Positions 1 to 64,000 of a stretch of 64,000 nt of DNA are shown in pieces. Below the pieces are notes generated by a model, which made no database searches, was not told the origin of the DNA, and was given only the letters and a program-made list of their open reading frames with translations. A program made the translations under genes and the position numbers. How positions within the stretch are numbered: position 1 is the stretch's first letter; every line of letters begins with the position of its first letter. The stretch is from Pseudomonas putida S13.1.2 (GTDB lineage Bacteria; Pseudomonadota; Gammaproteobacteria; Pseudomonadales; Pseudomonadaceae), in NCBI RefSeq assembly GCF_000498395.2, contig NZ_CP010979.1:558001-622000 (forward strand), written 5' to 3'.

Positions 1-12
1 TTCTTTTGTTAC

Positions 13-324
13 TCAGAAATCCGGATCTGCGGCACGCTTGTGCTCGAGCAGGGCGCGGGCCATGTCCATCATGTGCATCAACGCGTAGGTCAGCTCGCGC
101 TGGCTGCCGTGCTGGTGGCTGGCGGTTTCCTGCGCCGTGGCGGCGGCGCAGCGCAGCAGGGCGATGGCGTGTTCCTGGGCCTGGTCGCCCGTGACGCTGT
201 CGTGCAGGGTCCAGATCTTGTTGTCCAGGGTAGGGCGCTGTGGCTTGGGGTTGAGGTAATAGTCGAGGGCGCGGCGGGCGGCTTCGCTATCGAGATCTGT
301 TTCGTCGTTTTTCGGTGGTTTCAT
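13..324 (-). CDS. DUF6124-like small Pseudomonas protein
   Basis: A 103-residue soluble protein with no signal peptide or membrane segment. The pattern of an acidic N-terminus, an ARRALDYYL segment, a variable linker and a C-terminal helix with paired Met residues (ALMHMMDMARALL) resembles the short proteins grouped as DUF6124 in fluorescent pseudomonads. Their function is unknown, and the assignment is from memory of the pattern. The ATG at 322-324 has only a weak Shine-Dalgarno. It is divergent from the repressor-like gene, and the shared 130-bp interval holds an AATACC-TAG-GGTATT dyad, so control by that repressor is plausible but inferred. Confidence 0.65.
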   Translation of the reverse strand: MKPPKNDETDLDSEAARRALDYYLNPKPQRPTLDNKIWTLHDSVTGDQAQEHAIALLRCAAATAQETASHQHGSQRELTYALMHMMDMARALLEHKRAADPDF

Positions 325-370
325 CCTGATACCTGCTAGAGCCAGTAGGGGAAGGGGTCCGACCGATAAT

Positions 371-385
371 AATACCTAGGGTATT
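371..385. promoter_or_regulatory. Candidate operator dyad between divergent genes
   Basis: A perfect inverted repeat, AATACC-TAG-GGTATT, in an AT-rich stretch between the DUF6124-like gene and the repressor gene. Its size and position fit an operator for an HTH repressor controlling itself and its neighbour. No binding evidence exists; the role is inferred. Confidence 0.4.
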
Positions 386-454
386 TTCATGCCCTTTGAT
401 AAATAATACTGAATGTTTATTGAGCGGTTAAAGGCAGTCCGTATCGTGCCAGCG

Positions 455-1120
455 ATGAATATGGATAAATGGATTGCCCTCGTCCGTGACCGGATGGAGG
501 AGCTTGGGCTCACTCAAGAGCAGCTTGCCGAGCGCGTTGGCGTGTCTCAAGGCAGCGTAGGGCACTGGGTGAACAAGCGGCGTCAGCCGAAGATAGAGTC
601 GATGAACCGCACGTTCGTCGAGATTGGCATGCCTCACTACAACGTCAGCCTGCAGCTGCGCATTCAGGGGCAGGTTGGCGAGGAGCGTGGCGTTTATCAG
701 ATGGATGACGCCGATGACGATCTCGACCTCATGCAATACATCGTGTGTTTCCGCTACCCAGTGTTGGCCTGGAGCGAGCTAGGTGTTGAAGAGCGTGAGG
801 AGCCGGGTGTGTTCGAGCAGACGGACTACCTGGCCCAGGGCAAGGCTTTCTGGCTGACGGTTGAAAATGACGCGATGAGCGCTGTCAGTGGTCGCAGTGT
901 GCCACAGGGCATGCGGATGCTGGTCGACCCGGGTGTGGAGGCTGAGGCTGGGCGGTTGGTCATCGCTCGTCAGCCGGGCAAACCGGCGATTTTCCGCGAG
1001 CTGGCCGAGGAAGGTGGGCAGCGTTATTTGAAGGCACTGAACGGCAACTACCCGGCGCTATTATGCGAAGAAGGTTGCGAGATCCTGGGAGTAGTCGTGC
1101 GGGTGCATGGGGCCTTCTAG
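455..1120 (+). CDS. CI/LexA-like repressor with degenerate S24 domain
   Basis: The N-terminus has an XRE-type helix-turn-helix (LTQEQLAERVGVSQGSVGHW). The C-terminal half aligns by eye with the S24/LexA dimerisation-autocleavage domain (FWLTVENDAMSA, then GMRMLVDPG, then GGQRYLKALNGNYP). In active members the first motif reads DSM and the later strand carries a Lys. Here the Ser position is Ala (codon 872-874) and the Lys position is Arg (in AIFREL), so self-cleavage should be lost. The start is uncertain: ATG 413, 455 and 461 are in frame without a clear ribosome site, and 455 is chosen because relatives begin close to DKWIALV. It probably represses itself and the divergent gene. The last codons overlap the start of the downstream tandem array. 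Confidence 0.8.
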   Translation: MNMDKWIALVRDRMEELGLTQEQLAERVGVSQGSVGHWVNKRRQPKIESMNRTFVEIGMPHYNVSLQLRIQGQVGEERGVYQMDDADDDLDLMQYIVCFRYPVLAWSELGVEEREEPGVFEQTDYLAQGKAFWLTVENDAMSAVSGRSVPQGMRMLVDPGVEAEAGRLVIARQPGKPAIFRELAEEGGQRYLKALNGNYPALLCEEGCEILGVVVRVHGAF

Positions 1121-2371
1121 ATTGCCGGGGCTGCTGTGCAGCCCATCGCCGGCAAGCCGGGCTCCCACAAGTACGGTGCCGACCTCAAGCATTGCGCTGG
1201 CCCTGTGGGAGCGGGTTCACCCGCGAAGAATCCAACGCGGTGTATGGCACCGGCTTTGCCGGTGTTCGCGGCTAAAGCCGCTCCCACAGGTACAGCGTTG
1301 CGCTGAAGTTGGCGCATCACTTGTGGGAGCGGGCGCGCCCGCGAATGCCCCAGCCCGGTAAATGGCACCGGTGCATGGGGGCCTTCTGGATTGCCGGGGC
1401 TGCTGTGCAGCCCATCGCCGGCAAGCCGGGCTCCCACAAGTACGGTGCCGACCTCAAGCATTGCGCTGGCCCTGTGGGAGCGGGTTCACCCGCGAAGAAT
1501 CCAACGCGGTGTATGGCACCGGCTTTGCCGGTGTTCGCGGCTAAAGCCGCTCCCACAGGTACAGCGTTGCGCTGAAGTTGGCGCATCACTTGTGGGAGCG
1601 GGCGCGCCCGCGAATGCCCCAGCCCGGTAAATGGCACCGGTGCATGGGGGCCTTCTGGATTGCCGGGGCTGCTGTGCAGCCCATCGCCGGCAAGCCGGGC
1701 TCCCACAAGTACGGTGCCGACCTCCAGCTTTGCGCTGGCCCTGTGGGAGCGGGTTCACCCGCGAAGAATCCAACGCGGTGTATGGCACCGGCTTTGCCGG
1801 TGTTCGCGGCTAAAGCCGCTCCCACAGGTACAGCGTTGCGCTGAAGTTGGCGCATCACTTGTGGGAGCGGGCGCGCCCGCGAATGCCCCAGCCCGGTAAA
1901 TGGCACCGGTGCATGGGGGCCTTCTGGATTGCCGGGGCTGCTGTGCAGCCCATCGCCGGCAAGCCGGGCTCCCACAAGTACGGTGCCGACCTCAAGCATT
2001 GCGCTGGCCCTGTGGGAGCGGGTTCACCCGCGAAGAATCCAACGCGGTGTATGGCACCGGCTTTGCCGGTGTTCGCGGCTAAAGCCGCTCCCACAGGTAC
2101 AGCGTTGCGCTCAAGTTGGCGCATCACTTGTGGGAGCGGGCGCGCCCGCGAATGCCCCAGCCCGGTAAATGGCACCGGTGCATGAGGGCCTTCTGGATTG
2201 CCGGGGCTGCTGTGCAGCCCATCGCCGGCAAGCCGGGCTCCCACAAGTACGGTGCCGACCTCAAGCTTTGCGCTGGCCCTGTGGGAGCGGGTTCACCCGC
2301 GAAGAATCCAACGCGGTGTATGGCACCGGCTTTGCCGGTGTTCGCGGGCATGCCCGCTCCCACAGTGATCG
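1102..2371. repeat. 269-bp tandem array packed with REP palindromes
   Basis: About 4.7 head-to-tail copies of a 269-bp unit (period seen at 1309/1578/1847/2116) with only scattered base changes. Each unit holds four REP-type palindromes of P. putida style (cores such as TGTGGGAGCGGG and CCGCTCCCACAGG), giving about nineteen REPs in 1.27 kb. The first unit starts inside the 3' end of the repressor gene (GGTGCATGGGGCC). Later units carry a copy of that end in which the stop TAG reads TGG. The last unit departs near 2348, where the third REP becomes a different variant. Open frames inside (peptides with VGAGSPAK and similar) are REP translations, not genes. Nothing else is seen in this 1.28-kb gene-free stretch. 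Confidence 0.95.
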
Positions 2372-2398
2372 CTGAGCAAGGCAGTTGCCCCGCTTTCC

Positions 2399-4351
2399 TC
2401 ATTCAGCCAGTTCGACCAACACAGTCCCTTCGCTGACCATATCGCCTTCCTGGCAGAACAACGCCTTCACGGTCCCACCCTGCGGCGCACGAATGCTGTG
2501 TTCCATCTTCATGGCCTCAAGCACCACCAGTGCAGTACCGGCTTCAACCACCTGCCCCGGCTCTACCAGCACCCGCACAATGCTGCCGTTCATGGGCGCG
2601 CCCAGGCCGCCTTGATGGCCATGGCTGGCCTCGGCTTCGGCAATCGGGTCGAAGGCCTGAATGGCGTGCATCTCGCCATCCCAGTGCAGGTACAGGGTGC
2701 CACCGCGGCGGATTGCCAAATGCTGGCGGCGCACACCTGACTGATCGTGCACCAGTTGCTCACCCGCTAGCTGCCAGGTGGACGCAGCGCTGCGCTCCAG
2801 GGCAACCGCCTGGTCCTGCCCGGCGCTTACCAGATGCAGGCTGCTGCGTGCCGGCAGGCCCAAGCGCAGGCCGTTGCGTGCACCCCACGGTGAACTGCGG
2901 TCGTCATCGCGCTGATGCCCGGGCTGGCCCTGCTGCCAGGCTTCGGCTGCCGCTTCCCAGAAGCCCGCCGGCAGCGCATGGGGCGCCGGTAGCAACACAT
3001 CCTGGTGGCGCGGAATGAAGCCGGTGTCCAGCTCTGCCGCCGCAAACGCCGGGTGGGCGAGAATGCGGCGCAGGAAGGCAATGTTGGTCTTTACTCCGCC
3101 AATGGCGAACTCGTCGAGCATGGCCAGCAAGCGCAGGCGTGCCTGTTCGCGGTTTTCACCCCAGGCAATCAGCTTGCCCAGCATCGGGTCGTAGAACGGC
3201 GACACCACGTCGCCTTCGCTGACCCCGCTGTCCACCCGCCGGCCTTCGCCTGGCGCCGACTCACGGTACAGCGCCAGCGTGCCGGTGGCAGGCAAAAACT
3301 CGTTGGCCGGGTCTTCGGCATACAGCCGCACTTCGATGGCATGGCCAATCAGCGGCACCTGTTCCTGGGTGATCGGCAGTTGCTCGCCGCAGGCCACGCG
3401 AATCTGCCAGGCCACCAGGTCCAGGCCGGTGATGGCCTCGGTGACCGGGTGTTCCACTTGCAGGCGGGTGTTCATCTCCATGAAGAAGAACTCGCCACGG
3501 GCATCGAGCAGGAACTCCACGGTGCCGGCACCCACATAGCCGATCGCTTGGGCCGCACGCACCGCCGCTTCGCCCATGGCCCGGCGCAGTTCGGGCGACA
3601 GGCCGGGGGCAGGGGCTTCTTCGACCACTTTCTGGTGGCGGCGCTGAATCGAGCAGTCGCGCTCGTTGAGGTACAGGCAGTTGCCGCGCTGGTCGGCAAA
3701 CACTTGAATTTCGACGTGACGCGGCTTGAGCACATACTTTTCCACCAGCATGCGCGCATCGCCGAACGACGACTGCGCTTCACGCTGGGCCGAGGCCAGG
3801 GCGTCGGCCAGCTGGCTTTCTTCCTCGACCACTTTCATGCCCTTGCCGCCGCCGCCAGCGCTGGCCTTGAGCAGCACCGGGTAGCCGATGCGCTCGGCGG
3901 CGGCGCGGAAGGTGTCCAGGTCCTGGGCTTCGCCGTGATAGCCCGGCACCAGCGGCACGCCAGCGGCGTCCATCAGCGCCTTGGCCGCCGACTTGCTGCC
4001 CATGGCGTCGATGGCGCTGGCCGGTGGGCCGAGGAAGATCAACCCGGCCTGCTCGATCGCACGGGCGAAACCTGCGTTCTCGGACAGAAAACCATAGCCC
4101 GGGTGAATAGCCTGGGCACCGCTGGCCTTGGCAGCGGCCAGCAGCTTGTCGACCAGCAGGTAGCTTTCGGCGGCCTTGGTGCCGCCCAGGTCAACGCGGA
4201 TATCCGCTTCGCGGCTGTGCCGGGCGTCGCGGTCGGTTGCGCTGTGCACGGCGACAGTGGTCAGGCCCATGGCCTTGGCGGTGCGCATTATCCGGCAGGC
4301 GATTTCGCCACGGTTGGCGACCAGCAGGGTGGTCAAAGCGGGGCGGCTCAT
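2399..4351 (-). CDS. liuD: 3-methylcrotonyl-CoA carboxylase, biotin-carrying alpha subunit
   Basis: Carboxylates its biotin with ATP and bicarbonate, then passes CO2 to the beta subunit, which carboxylates 3-methylcrotonyl-CoA in leucine degradation. At 650 residues it has the family length. It shows an N-terminal biotin carboxylase domain (LLVANRGEIACRIMRTA), an ATP-grasp glycine-rich loop (KASAGGGGKGMK), an EMNTRLQVEHPVTE segment, and a C-terminal biotinyl domain with EAMKMEH, the biotinylated Lys being K615. The ATG at 4349-4351 is chosen because it precedes the conserved N-terminus and overlaps the liuC stop in an ATGA; an in-frame upstream extension inside liuC is not plausible. Last gene of the liu operon, ending next to the REP array. 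Confidence 0.95.
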   Translation of the reverse strand: MSRPALTTLLVANRGEIACRIMRTAKAMGLTTVAVHSATDRDARHSREADIRVDLGGTKAAESYLLVDKLLAAAKASGAQAIHPGYGFLSENAGFARAIEQAGLIFLGPPASAIDAMGSKSAAKALMDAAGVPLVPGYHGEAQDLDTFRAAAERIGYPVLLKASAGGGGKGMKVVEEESQLADALASAQREAQSSFGDARMLVEKYVLKPRHVEIQVFADQRGNCLYLNERDCSIQRRHQKVVEEAPAPGLSPELRRAMGEAAVRAAQAIGYVGAGTVEFLLDARGEFFFMEMNTRLQVEHPVTEAITGLDLVAWQIRVACGEQLPITQEQVPLIGHAIEVRLYAEDPANEFLPATGTLALYRESAPGEGRRVDSGVSEGDVVSPFYDPMLGKLIAWGENREQARLRLLAMLDEFAIGGVKTNIAFLRRILAHPAFAAAELDTGFIPRHQDVLLPAPHALPAGFWEAAAEAWQQGQPGHQRDDDRSSPWGARNGLRLGLPARSSLHLVSAGQDQAVALERSAASTWQLAGEQLVHDQSGVRRQHLAIRRGGTLYLHWDGEMHAIQAFDPIAEAEASHGHQGGLGAPMNGSIVRVLVEPGQVVEAGTALVVLEAMKMEHSIRAPQGGTVKALFCQEGDMVSEGTVLVELAE

Positions 4352-5163
4352 GGGCGCGGTTCCTTCTTGTCTTCGGTTTGCCAGGCGGGGCGGCGTTTTT
4401 CCAGGAAGGCGCGCAGGCCCTCCTGGCCTTCGGCGCTGACGCGGATGCGGGCAATGGTGTTCTCGCAGTAGCGCCGCAGCGCCGGGCTGAGTTCGCCGTC
4501 GTCCACTTCGCGCAGCAAGTCCTTGGTGGCGCGCAACGCTTGCGGGCTGTTCTGCAGCAGGTTGTTCACCCACGCTTCCACTTGGGCGTCCAGCTCACTG
4601 GCCGGGTACACCTCTGCCAGCAGCCCCAGCTCGCGGGCCCGTATGCCGCTGAAACGCTCGGCAGTGAGGGCATAGCGGCGCGCGGCACGTTCGCCAATGG
4701 CTTTGACCACAAACGGGCTGATGACCGCCGGGGCCAGACCAATCCGTACTTCCGACAGGCAGAGCTGAGCGTCTTCGGTGCCGATGGCCATGTCGCAGCA
4801 GCTGATCAGGCCCAGTGCGCCGCCAAAGGCTGCACCTTGTACCACGGCCAGGGTAGGCGCCTTGAGGCGGTGCAGGGCGTACATCAGTTCGCCCAGTTCG
4901 TGGGCGTCATCCAGGTTGGTGTTGAAGTCCAGCTGCGCCGACTGCTGCATCCAGGCCAGGTCGGCACCGGCGCTGAAGTGCCGGCCACGGCCGCGCAGCA
5001 GCACAAAGCGCAGGCTGGCGTCTTCGGCCAGGCGGTCGATGGCCACGATCAGCTCGCGGATCATCTGCGCGTTGAAGGCGTTGTTCTTGTCCTCGCGGCT
5101 CAGCCACAGGGTGGCGAAGCCGCGTGGGTCGCGGATCACTTCAAGGGTGCTGAAATCGCTCAT
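4348..5163 (-). CDS. liuC: Methylglutaconyl-CoA hydratase (crotonase family)
   Basis: A 271-residue crotonase-fold protein predicted to hydrate 3-methylglutaconyl-CoA to HMG-CoA, the step after carboxylation in leucine breakdown. The oxyanion-hole segments HFSAGADLAWM and GAAFGGALGLISCCD are visible, followed by the EVRIGLAPAVISPFV segment typical of the LiuC/AtuE group. The specific substrate rests on operon context: liuB lies upstream with a 3-bp gap and liuD overlaps by 4 bp. On sequence alone it could be called only an enoyl-CoA hydratase-like protein. Confidence 0.9.
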   Translation of the reverse strand: MSDFSTLEVIRDPRGFATLWLSREDKNNAFNAQMIRELIVAIDRLAEDASLRFVLLRGRGRHFSAGADLAWMQQSAQLDFNTNLDDAHELGELMYALHRLKAPTLAVVQGAAFGGALGLISCCDMAIGTEDAQLCLSEVRIGLAPAVISPFVVKAIGERAARRYALTAERFSGIRARELGLLAEVYPASELDAQVEAWVNNLLQNSPQALRATKDLLREVDDGELSPALRRYCENTIARIRVSAEGQEGLRAFLEKRRPAWQTEDKKEPRP

Positions 5164-5166
5164 GGG

Positions 5167-6774
<1,608 letters not shown>

Positions 6775-6793
6775 GTGCGCCCGTCCTTTATGC

Positions 6794-7957
6794 TCAGCGG
6801 GTTTCGTTGAACAGCTCGCGGCCAATCAGCATCCGGCGGATTTCGCTGGTGCCGGCACCGATTTCGTACAGCTTGGCATCGCGCAGCAGGCGGCCCGCCG
6901 GGAATTCGTTGATGTAGCCGTTGCCACCGAGAATCTGGATCGCCTCCAGGGCCATTTGCGTGGCGCGTTCGGCGGTGTACAGGATGACCCCGGCAGCATC
7001 CTTGCGCGTGGTCTCGCCACGGTCGCAGGCCTGGGCCACGGCGTACAGGTAGGCGCGGCTGGCGTTCAGTTGGGTGTACATGTCGGCGATCTTGCCCTGG
7101 ATCAGCTGGAACTCACCGATGCTCTGGCCGAACTGCTTGCGGTCATGAATGTACGGCACCACCAGGTCCATGCAGCTTTGCATGATGCCGGTCGGGCCAC
7201 CGGACAGCACCACGCGCTCGTAGTCCAGGCCGCTCATCAGCACGCGCACGCCGCCGTTGAGCTGGCCGAGTATGTTTTCTGCCGGTACTTCCACGTCGTC
7301 GAAGAACAGCTCGCAGGTGTTGGACCCGCGCATGCCCAGCTTGTCGAACTTGTTGCTGCGGCTGAAACCTTTCCAGTCACGCTCAACGATGAACGCGGTA
7401 ATGCCGTGCGCACCCTTGTCCAGGTCGGTCTTGGCGTAGATCACGTAGGTGTTGGCGTCGGGGCCGTTGGTGATCCAGGTCTTGCTACCGTTCAGCACGT
7501 AGTGGTCGCCGCGCTGTTCGGCGCGCAGTTTCATCGATACCACGTCGGAGCCGGCGTTGGGCTCGCTCATGGCCAGCGCGCCGATATGCTCGCCGCTGAT
7601 CAGCTTGGGCAGGTACTTGAGCTTCTGTTCATGGGTGCCGTTGCGGTTGATCTGGTTGACGCACAGGTTGGAGTGCGCGCCATAGGACAGTGCCACCGAG
7701 GCCGACCCGCGGCTGATTTCTTCCATCGACACCACGTGGGCCAGGTAGCCCAGGCCGGCGCCGCCGTATTCTTCCGACACTGTGATGCCCAGCAGGCCCA
7801 TGTCGCCGAACTTGCGCCACATGTCGGCGGGGAACAGGTTGTCGTGGTCGATTTGCGCGGCGCGGGGTGCCAGCTCGGCGGCCACGAACGTGCGCACCTG
7901 GTCGCGGAGCATGTCGATGGTTTCGCCCAAGGCGAAGTTCAGGGAGGGGTAATGCAT
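6794..7957 (-). CDS. liuA: Isovaleryl-CoA dehydrogenase
   Basis: A 387-residue FAD acyl-CoA dehydrogenase oxidising isovaleryl-CoA to 3-methylcrotonyl-CoA and passing electrons to ETF. Domains run in the usual order: N-terminal helical, middle beta ([15 protein letters not shown]), and C-terminal helical ([21 protein letters not shown], then [13 protein letters not shown]). The expected catalytic Glu of the isovaleryl-specific branch is present as E247 in [13 protein letters not shown], rather than at the later position used by short/medium-chain enzymes. First gene of the liu operon. The ATG at 7957 begins the conserved N-terminus; the frame runs upstream only through a REP. Confidence 0.95.
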
Positions 7958-8020
7958 GCTAGGGCACCTTCTTGTTCTTGAAATGGGGTTGCACCGTGGC
8001 TCAAGGGCTTTGCGCCGACC

Positions 8021-8110
8021 CTGTGGGAGCGGGTTTACCCGCGAATGCGTCAGCAGGGTCACCGTCATTGCCTGACTGATCGCATTCGCGGGTGAACCCG
8101 CTCCCACAGG
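8021..8110. repeat. REP pair (BIME), inverted
   Basis: Two REP palindromes in opposite orientation (8021-8050 and 8081-8110) with the cores TGTGGGAGCGGG and CCGCTCCCACAGG. They lie in the 321-bp divergent liuA/ligase interval, just upstream of the liuA start. Confidence 0.9.
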
Positions 8111-8141
8111 GTCGGTGCCGTGCCGATGAACCCGGTATCGT

Positions 8142-8220
8142 TCATCACCTTTACGTTAACGTAAACCTGCATGGGGTCACTGTCAATCCACTCATCACCT
8201 TTACGTAAACGTAAATCTGC
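8142..8220. promoter_or_regulatory. Twin palindromic operators, divergent liu/ligase promoter
   Basis: Two near-identical 29-bp boxes at 8142-8170 and 8192-8220, exactly 50 bp apart. Their cores are TTTACGTTAACGTAAA (8150-8165, a perfect 16-bp palindrome) and TTTACGTAAACGTAAA (8200-8215, imperfect). On the minus strand a TTGACA hexamer at 8186-8181 is followed 17 bp later by TACGTT inside the first palindrome, so binding there would cover a candidate liuA -10. The liu genes of gamma-proteobacteria are known to be controlled by the MerR-family LiuR through a palindromic site, which makes LiuR the leading candidate; no liuR gene is in the window. Confidence 0.75.
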
Positions 8221-8278
8221 GCCAGAGTATTCCCGCTTGCTTCAGTCGTGCCCAGAACAACCACAAGAAGGGACACCC

Positions 8279-9961
8279 ATGAGTCAACCGAGCTATACCC
8301 GCGGTCGCCAGGACCAACCCTTGCTGACCCAGACCATCGGCCAGGCCTTCGATGCCACGGTGGCCCGCTGTGCCGATGGCGAGGCGCTGGTGTCGCGCCA
8401 TCAGGGCCTGCGCTACAGTTGGCGGCAGTTGGCCGAACAGGTCGAAGTGCATGCCCGCGCGCTTATGGCCCTGGGCGTGAACACCGGCGACCGTGTCGGC
8501 ATCTGGTCGCCCAACTGCGCCCAGTGGTGCATTTTGCAGCTGGCCAGTGCCAAGGTCGGCGCCATCCTGGTCAACATCAACCCGGCCTATCGCGTGGGTG
8601 AGCTGGAATACGTGTTGCGCCAGTCCGGCTGCCGCTGGCTGGTGTGTGCCGATGCCTTCAAGACGTCTGACTACCACGCCATGGTCCAGGAACTGGTGCC
8701 AGAATTGGCCTGCGCCACGCCGGGTGAACTGGCCAGTGAACGCCTGCCGGACTTGCGCGGCGTGATCAGCCTGGCCGCCAACCCGCCTGCCGGCTTCCTG
8801 CCCTGGCACGCATTGGCCGAGCGGGCAGGGCAGACCTCGACCGATGCCTGCACTGCCCGCCAGCAAAGCCTGCAATTCGACCAGCCGGTGAACATCCAGT
8901 ACACCTCCGGCACCACCGGGGCGCCCAAGGGGGCCACGCTCAGCCACTACAACATTCTCAATAATGGCTTCATGGTCGGCGAGAGCCTGGGCCTGACCGC
9001 ACATGACCGCATGGTGATCCCGGTGCCGCTGTACCACTGTTTCGGCATGGTCATGGCCAACCTCGGCTGCATCACCCATGGCAGCACCATGATCTACCCC
9101 AACGACGCCTTCGACGCCGAGCTCACCCTGCGCGCCGTGGCCGAGGAGCGTGCCAGCATCCTGTACGGCGTGCCGACCATGTTCATTGCAATGCTCGACC
9201 ACCCGGCCCGCCAAGGTATGGACCTGTCGACCCTGCGCAGCGGCATCATGGCCGGTGCCACCTGCCCGATCGAGGTGATGCGCCGGGTCATCGACCAGAT
9301 GCACATGGCTGAAGTGCAGATCGCCTACGGCATGACCGAAACCAGCCCGGTATCGCTGCAGACTGGCCCGGACGACGACCTGGAGCTGCGCGTCACCACC
9401 GTTGGCCGCACCCAGCCGCAGCTGGAAAACAAACTGGTGGACGCCGACGGCTGCATCGTCGCGCGCGGTCAGATTGGCGAGTTGTGCACCCGCGGCTACA
9501 GCGTGATGCTGGGTTACTGGGACAACCCCCAAGCCACGGCAGATGCCATCGACCCGGCCGGGTGGATGCATTCGGGCGACCTGGCGGTGATGGACGAGCA
9601 CGGCCACGTGCGCATCGTCGGGCGCAACAAGGACATGATCATTCGCGGTGGCGAGAACATTTACCCACGTGAGCTGGAGGAGTTCTTCTATACCCACCCG
9701 GCGGTGGCCGATGCGCAGGTGATCGGCATTCCGTGCAGCCGTTACGGCGAAGAGATTGTGGCCTGGATCAAGCTGCACCCAGGGCACAGCGCCACGGTCG
9801 AGGAACTGCAGGGCTGGTGCAAGGCACGTATTGCGCACTTCAAGGTGCCGCGGCATATCCGCTTTGTTGACGAATACCCTATGACAGTGACGGGTAAGGT
9901 ACAGAAGTACCGTATGCGGGAGATCAGTGTGGCGGAGATCTCGGCGGTATCTGCGGGTTGA
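8279..9961 (+). CDS. AMP-forming acyl-CoA synthetase, liu-associated
   Basis: A 560-residue ANL-superfamily ligase that activates a carboxylic acid with ATP and CoA. It shows the P-loop-like YTSGTTGAPKG at about residues 208-218, the A5 motif AYGMTETSP, the hinge/A8 region RNKDMIIRGGENIYP, and the C-terminal Lys segment MTVTGKVQKYRM. The ATG at 8279 is chosen for its GAAGGG ribosome site eight bases upstream. It is divergent from liuA and shares its two palindromes, so it is probably coregulated and may activate a branched short-chain acid feeding the pathway. Sequence alone allows any medium- or short-chain fatty acid as substrate. Confidence 0.9.
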   Translation: MSQPSYTRGRQDQPLLTQTIGQAFDATVARCADGEALVSRHQGLRYSWRQLAEQVEVHARALMALGVNTGDRVGIWSPNCAQWCILQLASAKVGAILVNINPAYRVGELEYVLRQSGCRWLVCADAFKTSDYHAMVQELVPELACATPGELASERLPDLRGVISLAANPPAGFLPWHALAERAGQTSTDACTARQQSLQFDQPVNIQYTSGTTGAPKGATLSHYNILNNGFMVGESLGLTAHDRMVIPVPLYHCFGMVMANLGCITHGSTMIYPNDAFDAELTLRAVAEERASILYGVPTMFIAMLDHPARQGMDLSTLRSGIMAGATCPIEVMRRVIDQMHMAEVQIAYGMTETSPVSLQTGPDDDLELRVTTVGRTQPQLENKLVDADGCIVARGQIGELCTRGYSVMLGYWDNPQATADAIDPAGWMHSGDLAVMDEHGHVRIVGRNKDMIIRGGENIYPRELEEFFYTHPAVADAQVIGIPCSRYGEEIVAWIKLHPGHSATVEELQGWCKARIAHFKVPRHIRFVDEYPMTVTGKVQKYRMREISVAEISAVSAG

Positions 9962-9974
9962 TGTGTTGGGTCAA

Positions 9975-10070
9975 CCGGCCCTTTCGCGGGTAAACCCGCT
10001 CCTACAGGGCCCGTGCCGACCTATGATACGGCGCGGTACCTGTGGGAGCGGGCAAGCCCGCGAAAGGGCC
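9975..10070. repeat. REP pair (BIME), inverted
   Basis: REPs at about 9975-10009 and 10039-10070 face each other between the ligase end and the next convergent gene. They may act as a bidirectional transcript end. Confidence 0.9.
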
Positions 10071-10077
10071 GAAATGG

Positions 10078-10362
10078 TCAACGCTGATTCAACGCCTTGT
10101 AGAGTTCGCCGGCAACCTCGGCAATGTTTAGGTAATCACGCCGCAAACGAACGCTATATCGGGCTTCCAGCTGCATCAACGCAAATTCGCATTTGTCGCA
10201 GTCCAGGTGTGCCAGCAAGGTACCTGGCCCTGCATCGACCACCCCTGCATCCTGAAGCATGTCGATCACTTGTCGCTCATATTCCTCACGCTGTCGACGG
10301 GTTGCGGTATCCACGATGAAGGAGGCTCCTGGCTTGATATCGAGAGCCTCAATCTTCAGCAC
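10078..10362 (-). CDS. Unknown 94-residue protein next to orphan Rhs gene
   Basis: A small acidic protein starting at a GTG (10360-10362) with a weak ribosome site. It has no signal peptide or membrane segment. The C-terminal half, LDCDKCEFALMQLEARYSVRL and what follows, looks like a helical bundle with a faint acyl-carrier-like outline, but the DSL serine is replaced by DKC, so no carrier function is claimed. Its base composition is lower in GC than the metabolic genes nearby. It lies 59 bp downstream of the Rhs1 stop on the same strand, the usual position of an immunity gene, but copy A of the flanking repeat lies between the two, so it may instead be an older resident. Confidence 0.55.
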   Translation of the reverse strand: MLKIEALDIKPGASFIVDTATRRQREEYERQVIDMLQDAGVVDAGPGTLLAHLDCDKCEFALMQLEARYSVRLRRDYLNIAEVAGELYKALNQR

Positions 10363-10380
10363 AACCCATCGGCACCGCTA

Positions 10381-10426
10381 CTGGCAAAAATATCAGGTGG
10401 CGTGGTCTACCCTTAAGCCTTTACCG
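10381..10426. repeat. Direct repeat copy A flanking Rhs1
   Basis: About 46 bp matching 11479-11524 with a few differences, both containing CAAAAATATCAGGT and TGGTCTACCCTTAAGCCTT. Copy B covers the last codons of the proline-rich gene and its downstream bases; copy A covers the Rhs1 stop and its downstream bases. The pair brackets the Rhs1 cassette. Confidence 0.8.
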
Positions 10427-11386
10427 CCTTATTCTTGCGGAATGATTGCTAGGTGCGGAAACATTGTCCATCTCGGGACGAGTTTCTGGGTAATACGTCA
10501 CCGGGCCAGCGTCCAGATACTTTTCAGCGGTCAGTACCATGTGCATAACAGGACGAGACTCAAGCGCGCCCTTTTTCAGATTGAGACGCTCCGTGAAAGC
10601 AATGACGGTTTTTCCCGTAATATTGGCGAATTGTTGAGCAAACGAGATTTCGGGGAAACCGGGGCCGTTAGTGCTAGCACTGGCACCTCCGTAGCAATTG
10701 GCCAAAAGAATGGGGCCATCCAGGAATTCGATGTTACGTTGATAGAGACGCTTTGCAAGTTTGTGCGGATTTAGGCCTCCAAGCCGCTGACCGTTTCCAT
10801 GTCCCCATATCCACGTCATGTTGTTTTTAGTGCTTTTTTCGGTCTGACCGGAAAAGACAATCACGTCACTGAAAGGCGTTGCTGGAGCTTTGCCAAAAGT
10901 GACAAAGTTTGAAGTTGCTTCAAGTTTGTGTGGGATGAATTTTCCAATGCCGCGCCCGGACGGATCTTCGAAGTTCACCGGATTTCCCGATACGAACGCA
11001 TAGGAATTGATTCCTCCAAAATCGAATGGGCTGAATCGGTCAGCACTGTTAAACCTCATCAGCGCGGGGTTGTAGGTACGATGTCCGTTGCCAAGCTGAT
11101 ATGAGGCTGTTCCTGCGTCGTATCGCTCTCCTTTGAAAGCCACCGGCAATTCGTTCTTGGGCGCGGTGTATCCATAGGCAGTAAATTGCAACGGCCCGGT
11201 GCGGGCTGGGCCTGAATACCAGGCAGCTGTGCGCTGAGAGTCAATTGCGACTAGCGCTAGGCCCTCCCTATCAAGATCAGCAGTCTTAAAGGCTAATGCG
11301 TTTCGCTGGTGTTGCATCACGCTGACTTTACGCAATGCGCTTATCGACGTTACACAAGACCAGCCCTGATAAAAGTACCAGTTCAT
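10421..11386 (-). CDS. Orphan Rhs-core protein with clan CD peptidase-like tail (Rhs1)
   Basis: The N-terminal half (about residues 65-145) is the Rhs repeat-associated core as found in short orphan genes of pseudomonads: VAFKGERYDAGTASYQLGN, YNPALMRFNSADRFSPF and FVSGNPVNFEDPSG. After DPSG comes a variable tail of about 175 residues. The tail has a hydrophobic strand (DVIVFSG), TWIWGHGNGQ with H196, and GPILLANCYGG with C231, 35 residues apart. The order strand-HG-helix-strand-C is that of clan CD cysteine peptidases (caspase, gingipain and C80 types), so a protease effector is inferred. There is no secretion signal or long repeat shell. The start is GTG 11389 or ATG 11386. It is AT-richer than its neighbours, and direct repeats flank it. 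Confidence 0.8.
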   Translation of the reverse strand: MNWYFYQGWSCVTSISALRKVSVMQHQRNALAFKTADLDREGLALVAIDSQRTAAWYSGPARTGPLQFTAYGYTAPKNELPVAFKGERYDAGTASYQLGNGHRTYNPALMRFNSADRFSPFDFGGINSYAFVSGNPVNFEDPSGRGIGKFIPHKLEATSNFVTFGKAPATPFSDVIVFSGQTEKSTKNNMTWIWGHGNGQRLGGLNPHKLAKRLYQRNIEFLDGPILLANCYGGASASTNGPGFPEISFAQQFANITGKTVIAFTERLNLKKGALESRPVMHMVLTAEKYLDAGPVTYYPETRPEMDNVSAPSNHSARIRR

Positions 11387-11435
11387 CACGTTCCCGACCC
11401 TTATGAGGAAGGTGGCGGTTCACAGCAGCGGGTTT

Positions 11436-11460
11436 GGGGCTACATGACGATGGTAGCCCC
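11436..11460. other. Hairpin upstream of Rhs1
   Basis: A perfect 8-bp stem, GGGGCTAC / GTAGCCCC, with a 9-base loop. No T-run follows on either strand, so it is not a typical terminator. It lies between the Rhs1 start and repeat copy B; its role is unknown. Confidence 0.5.
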
Positions 11461-11478
11461 GGCATACTGACAATGCGA

Positions 11479-11524
11479 CTGACAAAAATATCAGGTCTGT
11501 GGTCTACCCTTAAGCCTTCACCGG
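11479..11524. repeat. Direct repeat copy B flanking Rhs1
   Basis: Partner of the repeat at 10381-10426. It spans the final codons and stop of the proline-rich small gene plus about 30 bp beyond it. Confidence 0.8.
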
Positions 11525-11671
11525 TGGCTCCTGGCTCGGCGGGTCGCCCACCGTTGGCGGCATGGTTGGCTTGATCGGCAGCTCGTCCGGCTCTTCTTCC
11601 GGCACGGGCGGCGGCAAGCTGGGGTCGTCGATGTTGGGATCGGGGGTTTCCGGTGGAATGGGAATGTTCAT
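11510..11671 (-). CDS. Small proline-rich acidic protein
   Basis: A 53-residue protein rich in Pro, Glu and Asp (PPVPEEEPDELPIKP), predicted to be disordered, with no known domain. The ATG at 11671 is preceded by GAGGTCAGG; an upstream in-frame ATG at 11818 would run into the glgE leader on the other strand and is rejected. It is divergent from glgE, 140 bp apart. Function unknown. Its 3' end is duplicated beyond the Rhs1 gene, which suggests it was the insertion site of that cassette. Confidence 0.6.
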   Translation of the reverse strand: MNIPIPPETPDPNIDDPSLPPPVPEEEPDELPIKPTMPPTVGDPPSQEPPVKA

Positions 11672-11811
11672 GGCCTGACCTCGCGTGGGTGGAATGAAGA
11701 GGTGCTGCAGGCTCTGACCGCTGGCAGCTGCCGTTCGCTCAATTTTTTTGAACCCCGCGCCTGTACCCGGCTCTGAACCCTTACCGCCACCAGCCTGAGG
11801 GAGCAAGGTCG

Positions 11812-13830
11812 ATGTCACGTAACGAGCCCTTTGAAAGTGTGCCCATGGCGAATGATCACCCCGAGCAGGCCATCAGCCTGTCCCAGGCGCTGCTGGCGCC
11901 GCGTATCGTGATCGAAGACACCGAACCCGTGCTCGAAGCCGGCACCTTTGCCGCCAAGGCCATAAGCGGCCAGCCGGTGGCGGTCAGCAGCAAGGTCTAC
12001 AGCGATGGCCACGACCGCCTGGCGGTGATGCTCAACTGGCGCCAGGCGCACAGCCGGCGCTGGCATTGCGTGCCGATGCAATCGGCGGGCAACGACCTGT
12101 GGCTGGCCGAGTTCACCCCCACCGAACTTGGCCCGCACCTGTTCAGCATCGAGGCCTGGGTCGACCCGTTCGCCACCTATAGCCATGATTTGGAGAAAAA
12201 GTACAACGCCGGTGTCGAGGTGAAACTGGAACTGGAAGAGGGCCGCTTGATGCTGGGCAAAGGCATCGAGCTGTGCAGCGGTGCCGTGCGCGATGAGCTC
12301 GAAGCGCTGCAGCAGCGCCTGGCGGAACTGGATACCGACGGGCAGGTGGCACTGTTGCTGGGCCCGGACGTTGCGCACCTGATGAGCGAAGCGGGGCACC
12401 GCAGTTACCTGGCCCGCAGCCGCGAGTTCCCCGTCGATGTCGACCGCCCGGCCGCGCAGTTCGCCAGTTGGTACGAGCTGTTCCCGCGCTCGATCACCGA
12501 CGACCCACAGCGCCACGGCACCTTCAACGATGTGCACCAACGCCTGCCGATGATCCGTGACATGGGCTTCGATGTGCTGTACTTCCCGCCCATCCACCCC
12601 ATCGGCACGCAGCACCGCAAGGGCCGCAACAACGCCCTCAAGGCCGAGCCCGGCGACCCTGGCAGCCCCTATGCCATCGGCAGTGCCGAAGGCGGCCATG
12701 ACGCCATCCATCCGCAGCTGGGCACGCGGGAAGACTTCCGTCGGCTGGTTGCCGCCGCCGCCGAGCATGGCCTGGAAATCGCCCTGGATTTCGCTATCCA
12801 GTGCTCGCAGGACCACCCTTGGCTCAAAGAGCACCCCGGCTGGTTCAGCTGGCGCCCGGACGGCACCATTCGCTACGCCGAGAACCCGCCGAAAAAGTAC
12901 CAGGACATTGTCAACGTCGATTTCTACGCCCCGGATGCCGTCCCGTCGCTGTGGCTGGCGCTGCGCGACGTGGTGGTCGGCTGGGTAGAGGAGGGCGTGA
13001 AAACCTTCCGCGTCGACAACCCGCACACCAAACCACTGCCGTTCTGGCAATGGCTGATTGCCAATGTGCGCAGCCAGCACCCCGACGTCATCTTCCTTGC
13101 CGAAGCGTTCACCCGGCCGGCGATGATGGCGCGTCTGGGCAAGGTTGGCTACGCGCAAAGCTATACCTACTTCACCTGGCGCAACCAGAAGCAGGAACTG
13201 CGCGAGTATTTCGAGCAGCTTAACCAGCCGCCGTGGAGCCAGTGCTACCGGCCCAACTTCTTTGTCAACACGCCGGATATCAACCCGTTCTTCCTGCACA
13301 CTTCCGGTCGTGCCGGGTTCCTCATTCGCGCCGCGCTGGCCACCATGGGCTCCGGCCTGTGGGGCATGTACTCCGGCTTCGAGCTGTGCGAAAGCGCGCC
13401 GCTGCCGGGCAAGGAGGAATACCTGGATTCGGAGAAATACCAGATTCGCCCGCGCGATTTCACCCAGCCCGGCAACATCATTGCCGAGATCGCCCAGCTC
13501 AACCGCATTCGCCGGCAGAACCGCGCCTTGCAAACGCACCTGGGCGTGGCGTTTTTCAACTGCTGGAACGACAACATCCTGTACTTCGCCAAGCGCACGC
13601 CCGAGCGTGACAATTTCATCCTGGTGGCGATCAGCCTGGACCCGCACAACGCCCAGGAGGCGCATTTCGAGCTGCCGCTGTGGGAGCTGGGGCTGGACGA
13701 CGACGCCGACACTCAAGGCGAAGACTTGATGAACGGCCACCGCTGGACCTGGCATGGCAAGACCCAATGGATGCGTATTGAGCCCTGGCATCAGCCATTC
13801 GGAATCTGGCGCATCGAAAAAGCCCGTTAA
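11812..13830 (+). CDS. glgE: Alpha-1,4-glucan:maltose-1-phosphate maltosyltransferase
   Basis: Adds maltosyl units from alpha-maltose 1-phosphate to the non-reducing end of alpha-1,4-glucans. At 672 residues it matches the family. An N-terminal beta domain is followed by a GH13 barrel with YFPPIHPIG, nucleophile D402 in FRVDNPHTKP, and general acid E431 in FLAEAFTRP, then a C-terminal beta domain. The VDNPHTKP form is diagnostic for GlgE (GH13_3) against ordinary amylases. The first ATG (11812) has an AAGG site; M12 is a possible alternative. It leads the plus-strand arm glgE-treS-glgB and takes the product of the maltokinase half of the next gene. A REP pair separates the two. Confidence 0.95.
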   Translation: MSRNEPFESVPMANDHPEQAISLSQALLAPRIVIEDTEPVLEAGTFAAKAISGQPVAVSSKVYSDGHDRLAVMLNWRQAHSRRWHCVPMQSAGNDLWLAEFTPTELGPHLFSIEAWVDPFATYSHDLEKKYNAGVEVKLELEEGRLMLGKGIELCSGAVRDELEALQQRLAELDTDGQVALLLGPDVAHLMSEAGHRSYLARSREFPVDVDRPAAQFASWYELFPRSITDDPQRHGTFNDVHQRLPMIRDMGFDVLYFPPIHPIGTQHRKGRNNALKAEPGDPGSPYAIGSAEGGHDAIHPQLGTREDFRRLVAAAAEHGLEIALDFAIQCSQDHPWLKEHPGWFSWRPDGTIRYAENPPKKYQDIVNVDFYAPDAVPSLWLALRDVVVGWVEEGVKTFRVDNPHTKPLPFWQWLIANVRSQHPDVIFLAEAFTRPAMMARLGKVGYAQSYTYFTWRNQKQELREYFEQLNQPPWSQCYRPNFFVNTPDINPFFLHTSGRAGFLIRAALATMGSGLWGMYSGFELCESAPLPGKEEYLDSEKYQIRPRDFTQPGNIIAEIAQLNRIRRQNRALQTHLGVAFFNCWNDNILYFAKRTPERDNFILVAISLDPHNAQEAHFELPLWELGLDDDADTQGEDLMNGHRWTWHGKTQWMRIEPWHQPFGIWRIEKAR

Positions 13831-13850
13831 CAAGGCTCAGACTGGGCCCC

Positions 13851-13939
13851 CTGTAGGAGCGGGTTTACCCGCGAACACCGGCGAAGCCGGTGCCATGCAC
13901 CGCGGCGTCATCTTCGCGGGTAAACCCGCTCCCACAGGG
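13851..13939. repeat. REP cluster between glgE and treS
   Basis: Outer REPs in opposite orientation (starting CTGTAGGAGCGGG, ending CCGCTCCCACAGG) with an inner CACCGGCGAAGCCGGTG hairpin. They occupy most of the 156-bp gap between cotranscribed genes and could uncouple expression of glgE from treS-glgB. Confidence 0.9.
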
Positions 13940-13986
13940 ATCGAGCCAGCTCGGATGTCTGTGCATGCAATTGAAAGGAGTCACCC

Positions 13987-16900
13987 ATGGCCAAGCGTTC
14001 ACGCCCGGCAGCCTTCATCGATGACCCGCTGTGGTACAAGGACGCCGTCATCTACCAGTTGCACATCAAGTCGTTCTTCGACGCGAACAACGACGGCATC
14101 GGTGATTTCGCCGGCCTGATCAGCAAGCTGGACTACATTGCCGAACTGGGCGTCAACACCCTGTGGCTGCTGCCTTTCTACCCTTCGCCACGGCGCGACG
14201 ACGGCTATGACATTGCCGAATACAAGGCCGTGCACCCCGACTATGGCAGCATGGCCGATGCCCGCCGCTTCATCAGCGAGGCACACAAGCGTGGCTTGCG
14301 GGTGATCACCGAACTGGTGATCAACCACACCAGCGATCAGCACCCGTGGTTCCAGCGTGCGCGCCACGCCAAGCGCGGCAGCAAGACGCGCGACTTCTAT
14401 GTGTGGTCGGACGACGACCAGAAATACGACGGCACGCGGATCATCTTCCTCGACACCGAAAAGTCCAACTGGACCTGGGACCCGGTCGCCGGCCAGTATT
14501 TCTGGCACCGCTTCTACTCGCACCAGCCAGACCTCAACTTCGACAATCCGCTGGTGCTCAAGGCGGTGATCGGGGTGATGCGCTTCTGGCTGGATCTGGG
14601 TGTCGATGGCCTGCGCCTGGACGCGATCCCTTACCTGATCGAGCGTGACGGCACCAACAACGAGAACCTCGCCGAAACCCACGATGTGCTCAAGGCCATC
14701 CGCGCTGAAATCGACGCCAACTACCCCGACCGCATGTTGCTGGCCGAGGCCAACCAGTGGCCCGAAGACACCCGCCCGTACTTCGGCGAAGGTGATGGCG
14801 ACGAGTGCCACATGGCCTTCCACTTTCCGTTGATGCCGCGCATGTACATGGCCCTGGCCATGGAGGACCGCTTCCCGATCACCGACATCCTGCGCCAGAC
14901 GCCGGAAATTCCGGCCAACTGCCAATGGGCAATCTTTCTGCGCAACCACGATGAGCTGACCCTGGAAATGGTCACCGACCGCGAGCGCGACTACCTGTGG
15001 AACTACTACGCCGAAGACCGCCGTGCGCGCATCAACCTGGGCATTCGGCGGCGCCTGGCACCGCTGCTGCAGCGTGACCGCCGGCGCATAGAGCTGCTGA
15101 CCAGCCTGCTGCTGTCGATGCCGGGCACGCCAACCCTGTACTACGGTGACGAGCTGGGCATGGGCGACAACATCTATCTGGGCGACCGGGATGGTGTGCG
15201 TACTCCCATGCAATGGTCGCCCGACCGCAACGGCGGTTTTTCCCGCGCCGACCCTCAGCGCCTGGTGCTGCCGCCGATCATGGACCCGCTATACGGCTAC
15301 CAGACCGTCAACGTAGAAGCGCAGAGCCACGACCCGCACTCATTGCTGAACTGGACCCGGCGTATGCTGGCCGTGCGCAAGCAGCAGAAGGCCTTTGGCC
15401 GCGGCAGCCTGCGAACCCTTACGCCCAGCAACCGGCGCATCCTCGCGTACATCCGCGAGTACACCGATGCCGATGGCAACACCGAGGTCATCCTGTGCGT
15501 GGCCAACGTATCCCGCGCCGCCCAGGCTGCCGAACTGGAATTGTCACAATACGCCGACAAAGTACCGGTGGAGATGCTCGGCGGCAGCGCCTTCCCGCCC
15601 ATCGGGCAACTGCCGTTCCTGCTGACCCTGCCACCCTATGCCTTTTACTGGTTCCTGCTGGCCTCCCACGACCGCATGCCCAGCTGGCACATCCAGGCCA
15701 CCGAGGGGTTACCCGAATTGACTACACTGGTATTGCGCAAGCGCATGGAAGAACTGCTGGAAGCACCCGCCCGCGACACCCTGCAAACCACCATCCTGCC
15801 GCAGTACCTGCCCAAGCGGCGCTGGTTCGCCGGCAAGGAAGGGCCTATAGACGAGGTGCGCCTGCGCTACGGCGTGCGCTTCGCTACCGCCACCACGCCC
15901 GTGCTGCTCAGCGAAATCGAAGTGCTCAGCGGGGGTGTGGCCAACCACTACCAGCTACCGTTTGGCCTGCTGCCCGAAGACCAGATCAACACAGCGCTGC
16001 CGCAGCAGCTGGCCTTGTCGCGGGTGCGCCGTGCCCATCAGGTAGGCCTGATTACCGATGCCTTCGTGCTCGAACCGTTTATCCGCGCGGTACTGCACGG
16101 CTGCCAGAATGGCCTGCGCCTGCCCTGTGGCAGTGGCGCTGGCGAGCTGCGTTTCGAGTGCACCGGCCTGCTGGCGGCCCTTGGGTTGAACGATGAAAGC
16201 GCAGTGCGCTACCTCAGTGCCGAGCAGTCCAACAGCTCGGTGGTGATCGGCGACAGCGTGGTGCTCAAGCTGATCCGCCGGGTCAACCCGGGCATTCATC
16301 CAGAACTGGAAATGAGTGCCTACCTGACCGCCGCCGGCTTTGCCAATATTTCGCCATTGCTGGCCTGGGTCAGTCGGGTGGACGAGCAGAATGCCCCCCA
16401 CCTGCTGATGATCGCCCAGGGCTACCTGAGCAACCAGGGCGATGCCTGGGCCTGGACCCAGAACACCCTGGAGCGGGCCATCCGCGACCAGATGGCGCCG
16501 GCTGGCGGCGATGCCGAGGTACACACCGATGCCTTGGAGGAGCTCACCGGCTTTGCCGCCTTGCTCGGCCAACGCCTGGGCGAGATGCACCTGCTGCTGG
16601 CCGCGCCGACCGACGATCAGGCCTTCCGCCCACGCCCCAGCGATGCTGACGACAGCCAGCGCTGGGGTACGCAGATCAGCGCCGAACTGAACCACGCCCT
16701 TGACCTGCTGGCCCAGCACCGTGACGCCCTCGACCCCGACAGCCAGGCCCTGGTCGACGACCTGCAACAGCAGCGCGATGGCCTGGCCCAGCACATCGCC
16801 AACCTGGCGGAGCAGGCCGAGGGTGGCCTGCTGATGCGGGTGCACGGCGACCTGCACCTGGGCCAGGTGCTGGTAGTGCAGGGCGATGCCTACCTGATCG

Positions 16901-17304
16901 ATTTCGAGGGCGAACCATCCCGTCCACTGCAAGAGCGCCGGGCAAAACACAGCCCGTACAAGGATGTCAGCGGCGTGTTGCGCTCCTTCGACTATGCTGC
17001 TGCGATGATCCTGCGCAGCGCGTCTGCGGTCGACCTTTCCGGCCCGGCGCAGCAGGCTCGTCAGCGGGTCGCCCGGCAGTACCTGCATCAGTCGCGCCAC
17101 GCCTTTGTCGAAGCCTATGGCCTGGCCACCGCCGCCATGCCCCATGCCTGGAAAATGGCCGAGGGCGAGCGCGCCGCACTGGAACTGTTCTGCCTGGAAA
17201 AAGCCGCCTACGAGATCACATATGAAGCCGAAAACCGTCCGAGCTGGCTGGCCGTGCCTTTGCATGGCTTGCATGGACTGATCAGTACCTGGGGAGAGTC
17301 ATAG
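13987..17304 (+). CDS. treS: Fused trehalose synthase / maltokinase
   Basis: A bifunctional enzyme of 1105 residues. The TreS part (about 1-550, GH13_16) interconverts trehalose and maltose, with YQLHIKSFFDANNDGIGDF near the start, nucleophile D212 (GLRLDAIPYL) and acid E254 (LLAEANQWPED). The C-terminal part (about 560-1100) is a maltokinase with an N-terminal cap and a kinase-type core: catalytic RVHGDLHLGQ (D955) and metal-binding LIDFEGEP (D972). Maltose made by one half can be phosphorylated by the other for GlgE. In actinobacteria the two are usually separate proteins; the fusion is common in pseudomonads. An AAAGGAG site precedes ATG 13987. glgB starts immediately after the stop. Confidence 0.96.
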   Translation: MAKRSRPAAFIDDPLWYKDAVIYQLHIKSFFDANNDGIGDFAGLISKLDYIAELGVNTLWLLPFYPSPRRDDGYDIAEYKAVHPDYGSMADARRFISEAHKRGLRVITELVINHTSDQHPWFQRARHAKRGSKTRDFYVWSDDDQKYDGTRIIFLDTEKSNWTWDPVAGQYFWHRFYSHQPDLNFDNPLVLKAVIGVMRFWLDLGVDGLRLDAIPYLIERDGTNNENLAETHDVLKAIRAEIDANYPDRMLLAEANQWPEDTRPYFGEGDGDECHMAFHFPLMPRMYMALAMEDRFPITDILRQTPEIPANCQWAIFLRNHDELTLEMVTDRERDYLWNYYAEDRRARINLGIRRRLAPLLQRDRRRIELLTSLLLSMPGTPTLYYGDELGMGDNIYLGDRDGVRTPMQWSPDRNGGFSRADPQRLVLPPIMDPLYGYQTVNVEAQSHDPHSLLNWTRRMLAVRKQQKAFGRGSLRTLTPSNRRILAYIREYTDADGNTEVILCVANVSRAAQAAELELSQYADKVPVEMLGGSAFPPIGQLPFLLTLPPYAFYWFLLASHDRMPSWHIQATEGLPELTTLVLRKRMEELLEAPARDTLQTTILPQYLPKRRWFAGKEGPIDEVRLRYGVRFATATTPVLLSEIEVLSGGVANHYQLPFGLLPEDQINTALPQQLALSRVRRAHQVGLITDAFVLEPFIRAVLHGCQNGLRLPCGSGAGELRFECTGLLAALGLNDESAVRYLSAEQSNSSVVIGDSVVLKLIRRVNPGIHPELEMSAYLTAAGFANISPLLAWVSRVDEQNAPHLLMIAQGYLSNQGDAWAWTQNTLERAIRDQMAPAGGDAEVHTDALEELTGFAALLGQRLGEMHLLLAAPTDDQAFRPRPSDADDSQRWGTQISAELNHALDLLAQHRDALDPDSQALVDDLQQQRDGLAQHIANLAEQAEGGLLMRVHGDLHLGQVLVVQGDAYLIDFEGEPSRPLQERRAKHSPYKDVSGVLRSFDYAAAMILRSASAVDLSGPAQQARQRVARQYLHQSRHAFVEAYGLATAAMPHAWKMAEGERAALELFCLEKAAYEITYEAENRPSWLAVPLHGLHGLISTWGES

Positions 17305-19515
17305 ATGAATGCAACCACGCGTGAAAACGGCGGCCTTCGGCAACGGGACCTGGACGCCCTGGCCCGCGCCGAACACGCCGATCCTTTTGCAGTACTTGGC
17401 CCCCATGGCGACGGCAAGGGCGGTGTGTTTATCCGCGCCTTTCTGCCCAATGCGCTGAATGCACGGGTGCTGGCGCGCGATGATGGGCGCGTGCTGGCCG
17501 AAATGGTGCAAGGTGCAGTGCCGGGGTTGTTCACCGCGCACCTTGATGATGCACAAGCCTATCTGCTGCAAATCGGCTGGGCCGGTGGCGAGCAAGTCAC
17601 CGAAGACCCTTACAGCTTTGGCCCGCAACTGGGCGACATGGACTTGCACCTGTTCGCCGAAGGCAACCACCGCGACTTGTCCGGGCGCTTCGGGGCCCAG
17701 CCGATCCAGGTGGATGGCATCGACGGCGTGTGTTTCTCGGTATGGGCGCCGAATGCCCGGCGGGTATCGGTGGTGGGTGATTTCAACAACTGGGACGGCC
17801 GCCGCCACCCCATGCGCCTGCGCCACGGCGCCGGGGTGTGGGAGCTGTTCGTGCCGCGCCTGGGCGTGGGCGAAACCTACAAGTTCGAGGTGCTGGGCAA
17901 GGACGGGATACTGCCACTCAAGGCAGACCCGCTGGCCCGCGCTACCGAATTGCCGCCGAGCACCGCGTCCAAGGTGGCCGGTGAGCTCAGCCATGCGTGG
18001 CAGGACCACGACTGGATGGCACAGCGGGCCCAGCGCCATGCCTACAATGCGCCCTTGTCGATCTACGAACTGCACCCAGGGTCATGGCGCTGCGAACTGG
18101 ACGAGGCAGGTGAAGTCGGCCGCTACTACAACTGGCGCGAACTGGCCGAGCGGCTGGTGCCCTATGTGCAGGAGCTGGGCTTTACCCATATCGAATTGCT
18201 GCCGATCATGGAGCACCCGTTCGGCGGCTCCTGGGGCTACCAGCCACTGTCGATGTTCGCGCCCACCTCGCGTTACGGCACTGCCGAGGACTTTGCCGCG
18301 TTCATCGATGCCTGCCACCAAGGCGGCATTGGCGTGCTGCTGGATTGGGTGCCGGCGCATTTCCCCACTGACGAACACGGCCTGGCGCGTTTCGACGGCA
18401 CCGCGCTGTACGAATACGACAACCCCCTGGAGGGCTACCACCAGGACTGGAACACGCTGATCTACAACCTTGGCCGCAACGAAGTGCGCGGCTTCATGAT
18501 GGCCTCGGCGCTGCACTGGCTGAAGCACTTCCACATCGACGGCCTGCGCGTGGATGCGGTGGCCTCGATGCTGTACCGCGACTATTCGCGCAAGGCCGGC
18601 GAATGGGTGCCCAACCGCTACGGCGGGCGCGAGAACCTGGAGGCTATCGACTTCATTCGCCACCTCAACGGCGTGGCTGCCGTCGAGGCCCCCGGTGCAT
18701 TGATCATCGCCGAGGAGTCCACCGCCTGGCCCGGCGTCAGCCAGCCGACCCAGCAGGGCGGCCTGGGCTTTGCCTACAAGTGGAACATGGGCTGGATGCA
18801 CGACACCCTGCATTACATCCAGAACGACCCGGTGCACCGCACCCACCACCACAACGAGATGAGCTTCGGGCTGATCTACGCCTATTCCGAGCATTTCATC
18901 CTGCCCATCTCCCATGACGAAGTGGTGCATGGCAAACACTCGCTGATCGACAAGATGCCCGGCGACCGCTGGCAGAAGTTTGCCAACCTGCGCGCCTACC
19001 TCACCTTCATGTGGGCGCACCCTGGCAAGAAGTTGCTGTTCATGGGCTGCGAGTTCGGCCAGTGGCGTGAGTGGGACCATGACAGCGAATTGGACTGGTA
19101 CCTGTTGCAGTACCCCGAGCACCAAGGCGTGCAGCGCCTGGTGGGCGACCTCAACCGTCTGTACCGCGAAGAGCCGGCGCTGCACGAGCAGGATTGCCAG
19201 CCGCAGGGCTTCCAGTGGCTGATTGGCGACGACGCGCAGAACAGCGTGTACGCCTGGCTGCGCTGGAGCAGCAGCGGCGAGCCGGTGCTGGTGGTAGCCA
19301 ACTTCACCCCGGTACCGCGTGAGGGCTACCGTATTGGCGTGCCGTTTGGCGAGCGCTGGCAAGAGCTGCTGAACAGCGATGCCGAGCTGTACGCTGGGTC
19401 CAACGTGGGCAACCTGGGGGCAGTGGCCAGTGAGGCAGTGGCCAGCCATGGGCAGCCATTGTCGCTGGCGCTAAATTTGCCGCCGCTTGGCGTTTTGATA
19501 ATGAAACCGGCCTGA
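17305..19515 (+). CDS. glgB: 1,4-alpha-glucan branching enzyme
   Basis: Introduces alpha-1,6 branches into the glucan made by GlgE or GlgA. 736 residues: an N1 domain ([18 protein letters not shown]), a CBM48 domain with [21 protein letters not shown], a GH13 barrel with nucleophile D417 ([15 protein letters not shown]) and acid E470 (IAEESTAWP), [12 protein letters not shown], and a C-terminal beta domain. The ATG directly abuts the treS stop (TAGATG), so translational coupling is likely. The size and N1 domain match the proteobacterial long form. Confidence 0.96.
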
Positions 19516-19529
19516 CGTTTTGCCTGCAC

Positions 19530-19627
19530 TGGCCTCTTCGCGGGCATGCCCGCTCCCACAGGGATTGCACAATGTTCAGTCCCTGTGCTGTCGCTGTGGG
19601 AGCGGGCGCGCCCGCGAAAGGGCCGGG
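19530..19627. repeat. REP pair after glgB
   Basis: Two inverted REPs (cores at about 19535-19562 and 19592-19620) between glgB and the truncated autotransporter copy. They probably mark the original junction between glgB and the autotransporter 3' end. Confidence 0.9.
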
Positions 19628-19632
19628 CCTGC

Positions 19633-19992
19633 CTACCACCTCATCCGCACCCCAAGGCTGCCAATCAGCCCGTTCAGGTCATTGTCATCCACATCGCTGC
19701 TGTAGTCGGCGCTGACAAACAAGGCCACAGAAGGCGTCACCCGCGCCACCAGCCCCAAGCCCAATTCCACCGTGGTGGAGTAACGCGAGCTGGAGATCTT
19801 GTCGACCTGGTCCAGCTTCACTTCGTCGGCATTGCTGAAGTCGTACCATACGTTGGTCCGCACATAGGGCTCGATGGGCATGCCGTGCACTTCGTAGCGC
19901 CCGGACAATCTGGCACCGACCCGGCCGCTCCAGCTCGGCTGGCTGTCGAAGGCTTGCAGGGTTTCTTCTTGCACCTGGTTGCCGGGGAAGAA
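19633..19992 (-). pseudogene. Duplicated 3' end of the autotransporter gene
   Basis: 360 bp aligned without gaps to the last 360 bp of the intact autotransporter gene (21155-21514). Eight base differences, all within about 115 bp of the stop and all synonymous; the other ~245 bp are identical. It encodes the C-terminal beta-barrel strands up to the terminal RMRW but has no start, signal peptide or upstream part. The match ends abruptly at 19992. It is read as the displaced native gene end left when the Rhs2 cassette inserted. Confidence 0.9.
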
Positions 19993-21154
19993 GCCCTGGT
20001 ATTTCTGCTAGTTGTGCTTCTGGGATCGCGAATGAGATCTTGCTTCTCATCATTCCTGATCTCATCTGTAGAGGGGCAGAACCATGTCAGCATGCAGACG
20101 TTTTTTTTACCTACAGGGGCGGCTAGCGGTATCAACTGATCCAGTCGGAAACTGGGCAAGTCGTATCTTGCGACATGGGCCCATTGCTTTGTCTTGTCGT
20201 ACGGAAGGCCCGCAAGAAATCTCGACGAGCTTGTATAAAACTGACGTGCCCGGATCGGTGCTTGGGGATCAACATCTGCACACGATTGCCTATTCTCCGT
20301 ACGGGCACCGACCCGTGTCTATACAAATACAACTGGGCTTTAACGGCGAACGCAAAGACCCTGTCATCGCGAGCTACTTGCTTGGGAATGGAAAAAGAGT
20401 CTACAGCCCAATGCTCATGCGCTTTCTTAGCCCTGACGACTGGAGCCCATTTGCGCAAGGCGGGCTGAATTGCTATGCCTACTGCCAGGGTGACCCCGTC
20501 AACAAGTCCGATCCGACAGGCAGGGCACCTTATTGGCGTCCGAAAATCAGCGCCTTGGTTAAGGACCTCAAGAGCGCGGAAAGTTTCATGAACGGCCTGC
20601 GCCTGCCAGAGAATGGAGGTTTACGGGTGAAGGGTTTTATCATGAATAGTAAGGGAACTGACGGAACTGCGTTTACACTGAAGCTCGTGGGCGATGACTA
20701 TGCAGTGAAGACACATCCAGAAGTCGGTGTGCCCACTGACTTGACAGGCTATCGTCATCCTGGAACCAATACGTTCTTCTATGTGGGTAAAACTGGCACG
20801 CCTCCAAGGCGGTCAACGCCCTCTACTGGGTCAACAGCATCGTCCTCATTGGCCGCAGTCGCACCTCCATCCCAGATAACTCAGTCTGAGCTAGCGACTC
20901 TGTCGTCGGCTGCCGAGTCTCATCGGGATCTTTTGAATTCGGGCTTCCAATATGCAAATTGGACAATGTTCAACGATCCCGACATCTATGTCTACGTTGG
21001 ATCTATCAGGCAGGACGCGGCGCTGGGTAATGTCTAGACACCTGTGGACACGGCCTGTCGCTTAACATTGCTAAACATGTTCAAACTTCGATTGATGGGC
21101 GGGCAAACCAGGTTGTCAGGCGCATGAGCGCGCCTGACAATTTAAGCAGCCGTT
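19993..21154 (+). mobile_element. Inferred Rhs2 cassette between duplicated gene ends
   Basis: A stretch of about 1.16 kb holding only Rhs2 and short flanks, visibly AT-richer than its surroundings, bounded on the left by the truncated autotransporter copy and on the right by the stop of the intact one. A dyad, ATGAGATC / GATCTCAT (20032-20039, 20058-20065), lies before Rhs2. No transposase, integrase or terminal inverted repeat is seen. The mobile nature is inferred from the duplication and base composition. Confidence 0.5.
20084..21037 (+). CDS. Orphan Rhs-core protein with unknown tail (Rhs2)
   Basis: 317 residues. After a short unconserved start comes the Rhs-associated core: AYSPYGHRP, LGFNGERKDPVIASYLLGN, YSPMLMRFLSPDDWSPF and YAYCQGDPVNKSDPTG. 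This ends near residue 145, followed by about 170 residues of variable tail with no domain I recognise; a Ser/Thr/Pro-rich linker divides it. A GAGGGGC ribosome site precedes ATG 20084. By family it is probably the C-terminal tip of a polymorphic toxin, but the secreted shell is absent. No candidate immunity gene follows: only 117 bp separate it from the convergent autotransporter stop. Lower GC than its neighbours. Confidence 0.8.
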   Translation: MSACRRFFYLQGRLAVSTDPVGNWASRILRHGPIALSCRTEGPQEISTSLYKTDVPGSVLGDQHLHTIAYSPYGHRPVSIQIQLGFNGERKDPVIASYLLGNGKRVYSPMLMRFLSPDDWSPFAQGGLNCYAYCQGDPVNKSDPTGRAPYWRPKISALVKDLKSAESFMNGLRLPENGGLRVKGFIMNSKGTDGTAFTLKLVGDDYAVKTHPEVGVPTDLTGYRHPGTNTFFYVGKTGTPPRRSTPSTGSTASSSLAAVAPPSQITQSELATLSSAAESHRDLLNSGFQYANWTMFNDPDIYVYVGSIRQDAALGNV

Positions 21155-22231
21155 TTACCACCGCATCCGCACACCAAGGCTGCCAATCAATCCGTTCAGG
21201 TCATTGTCATCCACATCACTGCTGTAATCGGCGCTGACAAACAAGGCCACAGAAGGCGTCACCCGCGCTACCAGCCCCAAGCCCAATTCCACCGTGGTGG
21301 AGTAACGCGAGCTGGAGATCTTGTCGACCTGGTCCAGCTTCACTTCGTCGGCATTGCTGAAGTCGTACCATACGTTGGTCCGCACATAGGGCTCGATGGG
21401 CATGCCGTGCACTTCGTAGCGCCCGGACAATCTGGCACCGACCCGGCCGCTCCAGCTCGGCTGGCTGTCGAAGGCTTGCAGGGTTTCTTCTTGCACCTGG
21501 TTGCCGGGGAAGAACTGCTGGTTGATCAACTGGGCCTGGGGTTCGATCACCCAGTTGCCGCCCAGGCGGATCGGGTAGCCGCCTTCCACCGAGAAGGTCA
21601 TCGCATGGCCGCTGTCGTCCAGGCGCTGGCCGTTTTCGCCACGGCCCAGTACATCGATCCGCGAACCCATGGCCACGGCATCAAGGTGCCAGCCCTGTTC
21701 ATGGGTCATGCTCCAGTACACGCCCAGGCTTTCCCCGCTCAGGTTCACCGCATTGCGCTGCTTGTCGCCCAGCAGCGGGCGCATGCCGTTGAAGGTGCTC
21801 TGCAGGTTGTTGTGCCCCACGAAAACCCCAGCGCGGTGCACATTGCCCGCTGCAGTTTCACGCACGAACAGGTCCGGGCCGATCACCAGTTGCTGGCTGG
21901 GTGCCTCCAGCTGGTCTGGGGGTTGTGCACCATTGCGCGCGGTGGTCGGGAAAAACTGTGCCCACTGGCTGGCGATCATGTCCGGCGCCGCCTGCCCGTG
22001 GCGGGCGCTCATCGTTTGCGAAAACGCAGTGAGGGTGCCGATGCTCAAGCCACTGGCGCTCACCGGGTCAAGCGACATCTGCGGCATCGCGGGCTGTTGC
22101 AGAAAGCCAGGCGAGGTGGGGTCACCTTGCAGTTCGTACGCGAAAGTTTCCACCGGGGTTGCCAGAAGCAGCGACGTGGAAACCGCGTAGAAAATGCTGT
22201 CGAAGCGCAAGGGTTTCGAGGTGCTTTTCAT
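21155..22231 (-). CDS. Short autotransporter, outer-membrane beta-barrel protein
   Basis: 358 residues: a signal peptide (basic start MKSTSKPLR, hydrophobic core, probable cleavage near VETFA), about 80 residues with no recognised domain, then a beta-barrel translocator of about 250 residues ending in an aromatic residue (RMRW), as outer-membrane barrels do. It therefore has almost no passenger. The ATG at 22231 has an AAAGGAG site; upstream in-frame codons are rejected. The last 360 bp are repeated beyond the Rhs2 cassette. The function is unknown; it may display only its short N-terminal part. Confidence 0.8.
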   Translation of the reverse strand: MKSTSKPLRFDSIFYAVSTSLLLATPVETFAYELQGDPTSPGFLQQPAMPQMSLDPVSASGLSIGTLTAFSQTMSARHGQAAPDMIASQWAQFFPTTARNGAQPPDQLEAPSQQLVIGPDLFVRETAAGNVHRAGVFVGHNNLQSTFNGMRPLLGDKQRNAVNLSGESLGVYWSMTHEQGWHLDAVAMGSRIDVLGRGENGQRLDDSGHAMTFSVEGGYPIRLGGNWVIEPQAQLINQQFFPGNQVQEETLQAFDSQPSWSGRVGARLSGRYEVHGMPIEPYVRTNVWYDFSNADEVKLDQVDKISSSRYSTTVELGLGLVARVTPSVALFVSADYSSDVDDNDLNGLIGSLGVRMRW

Positions 22232-22548
22232 GGCGGATCTCCTTTGTTTTTGTGGGGTACAGCCGAGGACCTGGCCTGTTGTCACGAGCTGTACGGCAAA
22301 AACAGTGGGCGACCCAAACCAGCACGCCAGCCTTCGCAAGCGCGCACGAAGGCGCGAGCTAGAGGCTCGGCGCGAGATCTTTACTGCTTGATATTGTTCA
22401 GCTAAGGAGAGGACACCGCTTGCGTCAAGAAAGCGTGAAGGAAGTGTTCACGTTGCATGGTGATGCTTAAGCCGTTGTTTTGAAGAGTAAAACAGTGGGG
22501 TATAGCGGGGTTCGCTATTTGCCGTGCCACGGCTATGAAGAATGATTG
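22232..22548. other. Intergenic region upstream of the autotransporter gene
   Basis: 317 bp without a gene. It must hold the promoter of the autotransporter gene (minus strand). A direct repeat GGCGCGAG at 22351-22358 and 22369-22376 is seen; no clear -35/-10 pair or terminator was recognised. Confidence 0.4.
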
Positions 22549-23343
22549 CTAAAGCCGCACTTCCACCGCCAACGGCAGGTGATCTGACAGGTGCGACCAA
22601 GGTTTGTGCCCCAGAATCCGCGGCCCGTGGCTTTCGGCATTACGCAGGTAGATGCGGTCCAGGCGCAGCAGCGGCAGGCGGGCAGGGTAGGTGCGGGCGA
22701 GGTGGCCATGGTGGCGCTCGAAAGCTTCGTGCAGGTCGCGTCGCAGGCCGAGGGTGCGGTTGCCGCGGCTTTTCCAGTCGTTGAAATCCCCTGCGATGAT
22801 CACCGGGGCATCGGCAGGCAGGGAGTCGAGCAATTTGCGAAGCAGCAGCAGTTGCTGTTGCCGGTGGCTCTCCAGCAACGACAGGTGCACGCAGACCGCA
22901 TGAACCGGGCCTTGCCCCGGCACATCCAGAACGCAGTGCAACAGGCCACGGCGCTCGGGGCCGGTGATCGACACGTCAAGGTTGCGGTGCTCGATGATCG
23001 GGTATTTGGACAGCAGCGCATTGCCGTGGTGGCCGTCGGGATACACCGCGTTGCGGCCGTAGGCAAAATCGCTCCACATGCTGTCGGCGAGGAATTCGTA
23101 CTGCGAGGTCTGCGGCCAGCCGGGGTAACGCGCGGCGTGACGGTCGTGGCTGCCGAGCACTTCCTGGAGGAAGACGATATCGGCCTGGGTGCTGCGCACC
23201 GCCTCGCGCAGTTCCGGCAGAATGAAGCGCCGGTTGAAGGCGGTGAAGCCCTTGTGGGTGTTCACCGTCAGTACCCGCAGCCGCTTCACGGCCGGGGCCT
23301 GGTTGACGCTGGCGAAACCATTACTGCCGGCTTCGTGGCTCAC
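22549..23343 (-). CDS. Endonuclease/exonuclease/phosphatase family protein
   Basis: 264 residues of the EEP fold. Metal and catalytic motifs appear in order: VLTVNTHKG, IVFLQEVLG (metal Glu), VCVHLSLLESHR (catalytic His), IIAGDFNDW (Asp/Asn) and WSHLSDHLPL (Asp-His pair). The substrate cannot be told from sequence: the family includes DNases, phosphodiesterases and lipid phosphatases. No signal peptide is evident, so it is probably cytoplasmic. It stands alone between the autotransporter promoter and a REP pair; no link with glucan metabolism is apparent. Confidence 0.88.
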   Translation of the reverse strand: MSHEAGSNGFASVNQAPAVKRLRVLTVNTHKGFTAFNRRFILPELREAVRSTQADIVFLQEVLGSHDRHAARYPGWPQTSQYEFLADSMWSDFAYGRNAVYPDGHHGNALLSKYPIIEHRNLDVSITGPERRGLLHCVLDVPGQGPVHAVCVHLSLLESHRQQQLLLLRKLLDSLPADAPVIIAGDFNDWKSRGNRTLGLRRDLHEAFERHHGHLARTYPARLPLLRLDRIYLRNAESHGPRILGHKPWSHLSDHLPLAVEVRL

Positions 23344-23382
23344 AATTCCTCCTCGATCGCAGGTGCATGTGTGTCGCCTGTT

Positions 23383-23478
23383 CCGGCCCTATCGCCGGCA
23401 AGCCAGCTCCCACAGGTTTGGTGCAGGCCATCAGGCGGTGCGGAGCCTGTGGGAGCTGGCTTGCCGGCGATAGGGCCG
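23383..23478. repeat. REP pair, CCGGCAAGCC subtype
   Basis: Two inverted REPs of the ATCGCCGGCAAGCCAGCTCC variant form a nearly symmetrical BIME between the glgX stop and the EEP gene. Confidence 0.9.
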
Positions 23479-23524
23479 ATACAGGCCACCGATACACAGT
23501 CGGACAGGCGCGGCCACCCCCGGT

Positions 23525-25678
23525 TCACTCCTCTTCGTGCTGCAACACCATCAGCAGCATCGACCGCCCCTTTACCTCGAACGTGCTGTCGAACTGCAGA
23601 TGTTGCCCCTTGCGCAACTCTGGCCGGTCGGTATCGATCAGGCAGCTCCAGTAATCACCTTCAGGTACCGCCGGCAACTTGAATGGCACAACATCATGAT
23701 GGGCATTGACGATCAGCAGCACCGTCGCCTCGGAACCTGGCCGGGCGATGCCGCTGACCTGCGCGCGGCCATCGATCAGCATGCCCAGGCAGCGCCCGTG
23801 CGGGTCCTCCCACTGTTCCACGCTCATCTCGTTACCATCCGGTGCCAGCCAGGTCACGTCCTTGACCCCGATCGCCTCATTGTAATCGCCCACCAGAAAG
23901 CGCGAGCGGCGCAGCACCGGGTAGGCCAGGCGCAGGCGGGTCAGGCGTTTGACGAAGGCCAGCAGCTCTTTGCCCTCCTGGTCGAGGTCCCAGTTCACCC
24001 AGCCGATTTCGCTGTCCTGGCAGTAGGCGTTGTTGTTGCCGTGCTGGGTGCGGCTGAACTCGTCGCCGGCGACGATCATCGGCGTGCCCTGGGCCAGCAG
24101 CAGGGTGGCGAAGTAGTTGCGCATCTGGCGCATGCGCAACGCATTGATGTCCGGATCCTCGGTCGGCCCCTCGGCACCGCAGTTCCATGACAGGTTGTTG
24201 TCGGTGCCGTCCTGGTTGTTCTCGTCGTTGTCTTCGTTGTGCTTGTGGTTGTACGACACCAGGTCGCGCAGGGTGAAGCCATCGTGGGCGGTGATGAAGT
24301 TGACCGAAGAATACGGCCGGCGCCCGCGGTTGTTGAACATGTCGCCCGATGCAGTCAAGCGTGCGGCGAAGTCGGCCAGCTGGCCTTCGTCGCCTTTCCA
24401 GAAGGCGCGTGCGGTATCGCGGAAGCGGTCGTTCCATTCGGCCCAGCCGGGGGCGAAGTTGCCCACTTGGTAGCCACCGGGCCCGCAGTCCCAAGGTTCG
24501 GCAATCAGCTTGACCTGGCTCAGCATGGGGTCCTGGCGGCAAGCGACGAGGAAGCCGTGGCGCTCGTTGTACCCTTCGTGGTAGCGGCCAAGAATGGTCG
24601 CCAGGTCGAAGCGAAAGCCGTCCACGTGCATTTCGCCGGCCCAGTACCGCAGCGAGTCGGTGACCAGCTGCAGCACGCAGGGGTGGCTCAGGTCCAAGGT
24701 GTTGCCGGTGCCGGAATCGTTGATGTAGAAACGCTTGTCGTCCGGCATCAAGCGGTAGTACGAGGCGTTGTCGATGCCGCGCATCGACAGGGTCGGGCCA
24801 CGCTCGTTGCCTTCGGCGGTGTGGTTGTAGACCACGTCGAGGATCACCTCCAGCCCGGCGTCGTGCAGGTGGGCGACCATTTCCTTGAACTCGGCAATCT
24901 TGCCGCTGGCCAGGTAGCGCGGGTGCGGGGCGAAAAAGGCGATGCTGTTGTAACCCCAGTAGTTGTTCAGGCCTTTGTCCAGCAGGTGCTGGTCGTTGAC
25001 GAAGGCGTGAATCGGCAGCAGCTCGATGCTGGAGACGCCCAGCTCCTTGATGTGCTTGAGCAGCTCGTCGTTGGCCAGGCCGGCAAAGGTGCCGCGCAGT
25101 TTTTCCGGCACTGCCGGGTGGCGCATGCTGATGCCGCGGGTGTGCGCTTCATAGATGATGGTGCGTTCCCAGGGGACCGACACGCGCTGGTCGCGGCCCC
25201 AGGTGAAGGCCGGGTCGATCACCTTGCATTTGGGCACGAAGGGCGCGCTGTCGCGCTCATCGAATGACAGGTCGCCGTCGGGGTGGCCGATGGTGTAGCC
25301 GAACAGCGCCTCTGACCACTCCAGGCTGCCGACCAGTTGCTTGGCATAGGGGTCGATCAGCAGTTTGTTGGGGTTGAAGCGGTGACCGTTTTCCGGCTCG
25401 TAGGGGCCGTACACGCGGTAGCCGTAGACCAGCCCCGGGTGCGCGTCGGGCAGGTAGCCGTGGTAGATCTCGTCGGTGTATTCGGGCAGCTCTATGCGCT
25501 CGAGTTCCTGCTCGCCGGTGGAGTCGAACAGGCACAGCTCGACCTTGGTGGCGTTGGCCGAGAACAAGGCGAAGTTGACCCCAAGGCCATCCCAGGTGGC
25601 GCCGAGGGGGAAGGGCATGCCTTCGCGGATGCGCGATGGTGCGACTGAGCGGGTTTTCTTTGGGGTGCGGGGACTCAT
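23525..25678 (-). CDS. glgX: Glycogen debranching enzyme
   Basis: Hydrolyses alpha-1,6 branches of phosphorylase-limit glucans. 717 residues: an N-terminal CBM48 (PFPLGATWDGLGVNFALFSANA) and a GH13_11 barrel with nucleophile D358 (VDGFRFDLATIL), acid E394 (LIAEPWDCGPGGYQ) and FITAHDGFTLRDLVSYN, all typical of GlgX. The ATG at 25678 is chosen over an upstream in-frame start lying in a REP. It lies at the end of the minus-strand glucan arm, but a REP pair and 153 bp separate it from the DUF2934 gene, so it may have its own promoter. Confidence 0.95.
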   Translation of the reverse strand: MSPRTPKKTRSVAPSRIREGMPFPLGATWDGLGVNFALFSANATKVELCLFDSTGEQELERIELPEYTDEIYHGYLPDAHPGLVYGYRVYGPYEPENGHRFNPNKLLIDPYAKQLVGSLEWSEALFGYTIGHPDGDLSFDERDSAPFVPKCKVIDPAFTWGRDQRVSVPWERTIIYEAHTRGISMRHPAVPEKLRGTFAGLANDELLKHIKELGVSSIELLPIHAFVNDQHLLDKGLNNYWGYNSIAFFAPHPRYLASGKIAEFKEMVAHLHDAGLEVILDVVYNHTAEGNERGPTLSMRGIDNASYYRLMPDDKRFYINDSGTGNTLDLSHPCVLQLVTDSLRYWAGEMHVDGFRFDLATILGRYHEGYNERHGFLVACRQDPMLSQVKLIAEPWDCGPGGYQVGNFAPGWAEWNDRFRDTARAFWKGDEGQLADFAARLTASGDMFNNRGRRPYSSVNFITAHDGFTLRDLVSYNHKHNEDNDENNQDGTDNNLSWNCGAEGPTEDPDINALRMRQMRNYFATLLLAQGTPMIVAGDEFSRTQHGNNNAYCQDSEIGWVNWDLDQEGKELLAFVKRLTRLRLAYPVLRRSRFLVGDYNEAIGVKDVTWLAPDGNEMSVEQWEDPHGRCLGMLIDGRAQVSGIARPGSEATVLLIVNAHHDVVPFKLPAVPEGDYWSCLIDTDRPELRKGQHLQFDSTFEVKGRSMLLMVLQHEEE

Positions 25679-25728
25679 GACGATCCTCAAATGGCCGTGA
25701 TGGAAGGGGAATTGTGCTGTCCTGCATT

Positions 25729-25825
25729 GGCCCCTTCGCGGGTAAACCCGCTCCCACAGGTACTGCACTGCTTTGAGCACTTGTGATGAACCTGTGGGAG
25801 CGGGTTTACCCGCGAAGAGGCCGGG
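25729..25825. repeat. REP pair upstream of glgX
   Basis: Inverted REPs (about 25729-25760 and 25790-25825) between the DUF2934 gene and glgX. Confidence 0.9.
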
Positions 25826-25831
25826 ACAGGC

Positions 25832-26113
25832 TTACCCGGCAGTAGGCTTTTTCACCGCCCGAGGCTTTTTCGCCGCAGCGGGTTTAACCCCGGGCAGGGC
25901 AGCTACCTTCGGCTCGGCAGGCGCCTTGGGCTCAGCGGCTGCCTTAGGCTTGGCCGGCGCCCGCTTGCGTGGCTCTGCCTTGGGGGCCAAGGCCTCAGCC
26001 TCGGCCAGCTTGCGGGCCATATCCCAGTGGCGTTCTTCCTCCCCTACGGGCTTACCTTCAGATTCCCAGATCTGGTAGGCAAATTCGCGAATACGCTTTT
26101 CATCGACACTCAT
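25832..26113 (-). CDS. DUF2934 protein with Lys/Pro/Ala-rich tail
   Basis: About 93 residues. The first 45 (DEKRIREFAYQIWESEGKPVGEEERHWDMA) are a DUF2934 domain, a short helical domain of unknown role common beside glycogen and stress genes. The rest is a basic, low-complexity tail of repeated KPKA/EPK motifs resembling histone-like disordered tails. AGGAG lies seven bases before ATG 26113; the adjacent ATG at 26116 is also possible. It lies 17 bp after treY on the same strand, so it is probably cotranscribed with the trehalose genes. Confidence 0.85.
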   Translation of the reverse strand: MSVDEKRIREFAYQIWESEGKPVGEEERHWDMARKLAEAEALAPKAEPRKRAPAKPKAAAEPKAPAEPKVAALPGVKPAAAKKPRAVKKPTAG

Positions 26114-26130
26114 CATGACGCTCCTGATGC

Positions 26131-28905
26131 TCAAGATTGTTGTATCAACACGTTGACCGGAAACTCCGCCAGCACGGTGCTCAACATCAACTCCTTGGAA
26201 GAGCTGACCGCCGTGCAGGCGAAAAGTCCCGTCGAGTTGGCAGGCGACAAGGCAAACGGCAGAACCAGCCGGGTGTCGTCCCAGTTCTGTGCCGGGATCA
26301 ACGGTGTAACAGCACCACCGAGCAGGCCGCTGGCCAGGCGCGGGGCGACGACGACGGCATGCTCGCCTTCACCCAGGCGGGCAAAGGCAATCACCTTGTC
26401 TGCATGCCGGCCCTGCACGGTCAGTGGCAGGTAGGCGCCACGGCGGAACAGCTCGGCGTGGGCCTGGCGGCAGTCCAGCACCCGGGCGATCAAGGCCTGC
26501 TTGATGCGGCCATCGCGCCAGTGCGCCAGCAGCTCGGCTACCGGCGTGGCGTCGTCCAGGGTGCGACGCCTCAAAGCGTAGTCCACGGGGCGGCGGTTGT
26601 CCGGGTCGACCAGGCTGAAGTCCCAGTACTCGTTGCCCTGGTACAGGTCGGGCACACCGGGTGTGGTCATGCGCAGCAGGGTCTGGACCAGGCTGTTGAG
26701 GGCGCCGGGGCAGGCCAGCAATTGCGCGGCATCTGCCACGGATTTGCGCAGCTGCTGGTTTTCGCTGTCCAGCAGCAGGCCATTGATGTAGCGGGCACAG
26801 GCACCTTCGTAGGCCTCGTTCGGCGCGCTCCAGCTGCTGCGCAACTTGGCTTCGCGCAGCGCCTTCTGCTGCCACTGGCGGATACGCTCGGCGTACTGGC
26901 GCAGGGCGTTGTCGTCGTGCAGGTCGAGCGCAAGCGGCCAACTGCCAAGCAGGGTTTGCAGCAGCATCAGCTCGTCGCCGGGGCTAGGTGCCAGGCCATC
27001 GTCCAGCTGTGCGCGCAGCGGCTCTGCCAGTTCACGCCAATGTTCCACTCGGCTGGCCAGCCACGGGCCGCGTTCACTGAGCACGGCCAGGCGTGCACGG
27101 GTATCTTCGCCGCGCTTGTGATCATGGGTGGCGGTGGCCAGCAGGTTGTCGGGGAAGTCGCGCAGGCGCCGCTGGGCTTCGTTATGGAAGTGCATGGGCG
27201 GGGCGCTGAAGTGCTCGGCCTCGAAGCCCACGTCGTTGCGCGACAGCAGCCGGGCACTGCGGTAGAAGGCGGTGTCTTCCACGGCTTTGGCGGCGCTGGG
27301 CGCGGTCAGTTGCTGGAAGCGCACGCAGGCGTGGCGCAGTTGCTTGCGGGGGCGGCCCGGTGGCAACTGCCGCCAGGCTTGCCCACCCAGCCATTGTTCA
27401 AGGTGGTCCAGTAACGGCCAATCGGCTTCGCCGAGGTCGTGTCGGGCACCGGCCAGCGCCTGCTGGAAAAACCCTTCGTCCTCAGCGGGGCGCCCGCAGG
27501 CGTTGAAGTAGGTGCGGTACACCGGGTAATGCGCCACCAGTGCCTGCAACGCCCGGCGTATCGCGCCCAGGGTCAGGTCGCGGGTCATCAGGTCGTTGCG
27601 CGCAACCTGCAGCAGCGCCTGGGCTACCGATTCGCAGTCACCGGCCAGGCTGGCATTGAGCACAAGATGCCGCGCCAGGCGCACTTCTTCAGGGAAGTCC
27701 GGCCGTTCGGTGACGTTCGCCCAAAGCTCGGTCAGCGGCGTTTCGCCGGCTGGGTCATGCTGCAGCAGCGAGACCTGGTTCATGAATTCGTAGCCGGTCG
27801 TGCCGTCGGTAAGCCAGTCGCGGTGCAGGTGCTCGCCTGCGCCGAGGATTTTTTCCACGTAGATCGGGAAATGCTCCACGGCCGCCTGCAAAGGCCGCTG
27901 CGCCAACAGGCCATCGACCCGACGGCGCAGCTTGCGGCAGTAACCACGCGGGTCGGCCAGGCCGTCGATATGGTCGATGCGCAGGCCGTCCACCAGGCCG
28001 CGTTCGATCAGCTCGAACAGCTTGGCGTGGGTGGCCTCGAACACCACGGCGCGCTCCACCCTCAGGCCACCCAGCTCGTTGATGTCGAAGAAGCGCCGCC
28101 AGTTGATGTCGTCGGCAGCGGTGCGCCAACTGGCCAGGCGGTAGGTCTGGCGCTCCAGCAGCAGGTGCAGGCGCTTGAGGCCATTTTCGGCGCGGCTGTC
28201 GAATGCCACCAGCGCCGATTCCAGGTCGGCACCTTCGCGCACCAGGCGTGCCAGTTCGGTGTGCAGCGGCAGGGCATCGACCAGCGGGGTGGTCGATTCG
28301 GCCAATGCCGTGAAGTGCTCGGCCAGCGTCTTGAGCGCCGGCTCCGGGCTGAGGGCGAGAATCCAGCCATATTCCACCGGGCAAACCGGGAAGCGGTGAT
28401 CGTAATGGGCGATTTGCAGCGTGCCGTGCTGCTTGTCGAATTCAAGCGGTATCTCGCCATTCTTCAGCGCCACGCCATAGTCGCTGCCAAGAAACGGCAG
28501 CAGCAGTTGCCCGGCCAGCAGCGGGTCGCTGGAGTGCCACTGGATGTCGAAGAACTCGGCATACGGGCTGCGCCGGCCCCAGGCCAGCAGGCTTTGCCAC
28601 CAGGGGTTATCGGCCCCGCCCACGGCCATGTGGTTGGACACGGTGTCGAGAATCAGCCCCATGCCGTGCTGGCGCAGGGCGGCGACCAGCCGCTCCAGTG
28701 CCGCCTCGCCGCCCAGTTCGGGGTTGACGCAGGTGGGGTCGACCACATCGTAGCCGTGGCGGGAGCCGGCGCGGGCCTTGAGGATGGGCGAGGCATACAG
28801 GTGGCTGATGCCCAGCTGGGCGAAGTACGGCACCAGCGGTACGGCGTGATCGAGGGTGAAGTCACAGTGAAACTGCAGGCGCAGGGTGGCAGTCAGCGGC
28901 TTCAT
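26131..28905 (-). CDS. treY: Malto-oligosyltrehalose synthase
   Basis: Converts the reducing-end alpha-1,4 bond of maltodextrins to alpha,alpha-1,1, forming maltooligosyl trehalose for TreZ. 924 residues, a long GH13_26 enzyme: YASPILKARAGSRHGYDVVD near the N-terminus, nucleophile D311 (GLRIDHIDGLADP), acid E351 (FPIYVEKILGAGE), and TMTTPGVPDLYQGNE-like sequence late in the barrel. Its start overlaps the malQ stop by 4 bp (ATGA), indicating translational coupling in the glgA-treZ-malQ-treY series. Confidence 0.95.
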   Translation of the reverse strand: MKPLTATLRLQFHCDFTLDHAVPLVPYFAQLGISHLYASPILKARAGSRHGYDVVDPTCVNPELGGEAALERLVAALRQHGMGLILDTVSNHMAVGGADNPWWQSLLAWGRRSPYAEFFDIQWHSSDPLLAGQLLLPFLGSDYGVALKNGEIPLEFDKQHGTLQIAHYDHRFPVCPVEYGWILALSPEPALKTLAEHFTALAESTTPLVDALPLHTELARLVREGADLESALVAFDSRAENGLKRLHLLLERQTYRLASWRTAADDINWRRFFDINELGGLRVERAVVFEATHAKLFELIERGLVDGLRIDHIDGLADPRGYCRKLRRRVDGLLAQRPLQAAVEHFPIYVEKILGAGEHLHRDWLTDGTTGYEFMNQVSLLQHDPAGETPLTELWANVTERPDFPEEVRLARHLVLNASLAGDCESVAQALLQVARNDLMTRDLTLGAIRRALQALVAHYPVYRTYFNACGRPAEDEGFFQQALAGARHDLGEADWPLLDHLEQWLGGQAWRQLPPGRPRKQLRHACVRFQQLTAPSAAKAVEDTAFYRSARLLSRNDVGFEAEHFSAPPMHFHNEAQRRLRDFPDNLLATATHDHKRGEDTRARLAVLSERGPWLASRVEHWRELAEPLRAQLDDGLAPSPGDELMLLQTLLGSWPLALDLHDDNALRQYAERIRQWQQKALREAKLRSSWSAPNEAYEGACARYINGLLLDSENQQLRKSVADAAQLLACPGALNSLVQTLLRMTTPGVPDLYQGNEYWDFSLVDPDNRRPVDYALRRRTLDDATPVAELLAHWRDGRIKQALIARVLDCRQAHAELFRRGAYLPLTVQGRHADKVIAFARLGEGEHAVVVAPRLASGLLGGAVTPLIPAQNWDDTRLVLPFALSPANSTGLFACTAVSSSKELMLSTVLAEFPVNVLIQQS

Positions 28906-30968
28906 CGGTCACGCTCCCAGGCCTGTTCGCGGGCCCGGGCCAGCAGCTCCAGGCGCCGTGCGGCATCTTCGTCATCGAGCAGTTCTGCCACCGGGCGGGT
29001 GAAGCGCCGCCTCCAGTTGGGGTGCCCGGCGGTGGTGCCCGGCAGGTTGGGTTGCTCGTCGCAGCCCAGCAGGTCTTCGAGCGGTATCAGCACCAAGGGC
29101 GCACGGGTGTGGCCAACGAAGCGGATGGCCGCATCGATCACTGCGTCGTTGTCCTTCAGTTCACCGTAGTTGGTCTCCAAGGTACGGCGCAGGCCGTCGT
29201 GTTCTATCTGGCGGCCCTGGCGCCAGTGCAGTTCGGTGGCAGCGTCTATCAGTTGCAAGCGGTGGCTCCAGTCGATGTCGCGGTTTTCCAGCCAGCCGGC
29301 GAGCGGCGCCAGGTCGTGGGTGCCGGTGGTGGCCAGGGCGTTGTCCGGCCAGTCCAGAATCGGCTTGAACTGGCCTGGCTGGGTTTGCTCGAACGGCAGC
29401 ACGCGCATGCCCAGCACGGCCTTCTCGGCCAGTGTTTCGCGCAGGCCGTCGGGCACCGTGCCCAGGTCTTCGCCAAGGATGACCGCCTGGTGGCGCACCG
29501 ACTCCAGCGCCAGCAGGCGCAACAGGTCGTCCACCGGGTAATTGAGGTAAGCGCCTTCGCTGGGCTTGGCCCCCTGCGGGATCAACCACAGCCGGCGCAG
29601 GCCCATCACATGGTCGATGCGCAGGCCGCCGGCATGGGCCAGGTTGGCTCGCAGCATCTCGATGAATGCGCGGTAGCCATTACGCTTGAGGCCCTCGGGC
29701 GAGAAGGCGCAAATGCCCCAATCCTGCCCGGCGCGGTTGAGGATGTCGGGCGGCGCACCCACGTTCAGGCCGGCCAGCAGTTCATCCTGGCGGCTCCACG
29801 CCTGGCTGCCGGCACCGTCGGCACCCACCGCCAGGTCGGCGATCAGGCCCACTGCCATGCCGTTGCCGCGGGCCGCCTCTTGGGCACGTTGCAGGCCGCG
29901 TTCGGTCAGCCATTGGCAAAAGGCGCGGAACTCGACCTTGGCCGGGTAGGCAGTGGCGAACGCCTCCACTTCCGGGTGGTAGGGGTCGTGCCAGGCCTTG
30001 GGCCAGTTGCGCCAGTCGGCGCCCAGGCCGCGCTCCACAGCCTGTGCTTGCAACACCTCGAAGCGGCAGTGGTGCTCCAGCGCCTGGCCGCCGGCTGCGC
30101 GGAAGCTGTCGAAATCCTTGCGCAGCGGGTGGTCGCCATGGCTGAACCCCTGGTACAGCGCTTCAAGCAGGCGCAGGCGGGCGCTGGCGGCACGTGGCCA
30201 GTCGACCAGTGGCCGTTGCTCCAGCTCTTCCAGTTGTTGCTCCAGCCCGCAGGCTTCGATGGCCATGCGCACCTCCCGTTCGCCCAGCAGGGCGGCGGGG
30301 CTGGCGTACAGGGTGTTGAGCAGCAGGCGGCTGGAAGGTGAGTAGGGGCTGTAGTGCTCCTGGTCGATGGCCGACAGTGCGTGGATCGGGCTGATGGCCA
30401 AGGCATCGGCACCGCGCTCGGCGGCCGAGCGGGCCAACTGCTCCAGCGCCAGGCAGTCGCCGTAGCCGCCGTCGCCTGGGCGGCGCAGGCTGTACAGCTG
30501 CACCGCCAGGCCCCAGCAGCGTGGTGGAGGCTGCACGTTGTCTGCAAGGCTGTGGCAGCGTGGCGGGGCCACGGCCACGGTGAAGCGGCGGCTGTCTATT
30601 TCCACCTGGTGGTAACCAATGGGCAGGTCACCGGGCAGGCGTGCCTGCTGGTCCAGGGTGAGGGCAAGCGAAGTTTGGTCTTCCAGTGTGCAGTGGGCGA
30701 CGCTGGCGGCGCTGAAGTAGCGTGCCAGGGCCAGTGGCTGGCCTTGGTCGGCGGTCAGCAATGGCGGCAGGTGTTCGCTGTCTTCGGCGGCTTCCACCGC
30801 GCGCAGGCTGGCGGCAATGGCCGTGTCATCGCTGGCCGGGTGGCCAAGGCCTGCGAGCAGGTTGCGCAGCACCTCGTCGCTGACGCGCTGTGGCCGGGCA
30901 TTGGCGTCGATCCAGTCGCGGCTCAACCCGACGCGGTTTGCCAAGCGGTGCAGGGCGGTTTCGCTCAT
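28902..30968 (-). CDS. malQ: 4-alpha-glucanotransferase (amylomaltase)
   Basis: Transfers glucan segments between maltodextrins. 688 residues, the long bacterial form of GH77 with an N-terminal extension of about 150 residues before the barrel (WGLAVQLYSLRRPGDGGYGD). Nucleophile D452 lies in GLRIDHVMGLRRLW and acid E500 in VILGEDLGTVPDG. Lying between treZ and treY with 4-bp overlaps on both sides, it probably recycles short maltodextrins left by TreY/TreZ. Confidence 0.95.
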   Translation of the reverse strand: MSETALHRLANRVGLSRDWIDANARPQRVSDEVLRNLLAGLGHPASDDTAIAASLRAVEAAEDSEHLPPLLTADQGQPLALARYFSAASVAHCTLEDQTSLALTLDQQARLPGDLPIGYHQVEIDSRRFTVAVAPPRCHSLADNVQPPPRCWGLAVQLYSLRRPGDGGYGDCLALEQLARSAAERGADALAISPIHALSAIDQEHYSPYSPSSRLLLNTLYASPAALLGEREVRMAIEACGLEQQLEELEQRPLVDWPRAASARLRLLEALYQGFSHGDHPLRKDFDSFRAAGGQALEHHCRFEVLQAQAVERGLGADWRNWPKAWHDPYHPEVEAFATAYPAKVEFRAFCQWLTERGLQRAQEAARGNGMAVGLIADLAVGADGAGSQAWSRQDELLAGLNVGAPPDILNRAGQDWGICAFSPEGLKRNGYRAFIEMLRANLAHAGGLRIDHVMGLRRLWLIPQGAKPSEGAYLNYPVDDLLRLLALESVRHQAVILGEDLGTVPDGLRETLAEKAVLGMRVLPFEQTQPGQFKPILDWPDNALATTGTHDLAPLAGWLENRDIDWSHRLQLIDAATELHWRQGRQIEHDGLRRTLETNYGELKDNDAVIDAAIRFVGHTRAPLVLIPLEDLLGCDEQPNLPGTTAGHPNWRRRFTRPVAELLDDEDAARRLELLARAREQAWERDR

Positions 30969-32707
30969 GGGCGCTCCTGGGCAGGGGGAAGCAGGCTGAC
31001 CACGCAGCTGTACGCGGCCAGTTGGCTATCAGGGTGTTGGGTGTCGCTGGTGTCGAACAGCCGGGTGGCGGCAGCGGGCAGTTCGACCGCCTGCGCAGTG
31101 GGCGCCAGGTTCAGGTCGATGCGCAGGGTATTGCCATTGCCCAGCCGCCAGCGAGCGGTCAGCGCTTTGTCGCCGTGCACCTCGGCGCCCAGTGAGCGGC
31201 TACCGGGCAGGTGCGGAATGACGTGGCGGCGGCGCAGCGCCAGCAGTTGTTGATAAAGGCCGTGCCAGCCGGCGATAACCTCCTTGTTTTGCGGGCGTGA
31301 AGACTCGAAGGTCTGCTGGGCGTTGGGGTCGGGAATGTGCTCGCGCTGTTCGGGGTCGGCGAACGCGGTGAAGTGGGCGAACTCACCACGGCGGCCTTCG
31401 CGCACCGCGTCGGCCAATTCGTCATGGAAGTCGGTAAAGAACAGGAACGGCCGACAACTGCCGTCGTCGTCGCCCATGAACAGCAGCGGAATCATGGGGG
31501 CCAGCAGCAGTAGGCCGGTGGCCGCACGCAGGGCTGGCGGCGGGCACAGGCGGGTCAGGCGTTCGCCAAGCGCGCGGTTGCCGACCTGGTCGTGGTTCTG
31601 CAAGAACAACACAAAGGCGCTGGGTTCCAGGTGCCCGCTGGGTTCACCGCGGGGCGTGCCGTGGCGGTTTGCCTGGCCCTGGAACACGAAGCCTTCAGAA
31701 AGGCAGCGTGCCAGCTGGTCGATGGGGCGTTTTTGGTAGTCGGCGTAGTAGCCTTCGGTTTCGCCGGTCAGCAGCACATGCAGGGCATTGTGGCCGTCGT
31801 CGTTCCACTGGGCGTCGAAGCCCTGTTCCAGCAGGCCAGCCTGGTTGTGCTCGTTCTCCAACACCAGCCACACATGCCGGCCCGGCTCTACGGCGGCACG
31901 CACCCGCTGGGCCAGCTCGATCAGGAAATCGGGCTGATCGATGGCATGCACGGCATCCAGGCGCAGGCCGTCGCAGCGGTAGTCGCACAGCCACATCAGG
32001 GCGTTCTGGATGAAGTACTCGCGCACTTGCGGGCGGCGGAAATCGATGGCCGCGCCCCATGGCGTCTGCCGGTCTTCGCGGAAGAACGGGCTGGCGTACT
32101 GGTGCAGGTAATTGCCGTCGGGGCCAAAGTGGTTGTACACCACATCCACTAGCACCATCAGCCCTTGGCCGTGGGCCTGGTCGACCAGTGCGCACAACTG
32201 CTCGGGGCTGCCGTAGGTGTTTTGTGGTGCGTAGGGCAGCACGCCGTCGTAGCCCCAGTTGCGCTCGCCTGGGAACTGCCCCAGCGGCATCAGCTCGACG
32301 GCACTGATGCCTAGCTCGGCCAGGCGCGGCAGCTGCCGGGCAACCCCGGCGTAGCCATCGAGCAAACCGACATGCAGCTCCTGGATCACCGCTTCGTGCC
32401 AGGGCCGGCCTTGCCAAGGGTGTTGCCACTGGTAACCGGCCACATCCACCACCTGGCTTGGCCCCTTTATGCCTTGGGGCTGATAGCGGGAAGCCGGGTC
32501 CGCCACCTGGAGTTCACCGTCGATACGGTAATGATAAAGGTCCCCAGCCTTGCACGGGGCAACGCCAGTGAACCAGCCATCCTCATCGGGCAGCAGCGCA
32601 ACGGGCGGCTGCTGCTCCAGTTCCACGCTCACGCTGCGCGCATCCGGCGCCCAGAGGGCGAAGCGCGCCGACGTGGCGTCCATCAAGTGTGCGCCATGCC
32701 TGTGCAT
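30965..32707 (-). CDS. treZ: Malto-oligosyltrehalose trehalohydrolase
   Basis: Releases trehalose from maltooligosyl trehalose made by TreY. 580 residues: an N-terminal CBM48-like domain (FALWAPDARSVSVELEQ) and a GH13_10 barrel with WGYDGVLPYAPQNTYG, nucleophile D251 (GLRLDAVHAID) and acid E284 in VLENEHNQ. The family usually has an AE pair there; here it is LE. The ATG at 32707 has a GAGGGT ribosome site 8 bp away; a second in-frame ATG at 32683 is possible. The gap after glgA is 14 bp. Confidence 0.95.
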   Translation of the reverse strand: MHRHGAHLMDATSARFALWAPDARSVSVELEQQPPVALLPDEDGWFTGVAPCKAGDLYHYRIDGELQVADPASRYQPQGIKGPSQVVDVAGYQWQHPWQGRPWHEAVIQELHVGLLDGYAGVARQLPRLAELGISAVELMPLGQFPGERNWGYDGVLPYAPQNTYGSPEQLCALVDQAHGQGLMVLVDVVYNHFGPDGNYLHQYASPFFREDRQTPWGAAIDFRRPQVREYFIQNALMWLCDYRCDGLRLDAVHAIDQPDFLIELAQRVRAAVEPGRHVWLVLENEHNQAGLLEQGFDAQWNDDGHNALHVLLTGETEGYYADYQKRPIDQLARCLSEGFVFQGQANRHGTPRGEPSGHLEPSAFVLFLQNHDQVGNRALGERLTRLCPPPALRAATGLLLLAPMIPLLFMGDDDGSCRPFLFFTDFHDELADAVREGRRGEFAHFTAFADPEQREHIPDPNAQQTFESSRPQNKEVIAGWHGLYQQLLALRRRHVIPHLPGSRSLGAEVHGDKALTARWRLGNGNTLRIDLNLAPTAQAVELPAAATRLFDTSDTQHPDSQLAAYSCVVSLLPPAQERP

Positions 32708-32721
32708 CTTCTGACCCTCGC

Positions 32722-34281
32722 TCAGTAGTGGCTCAGTTGTGCCTGTTTGACCAGGTCCTCGTACAGGCGGGCGTAGGGTTCAACCGCCTGGCACCAGTTG
32801 AACGGCTGGGTCATCGACAGGCAGCGCATGGCGTTCAGCAAGTCCTTCTTGCCGTACACATAGAAGGCACGGCTGAGCGCCTCGCGGTAGCTCTCGACCG
32901 TCGACTCGTTGAACAGGAAGCCCGTGACGCCGCACTCGATGGTGTCGGCCAGGCCGCCGGTGTTGCGCGCTACCGGCAGCGAGCCGAAGCGTTGCGCGTA
33001 CATCTGGCTGAGGCCGCAGGGCTCGTAGCGCGACGGCATCAGCAAGAAGTCGCTGCCGGCGAACATGCGCCGGGCGTCGGTTTCGTTGAAGCCGATGCGC
33101 ACGCCAATGCGCCCGGGGTGGCGCAGCGCAAGCTCGCGCATGGCCTGTTCTTCTTCCGGCTCGCCACGGCCGATGATCGCAATCTGCCCGCCTTGTTCGA
33201 CGATGTAGTCGGCCACGCCCAAGGTCAGGTCCAGGCCCTTCTGGTACACCAGGCGTGACACCACGGCAAACAACGGGCCTTCGCTGGCTTCCAGGCCGAA
33301 CAGCTCGCGCACTTCATGGGTGTTGCGCGCCTTGCCTTCCCAGTCGTTGATGCTGAAGTTGTGCTGCAGGTGCTTGTCGGTGGCCGAGTCCCAGCTTTCG
33401 TCGATGCCGTTGGGGATGCCGCCGAGCAGGCCTTGCTGGGCTTTGCTGGCGAGAAAACCGTCCAGGCCGCAGCCGAATTCCGGGGTGGTGATTTCCCGGG
33501 CATAGGTGGCGCTGACCGTGGTGATATGGCTGGAGTAAGCCAGGCCAGCCTTGAGGAACGACAGCTTGCCGTAGAACTCCATGCCTTCCTGCTGCATGGC
33601 GTGGTCGGGAATCGCCAGCTCCGGGCTGCAACCACGGCTGTACACACCCTGGTAAGCCAGGTTGTGGATGGTGAACAGCGTAGGCGTGTTCAGCCCGCGC
33701 CAATGCATGTAGGCGGGCGCCAGGCCAGCGGGCCAGTCATGCGCGTGAACCACTTCCGGTTTCCAGTGGATCTTGCCTTCGCCAGCCGCGATTTCGGCAG
33801 CCGCCAGGCCCAGGCGGGCGAAGCGGATGTGGTTGTCGGGCCAGTCACGGCCGTTGTTGGCGCCATAGGGGGTGCCGTCGCGCTGGTACAGCTCGGGGCA
33901 GATCAGTACATAGATGACCAGGCCGTCGGCCATGTCCATGCGCCCGATCTTGCAGGGCGGCAGGGCCGCGTGGCCGCCCAGTTCGCCCACGATGTGGATC
34001 GGGTTGTCGCTTTCCATTACCTGGCGGTAACCAGGGATCAGCACCCGTACATCATGCAAGTGTGCCAGGGCACGGGGCAGGGCGGCGGACACGTCGCCCA
34101 GGCCGCCGGTCTTTACCAGGTCTGCAATCTCCGAAGTGACGAAAAGAATCTTGCGCATGTTCGGGTTGTGCTGGCGCTGGGCGCCGGGTGCCTTGCCTGT
34201 CGTGGCGAAATCCGGGGTGAGCGGCTCGCGGTTGTCCGGTTTGAATGAATCTACGTGAGGCTCGACAGCGGCACTGATCAT
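32722..34281 (-). CDS. glgA: Glycogen synthase, GT5
   Basis: Extends alpha-1,4-glucan from a nucleotide sugar. 519 residues. The GT5 N-terminal domain begins MRKILFVTSEIADLVKTGGLGDV with the sugar-nucleotide Lys at K57 of the long reading; the C-terminal domain holds GSDFLLMPSRYEPCGLSQMYAQR. A 41-residue polar extension precedes the usual start. It is kept because a frame and ATG exist at 34281, but Met42 may be the real start. First gene of the minus-strand arm. No ADP-glucose pyrophosphorylase (glgC) accompanies it, so its donor supply is unclear from this window. Confidence 0.93.
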   Translation of the reverse strand: MISAAVEPHVDSFKPDNREPLTPDFATTGKAPGAQRQHNPNMRKILFVTSEIADLVKTGGLGDVSAALPRALAHLHDVRVLIPGYRQVMESDNPIHIVGELGGHAALPPCKIGRMDMADGLVIYVLICPELYQRDGTPYGANNGRDWPDNHIRFARLGLAAAEIAAGEGKIHWKPEVVHAHDWPAGLAPAYMHWRGLNTPTLFTIHNLAYQGVYSRGCSPELAIPDHAMQQEGMEFYGKLSFLKAGLAYSSHITTVSATYAREITTPEFGCGLDGFLASKAQQGLLGGIPNGIDESWDSATDKHLQHNFSINDWEGKARNTHEVRELFGLEASEGPLFAVVSRLVYQKGLDLTLGVADYIVEQGGQIAIIGRGEPEEEQAMRELALRHPGRIGVRIGFNETDARRMFAGSDFLLMPSRYEPCGLSQMYAQRFGSLPVARNTGGLADTIECGVTGFLFNESTVESYREALSRAFYVYGKKDLLNAMRCLSMTQPFNWCQAVEPYARLYEDLVKQAQLSHY

Positions 34282-34824
34282 ACTTCTCTCCGTCCCTATG
34301 CTTGGCCGGGTGCTGGCACCCGTGAAGATATTACGTGTTGGTTCTCTCTAATTCGAAACTGCTTAGTGCGTTCCATGCCCCAGGGTCGTGCGCGCAGGCA
34401 CAGCGCGATCGGCATTCCGGCCGAAGGCGATTGGACTGTTTGGGGTGTGCGGGCTCAGGATCGGGAATAGCCCGATGCGTCTGGCCTGCTTATGTTGATG
34501 ACCCGCCGGGTTTCCTGAAAGTTCGACTTTTTTGGGTCACTCTTCCACTGAGCAATTGGCGGGCCGAAAACTGAGTGTAGGAGAGAAAGTGATAAAAAGG
34601 TGACCCACTGGTCACTATTGTTATGTGCGCAATAGACGCAAACGTTGGCGTTTGTGACCGGATGTGAAATGGTTTGGGCGAAGGTGGTGCGGGGTGTTTG
34701 GAGGGTGGGCCAAAATGTGGCTTGCCACCCGCAACGCACCTTTATGGTGCGCAACAAAAATTGAATGGGTGGCTTTATAAGCGGCGAGTGGGAGCCGGGC
34801 AGCCCCCACAAAGAGGAAGAAAAA
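34282..34824. other. Gene-free 543 bp upstream of glgA, with dyads
   Basis: No convincing gene. Two short perfect dyads are seen: GTGACC-CACT-GGTCAC at 34600-34615 and CAAACG-TTGG-CGTTTG at 34639-34654. They lie in an AT-richer part that should carry the glgA operon promoter on the minus strand and the end of the small coiled-coil gene. Small open frames on the plus strand (34255-34574) lack coding character. Regulatory meaning is inferred. Confidence 0.45.
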
Positions 34825-34992
34825 CTAGAGGCTTGGAGCCTTGTCGCCAGCGCGCTGTTGCGCCAGCAGCAGGTTCAACTGGGCGACCTGTTGGCGCAGT
34901 TGGTCACGTTCGTCCTTCAGTTTACGCAGCTCATCACGGCGCACGGAGACATAGAGGGTCTGGGTTGGGGTTGCAGGCATCAAGGTACCCAT
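34825..34992 (-). CDS. Small coiled-coil protein
   Basis: 55 residues: a short start, MGTLMPATPTQTLYVSVRR, then a charged heptad-rich helix (DELRKLKDERDQLRQQVAQLNLLLAQQ) predicted to form a coiled coil. GAGGTG lies just before ATG 34992; 12 further in-frame codons upstream are less likely. Function unknown. Divergent from gnd, with a 203-bp shared interval. Confidence 0.6.
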   Translation of the reverse strand: MGTLMPATPTQTLYVSVRRDELRKLKDERDQLRQQVAQLNLLLAQQRAGDKAPSL

Positions 34993-35195
34993 GAGCACAC
35001 CTCGCGGTTTTGGCTGGTGACAAGTCAAAGCGTAGACGCTTCACGCGGGGCGCATTCTGAATTCTTTTGCAGTTCGTGGGAACTTTTTTGTTTATCGTGG
35101 TCTTGCCGTTCGTCGCTGAACCCTCGGGCGGCATGCTGGACTAATCTGAAACGCTGGACTGTGTTGTCATCCATTTCGTAAGGGAGCATCGGCTC

Positions 35196-36175
35196 ATGCA
35201 ATTGGGAATCGTCGGGCTGGGCCGCATGGGCGGCAATATCGCAAGGCGCCTGATGCGCGCCGGCCACCGCACCGTGGTGCACGACCGCAACCGTGAGGCC
35301 ATTACCGGGCTGGAGGGCGAGGGCGCCCAAGGCGCGCACGACCTCGGTGCGCTGGTACAAAAGCTCAAAGCCCCGCGCGCAGTATGGGTAATGCTGCCGG
35401 CAGGTGAGCCCACCGAGCAGACCATCGCGCAGTTGGCCGACCTGCTGGAACCGGGCGATGCGATCATCGACGGCGGCAATACCTTCTACAAGGACGACAT
35501 GCGCCGCGCTGCCGAGCTGGCAAAACGCGGCCTGCATTACCTGGACGTCGGCACTTCTGGCGGCGTATGGGGCCTGGACCGTGGCTACTGCATGATGATC
35601 GGCGGCGAAAAGGACGTGTTCGAGCGCCTGGAGCCACTGTTCAAGGCGCTGGCCCCGGGCGTGGGTGACATCCCGCGTACTCATGGCCGCAGCGGCGAGC
35701 ACCAGCGCGCCGAGCATGGCTATATACACGCCGGCCCGCCCGGGGCCGGGCACTACGTGAAAATGGTGCATAACGGTATCGAGTACGGCCTGATGCAGGC
35801 CTATGCCGAAGGCTTCGACCTGCTGCGCAGCAAAGGCGGCAACGAGCTGCCGCAAGACCAGCGCTTTGACCTGAACGTGGCCGAGATCGCCGAAGTGTGG
35901 CGGCGTGGCAGCGTGGTGACCTCATGGCTGCTCGACCTCACCGCCGATGCCTTGGTGGCCGACCCGCAGCTGTCGCAGTTCAGTGGCTCGGTATCTGACA
36001 GTGGCGAAGGCCGCTGGACCATCGATGCCGCCGTCGAGCAGGCGGTGCCGGTGCCGGTGCTGTCCAGCGCACTGTTTGCGCGCTTCCGCTCGCGCCAGCA
36101 GCAGGGCACGTATGGTGACAAGATCCTTTCGGCCATGCGCCTGGGCTTCGGTGGCCACGTCGAGAAGAAAGGCGA

Positions 36176-36179
<4 letters not shown>
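35196..36179 (+). CDS. gnd: 6-phosphogluconate dehydrogenase (decarboxylating), short form
   Basis: Oxidatively decarboxylates 6-phosphogluconate to ribulose 5-phosphate. At 327 residues it is the short GndA-type enzyme, which typically prefers NAD+, rather than the ~470-residue NADP+ form. It shows a Rossmann motif [18 protein letters not shown], the substrate segment [21 protein letters not shown], and catalytic [24 protein letters not shown] precedes ATG 35196. It overlaps zwf by 4 bp (ATGA), so the two oxidative pentose-phosphate steps are coupled. Confidence 0.95.
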
Positions 36180-37681
<1,502 letters not shown>

Positions 37682-37700
37682 GACTTTTGTAAAGCCTGTG

Positions 37701-37800
37701 CCGGCCTTTTCGCGGCTAAAGCCGCTCCCACAGGAATACCACTTCCCTCAGGCCCGATGTGATACCTGTGGGAGCGGGTTCACCCGCGAAGAGGCCGGCA
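37701..37800. repeat. REP pair between zwf and the GH15 gene
   Basis: Inverted REPs at about 37701-37733 and 37765-37800, filling most of the 144-bp gap. Confidence 0.9.
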
Positions 37801-37825
37801 CTGGCGATCACATCAAGGAGACTTA

Positions 37826-39622
37826 ATGCCCGCCCATATCGAAGATTACGCTCTGCTGGGCAACTGCCACAGCGCCGCCCTGGTCAGTCGCGATGGCTCG
37901 CTTGACTGGCTGTGCCTGCCCCGTTTCGACGCCCCCGCCGTATTCGCCGCACTGCTGGGCAACGAAGAAAACGGCCGCTGGCGCGTGGCCCCCTGCGACC
38001 CGGTCGAGCACAGCAGCCGCCAATACCTGAACGACACCCTCGTGCTGGAAACCACCTGGGTCACTGCCACCGGCCGTGCCCGGGTGCTCGACTTCATGCC
38101 ACTGGGCGACGTCAATTCGGTGGTGCGGATCGTCGAGGGTCTCAGTGGCGAAACCAATTTTGAGATGGACCTGGTCATGCGCTTCGACTACGGTCGCAGT
38201 GTGCCATGGGTGGAACGGCTCGCCCCACTGACCCTCAGCGCCGTTGCCGGCCCTGACCGGCTGATCCTGTGCAGCACCGTCCCCCCGCATGCACTCGACC
38301 ACCATACCGTCGCGCGCTTTCGTGTTGGCACGGGCGAGCGTCAAATCTTCAGCCTGCGTCACCAACCCTCGCACCTGCCAGTGCAGCCCGACTGCGATAT
38401 CGACCAGGCTTTTGCCCAAACGGTCGAGCAATGGCAGGCCTTCGCAGCCCGCTGCCCGCAGGTAGGCCCCTATACCCCGCTGGTGCGCCGCTCGTTGCTC
38501 ACCCTCAAGGCCATGACCTACGCCCCCACCGGCGGCATCGTCGCCGCCGTCACCACCTCGCTGCCCGAGCGTGTGGGGGGGGAGCGTAACTGGGACTACC
38601 GCTTCTGCTGGCTGCGCGACGCCACCATGACCCTGCTGGCGTTCATGAACCTCGGCTACTTCGACGAGGCCCAGGCCTGGCGCGAATGGCTGCTGCGCTC
38701 GGTAGCCGGCAACCCCGAACAAATGCAGATCATGTATGGCCTGGCGGGCGAGCGCGACCTGCAGGAATACACCTTGCCATGGCTGGCCGGTTACGAGCAT
38801 TCGCAACCCGTGCGGGTAGGCAATGCCGCGTCGCAGCAGATGCAGCTGGATATCTATGGCGAACTGGCCGATGCCATGTCCCAGGCGATCAAGGGCGGCT
38901 TGCCGCGCCACCCGCGCAGCGCCGCCATCTCCCGCCTGATCATGCCTTACGTCGAACGCATCTGGCGCGAGCCGGACGAAGGCATCTGGGAGGTGCGCGG
39001 CGGCCGGCAGCAGTTCGTGCATTCCAAGGTCATGGCCTGGGTCGCCTTCGACCGTGCTGCGGGGTTGGCCGACACCACTGAAGAAGGCCGCGAGCGCGGG
39101 GACCATTACCGCCAGGTGGCCGACGAAATCCACCGCGAAGTCTGCGAGCAAGGCCTGGACCCCAGCGGCCAGTTTTTCGTCCAGGCCTATGGCTCGACCG
39201 AAATGGACGCCAGCCTGTTACAAATTGCCCTGACCGGCTTCCTGCCGGCGGATGACCCACGCTTTTTACGCACGCTGGAGCAGGTCGAACAGCGCCTGCT
39301 GAAGAACGGCCTGCTGATGCGCTACGACAGTGACAGCTGCAGCGACGGCCTGACGCCGGGGGAGGGCACCTTCCTGGTGTGTTCGTTCTGGCTGGCAGAC
39401 GTTTATGTTTTGCTGGGCCGCCAGGCTGAAGCCGAAGCGCTGTACCAGCACCTGACCGGCCTGAGCAACGACCTCGGCCTGCTGGCCGAGCAATACGACC
39501 CGGCCGGCCAGCGCATGCTCGGCAACTTCCCCCAGGCGTTCAGCCATATCGGCATCATCAACACCGCACTCAATCTTCATCGCGCACAGTGCCCGGTGCG
39601 TGATCGGGCGAGGTGCGGGTAG
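37826..39622 (+). CDS. GH15 family glycoside hydrolase (glucoamylase/trehalase-like)
   Basis: 598 residues with the bacterial GH15 layout: an N-terminal beta domain starting IEDYALLGNCHSAALVSRDGSLDWLCLPRFD, then an alpha/alpha barrel with ERNWDYRFCWLRDATMTLLAFM, EPDEGIWEVRGGRQQFVHSK (a likely catalytic Glu) and a late GEGTFLVCSFWLADVY segment (second Glu). Such proteins hydrolyse glucose from alpha-glucans; some actinobacterial members are trehalases. The position next to the glucan and pentose-phosphate genes suits either. AAGGAG precedes ATG 37826. No signal peptide, so cytoplasmic. Confidence 0.9.
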   Translation: MPAHIEDYALLGNCHSAALVSRDGSLDWLCLPRFDAPAVFAALLGNEENGRWRVAPCDPVEHSSRQYLNDTLVLETTWVTATGRARVLDFMPLGDVNSVVRIVEGLSGETNFEMDLVMRFDYGRSVPWVERLAPLTLSAVAGPDRLILCSTVPPHALDHHTVARFRVGTGERQIFSLRHQPSHLPVQPDCDIDQAFAQTVEQWQAFAARCPQVGPYTPLVRRSLLTLKAMTYAPTGGIVAAVTTSLPERVGGERNWDYRFCWLRDATMTLLAFMNLGYFDEAQAWREWLLRSVAGNPEQMQIMYGLAGERDLQEYTLPWLAGYEHSQPVRVGNAASQQMQLDIYGELADAMSQAIKGGLPRHPRSAAISRLIMPYVERIWREPDEGIWEVRGGRQQFVHSKVMAWVAFDRAAGLADTTEEGRERGDHYRQVADEIHREVCEQGLDPSGQFFVQAYGSTEMDASLLQIALTGFLPADDPRFLRTLEQVEQRLLKNGLLMRYDSDSCSDGLTPGEGTFLVCSFWLADVYVLLGRQAEAEALYQHLTGLSNDLGLLAEQYDPAGQRMLGNFPQAFSHIGIINTALNLHRAQCPVRDRARCG

Positions 39623-39671
39623 CGGATGAACGTAGCAACTGCCCTGCTCAATATCTAGAATCGCGTGAGAT

Positions 39672-39760
39672 CCCTGTGGGAGCGGGTTTACCCGCGAAGA
39701 ATACAACGCGCAGCATGGCACCGGCTTCGCCGGTGTTCGCGGGTGAACCCGCTCCCACAT
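39672..39760. repeat. REP cluster after the GH15 gene
   Basis: Two inverted REPs with an inner CACCGGCTTCGCCGGTG hairpin, within the 330-bp gene-free stretch 39623-39952. Confidence 0.9.
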
Positions 39761-39877
39761 AGTGCGCGTTAGGCTTGGTACGGCGGGTATCAGTACCGCC
39801 CGCGTTTGGTTGGCCATTCAGGCTGATTACGATATCTGGCAGGCGCGCCATCGCCATCAGCCTGTAATCACACGGTT

Positions 39878-39909
39878 GTTTCAGGCCGCCTGATATAAAA
39901 GTGTGAAAC
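39878..39909 (+). promoter_or_regulatory. Candidate promoter/operator of the VOC-TetR pair
   Basis: An inverted repeat GTTTCA (39878-39883) / TGAAAC (39904-39909) encloses TATAAA (39894-39899), a good -10 candidate about 55 bp before the VOC start. This fits autoregulation by the downstream TetR protein; inferred only. The rest of the 39623-39952 stretch holds only the REP cluster. Confidence 0.4.
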
Positions 39910-39952
39910 GAGCGGAGTAGACTAGGCCAAACCCCTTCGGCACGGAGCATAC

Positions 39953-40309
39953 ATGGGCATTCGCGGTACTGACCGGCAGATCGACAATATCGAGTTCAAT
40001 GTCAGCGACATCGCAAGCAGCAAAGCCTTCTATGGCAGCGTGTTCGGCTGGGCATTCACCGACTATGGGCCTGCCTATACCGAGTTCAGTGACGGCCGGC
40101 TGACCGGTGGCTTCACCACCGGCGAGCCAGTCCGCCCCGGTGGGCCATTGGTCATCCTGTATGCCGACGACCTCGATGCCACACAGCAGCGGCTCGAGGC
40201 GGCAGGGGCGACAATCAGCCGGGCGACCTTTGCCTTCCCTGGCGGGCGGCGCTTCCATTTCATCGACCCGGATGGTTATGAGCTGGCGGTGTGGACGGCG
40301 CAAGCCTGA
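39953..40309 (+). CDS. VOC/glyoxalase-like protein
   Basis: 118 residues of the vicinal-oxygen-chelate fold: an opening strand (RQIDNIEFNVSDIASSKAFYGSVFGW), a central LTGGFTTGEPVRPGGPLVILYADDLDATQQRLEAAG and a closing GRRFHFIDPDGYELAVW. The single-domain form usually dimerises. The N-terminal metal position has N/E rather than the common His, so enzymatic activity is uncertain. Its stop overlaps the TetR start (TGATG), so the two are coupled; it may bind or modify the ligand sensed by that regulator. Confidence 0.85.
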   Translation: MGIRGTDRQIDNIEFNVSDIASSKAFYGSVFGWAFTDYGPAYTEFSDGRLTGGFTTGEPVRPGGPLVILYADDLDATQQRLEAAGATISRATFAFPGGRRFHFIDPDGYELAVWTAQA

Positions 40310-40929
40310 TGGCCAACCACAAGATCGAAATCCGCCGACGCAATATCGAGAAAATCTTGCAGGCGGCGGAAAAGGTGTTCGCCGAGAAAGGCTACGGCGC
40401 CACGTCCATGGGTGATATCGCCGAGCAGGCCGAATTGCCGCGCTCCAACCTGCATTACTACTTCAGCACCAAGGACGAGCTGTTCCGTGCGGTGCTGCAG
40501 GACCTGCTGGATGTGTGGAAGCAGGACGCACTGTGCTTCGAGAACTTCGACGACCCGCGCGTGGTGCTGACCAGCTACATCAGGGCCAAGATGGGCCACT
40601 CGCGCTCGCGGCCGCTGGGCTCGAAGATCTGGGCCGAAGAGATGCTGCACGGGGCGCCGGTGCTTGGGGTGAACCTGGATGACAGCCTGGTGCCCTGGGC
40701 GAAATTGAAGGAAGCCAAGATCCGCCGTTGGGTGGAGGAGGGGCGTATTCTGCCGGTAGAGCCATCGGCGTTGCTGTACATGATCTGGGCGTCTACCCAG
40801 CACTATGCCGACTTTGGTTACCAGGTGCAGTTGCTCAACGGCGGCGAGATGCTGTCGGACATGGCGTTCGAGAGTGCGGTGCAAACGGTGACCAGCGTGA
40901 TCTTGCGGGGGATCGGGCTGGAGCCTTGA
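40309..40929 (+). CDS. TetR-family regulator, RutR/PydR-like
   Basis: 206 residues. An N-terminal TetR helix-turn-helix (ILQAAEKVFAEKGYGATSMGDIAEQAELPRSNLHYYFSTKDEL), then a ligand domain with SKIWAEEMLHGAPVL and LLYMIWASTQHYADF resembling the RutR-type C-terminal domain. RutR-like regulators sense uracil/thymine. The preT-preA genes lie next door, convergent across a REP, so control of pyrimidine degradation is likely. The start at 40309 follows the VOC stop overlap; an in-frame ATG at 40291 lies inside the VOC gene. Confidence 0.85.
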   Translation: MANHKIEIRRRNIEKILQAAEKVFAEKGYGATSMGDIAEQAELPRSNLHYYFSTKDELFRAVLQDLLDVWKQDALCFENFDDPRVVLTSYIRAKMGHSRSRPLGSKIWAEEMLHGAPVLGVNLDDSLVPWAKLKEAKIRRWVEEGRILPVEPSALLYMIWASTQHYADFGYQVQLLNGGEMLSDMAFESAVQTVTSVILRGIGLEP

Positions 40930-40957
40930 ACCGAGGTTCCAGCCTGACGCGGTCCAT

Positions 40958-41073
40958 TGTAGGAGCGGCCTTGTGCCGCGATGGGGCGCGAAGCGGCCCC
41001 GGCAATCTCGGCGGCGAAGCTGAAACCCTGGGGCCGCTTCGCGCCCCATCGCGGCACAAGGCCGCTCCTACAC
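40958..41073. repeat. REP pair of the second type, large hairpin
   Basis: Two inverted copies of a different REP (core GTAGGAGCGGCCTTGTG...CGATGGGGCGCGAAG) form a long imperfect hairpin between the convergent TetR and preA genes. It may serve as a shared transcript end. Confidence 0.88.
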
Positions 41074-41106
41074 CGATCGCGTTGCTGGTTCAGGCAGTGT
41101 TCTACC

Positions 41107-42381
41107 TCAACTGGCCTCGCGGTAGGGGTTACGCGGGTCCTGCGTCCAGTTCAGGTACGGCTTGCCGGTATCCTGCGCCTGCATCTCGATGCAGTCTTCG
41201 ACCGGGCAGGTGATCTGGCACAGGTTGCAGCCCACGCATTCCTCTTCGATCACGCTGTAGGCATGCGTGCCGTCTGCCTTCAGGGTGCTGGCAATGGCCT
41301 GGTGCGAGGTGTCCTCACAGGCGATGTGGCAGCGCCCACAGCCAATGCAGGCCTCCTGATCGATGTGCGCCACCGATTTGTAGTTGATGTCCAGGTACTT
41401 CCAGTCGGTGGTATGCCCCACCGCCTGCCCACGGAACGCCTCGACAGTGTGATGACCATGCTGGTCCATCCAGCGCGCCAGGCCGTCCTTCATGTCCTCG
41501 ACAATACGAAAGCCATGCAGCATCGCCGCCGTGCACACCTGAACGGCGCCACTGCCCAGGGCCATGAACTCCGCCGCGTCACGCCAGTTGCCGATGCCGC
41601 CAATGCCGCATATTGGCAAGCCACGTGTCTCCGGATCGCGGGCAATTTCCGCCACCATGTTCAGGGCAATCGGCTTCACTGCCGAGCCGCAATAACCGCC
41701 GTGGGTGCTCTGGTCACCGACGATGGGGTGGGCGACCATGCGGTCCAGGTCGACGCTGGTGATGGAGTTGATGGTGTTGATCAACGACACCGCATCGGCC
41801 CCGCCACGGTGGGCGGCGCGGGCCGACTGACGGATGTCGGTGATGTTGGGCGTAAGCTTCACGATCACCGGCAGCGAGCAGTAGGTCTTGCACCAGCGGG
41901 TAACCAGCTCCACGTACTCAGGCACCTGGCCGACCGCCGCACCCATGCCCCGTTCCGGCATGCCGTGCGGGCAGCCGAAGTTCAGCTCGATGCCATCGGC
42001 ACCGGTGGCCTCCACCAGCGGCAGGATGAACTTCCACGAGTCCTCGACGCACGGCACCATCAGCGACACGATCAATGCGCGGTCGGGCCAGTCCTTTTTC
42101 ACCTGGGTGATTTCGCGCAGGTTGATTTCCAGCGAACGGTCGGTAATCAGCTCGATGTTGTTGATGCCCTGCACCAGGCGGTTGGCGCCGTAGTGCGCCG
42201 AATAGCGCGACGACACGTTGACCGCCGCCGGGTCCTCGCCCAGGGTTTTCCAGACCACGCCGCCCCAGCCCGCCTCAAAGGCGCGGACCACGTTGTAGGC
42301 CTTGTCGGTTGGCGGTGCGGAAGCCAGCCAGAACGGGTTGGGTGCCTTGATGCCGGCAAACACGATAGACAAGTCGGCCAT
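41107..42381 (-). CDS. preA: NAD-dependent dihydropyrimidine dehydrogenase, PreA subunit
   Basis: The flavin subunit that reduces uracil and thymine to dihydropyrimidines with PreT. 424 residues: a TIM-barrel FMN domain (DLSIVFAGIKAPNPFWLASAP) with the active-site loop ELNFGCPHGMPERGMG, whose C137 matches the catalytic Cys of mammalian DPD. A C-terminal ferredoxin module has two 4Fe-4S motifs, CIGCGRCHIAC and CVGCNLCQITCPV. It starts one base after the preT stop. Confidence 0.95.
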   Translation of the reverse strand: MADLSIVFAGIKAPNPFWLASAPPTDKAYNVVRAFEAGWGGVVWKTLGEDPAAVNVSSRYSAHYGANRLVQGINNIELITDRSLEINLREITQVKKDWPDRALIVSLMVPCVEDSWKFILPLVEATGADGIELNFGCPHGMPERGMGAAVGQVPEYVELVTRWCKTYCSLPVIVKLTPNITDIRQSARAAHRGGADAVSLINTINSITSVDLDRMVAHPIVGDQSTHGGYCGSAVKPIALNMVAEIARDPETRGLPICGIGGIGNWRDAAEFMALGSGAVQVCTAAMLHGFRIVEDMKDGLARWMDQHGHHTVEAFRGQAVGHTTDWKYLDINYKSVAHIDQEACIGCGRCHIACEDTSHQAIASTLKADGTHAYSVIEEECVGCNLCQITCPVEDCIEMQAQDTGKPYLNWTQDPRNPYREAS

Positions 42382-43749
42382 TTACGCTGCCTCCACGTTG
42401 AGCATGAGTTGGGCATGGATGGCTTCGGCGGCCAGTTTGCCGTGCTGCACGGCCTGAACGGTAAGGTCCTGGCCCAGGGCGGTGCAGTCGCCGCCGGCAT
42501 ACACGCCCGGCAGGCTGGTCTGCAGGGTTTGGTCAACGCGAATGCGCTCACCCTCGCGAGCCAGTTGCGCAGCCACCGGGTCGACCAGGCAGGCATCGTC
42601 GAAGCGCTGGCCGATGGCCTTGAAGATGGCATCGGCTTGCAGCTCAAAGGTTTCGCCGGTGTCGCGCAGGCGGCCGTCCGCCAGTTCGGTGCGGGCAAAG
42701 CGCATGCCACGCACCTTGCCGGCGTCATCCAGCAGCACGGCGTCGGGGCGCGCCCAGGTGTGCAGGCGCACCTGGTTAGCCTTGGCAATGTCCTGCTCGT
42801 GGCCGGTGGCGCCCATGTCGGCGTGGCCACGGCGGTACACCAGGTTGACGTCGCGGGCCCCCAGGCGGCTCATCTGCACGGCCATGTCGATGGCGGTGTT
42901 ACCAGCACCGATCACCAGGCAGCGGTCGGCCAGCGGCAGCTGGCTCAGGTCATCGGCCTGGCGCAACTCGCGGATGTATTCGGTGGCGGCGAGCACGCCA
43001 GGGGCTTCTTCATCGGGCAGGCCCAGCTGGCGCACGGCGTTCAGACCGAGGCCGAGGAACACCGCGTCGTACTGATCGCGCAGTTCGCCCAGGCTGAGGT
43101 TGCCGCCCAGGCGCTGGCCATGGCGTACTTCGATGCCGCCAATGCCCAGCAGGAACTCCACTTCACGCTGGGCGTAGTCGTCGACCAGCTTGTAGCGGGC
43201 GATGCCGTATTCGTTGAGGCCGCCGGCCTTGTCACAGGCTTCGAACACCACCACGTCATGCCCGTGCATGGCCAGGCGATGGGCGCAGGACAGCCCGGCG
43301 GGGCCGGCGCCGACCACGGCGATGCGCTTGCCGGTAGCCGGTGAGCGCTTGAACGGGTGCTCGGTGAAGTGGGCGTTGTCCAGGGCGTAGCGCTGCAACT
43401 GGCCGATCAATACCGGCGCACATTCCTGCGCATTGTTGCGCACGCAGGCTTGCTGGCAGAGGATTTCGGTGGGGCAGACGCGTGCGCAGCTGCCACCCAG
43501 AATGTTGGCCGAGAGAATGCGCTCGGCGGCGCCTTGCAGGTTTTCGTCGCTGATGCGGTGGATGAAGGACGGGATGTCGATGTCGCTGGGGCACGCGTTG
43601 ACGCAGGGGGCGTCGTAGCAATACAGGCAGCGCGCGCTTTCGACGGCGGCCTGGCGGGCGGTGAGGGGTGGGGCCAGGTCGCTGAAGCGCTCGGCCAACT
43701 GGTCGGCACCGGCCCGGGGGCGCGGCAAGTGGTTCAGGGCGTCGATCAC
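42382..43749 (-). CDS. preT: NAD-dependent dihydropyrimidine dehydrogenase, PreT subunit
   Basis: The FAD/NAD(P)H and Fe-S electron-input subunit for PreA. About 455 residues: an N-terminal cluster domain (ARCLYCYDAPCVNACPSDIDIP, GGSCARVCPTEILCQQACV), an FAD motif VVGAGPAGLSCAHRLAMHGHDVVVFE, a second dinucleotide motif CLVIGAGNTAIDMAVQ and a C-terminal GVYAGGDCTALG. The GTG at 43747-43749 is chosen: it has AGAGGC upstream and gives VIDALNHLPRP; the longer in-frame reading runs into a REP. First gene of preT-preA. Confidence 0.93.
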   Translation of the reverse strand: MIDALNHLPRPRAGADQLAERFSDLAPPLTARQAAVESARCLYCYDAPCVNACPSDIDIPSFIHRISDENLQGAAERILSANILGGSCARVCPTEILCQQACVRNNAQECAPVLIGQLQRYALDNAHFTEHPFKRSPATGKRIAVVGAGPAGLSCAHRLAMHGHDVVVFEACDKAGGLNEYGIARYKLVDDYAQREVEFLLGIGGIEVRHGQRLGGNLSLGELRDQYDAVFLGLGLNAVRQLGLPDEEAPGVLAATEYIRELRQADDLSQLPLADRCLVIGAGNTAIDMAVQMSRLGARDVNLVYRRGHADMGATGHEQDIAKANQVRLHTWARPDAVLLDDAGKVRGMRFARTELADGRLRDTGETFELQADAIFKAIGQRFDDACLVDPVAAQLAREGERIRVDQTLQTSLPGVYAGGDCTALGQDLTVQAVQHGKLAAEAIHAQLMLNVEAA

Positions 43750-43805
43750 GGTTGTAGCCTCTCTATTTTTTATGGGTGCAGGCGACAGCTGTTTGGGTGG
43801 TTTCT

Positions 43806-43908
43806 GGGGCCGCTGCGCGGCCCATCGCGACACAAGGCCGCTCCTACAAGGGACCGCGCACTCCTGTAGGAGCGGCCTTGTGTCGCGATGGGCTGCGCAG
43901 CAGCCCCA
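43806..43908. repeat. REP pair of the second type
   Basis: Inverted pair with the core CGCGACACAAGGCCGCTCCTAC between preT and the dihydropyrimidinase gene, upstream of the preT start. Confidence 0.9.
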
Positions 43909-43914
43909 ATGGCC

Positions 43915-45611
<1,697 letters not shown>

Positions 45612-45698
45612 ATTTCTAAGCACAAATACGCGTGTGTACTCCGGCCATCGAATTAGCCCGATGAGCAAACAACTAAAAGAAAATCTGGAGAAGGGCCC

Positions 45699-47204
45699 AT
45701 GCAACAGAGCAGATCGGAAGTGGTCGAGCAGGATGGCCTGTTCGAGTTGTCCGAGGGCAGCGATGTCCTCGACAGCCCGCGCTACAACCACGACATCGCA
45801 CCGACCAAGGTGCACCAGCGCACCTGGAACAAATGGCACATCACCGCCTTGTGGGTGGGCATGTCCATCTGCGTACCCACCTACACCCTGGGCGGTGTGC
45901 TCACCGCCTACTTCGGCCTCAGTGTTGGCGAAGCGCTGCTGGCGATCCTGCTGGCCAACGTGATCGTGCTGATCCCGCTTACCCTCAACGCCTTCCCCGG
46001 CACCAAGTACGGCATCCCGTTCCCGGTGCTGCTGCGCTCGTCGTTCGGCATCCTCGGCTCCAACGTACCGTGCCTGATCCGCGCCGTGGTTGCCTGTGGC
46101 TGGTTTGGTATCCAGACCATGTTCGGCGGGCTGGCCATTCACCTGTTCCTTGGCTCGGTGTTCGATGGCTGGAAGGCCTTGGCCGGCACGGGCGAGGTGA
46201 TTGGTTTCATGATCTTCTGGTGCCTGAACCTGTGGGTGGTGCTACGCGGCGCCGAGTCGATCAAGTGGCTGGAAACGCTCTCGGCACCGCTGCTGGTGGC
46301 GGTGGGCGTCGGCCTGCTGTTCTGGGCCCTGCCGCACATGTCGATGACCGAACTGCTGGCGCAACCACCGAAGCGCCCGGAGGGGGCGAGTGTGGTCAGT
46401 TACTTCTGCGCCGGGCTCACTGCCATGGTCGGGTTCTGGGCCACCTTGTCGCTGAACATTCCCGACTTCAGCCGCTACGCCCGCAGCCAGAAGGACCAGA
46501 TTCTCGGGCAGATCTTCGGCCTGCCGCTGACCATGTTCCTGTTCGCTTCGCTGGGTGTGGTGCTGACCGCCGCCTCGGCGTCGCTGGTGGGCGAGACGGT
46601 GTCCGACCCGGTCAGCCTGATCGGCAGGATCCACAGCCCGTTCTGGGTGGCCTTGGCCATGGCGTTGATCGTGATTGCCACACTGTCGACCAACACGGCG
46701 GCGAACATCGTGTCGCCGACCAACGACTTTCAGAACATCGCCCCGCGCCTGATCGGGCGCAGCCGCGCGGTATGGCTTACCGGCTTTATCGGCCTGGTGC
46801 TGATGGGCCATGAGCTGCTGAAGAAGCTGGGCCTGATCGTCTCCGACCTGAGCCTGGAGAGCGTGTATTCCAACTGGCTGCTGGGCTATTCCAGCCTGCT
46901 CGGGCCGATTGCCGGGATCATGGTGGTGGACTACTTCCTGATCCGTCGGCAGCAGCTGGACCTGGCCGGGTTGTACCGCGACGACGTGTACCCGGCGTGG
47001 AACTGGCCCGGGTTTGCTGCCTTTGCCTTGCCGGTGGCGCTGACGGTAATGGCGATTGGCAACAGCAGTTTCAGCTGGTTCTACGACTACGGCTGGTTTA
47101 CCGGCTCGCTGCTGGGCGGCGCGCTGTACTACGTCTTCGCCAGTTTGGTTGTGGGCGCGGGTTCACCCGCGAAGCGGCCCGCACCGACAACAAAAAAAGC
47201 CTGA
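45699..47204 (+). CDS. NCS1-family nucleobase:cation symporter
   Basis: An inner-membrane transporter of 501 residues with about twelve hydrophobic segments. NCS1 motifs are seen: NKWHITALWVGMSICVPTY, NAFPGTKYGIPFPVLLRSSFG, GWFGIQTMFGG and NIPDFSRYARSQKDQILGQ. Context points to uracil, thymine, allantoin or hydantoin uptake. A GGAGAAGGG site precedes ATG 45699. The last ~17 residues (VGAGSPAKRPAPTTKKA) are translated from a REP palindrome, so the C-terminal tail has been replaced or extended by the repeat. The next gene starts 12 bp downstream. Confidence 0.93.
   Translation: MQQSRSEVVEQDGLFELSEGSDVLDSPRYNHDIAPTKVHQRTWNKWHITALWVGMSICVPTYTLGGVLTAYFGLSVGEALLAILLANVIVLIPLTLNAFPGTKYGIPFPVLLRSSFGILGSNVPCLIRAVVACGWFGIQTMFGGLAIHLFLGSVFDGWKALAGTGEVIGFMIFWCLNLWVVLRGAESIKWLETLSAPLLVAVGVGLLFWALPHMSMTELLAQPPKRPEGASVVSYFCAGLTAMVGFWATLSLNIPDFSRYARSQKDQILGQIFGLPLTMFLFASLGVVLTAASASLVGETVSDPVSLIGRIHSPFWVALAMALIVIATLSTNTAANIVSPTNDFQNIAPRLIGRSRAVWLTGFIGLVLMGHELLKKLGLIVSDLSLESVYSNWLLGYSSLLGPIAGIMVVDYFLIRRQQLDLAGLYRDDVYPAWNWPGFAAFALPVALTVMAIGNSSFSWFYDYGWFTGSLLGGALYYVFASLVVGAGSPAKRPAPTTKKA
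47150..47185. repeat. Single REP inside the 3' end of the transporter gene
   Basis: GTGGGCGCGGGTTCACCCGCG is read in frame as VGAGSPAK before the stop at 47204. Confidence 0.85.
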
Positions 47205-47215
47205 AGGAGAAACCC

Positions 47216-48499
47216 GTGACCCCAGTCAAAGAGATCCTCAAGACCACCGCCCGGCATGTCGACAGCAACCGCCTGTGGCAATCGCTGATGGACCTGGCGC
47301 GGCTCGGTGCCACCGCCAAGGGCGGCGTCTGCCGCCTGGCCCTGACCGACCTCGACCGCCAGGCCCGCGACCTGTTCGTGCAGTGGTGCGAGGCTGCCGG
47401 TTGTACGGTCAGCATCGACGCCGTCGGCAACATCTTCGCCCGCCGCCCGGGGCGTAACCCCAAGCTGCCCCCGGTAATGACCGGCAGCCATATCGACACC
47501 CAGCCCACGGGCGGCAAGTTCGATGGTTGCTTCGGGGTGATGGCCGGGCTGGAGGTGATCCGTACGCTGAACGACCTGGGCGTGGAAACCGAAGCACCGC
47601 TGGAAGTGGTGGTGTGGACCAACGAAGAAGGCTCACGCTTTGCACCGTGCATGATGGGTTCAGGGGTGTTCGCCGGCAAGTTCACCCTGGAGGAAACCCT
47701 GGCCAAGCGTGATGCCCAGGGTGTCAGCGTGGGCGAAGCCTTGAACGCTATCGGCTATGCCGGCACCCGCGCGGTGCTGGGCCACCCGGTCGGGGCCTAT
47801 TTCGAGGCCCATATCGAACAGGGCCCGATCCTTGAGGACCAGGCCAAGACCATCGGCGTGGTGCTCGGGGCGCTGGGGCAGAAGTGGTTCGACCTGACCT
47901 TGCGCGGCGTTGAAGCCCACGCGGGGCCGACACCCATGCACCTGCGCAAGGACGCCTTGGTCGGCGCTGCCGCCGTGGTGGAGGCGGTCAACCGTACCGC
48001 CCTCGGCCACCAGCCCCATGCCTGTGGCACTGTGGGTTGCCTGCAGGCGTATCCAGGCTCGCGTAACGTGATCCCGGGTGAGGTGCGCATGACCCTGGAC
48101 TTCCGCCACCTGGAGGGCGAGCAACTGAATGCGATGATCGCCGAGGTGCGCGGGGTGATCGAGGCAACCTGTGCCAAGCATGGCTTGAGCCACGAACTGG
48201 TGCCTACGGCCGACTTCCCGGCGTTGTACTTCGACAAAGGCTGTGTCGATGCCGTGCGCGCCTCGGCGCAGGCGCTGGGGTTGCCGCACATGGACATTGT
48301 CAGTGGCGCTGGGCATGACGCGATCTTCCTGGCCGAACTAGGGCCAGCGGGGATGATTTTCGTGCCCTGCGAGAACGGCATCAGCCACAACGAAATCGAG
48401 AACGCCACGCCCGATGACCTGGCGGCGGGCTGCGCAGTATTGCTGCGGGCGATGCTGGAGGCGTCGGAGGCGATTGCCAGCGGGCGGTTGGCGGCCTAG
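47216..48499 (+). CDS. N-carbamoyl-beta-alanine amidohydrolase, M20 family
   Basis: Hydrolyses N-carbamoyl-beta-alanine or beta-aminoisobutyrate to the beta-amino acid, CO2 and ammonia, the last step of the reductive pathway. 427 residues: metal ligands in TGSHIDTQPTGGKFDGCFG (His, Asp), VVWTNEEGSRFAP (Glu pair), a dimerisation domain with GVEAHAGPTPMHLRKDA, and a closing GAGHDAIFLA. AAGGAG lies 6 bp before GTG 47216; the frame is open further upstream inside the transporter gene. By sequence alone an allantoate amidohydrolase is the alternative; the context favours ureidopropionase. Confidence 0.9.
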   Translation: MTPVKEILKTTARHVDSNRLWQSLMDLARLGATAKGGVCRLALTDLDRQARDLFVQWCEAAGCTVSIDAVGNIFARRPGRNPKLPPVMTGSHIDTQPTGGKFDGCFGVMAGLEVIRTLNDLGVETEAPLEVVVWTNEEGSRFAPCMMGSGVFAGKFTLEETLAKRDAQGVSVGEALNAIGYAGTRAVLGHPVGAYFEAHIEQGPILEDQAKTIGVVLGALGQKWFDLTLRGVEAHAGPTPMHLRKDALVGAAAVVEAVNRTALGHQPHACGTVGCLQAYPGSRNVIPGEVRMTLDFRHLEGEQLNAMIAEVRGVIEATCAKHGLSHELVPTADFPALYFDKGCVDAVRASAQALGLPHMDIVSGAGHDAIFLAELGPAGMIFVPCENGISHNEIENATPDDLAAGCAVLLRAMLEASEAIASGRLAA

Positions 48500-48530
48500 C
48501 ACCTCGGGCATCAGGCGACCGCGCTTTTTG

Positions 48531-48651
48531 TAGGAGCGGCCTTGTGTCGCGATCGGGCTGCGCAGCAGCCCCAGGGTTTGGAAGTAAACGCTGATATCGC
48601 TGGGGCTGCTGTGCAGCCCGATCGCGACACAAGGCCGCTCCTACAGGGACC
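48531..48651. repeat. REP pair of the second type
   Basis: Two inverted GTAGGAGCGGCCTTGTGTCG elements between two convergent genes. The right arm supplies the stop codon of the P-loop protein. Confidence 0.9.
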
Positions 48652-49180
48652 GCGCTGCTGGTGCTGGTTGTGTGAGGCCTTCCATAAACGCCGCAATCTG
48701 CCGCTCACCACGCAGATGCACAACCGGCACCTGCGGCCCGATTGCCTGGCGGTTGGCTTCGATACCTGGCCGATAGCCCCGGTCGAACGTCCACACAAAA
48801 CTCAGGAAGGTCAGAAACGCCCGGTCCAGCCGCTCGGTACACCCGGCCGGCAGGTCTGGCCGTGGCTTGTTCAGCACACTGCGCAGGATGACCCGCTTCA
48901 GGCATGTCAGCCGTGGTGTATCCAGCCAGATAACCAGGTCGGCCCGTGGTAAGCGCAGGTCGAAGGTGCGGCGGCTGTAGTTGCCCTCGCATACCCACGC
49001 TTGCCCGCTAACCGCACTGCGTACTCGGCTGCGAAAGGTCTCGGCATCCGGCTCTACCCAGCCGGCCTCCCAGAACAACGTGTCGAGGTGTACCACCGAC
49101 GCCCCCAGGCGGGCGCCGATCTGCCGGGCCAGGGTCGATTTGCCACTGCCGGCGTTGCCCAGAATCACGATGCGTTGCAT
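48641..49180 (-). CDS. P-loop nucleotide kinase-like protein
   Basis: 179 residues. The N-terminal Walker A motif is IVILGNAGSGKSTLARQIG, followed by HLDTLFWEAGW, AWVCEGNYSRRTFDLRLPRAD and VIWLDTP, as in small adenylate-kinase-like proteins annotated as topology-modulation or AAA proteins; the real substrate is unknown. The ATG at 49180 has AAGGA 8 bp upstream; a TTG two codons earlier is less likely. The last residues (PAPAARSL) and the TAG stop are formed by the adjoining REP, so the native C-terminus may have been altered. Confidence 0.85.
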   Translation of the reverse strand: MQRIVILGNAGSGKSTLARQIGARLGASVVHLDTLFWEAGWVEPDAETFRSRVRSAVSGQAWVCEGNYSRRTFDLRLPRADLVIWLDTPRLTCLKRVILRSVLNKPRPDLPAGCTERLDRAFLTFLSFVWTFDRGYRPGIEANRQAIGPQVPVVHLRGERQIAAFMEGLTQPAPAARSL

Positions 49181-49215
49181 GGCCAAGTCCTTTTGAAAAA
49201 ACCGGCCATGTTAAT

Positions 49216-50175
49216 TCATCCGGTCAGCTCAAGACAGCCATCCCGGCCAAGGTGATAGCGCTGCAGGTCCTGCGCCAGGGTCAAGTGCCCGTTATAGTGG
49301 GCGAGGGCTTCGTCACGCACATTGTCGATATTCGGGCTGCGCCTTGGGTCGCTCTGGTAGCGGGCGCTGAAATGCGTCAGCACCAGGTTGTGCACGCCCG
49401 CCGCTTCGGCAAAGCGCGCCACCGCCGCCGCAGTACTGTGGCCGAAGGTGACCCCGGTACGTTCGACCACTGCCTGGGTAAACGTGGCTTCGTGCACCAG
49501 CACATCCGCGCCTTGGGCAGCGTCGGCCAGCAGCTCGGGGGTATCGTTGTCACCACACACGATCACCCGCCGCGGTGGCCGGGAAGGGCGCAGGTAGTCG
49601 TTGCCCTTCAGCAACTGCTCGCCATGCTGCACCGTCAAACCCTTGGCCAGCTCGCCCCACAGCGGGCCACGCGGTATGCCTTCGGCTTCCAGGCGGGGGA
49701 TGTCCAGGCGCGGTTCGGGGTTGAGTTCGGTGAACACGAACCCGACGCTCGGCACGCGGTGTGACAGCTGAACGGTCGTCACCTGCAGAGTATCGTTGCG
49801 CCATTCGACCAACTCTTCCACGGCCAGCAGGCGCAGTTCGAACGGCAGGAAGGTGTCGCTGGCTACCAGGCCCTGGCGTACCCAGTCATGCAGCGCGGCG
49901 GGCAGGATCAGTTCCAGCGGCTGCGTACGCCCGCTCATGCCGGCACTGGCCAGCAGGCCGGGCAGGCCGAAGCAATGATCGCCGTGCACGTGGGTGATGA
50001 AAATGGCGCGCAGGTCGCGGATCGACAGCGGTGTGCGCAGCAGCTGGTGCTGGGTGCCTTCGCCGCAGTCGACCAGGTACCAGCCGCTGCCACTGGCTTC
50101 GATCACCGCCGTGGCGCTGACATTGCGTGCCTTGGTGGGCACCCCGGCGCAGGTGCCGAGGAACAACAGGTCCAT
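49216..50175 (-). CDS. rnz: Ribonuclease Z
   Basis: A zinc-dependent endonuclease of the beta-lactamase fold that trims tRNA 3' ends. 319 residues, the short form: [18 protein letters not shown], the metal motif [10 protein letters not shown] (H62, H64, D66, H67), VLVHEATF and [10 protein letters not shown] with a further His. The ATG at 50175 starts the conserved N-terminus; upstream in-frame codons are not conserved. It lies 35 bp after the P-loop gene on the same strand. Confidence 0.94.
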
Positions 50176-50385
50176 GCTCAGGCTCCTTGTTTCAGCCCAA
50201 CAGCGTCTGGCCGGTGACAGGGTCATCGAACATGTTGACCAGGATCTTGCCCTGGTGATGGAAAACACACAGGGCAAGAGAACGAACGCGGGGTGCTAAT
50301 GGTGGCTTGCTAGTCAACGGCTCGCTCCTTCGAGGTATGACGGGCGCACACCTTATCCGCATTGCTGCCTGCCGTCGACGGCCTG

Positions 50386-50931
50386 CTAGTCTCCCTGCCG
50401 CCAGATGAGCTTGCTGGTGTCATAACCTTGCTCCCGGGCGATGGTCAGCAGCTGCTCGCGCTGCTGGTCGGTGACCGCAGGCGTGCGTGAAAGCAGCCAC
50501 AGGTACTCGCGGTTGGGGTGGCCCACCAGCGCCACCCGGTAATCCTTGTCGTGATACAGCACCCAGTACTCGCCCTTGGTCAGGCCCGGTGCCAGGCGGC
50601 TGAACCAGTTGTCGAAGCGCACCCACAGCTTGTCGGTGCTGCCCGGCTGCTGGGCCTCGGCGATGCCCTTGGCTTCGTTCCACTGGCCGTCCTTTTCCTT
50701 GCAGCGGTTGGTTACGTCGATCCGGCCATCCGGGCGCAGGCCATAGTTCGCCTCGGACTGCACGCAGTTGCGCTGGAAGAACATCGGCAGCCGGCCCAGT
50801 TCATACCAGGTGCCCTGGTAGCGTTGCAGGTCGACCTGCTGGGTGCGCGGCGGTGCCGGTTGATCGTTGCCGGCGCAGCCGAGCAGCGCCAGGGTCATAC
50901 AGGAAAGCAGCAGCGTAGTGCGCAGCGCCAT
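50386..50931 (-). CDS. blc: Bacterial lipocalin (Blc-type lipoprotein)
   Basis: 181 residues. A lipoprotein signal, LLLSCMTLALLGCAG, ends in a lipobox whose Cys is about residue 19. The lipocalin GxW motif follows (YQGTWYELGRLPMFFQRNC), then NRCKEKDGQWNEAKGIA, VRFDNWFSRLAPG and LVGHPNREYLWLLSR, all typical of Blc. Residue +2 after the Cys is Ala, so outer-membrane sorting is expected. The role is lipid binding or storage under envelope stress, by family. Confidence 0.93.
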   Translation of the reverse strand: MALRTTLLLSCMTLALLGCAGNDQPAPPRTQQVDLQRYQGTWYELGRLPMFFQRNCVQSEANYGLRPDGRIDVTNRCKEKDGQWNEAKGIAEAQQPGSTDKLWVRFDNWFSRLAPGLTKGEYWVLYHDKDYRVALVGHPNREYLWLLSRTPAVTDQQREQLLTIAREQGYDTSKLIWRQGD

Positions 50932-51002
50932 GGTTGACCTCCTTGGAGCGGATAGGGGCTTCCTGTGTTTCGATGCCTGGGCGGGGCAAAAGTTGTATGG
51001 GA

Positions 51003-51626
51003 TTACACCACGTCGAAAGAACCGGTCTGCACCTGGCCTGCGCGCACGTAGCGGCTGATGATCACGCCCTTGGGCGAGACTTGCGACTGCTGCAAGGTAA
51101 AGGCCGCTGCTGCTGCGTCATGACCGAACAGGCGTTTGCCGTGGCCGAGCAGCAGCGGGTGGATCAGCAGTTGCAGTTCATCGACCAGGTCTGCCGCCAG
51201 CAGTTGCTGCACCAGTTCGGCGCTGCCCTGGGTCAGCAGGTTGGCGCCGTCCTGTTGCTTCAGCGTGCGTACTGCTGCGGCGATGTCCACGCCCAGGGCG
51301 TGGCTGTTGTGCCAGTCGAGGGTGGCAGGGGTGTGGGTGGCCACATGCTTGGGCACGCTGTTGAACAGGTTGGCGATGGAAAAGTCTTCGGCGTTGTTTT
51401 TGATGTTTGGCCAATAGCCGGCAAAAATGTCGTAGGTGCGCCGGCCCAGCAGCAGCTCAAAGGGCTGGCTGAACAATGCCTGCATGGCCTGGCCGAAGAC
51501 TTCCTCGGCGTAGGGCACGATCCAGCCGCCGTAGGCGAAACCGCCGCTGGTGTCTTCCTGCGGGCCGCCGGGGGCTTGCATCACGCCGTCGAGGCTGATG
51601 AAGGCGGCTACGATGAGTTTGCGCAT
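51003..51626 (-). CDS. Dihydrofolate reductase-like (RibD C-terminal domain) protein
   Basis: 207 residues of the RibD-C/DHFR-like fold: MRKLIVAAFISLDGVMQAPGG at the start, LLGRRTYDIFAGYWP in the middle, and GSAELVQQLLAADLVDELQLLIHPLLLGHGKRLF near the end. Such proteins are common and mostly uncharacterised; a reductase with NADPH is expected but the substrate is unknown. The ATG at 51626 is followed by the conserved strand; the longer frame is rejected. Single gene, followed by the lipocalin on the same strand. Confidence 0.88.
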   Translation of the reverse strand: MRKLIVAAFISLDGVMQAPGGPQEDTSGGFAYGGWIVPYAEEVFGQAMQALFSQPFELLLGRRTYDIFAGYWPNIKNNAEDFSIANLFNSVPKHVATHTPATLDWHNSHALGVDIAAAVRTLKQQDGANLLTQGSAELVQQLLAADLVDELQLLIHPLLLGHGKRLFGHDAAAAAFTLQQSQVSPKGVIISRYVRAGQVQTGSFDVV

Positions 51627-51705
51627 GGGGACTCTCCTGTTGGCAGCCAGGGTGGCTGTTGGCATGGGATAGTCGAACGGCAGCGGGCAGGATCGACAGC
51701 GTGAA

Positions 51706-51815
51706 CCTGTGCCGGCCCTTTCGCGGGTGAACCCGCTCCCACAGGGTCACCACAGGTTCCCAATGCTGTGCAGTACCTGTGGGAGCGGGTTCACCCGCGA
51801 AAGGGCCGGCACAGG
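51706..51815. repeat. REP pair between nhaB and the RibD-like gene
   Basis: Two nearly symmetrical inverted REPs flanked on both sides by CTGTGCCGGCCC or its complement. Confidence 0.9.
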
Positions 51816-51821
51816 TTTACA

Positions 51822-53324
51822 TCACAGCCAGTAAGTCACCGCCCACCATCCCAGCCCGCCCATCACGACGGTATAGGGCAAGGCCATCCACACCATTCGC
51901 CCATACGACAGCCGGATCAGCGGCGCAATCGCCGAGGTCAGCAGGAACAGGAACGCTGCCTGCCCGTTTGGCGTTGCCACGCTGGGCAGGTTGGTGCCGG
52001 TGTTGATCGCCACCGCCAACGTTTCGAAATGCTCGCGGCTCATGCCGCCATTGAGAAACGCCTGCTTCACCTCGGTGATATAGATGGTGGCGACAAACAC
52101 GTTGTCGCTGATTGCCGACAGCAAACCGTTGGCCAGGTAGAGCATGCCCGGTTGCTGCTCGGCCGGCAGCGTCAGCACCCAGTTGATCAATGGGCTGAAC
52201 AGCTGCTGCTGATGTATCACCGCGACCACTGCGAAGAACACCACCAGCAACGAGGTGAACGGCATGGCGTCCTGGAAGGCGCGGCCCAGCCGGTGTTCAT
52301 CGGTGATACCGGTAAACGCCGTGATCAGCACGATCACCATCAGGCCGATCAGGCCAACCTCGGCCACATGCAGCCCCAGGCAGACGATCAGGATCAGCGC
52401 CGCGAGCCCTTGTACCCAAAGCGCGATGCGCTGGGCCTGGGTACGTGCGGCATCGTCTTCGGCCGCATAGGCGGCCAGCACCTGACGCACCGGCTCGGGC
52501 ATCAACGTGCCGTAGCCGAACAGGCGCAGTTTTTCCAGCAGCACGCAGGTCAGCAGGCCGGCACCCAGCACTGGCAGCGACACAGGTGCCACCTTGAAGA
52601 AGAAGTCGGCGAAATGCCAACCCATCTCGTGGCCGATCAGCAGGTTCTGTGGCTCGCCCACCAAGGTGCACACGCCACCCAGGGCGGTACCCACCGCGCC
52701 GTGCATCAGCAGGCTACGCAGGAAGTCGCGGAACTGGTCGAGGTCTTCGCGGTGCAGGTGGGCGATCTGCTGGTCGCTGTCCAGCGCGCTTTCCTCGCGC
52801 GGGTTGGCGCCGGACGCGACGCGGTGGTACACCGCGTAAAAGCCGACCGCAGCGCTGATGATCACCGCCGTCACGGTCAGTGCATCGAGAAACGCCGACA
52901 GAAACGCCGACAACGCGCAGAACAGCAACGCCAGAATGGCCTTCGAGCGCACCCCGAGCAAAATGCGCGAGAACAGGAACAGCAGCAGCTCCTTCATGAA
53001 ATGGATGCCGGCGACCATGAACATCAGCAGCAGGATCACCGGGAAGTTGTGTTGCAGTTCCTCGTACAGCGCCTGTGGCGTGGTCATCTGCAACAGCAGG
53101 GCTTCGATCAGCAACAGGCCACCGGGCATCAGTGGGTAGCACTTCAGCGCCATGCCCAGGGTGAAGATGAACTCGAGCACCAGCGCCCAGCCGGCTGCAA
53201 CCGGGCCAACGGTAACCAGCAGCAGCGGGTTCAGCACCAGGAACAGGCAGATGACCGCCTTGTACCAAAGCGGCGACTGGCCCAGAAAACCGTGGGCGAG
53301 GGCGCCGGTCAGGGAGCGTGACAT
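51822..53324 (-). CDS. nhaB: Na+/H+ antiporter NhaB
   Basis: Exports Na+ in exchange for protons across the inner membrane. 500 residues with about a dozen hydrophobic segments. NhaB features include the N-terminal [63 protein letters not shown] and [19 protein letters not shown]. The length matches the family. Single gene flanked by REPs and by the divergent crotonase gene. Confidence 0.95.
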
Positions 53325-53474
53325 GAATATGTATCCTTATGATTCGGCGATGGCGCACGGTGCCGGATTAGCGCTTCTTAGGCAAGGCGTGCAGTCCCGT
53401 TTTTGGCACAAGTACGGCCATCGGGCTGGGTTACCATCCACGCCATGAATCCTTCACCCGCAGGAGTGCCGCCC

Positions 53475-54287
53475 GTGACCGAGTACAGTGCGTTCAAGGT
53501 TGAACTGACCGACAACATCGCCCACGTTCAGATCAACCGCCCGGAAAAGGTCAACGCGATGAACGCGGCCTTCTGGGAAGAAATCATCACTATCTTCCGG
53601 TGGATCGACGACACCGACGCCGTGCGCGCGGTGGTGATCAGCGGTGCCGGCAAGCATTTTTCCGCGGGCATCGACCTGATGATGCTGGCTTCGCTGGCCG
53701 GGCAAATGGGCAAGGACGTGGGCCGCAATGCGCGCCTTCTGCGTAGCACCATCCAGCGCCTGCAAGCCTCGTTCACCGCCGTGGACAAATGCCGCAAGCC
53801 AGTGCTAGCGGCCGTGCAGGGCTACTGCATAGGCGGCGCCATCGACCTTATCTCGGCGTGCGACATGCGCTACTGCAGCAGCGACGCGCAGTTCTCGATC
53901 AAGGAAATCGACATGGGCATGGCCGCCGACGTCGGCACACTGCAACGTTTGCCACGTATCATTGGCGACGGCATCATGCGTGAGCTGGCCTTCACCGGGC
54001 GCAACGTTGCGGCCGACGAGGCCCTGCGCATCGGCCTGGTCAACCGGGTCTATGATGATCAGGCCGCACTGCTGGACGGTGTTTTTGCCATCGCCCGCGA
54101 GATTGCTGCAAAATCGCCGATCGCCGTGGCCGGCACCAAGGAAATGCTCAGCTACATGCGTGACCATCGCATCGACGATGGCCTGGACTACATCGCCACC
54201 TGGAACGCCGCGATGCTGCAGTCCGAAGACCTGCGCGTGGCCGTGGCGGCGCACATGAGCAAACAGAAACCGACGTTCGCCGACTGA
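53475..54287 (+). CDS. Delta(3,5)-delta(2,4)-dienoyl-CoA isomerase-like crotonase
   Basis: 270 residues. Crotonase motifs GKHFSAGIDLMML and VQGYCIGGAIDLISACDMRY, then EIDMGMAADVGTLQRLPRI. The AADVGTLQRLP segment is the hallmark of dienoyl-CoA isomerases, whose catalytic Asp lies there, so isomerisation of odd-position double bonds in fatty-acid oxidation is predicted rather than plain hydration. GTG 53475 is chosen because AGGAG lies 8 bp upstream; ATG 53445 would add ten residues. nudC follows after 36 bp. Confidence 0.88.
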   Translation: MTEYSAFKVELTDNIAHVQINRPEKVNAMNAAFWEEIITIFRWIDDTDAVRAVVISGAGKHFSAGIDLMMLASLAGQMGKDVGRNARLLRSTIQRLQASFTAVDKCRKPVLAAVQGYCIGGAIDLISACDMRYCSSDAQFSIKEIDMGMAADVGTLQRLPRIIGDGIMRELAFTGRNVAADEALRIGLVNRVYDDQAALLDGVFAIAREIAAKSPIAVAGTKEMLSYMRDHRIDDGLDYIATWNAAMLQSEDLRVAVAAHMSKQKPTFAD

Positions 54288-54323
54288 TCGGGCCGGGGGA
54301 CGCGCAGTCAAGGAACCCCCGAT

Positions 54324-55154
54324 ATGTCAGCACGCTGGACTACTGCAGTACTCGACCCGCAGATCACCGGGGGCGTGGCCGTGGCCCGCAGCCCGGAAGG
54401 GTTTCTGGTGGACGACAACGGCGCGCTGTTCCCCCGCGACTGGCTCAAACGCCAGGACCTCGACGTGTTATGCGAGCACGGCATCGGCCATTTTGACGGC
54501 CAGCCAGTGTTCCTGCTGGAGCTGCGCAGCGCCACCGACGTGCCCGGTTGCCACTGGCGTGGCCTGCGGGCATTCATGCTCGAAGGCGACTTCGACATCT
54601 ACACAGTACTGGGTTATGCCGCGCAGATCGGCACCTGGGCCCGCGAGCACCGTTTCTGCGGCAGCTGTGGCCAGGCGATGACGCAAATTCGCTGGGAGCG
54701 GGCGATGTACTGCCAGCCGTGCGACCTGCGCAGCTACCCCCGTATTTCGCCGAGCATGATCGTGCTGGTGACCCGTGGTGATGAAATCTTGCTGGCGCGT
54801 TCGCCGCGCTTTGTCACCGGTGTGTACAGCACACTGGCGGGCTTCGCCGAGCCCGGCGAGTCGGCTGAAGACTGCCTGGTGCGCGAAGTGCGTGAAGAGG
54901 TGGCGGTGGAAGTGCGGAACATCCAGTACGTCGGCAGCCAGTGCTGGCCGTTCCCGCATTCGATGATGCTGGGCTTCCACGCCGAATATGCCGGCGGCGA
55001 GATAGTCATGCAGCCGGACGAGATCGAGGATGCCCAGTGGTTCAGCGTCCACGACCTGCCACCGTTGCCGGCCGGGCGGTCGATTGCCCGGTACCTGATC
55101 GATCTTTATGTGGCCAGGCGCTTAGGCTTGCCCGAACCAGTGCTGCCACGCTAG
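54324..55154 (+). CDS. nudC: NAD(+) diphosphatase NudC
   Basis: Cleaves NADH/NAD and removes NAD caps from RNA. 276 residues: an N-terminal domain, a zinc ribbon with C112, C115, C130 and C133 (FCGSCG, YCQPC), then the Nudix box starting [12 protein letters not shown] and ending [11 protein letters not shown]. The signature usually written SQPWPFPxS reads SQCWPFPHS here (position 207). AAGGAA lies upstream of ATG 54324. The 3' end overlaps the convergent exporter gene by 33 bp. Confidence 0.94.
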
Positions 55155-55901
55155 GCGTACGGTCAACGCCAGCACCACGGTGATGAACACCGGGCGGATG
55201 AATTTGCTGCCGCCACTGATCGCCGTGCGTGCGCCGAAGAAGGCGCCGACCATTACCGACAGGCCCATGCACAGGCCGACGACGTAATCCACCTGCCCGG
55301 AAATGATGAACACCGTCAGCGCCGCGATGTTGCTGACGAAGTTCATGCTGCGCGCCACGCCGCTGGCGCGGACCAGGTCGATGGGGTACAGCAGCAGGGT
55401 GCTGACCGTCCAGAACGCCCCGGTGCCCGGGCCGGCCACGCCGTCGTAGAAGCCCAGGGTGAAGCCTTGCGGCACTTGCCACTTCTTCTTGATCGGCGCA
55501 TCGGCATCCAGCGGCGCCTTGGGTGTGCCGCCGAACAGCAGGTAGATGCCACAGGCGAAAACGATCACCGGCAGCATCTTGTTCAACCACTCGGCTGGCA
55601 TGTAGTGGGCGATGACCGCACCGAGCAATGCCCCGGTCAAGGTGGCGAACAATGCCGGGCGCCACTGCGCCGGGTGGAACAGTTTGCGCTTGTAGTAGGT
55701 GAAACCTGCGGTGGCCGAACCGAAGGTGGAACTGAGCTTGTTGGTGCCCAGGACCAGGTGCGGTGGCATGCCGGCGGTGAGCAGGGCCGGAGTGGTGAGC
55801 AGGCCCCCGCCACCGGCGATGGCATCGATGAAACCGGCGACGAAGGCGACCAGCGCCAGGATCAGCAGGGTTAAGGGTTCTACGGTGAGTTCGAAGGGCA
55901 T
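55122..55901 (-). CDS. TauE/SafE-family sulfite exporter-like permease
   Basis: 259 residues, largely hydrophobic with six to eight membrane segments. The repeated family motif appears as [20 protein letters not shown] in the N-terminal half and [18 protein letters not shown] in the second. Members export sulfite, sulfoacetate or related anions; the substrate here is unknown. ATG 55901 precedes the first segment; twelve further codons upstream are not conserved-looking. The 3' end overlaps nudC in the antisense direction. Confidence 0.9.
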
Positions 55902-55990
55902 GGGGGTCTTGGCAGGCAGGGAGGCAAGGGGCGGCAAAGGGCCGCACTAGAAGGGTGACATGGTAATCCTGGGAGGGGTGTGTTGCCAGT

Positions 55991-56090
55991 CCCGGCCTCT
56001 TCGCGGGCTCGCCCGCTCCCACAGGTTCAGCGTAAGACCTGAGGGCAGCGCTGTACCTGTGGGAGCGGGTTTACCCGCGAAAGGGCCGTT
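55991..56090. repeat. REP pair upstream of the TauE-like gene
   Basis: Inverted REPs (about 55991-56024 and 56056-56090) between the exporter start and the hydrolase stop. Confidence 0.9.
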
Positions 56091-56103
56091 ACAGGTGATC
56101 ACA

Positions 56104-56934
56104 TCAGCTACGGATAAACGCCAGCAAATCCGCATTGATCACATCGGCATGGGTAGTCGGCATGCCATGCGGGTAGCCTTTGTAGGTTTTCAGCGTCCCA
56201 TTGGGCAGCAGCTTGGCCGACAGCACCCCGGAGTTTTCATACGGCACGATCTGGTCATCGTCCCCATGCATCACCAGTACCGGCTGGTTTATGCCCTTGA
56301 GGTCTTCGGTGAAATCGGTCTGGGAAAACGCCACGATGCCATCGTAATGGGCCTTGGCGCTGCCGATCATGCCCTGGCGCCACCAGTTGGCGATGATACC
56401 TTCGCGGGCTTCGGCACCGGGGCGGTTGTAGCCGTAGAACGGCCCGGCCGGTACATCCCGGTAAAACTGCGCGCGGTTACTGGCGACCTGGGCCTGGAAG
56501 TCGTCGAACACCGCCTTGGGCAGGCCACCAGGATTGCCGGGCGTTTGCACCATCAGTGGCGGCACTGCGGCGATCAGCACTGCCTTGGCCACCTTGTCTT
56601 GAGGGTAACGGGCCATGTAGCGCACCACCTCGCCACCACCGGTGGAGTGGCCGACATGCACGGCACCCTGGATACCCAGGTGGGCAACCACGGCTGCCAC
56701 ATCATCGGCGTAGTGGTCCATGTCGTGGCCATCCCACACCTGGCTGGAGCGGCCATGACCACGGCGGTCGTGGGCTACCACGCGGTAGCCCTGGGCGAGG
56801 AAGAACAGCATCTGGGTATCCCAGTCATCTGCGCTCAGCGGCCAGCCGTGGTGGAAGTGAATGACCGGCGCGTCGCGTGGGCCCCAGTCCTTGTAGAAAA
56901 TCTGCACGCCGTCCTGCGTGGTTACATGGCTCAT
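56104..56934 (-). CDS. Alpha/beta hydrolase, non-heme haloperoxidase/esterase type
   Basis: 276 residues. Oxyanion motif HFHHGWPLSADDW, nucleophile S97 in VGHSTGGGE, acid Asp in VMHGDDDQIVPYE, and His in GYPHGMPTTH; this set and the helical lid match cofactor-free chloroperoxidases and arylesterases (peroxidase activity with organic acids). Physiological substrate unknown. No signal peptide, so cytoplasmic. Single gene between a REP pair and the FAD oxidoreductase. Confidence 0.9.
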   Translation of the reverse strand: MSHVTTQDGVQIFYKDWGPRDAPVIHFHHGWPLSADDWDTQMLFFLAQGYRVVAHDRRGHGRSSQVWDGHDMDHYADDVAAVVAHLGIQGAVHVGHSTGGGEVVRYMARYPQDKVAKAVLIAAVPPLMVQTPGNPGGLPKAVFDDFQAQVASNRAQFYRDVPAGPFYGYNRPGAEAREGIIANWWRQGMIGSAKAHYDGIVAFSQTDFTEDLKGINQPVLVMHGDDDQIVPYENSGVLSAKLLPNGTLKTYKGYPHGMPTTHADVINADLLAFIRS

Positions 56935-57014
56935 GATCGTGTCTCCTGTATGCAGGAACCGAAGGGAGCTATTGAGAATAGGGCAGATTTCGGCGAAGCA
57001 AGCGCCGGCCGTCT

Positions 57015-58304
57015 TCAGAGTGTGTCGCGCATTCTGTACCAGGCCTTGGCGGCGGCTTCCAGCGGTGCTGCGAGCAGATCCCCGCCGGGGAAGCGTCCAT
57101 TGTCGATGCCTTGGTACAGCGCCAACAGGTCGTCATCGCCAAGAATGGCATCGCTGACCGCCCGCGCCGCGGCCAGGGTCGGCAGTACGCCGTGGCCGGA
57201 GAACCCCTGCAGCCAATAGCGCTGGCCTTCGCGGCCGACGTCCGGGGTGCGCCGCAGGCTGCAATCGATATGGCCGCCCCAGGCATAGTCGATGGCCACA
57301 CCGGCCAGTTGCGGGAAAACCCGCTCCAGATACGGACGGGTGGCGCTGGCGACGTCCTTGGGAATACCGCCCAGGTAAGTGCAACCGCCGCCGAACAGCA
57401 GGCGGTGATCCGGGGTGAGGCGGAAGTAGTCCGGCACGAACTGGTTGTCGATCACGCAACTGTTACGCGGCAGCAGAGACTGGGCGAAGTCGGCGTCCAG
57501 TGGCGCGGTGGCTACCTGATAGGAACCGACCGGCAACAGGCGCCGCGACAGGCCGCGGTCGAGGCGGTCGATGTAGGCGTTGCAGGCCAGCACCAACACC
57601 TGGCAGCGCACTTCGCCGTTGTCCGTACGGGCAACATAGCCGTTGCCGGCTTGTTGATAGCTGAGTACCCGGCTCTGTTCGTAGATATGCGCACCACCCG
57701 CTTCGAGGGTGCTGGCCAGGCCTTGGGCCAGCTTCAGCGGATTGAGGTGGGCGCCTTTGGCGTCATACAGCGCAGCCTGGTAGCGCGGGCTGTCGATCCA
57801 TTGTGGCAGCTCGTCGCGGCCGATCAGGCGCAGGGCGTCGTAGCCCCATTTGTGTTCGGCATCTTGCAGGGCTTCTTCAAGCATTTTCACCCGCCGCGGC
57901 AGTACGGCGGTCCAGAGGCTGCCCAGCCGGTAGTCGATATCGAAACCATGGCGCCCGGGCAGCTCGCGCATTTCGTCGGCGGCCCAGCACATGCTTGCCC
58001 ACAGGCGCTGGGCACGTTCCAGGCCCAGAGCCTTTTCCAGTGGTGGCATGTCGCAGGACCAGCCCAGCAGTGCCTGGCCACCGTTGCGCCCGGAGGCAGC
58101 CCAGGCCACACGGCTGGCCTCCAACAGTGTTACGCGCTTGCCGGCCTGGGTCAGGCGCAGGGCGGTGTGCAGGCCGCTGAAACCGGCACCGATGATAAGC
58201 ACATCAGTGTCGTGTGAGCCTTGCAGGGTAGGGCGTAACGGGATGTTGGCGGGGTAGGTCTGGGCGTAGTAGCTGGCGACGTGCTGGGCGGAGTGTTTGA
58301 ACAT
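57015..58304 (-). CDS. FAD-dependent oxidoreductase, PuuB/DadA-like
   Basis: 429 residues of the D-amino-acid-oxidase superfamily. The N-terminal FAD motif is VLIIGAGFSGLHTALRLTQAGK followed by GRNGGQALLGWSCDM, and the C-terminal part has YWLQGFSGHGVLPTLAAARA. The layout matches gamma-glutamylputrescine oxidase (PuuB) and related amine oxidases; without puuA/puuD nearby the substrate stays open. GAGGC precedes ATG 58304. The start region is followed upstream by TTTTCA/TGAAAA dyads suggesting repressor control. Confidence 0.85.
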   Translation of the reverse strand: MFKHSAQHVASYYAQTYPANIPLRPTLQGSHDTDVLIIGAGFSGLHTALRLTQAGKRVTLLEASRVAWAASGRNGGQALLGWSCDMPPLEKALGLERAQRLWASMCWAADEMRELPGRHGFDIDYRLGSLWTAVLPRRVKMLEEALQDAEHKWGYDALRLIGRDELPQWIDSPRYQAALYDAKGAHLNPLKLAQGLASTLEAGGAHIYEQSRVLSYQQAGNGYVARTDNGEVRCQVLVLACNAYIDRLDRGLSRRLLPVGSYQVATAPLDADFAQSLLPRNSCVIDNQFVPDYFRLTPDHRLLFGGGCTYLGGIPKDVASATRPYLERVFPQLAGVAIDYAWGGHIDCSLRRTPDVGREGQRYWLQGFSGHGVLPTLAAARAVSDAILGDDDLLALYQGIDNGRFPGGDLLAAPLEAAAKAWYRMRDTL

Positions 58305-58306
58305 CC

Positions 58307-58346
58307 AGAAGCCTCGTGAAAATTATTGTGATTATTTTCATGAAAA
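58307..58346. promoter_or_regulatory. Dyads upstream of the FAD oxidoreductase gene
   Basis: Half-sites TGAAAAT (58307-58313) and ATTTTCA (58334-58340) form an inverted repeat, and TTTTCATGAAAA (58335-58346) is a perfect 12-bp palindrome. They overlap the leader of the minus-strand gene and are candidate operators; no regulator gene is adjacent. Confidence 0.45.
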
Positions 58347-58443
58347 CTTAGCAGGTTAATTTCATGTCGCCAATGTGTGGGGCGCGTTTTGTGGTTTTCC
58401 TGGTTGAGGTGGGCTGGCTGTACCGGCCTGTTCGCTACAAAGG

Positions 58444-60405
58444 CTAGGTTGTCGCTTTTTTCCGGGGCTGCCGCGGCTTGCTTGCTGCCGACTTGCTTCC
58501 GGTCGCTTTGCTTTTTCCACTGCCACCGCGACGCTTCTTCTTCCAGGGCGGCGCTGCCCCGGCTGCCGGCCCGCTGATGGTCATGCGCATGCCGCTGCAA
58601 CGCTCGACCAGCTTGCCCATCCACGCCGACTGCCGGGCGACGAACTCTTCCAGGCTCATCTCGCCGCTTTGCACCATGTCCAGCGCCTGCTCCCAGATCG
58701 CCGTGGTGCCAGGGTCGGCGATGGCCCGGGGTACCGCATCGATCAGGCTGAAGGCCGCAGGCGTGGCCGCCAGCGCTTTGCCGTTTTTTACGAGATAGCC
58801 GCGGTCGAGCAGGCCCTGGATGATGCTGGCGCGGGTGGCTTCGGTGCCGATGCCGGTGGTTTCTTTCAGCTTCTGCTTCAGGCGCGGGTCGTCCACCAGC
58901 TTGGCCACGTTTTTCATGGCCTTGATCAGGTCGCCTTCAGTGAACGGCTTGGGCGGCTGGGTCCACAGGTCTTTCAGTTGCAGGCCTTGCACGTTGCAGT
59001 CCTGGCCTTCGCGCAGCGCTGGCAGCACCTGGGCGGGTGGTGCTTCGCGGCCTTTGGCCGGGGTCAGCGCTTCGGGCAGGGCGCGGCGCCAGCCCGGTTC
59101 GACGATTTGCTTGCCCACCGCGCGCAGGGCATGGCCGGCGCAGTCGAAGTCGGCCTGGGTGCGGTCGTATTCATGATTGGGCAGGAACTGCGCCAGGTAG
59201 CGGGCGCGGATCAGGGTGTACACCGCCTTGTGCTTGGCCGGCAGGCGCGACGGGTCGCTGGCGGCGGCAGTAGGGATGATGCCGTGGTGGGCGCTGACCT
59301 TGGCGTCGTTCCACGCCCGCGAGCGGCGCTGCGGCTCCAGGTGGGGCTGCAGCGGTGCGAGGCTGGCATCGGCCCGTTGCAGGGCGGCGAGAATGCCCGG
59401 TGCTTCGGCGTGCTGGCTCAGCGGCAGGTAGCCGCAATCGCTGCGCGGATAGGTGATCAGCTTGTGGGTCTCGTACAGGGCCTGAGCGATGTCGAGGGTT
59501 TCCTGGGCGCCGAGGCCGAACTTTTTCGAGCACAGCTCCTGCAGGGTGCCGAGGTCGAAGGGCAGGGGCGCGGCCTCACGCACGCGCTCGGTGGTTACCT
59601 TTACGGCGCGGGCCGTGCCGGCATTACCGATGGCGGTGGCAGCCTGTTGCGCCAACCCCTGATTCAGGCAGCGACCCTGGTCGTCGCAGGCATCTTCGGG
59701 CGCACGCCACTGGGCGTTGAAACATTGGCCTGCGTGTTCAAGCTGTACGTCGATGGCCCAGAACGGCACTGGCACGAAGTCGGCGATGCTGCGGTCGCGG
59801 TCGACCACCAGGCGCAAGGTAGGTGTTTGCACCCGGCCCACCGGCAGCACGCCCTGGTAGCCGGATTGGCGGCCAAGCAGGGTGAACAGCCGGCTCATAT
59901 TCATGCCGATGAGCCAGTCGGCGCGGGAGCGGCCCAGCGCCGAGTGGTACAGGTTGAAGGTTTCGTGGCCTGGTAGCAGACGTGCCAGGGCCTTGCGGAT
60001 GGAGGTGTCATCCAGTGCCGACAGCCAAAGGCGCTGCACCGGGCCGCGGTAGCGGCAATGCTCGACCAGCTCGCGGGCGATCATTTCGCCTTCGCGGTCG
60101 GCGTCGGTGGCAATTACCAGCTCCCGGGCTTCGCCCAGCAGGCGCTTTACCGCCTTGAACTGGCTGGCGGTCTTGGGCTTGACCAGCATCTTCCACTTTT
60201 CCGGAATGATCGGCAGGTCGGCCAGGTTCCAGCGCTTGTAGCGCTCGTCGTAGCTGTCGGGCGGGGCGGTTTCCAGCAGATGGCCGATGCACCAGGTTAC
60301 GCAGACGTCAGTGCCTTGCCAGCAGCCGTCGCCCTTGCGCGTGGCGCCGAGCACTTTGGCGATGTCTTTTGCCTGTGAGGGTTTTTCGCAGAGGAACAGG
60401 CGCAT
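58444..60405 (-). CDS. topB: DNA topoisomerase III
   Basis: A type IA topoisomerase that decatenates replication and recombination intermediates. 653 residues: a Toprim start, MRLFLCEKPSQAKDIAKVLG, with IATDADREGEMIARELVEHC, then a core with GRSRADWLIGMNMSRLFT and VGRVQTPTL, active-site Y319 in LITYPRSDCGYLP, and GTEATRASIIQGLLDRGY. The C-terminal tail is Lys/Arg-rich (KKKRRGGSGKSK) and suits DNA binding; no zinc-finger Cys sets are seen. ATG 60405 begins the conserved N-terminus; 21 upstream in-frame codons are rejected. Confidence 0.95.
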   Translation of the reverse strand: MRLFLCEKPSQAKDIAKVLGATRKGDGCWQGTDVCVTWCIGHLLETAPPDSYDERYKRWNLADLPIIPEKWKMLVKPKTASQFKAVKRLLGEARELVIATDADREGEMIARELVEHCRYRGPVQRLWLSALDDTSIRKALARLLPGHETFNLYHSALGRSRADWLIGMNMSRLFTLLGRQSGYQGVLPVGRVQTPTLRLVVDRDRSIADFVPVPFWAIDVQLEHAGQCFNAQWRAPEDACDDQGRCLNQGLAQQAATAIGNAGTARAVKVTTERVREAAPLPFDLGTLQELCSKKFGLGAQETLDIAQALYETHKLITYPRSDCGYLPLSQHAEAPGILAALQRADASLAPLQPHLEPQRRSRAWNDAKVSAHHGIIPTAAASDPSRLPAKHKAVYTLIRARYLAQFLPNHEYDRTQADFDCAGHALRAVGKQIVEPGWRRALPEALTPAKGREAPPAQVLPALREGQDCNVQGLQLKDLWTQPPKPFTEGDLIKAMKNVAKLVDDPRLKQKLKETTGIGTEATRASIIQGLLDRGYLVKNGKALAATPAAFSLIDAVPRAIADPGTTAIWEQALDMVQSGEMSLEEFVARQSAWMGKLVERCSGMRMTISGPAAGAAPPWKKKRRGGSGKSKATGSKSAASKPRQPRKKATT

Positions 60406-60521
60406 GGCCGGGAACGCTTCATCGGGGGTGATGGGCACTAGGATGCGCAAGCGGGGGCGCGGAGGCAAGTTTTATCTGGATGGATGTACAGGTTTTTGTC
60501 AGGGGAAGTGTGTTGAGCCTG

Positions 60522-60597
60522 TACCGGCCCTTTCGCGGGTAAACCCGCTCCCACAGGGGCTGCACTTTTTTCAGAATGTGCGCCCCCTGTGGGAGGT
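60522..60597. repeat. REP pair, second copy truncated
   Basis: A full REP at about 60522-60558 and an inverted partner cut after CCCTGTGGGAGG at 60584-60597, next to the GNAT stop. The palindromic part of the second copy is missing. Confidence 0.75.
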
Positions 60598-60603
60598 GAT
60601 GGA

Positions 60604-61032
60604 TCAGACGCGCGAGTCGCGCACCATGTCCACGTGCGGGATGCCGGCTTCGAGGAATTCCTCGCTGACTACGCGAAAGCCCAGTCGCTCGTAGAACGGC
60701 GTGGCGTGCACCTGGGCGCTGAGCGTCTGCTGCTTCAGGTCGCGGTTCTGTGCTTCGACGATGACCGCATTGACCAGCGCATCGCCAACCTTCAGCCCGC
60801 GCCAGTCCTTGAGCACCGAGATGCGGCCGATGGTGCCGTCGGCCAGCAGGCGCGCGGTACCGATCGGATAGTCGCCTTCCAGGGCCAGGAAGTGCAGGGC
60901 GTCCTGATCTTCCGAATCGAACTCCAGCTCTGGTGGAATATGTTGCTCGGCGACGAATACCGCTTCACGGATACGGCGGATGTCGGCGTTGTCTTTGTGC
61001 CAGTCGGCGAGGCGAACGCTGATTTTATTCAT
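60604..61032 (-). CDS. GNAT family N-acetyltransferase
   Basis: 142 residues. The family core is visible: IRRIREAVFVAEQHIPPELEFD, LHFLALEGDYPIGTARLL, IGRISVLKDWRGLKVGDALVNAVI (acetyl-CoA loop, degenerate RxxGxG/A) and ATPFYERLGFRVVSEEFLEAGIPHVDM. This outline matches ElaA/YjcF-like acetyltransferases. The start at 61032 overlaps the stop of the upstream oxygenase gene by 8 bp, so the two are translationally coupled; the acetylated substrate is unknown. Confidence 0.88.
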   Translation of the reverse strand: MNKISVRLADWHKDNADIRRIREAVFVAEQHIPPELEFDSEDQDALHFLALEGDYPIGTARLLADGTIGRISVLKDWRGLKVGDALVNAVIVEAQNRDLKQQTLSAQVHATPFYERLGFRVVSEEFLEAGIPHVDMVRDSRV

Positions 61033-62191
61033 TGGCGAATCCCAGGCTTCCTTGTTTGACCAGCTGCTGTACAAGCATAAGGCCATCTTCATCCTGCAGC
61101 CACTCGGCCAGGTTGTCGATGTGCAAGGCATCGGCCGCGCACACCAGCTTCAGCAGTTCGCGCAGTTTGCCTGGCAGTGGGCAGCTGCGGCCGCTGGCGA
61201 ACAGCAGCAGGTCGTCTTCGAACTCCGACCAGGCCATGCGCGCGCTCGGGTTGCGGATCAGGATGGCGCCTTGCTCCAGGGCGTCGACCAGCTCTTGCTC
61301 GCTCAGCTCTTCGCCAACGATCTGCTCGGGGTAGCGCGGCTCGGTCATGAACTGGCCGAACCAGGTCAGCAGCAGGTCCTTGTCGCCCATGTGCTTCTCG
61401 AGCAGGGCCTTGAGGCGGTCGAGGGCGTCGTGCTGGATCTGGTGCGGGTCGCTGACCGGCTGGGCGTCGGCGTCACTGTAGCGCTCTTCGTCGGGCAGGA
61501 ACTGGCCCAGGAAGTCGGTGAAGTGGGTCAGCACTTCGGCGGCGCTTGGCGCGCGGAAGCCCACCGAGTAGGTCAGGCAGTCGTCCACGGCCACGCCGTA
61601 GTGAGCCAGGCGTGGTGGCAGGTAGAGCATGTCACCTGGCTCCAGGGTCCACTCTTCGCTCTGCTCGAATTCGGCAAGGATGCGCAGGTCGGCGTGCTCC
61701 AGCAGCGGGCTGTCGCTGCTGCACATCTGGCCGATCTTCCAGTTACGCTGGCCGTGGCCTTGCAGCAGGAACACGTCGTAATTGTCGAAGTGCGGACCAA
61801 CGCTGCCACCGGGGGCGGCGAAGCTGATCATCACATCGTCGATACGCCAGCTGGGCAGGAAGCGGAAGTTTTCCAGCAGCTCGGCCACTTCCGGGACGAA
61901 CTGGTCCACGGCTTGTACCAGCAGGGTCCAGTCCTTTTCCGGCAGCTCGGCGAAGGTGTCTTCGTTGAACGGGCCGCGGCGCAGCTCCCACGGGTGGGCG
62001 CCGTGCTCGAGCACGATACGCGATTCGACTTCCTCTTCCAGGGCCAGGCCAGCCAGTTCGTCGGGGTCGATCGGGCTGATAAAGTCCGGGAAGGCCTGGC
62101 GCACCAGCAGGGGCTTCTTCTGCCAGTAGTCGCGCATGAATTCGCGGGCCGAGATGCCGCCGAGCAGCTGCAGTGGAGTATCAGGATTCAT
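61025..62191 (-). CDS. JmjC/cupin ribosomal oxygenase, YcfD (RoxA)-like
   Basis: 388 residues. A JmjC-type double-stranded beta helix with the Fe(II) triad H134 and D136 (GPHFDNYDVFLLQ) and H197 (LPPRLAHYGVAV). The order, the GISAREFMRDYWQKKPLLVRQAF start and the C-terminal winged-helix-like part fit YcfD, which hydroxylates an arginine of ribosomal protein L16 using 2-oxoglutarate and oxygen. ATG 62191 is preferred over a TTG two codons earlier. Downstream of purB and its terminator; cotranscribed with the GNAT gene. Confidence 0.9.
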   Translation of the reverse strand: MNPDTPLQLLGGISAREFMRDYWQKKPLLVRQAFPDFISPIDPDELAGLALEEEVESRIVLEHGAHPWELRRGPFNEDTFAELPEKDWTLLVQAVDQFVPEVAELLENFRFLPSWRIDDVMISFAAPGGSVGPHFDNYDVFLLQGHGQRNWKIGQMCSSDSPLLEHADLRILAEFEQSEEWTLEPGDMLYLPPRLAHYGVAVDDCLTYSVGFRAPSAAEVLTHFTDFLGQFLPDEERYSDADAQPVSDPHQIQHDALDRLKALLEKHMGDKDLLLTWFGQFMTEPRYPEQIVGEELSEQELVDALEQGAILIRNPSARMAWSEFEDDLLLFASGRSCPLPGKLRELLKLVCAADALHIDNLAEWLQDEDGLMLVQQLVKQGSLGFANE

Positions 62192-62228
62192 GTTCAACCT
62201 ATTGAAAAAACGTAATTTTCGTAGGGGA

Positions 62229-62256
62229 ATAAAAACGCCCGGCCAGGCCGGGCGTT
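62229..62256 (-). terminator. Rho-independent terminator of purB
   Basis: Stem AACGCCCGGCC / GGCCGGGCGTT at 62234-62256, followed on the minus strand by a short T-run, 16 bp after the purB stop. Confidence 0.9.
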
Positions 62257-62272
62257 GTACGCGACGGTCAGC

Positions 62273-63682
<1,410 letters not shown>

Positions 63683-63751
63683 TCATACATGAAAAATGCG
63701 CCGAGGTCGGGTGGCTGACCAAAGGTCGGGCCAATTTGGATCTGGTGGCAG

Positions 63752-63841
63752 ACCCTGTGGGAGCGGGCATGCCCGCGAACACCGGCGTAGCCGGTGCCAT
63801 ACACCGAGTCGCGTGCTTCGCGGGCACGCCCGCTCCCACAA
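63752..63841. repeat. REP cluster between hflD and purB
   Basis: Two inverted REPs with an inner CACCGGCGTAGCCGGTG hairpin inside the 214-bp gap between hflD and purB. Confidence 0.9.
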
Positions 63842-63857
63842 AGGGCAGCTCAGCCCG

Positions 63858-64000
63858 TCAGTTGGGGCTGCGCATCATGTCGTACAGTTCGTTCAGCAGC
63901 TTGCGCCGGCTGAACACCAGCTGCCAGCGGTGACCGCCCAGCTGGCGCCACAGGCGTGCGGCGCGGATGCCGGCCAGCAGCAGGGCGCGAATTTTCGAGG
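63858..64000 (-). CDS. hflD: HflD homologue, C-terminal part only
   Basis: The last 47 codons of a gene running off the window edge: residues reading [21 protein letters not shown], then [20 protein letters not shown] and a TGA stop at 63860-63858. The pattern and the position directly upstream of purB match HflD, a peripheral membrane protein (phage lambda lysogenisation factor in E. coli). Confidence 0.85.

What the first reader, a model, noticed from the sequence alone, without database searches (positions are those of the whole stretch)
19633..21514. Rhs2 cassette flanked by a 360-bp duplication of a gene's 3' end
The last 360 bp of the autotransporter gene occur twice in the same orientation, on both sides of a single orphan Rhs gene. 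The copies align without gaps. Eight differences all lie in the ~115 bp nearest the stop codon and all are synonymous; the remaining ~245 bp are identical. A simple tandem duplication would not put all divergence at one end and keep the protein unchanged. A better fit is a cassette that brought its own allele of the 3' end from a related strain, restored the host gene on one side, and left the old end as a remnant on the other. That resembles integrative elements that rebuild their target gene, but no integrase is visible.
Basis: partly seen in the sequence, partly recalled or inferred. Interest (0 to 1): 0.8.

Follow-up and report, generated by a model that had tools for sequence, protein, structure and literature searches.

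The report
Toxin-gene import leaving duplicated gene ends
A solitary toxin-like gene entered this soil bacterium together with a copy of its neighbour gene's tail, which kept the neighbour intact and left the old tail behind as a fossil; the same kind of scar turns up beside such genes at several other places in related bacteria.

Summary
In detail: 19633-19992 and 21155-21514 align without gaps; all 8 differences lie in the stop-proximal 115 bp and are synonymous. The left copy keeps native downstream sequence, the intact gene's copy does not. Among 72 related loci none shows a second gene end or a Rhs core, and 50 are plainly empty. Both bases at all 8 positions are natural alleles. So the intact gene carries an imported 3' tip and the remnant is the old end.

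It is not isolated. A scan of 91 regions with 109 Rhs cores gave the same scar at other host genes: a dehydrogenase gene in four genomes with four different break points, an ABC permease, an aldo/keto reductase and an aldehyde dehydrogenase. In these eight cases the host gene converges on the Rhs gene and is intact on its 3' side.

Best mechanism: one homologous crossover in the neighbour gene plus one non-homologous join upstream of the Rhs gene. It is a new variant of known orphan-toxin displacement. A 17-bp palindrome precedes 74 of 109 Rhs cores; it looks regulatory, and my searches found it in no paper.

The parts
17305..19515 (+). glgB, conserved neighbour
   Evidence: GlgB_N and alpha-amylase domains
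19516..19632 (.). native intergenic DNA with a REP-like inverted repeat; continues from the remnant's stop as in relatives
   Evidence: inverted repeat 19531-19571/19584-19624; comparison with relatives
19633..19992 (-). remnant: old (native) 3' end of the autotransporter gene
19993..20083 (+). head of the imported stretch; the non-homologous join lies at 19992/19993
   Evidence: similarity to the gene ends here
19996..20012 (+). 17-bp palindromic motif CTGGTATTTCTGCTAGT, 3 bp from the join
   Evidence: G000:577996-578012
20084..21037 (+). orphan Rhs-core gene, 317 aa
   Evidence: TIGR03696 E 1.3e-19
21038..21154 (.). tail of the imported stretch; holds an inverted repeat at 21113-21140 that may serve as a terminator; no room for an immunity gene of usual size
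   Evidence: sequence; unlike the downstream DNA of relatives
21155..21269 (-). 3' tip of the intact gene, imported allele (holds all 8 differences)
21270..21514 (-). 245 bp identical to the remnant; the homologous crossover is placed at its stop-side edge (inference)
21155..22231 (-). intact autotransporter beta-domain gene, 358 aa
   Evidence: PF03797
10421..11389 (-). second orphan Rhs-core gene of the window
   Evidence: TIGR03696 E 6.6e-18
11475..11523 (-). repeat copy A: end of the small gene 11510-11818 plus motif 11478-11494, upstream of the second Rhs gene
10377..10426 (-). repeat copy B: about 25 bp of the same gene end plus motif 10380-10396, downstream of the second Rhs gene

Best explanation
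DNA from a related bacterium carried an orphan Rhs gene lying beside, and converging on, the 3' end of the autotransporter gene. One homologous crossover in the autotransporter gene joined the recipient's gene to the donor's 3' tip, so the gene stayed intact and gained the Rhs gene behind it. The other end of the donor stretch, a few bases upstream of the Rhs gene's motif, was joined without homology inside the recipient's gene 360 bp before its stop, so the old 3' end survived as a remnant. Shown: the parts, the two alleles, which side is native, recurrence at other genes, the common polarity. Inferred: the donor, the vehicle, the order of strand events, and that no dedicated recombinase took part. 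Repeated rounds would build the arrays of Rhs genes separated by fossil gene ends seen elsewhere.
For: Native side and foreign side; 50 of 72 loci empty, none with a second end; 8 of 8 differences are standing alleles in both copies; 245 identical bases next to the join, as expected if both inner stretches are the recipient's. The same scar at a dehydrogenase gene in G265 and G289 and, by scan, at that gene in G259 and G308, an ABC permease in G308, an aldo/keto reductase in G385 and an aldehyde dehydrogenase in G390. Four different distances from join to stop at the same dehydrogenase gene (about 121, 210, 251 and 810 bp, from coordinates) mean separate events. One-sided homology with partial duplication of the anchor (109-950 bp in 14 sequenced clones) is known from E. 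coli conjugation (PMC3240628, passages).
Against: Classical homology-facilitated illegitimate recombination usually deletes recipient DNA rather than duplicating it (PMC3240628), so sister chromosomes or a circle must be involved. In most other cases mismatches are spread over the repeat, also next to the join, so the clean identical-then-divergent pattern is seen only in the finding; decay or a circular donor could explain this. No donor was found. In the aldehyde dehydrogenase case another gene lies between the Rhs gene and the host gene, and the remnant lacks the stop.
Confidence: 0.75

Rival explanations
1. Single crossover of a circle: a circular molecule that already held the Rhs gene fused to a truncated gene end recombined once with the gene. 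The parts are the same; the join is made before integration. This is a variant of the best explanation rather than its opposite.
For: In E. coli 56 of 60 recombinants had partial duplications ascribed to a circle lacking part of the fragment (PMC3240628, passages). Mismatches on both sides of several repeats fit donor sequence in both copies.
Against: In the finding it needs 245 bp of donor-recipient identity beside 7% divergence, or gene conversion.
Confidence: 0.3
2. The whole structure, remnant included, formed in another strain and reached this one by ordinary two-sided homologous recombination.
For: Not excluded, since strains of the same species were not available; conserved flanks would make it easy (inference).
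Against: No carrier appeared among the rows listed for 149 genomes or in 72 loci. It only moves the founding event elsewhere.
Confidence: 0.2
3. Site-specific integrative element that restores its target gene, with the recombinase lost or acting from elsewhere; the palindromic motif would be its site.
For: The join lies 3 bp from the motif here, 14 and 31 bp in two other cases, and 6 bp at the second Rhs site of the window.
Against: The distance runs up to about 94 bp, 157 bp in a compound case, and about 115 bp at another site. The motif also precedes conserved genes that do not look mobile. Break points in the host gene vary.
Confidence: 0.06
4. Plain tandem duplication of the gene end, insertion of the Rhs gene between the copies, and later mutation of one copy.
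For: A duplication is present.
Against: All 8 differences are clustered and synonymous, and both bases occur as natural alleles; native and foreign flanks are distributed as import predicts.
Confidence: 0.03

Closest known systems
Displacement of T6SS effector modules in Vibrio cholerae (Kirchberger 2017, PMC5361080; outline and sections 12-13 read)
   Same: One homologous anchor and one non-homologous join add a new toxin module and push old material back; the authors propose homology-facilitated illegitimate recombination and mention strings of orphaned Rhs 3' regions.
   Different: There the anchor is the effector locus itself and immunity genes are kept; here the anchor is an unrelated convergent gene whose old 3' end is kept as a fossil, and no immunity gene is seen.
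Effector swapping in Pseudomonas aeruginosa T6SS islands (PMC11751169; passages read)
   Same: Homology-facilitated illegitimate recombination is invoked for effector exchange in Pseudomonas.
   Different: Replacement beside vgrG at fixed islands; the passages I read describe no duplicated neighbour gene end.
Orphan CdiA-CT and Rhs-CT modules (PMC3150448; passages read)
   Same: Arrays of detached C-terminal toxin modules bearing the conserved junction domain.
   Different: Those sit behind a full-length toxin gene, usually with an immunity gene and often without a start codon; these are solitary, have a start codon, an upstream motif and scattered sites.
Single-crossover partial duplications in E. 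coli conjugation (PMC3240628; passages read)
   Same: Partial duplication of the end of the anchor gene, 109-950 bp, after one-sided homology.
   Different: Laboratory plasmid construct, and the selected events broke lacZ; here the host gene is restored in nature.
Merodiploids from transformation in Streptococcus pneumoniae (PMC3784515; passages read)
   Same: A hybrid donor fragment pairs with two places and leaves a duplication.
   Different: Duplications of about 100-900 kb between repeats, against about 0.1-0.9 kb here.

Membership tests
Orphan Rhs toxin module | Rhs-associated core domain | tested here: met
   TIGR03696 in 5 of 5 proteins scanned, two of them from the window
Orphan Rhs toxin module | No long N-terminal Rhs repeat part | tested here: met
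   317 and 322 aa with the core starting at residue 70
Orphan Rhs toxin module | Variable C-terminal part | tested here: met
   The C-terminal 170 aa have no match in 397 other genomes at E 1e-4, while the core matches many
Orphan Rhs toxin module | Immunity gene directly downstream | tested here: not met
   117 bp to the neighbour's stop; 43-213 bp in L343, L371, L387, L325 and L326 (coordinates)
Orphan Rhs toxin module | Toxic activity | not testable with these tools
   needs expression experiments
Product of homology-facilitated illegitimate recombination | One homologous junction | tested here: met
   the right junction runs through the gene with an allele change
Product of homology-facilitated illegitimate recombination | One non-homologous junction | tested here: met
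   similarity ends at 19992/19993 apart from a short patch of shared bases after it
Product of homology-facilitated illegitimate recombination | Deletion of recipient DNA, as usually reported | tested here: not met
   a duplication instead; the usual outcome is taken from PMC3240628
Site-specific integrative element that rebuilds its target gene | Recombinase gene in the element | tested here: inconclusive
   the frames of 80 aa or more in 19993-21154 overlap the Rhs gene; no recombinase search of the rest of the window or genome was made
Site-specific integrative element that rebuilds its target gene | Constant attachment point | tested here: not met
   four different joins at the same dehydrogenase gene and other joins elsewhere
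Site-specific integrative element that rebuilds its target gene | Circular intermediate | not testable with these tools
   needs DNA from cells

The most novel reading that the evidence does not exclude
The palindromic motif is not only a control site but a preferred joining point, so that orphan Rhs genes and other motif-headed genes form a cassette-like system that stacks single toxin genes behind convergent host genes and repairs each host gene in the act.
Probability: 0.1. Interest if true: 0.8.

Novelty: new variant of a known kind. Interest (0 to 1): 0.52.

Why it matters
Duplicated neighbour-gene ends are a readable scar: they can give the order of arrival of toxin genes, the crossover point and the imported allele. 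That makes the one-anchor model for the spread of orphan toxin genes testable from genomes alone, and it shows how a toxin gene can arrive behind a useful gene without breaking it. The shared upstream palindrome suggests that these scattered genes, with others such as a VRP1-domain gene, may answer to one unknown regulator.

Tried and rejected
The motif as a strict recombination site: not adopted as the main reading, because its distance to the join varies and it also precedes conserved genes. A donor for the Rhs C-terminal part: none in 397 other genomes. Rfam: no match at 19500-21600. The donor species of the foreign 3' tip: too few bases; the best locus matches 106 of 116. Literature on the motif: five spellings gave 0 papers, and a word search gave 9 listings whose titles and abstracts do not concern it. 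Literature on such scars: (0 papers); I saw listings, then passages or sections of six papers. Only open-licence PMC papers are held.

How the scan was made, with what was dropped. One search listed 107 Rhs matches in 10 genomes. I fetched regions for the short frames and left out those in open frames above 450 aa and one short one (G323:C1:4408134), which removed all matches of G163 and G145. The scan held 13 regions of this genome, 76 of eight other genomes, and 2 (L325, L326) chosen because the scar had already been seen. Pairs in which both copies are Rhs sequence, and REP-like pairs, were dropped. Eleven pairs passed 100 bp and 85%. One is the finding. L352 (118 bp) looks like repeat-rich intergenic DNA and is not counted as a case. 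The 612-bp unit in L343 and the FMN-oxidoreductase fragment in L371 have another layout. L386 flanks a broken Rhs gene that the core query missed. Of the 13 regions of this genome only the finding's passed; the second Rhs site of the window has a repeat below 100 bp. Placed at random in its own region, each pair would flank a Rhs core with a chance of 0.12-0.46, so flanking alone is modest evidence and the polarity weighs more. Control: 40 regions, 800 kb, of the eight other genomes gave 4 loci with qualifying pairs, 3 of them close repeats about 240-280 bp apart and 1 (L421, 395 bp, 85.3%, about 3.6 kb apart) not inspected. The motif statistic includes the 13 regions of this genome from which the motif was first read.

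Full report
Observation. The window is 558001-622000 of a 6.62-Mb single-contig genome, G000. The last 360 bp of the autotransporter gene (21155-22231, minus strand, PF03797) occur again at 19633-19992 without gaps. Eight differences lie in the stop-proximal 115 bp and all are synonymous; 245 bp are identical. Between the copies is one gene, a 317-aa Rhs-core protein (TIGR03696), whose stop lies 117 bp from the autotransporter's.

Which copy is old. In 50 of 72 related loci the autotransporter stop is 49-214 bp from the glgB stop. Of the other 22, four have glgB 1.3-5 kb away and 18 show no glgB in the stretch held. None of the 72 has a Rhs core or a second gene end there. Behind the left copy the sequence resembles that of relatives, for example P. 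putida W15Oct28 (L061); behind the right copy it does not. At all 8 positions both bases occur among the 72 loci, the right-copy bases in 3, 34, 30, 5, 37, 8, 63 and 26 of 72. So the intact gene holds an imported 3' tip and the remnant is the native end. In the rows listed for 149 genomes searched with the protein, only this genome has the extra partial copy. In two relatives (L084, L098) single unrelated genes lie between the autotransporter gene and glgB.

Recurrence. Of 15 Rhs matches in this genome 13 lie in open frames below 400 aa. The second Rhs site of the window was compared in 14 relatives and three more sites in 8: at the same neighbour genes there may be another Rhs gene, a related one or none. 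At a zinc-dehydrogenase gene (ADH_N; 'fdhA' is my recalled label) genome G265 has Rhs gene, 852-bp copy of the gene end, Rhs gene, intact gene; G289 has the same order with 251 bp.

Scan. 91 regions with 109 Rhs cores were compared with themselves, and eleven repeat pairs passed 100 bp and 85%. Eight are host-gene cases: the autotransporter here; the dehydrogenase in G259, G308, G265 and G289; an ABC permease in G308; an aldo/keto reductase in G385; an aldehyde dehydrogenase in G390. In these eight the host gene is convergent with the Rhs gene and intact on its 3' side, and the remnant lies on the Rhs 5' side. In the G308 dehydrogenase case the Rhs gene is broken and its direction was read from fragments. 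In G390 another gene lies between Rhs and host gene, and the remnant lacks the stop. The joins lie about 360 bp (autotransporter), 121, 210, 810 and 251 bp (dehydrogenase), 349 bp (permease) and 186 bp (aldo/keto reductase) before the stop; in the last, a piece of another gene follows before the motif. Control regions of 800 kb gave four loci with qualifying pairs, three of them close repeats. What was dropped, and the weak side of this test, is in Tried and rejected.

Second Rhs site of the window. At the end of the small gene 11510-11818, 10 of 14 relatives lack the insert. G265 and G217 have the motif and a 94-aa frame, G157 a related Rhs gene (68% DNA identity), and G227 a frame that begins like one. 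The five occupied genomes, this one included, leave the native sequence at the same point a few bases before the motif. Here the Rhs gene lies between the gene and the older insert, with about 25 bp of gene end plus the motif repeated. Orientation is tandem, not convergent, so it is a related but weaker case.

Mechanism. A crossover in the neighbour gene keeps it whole and brings the Rhs gene; a non-homologous join returns to the recipient gene short of its stop. Identity next to the join and divergence towards the stop fit a crossover at about 115 bp with both inner stretches the recipient's. A circle with later conversion gives the same parts. In most other cases mismatches are not ordered this way, so the allele argument rests on the finding alone and the others add architecture. 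The polarity may simply reflect that other outcomes break the neighbour gene or cut the Rhs gene from its upstream motif (inference).

Motif. CTRRYAYWTYTRYYAGT (consensus about ACCTGRYATTTYTRYCAGTWGY) occurs with at most one mismatch within 450 bp upstream of 74 of 109 Rhs cores on the sense strand, against 5 of 109 antisense and 2.8% of random windows. Exact matches: 19 in this genome against 1 for the reversed pattern, and 41 against 2 in four relatives. Of 198 family genomes 14 have any exact match; besides this one, only G549 (7) and G518 of another genus (13) have more than two. It also precedes non-Rhs genes, some kept across relatives, among them a VRP1-domain gene ('TcA-type' is recalled), an autochaperone-domain protein and a phosphodiesterase. 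This points to a control site.

Known work. Displacement by one anchor is proposed for V. cholerae modules (PMC5361080, sections 12 and 13) and P. aeruginosa effectors (PMC11751169, passages). Displaced Rhs ends in bee symbionts are in PMC8125069 (passages) and orphan modules in PMC3150448 (passages). Partial anchor duplications are in PMC3240628 (passages). What I did not find in print, is the fossil 3' end of an unrelated convergent gene, its recurrence with one polarity, and the motif.

Limits. One genome per species; strains of the same species not seen; most genomes unnamed; toxicity untested; no general recombinase search.

Noticed in passing
window 19996-20012 (+), 11478-11494 (-), 10380-10396 (-): A 17-bp imperfect palindrome, always in sense orientation, upstream of most orphan Rhs genes and of some other genes, including one with a VRP1 domain; common in some P. 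putida-group genomes and in one genome of another genus, near absent elsewhere.
   Followed up: partly
window 10072-11523: Second insertion hot spot: different relatives have nothing, a motif plus a 94-aa frame, or other Rhs-like genes at the same point behind a small gene.
   Followed up: partly
L084 7358-8236, L098 7282-8412: In two relatives a single gene of unknown kind (292 and 376 aa, with similar-looking ends), one with a motif variant upstream and the other with a more degenerate one, lies between the autotransporter gene and glgB. The 292-aa protein has no Pfam match.
   Followed up: partly
L343 (genome G259, 432500-447500): Array of four Rhs cores at the dehydrogenase site, with a gene-end remnant and a 612-bp unit repeated together with its motif.
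   Followed up: partly
window 21038-21154; L343, L371, L387, L325, L326: Only 43-213 bp separate these Rhs genes from the next gene's stop, so there is no room for an ordinary immunity gene.
   Followed up: partly
G000 1432196 region (L203): A motif followed by the start of an Rhs-like gene whose reading frame is broken; described only.
   Followed up: no
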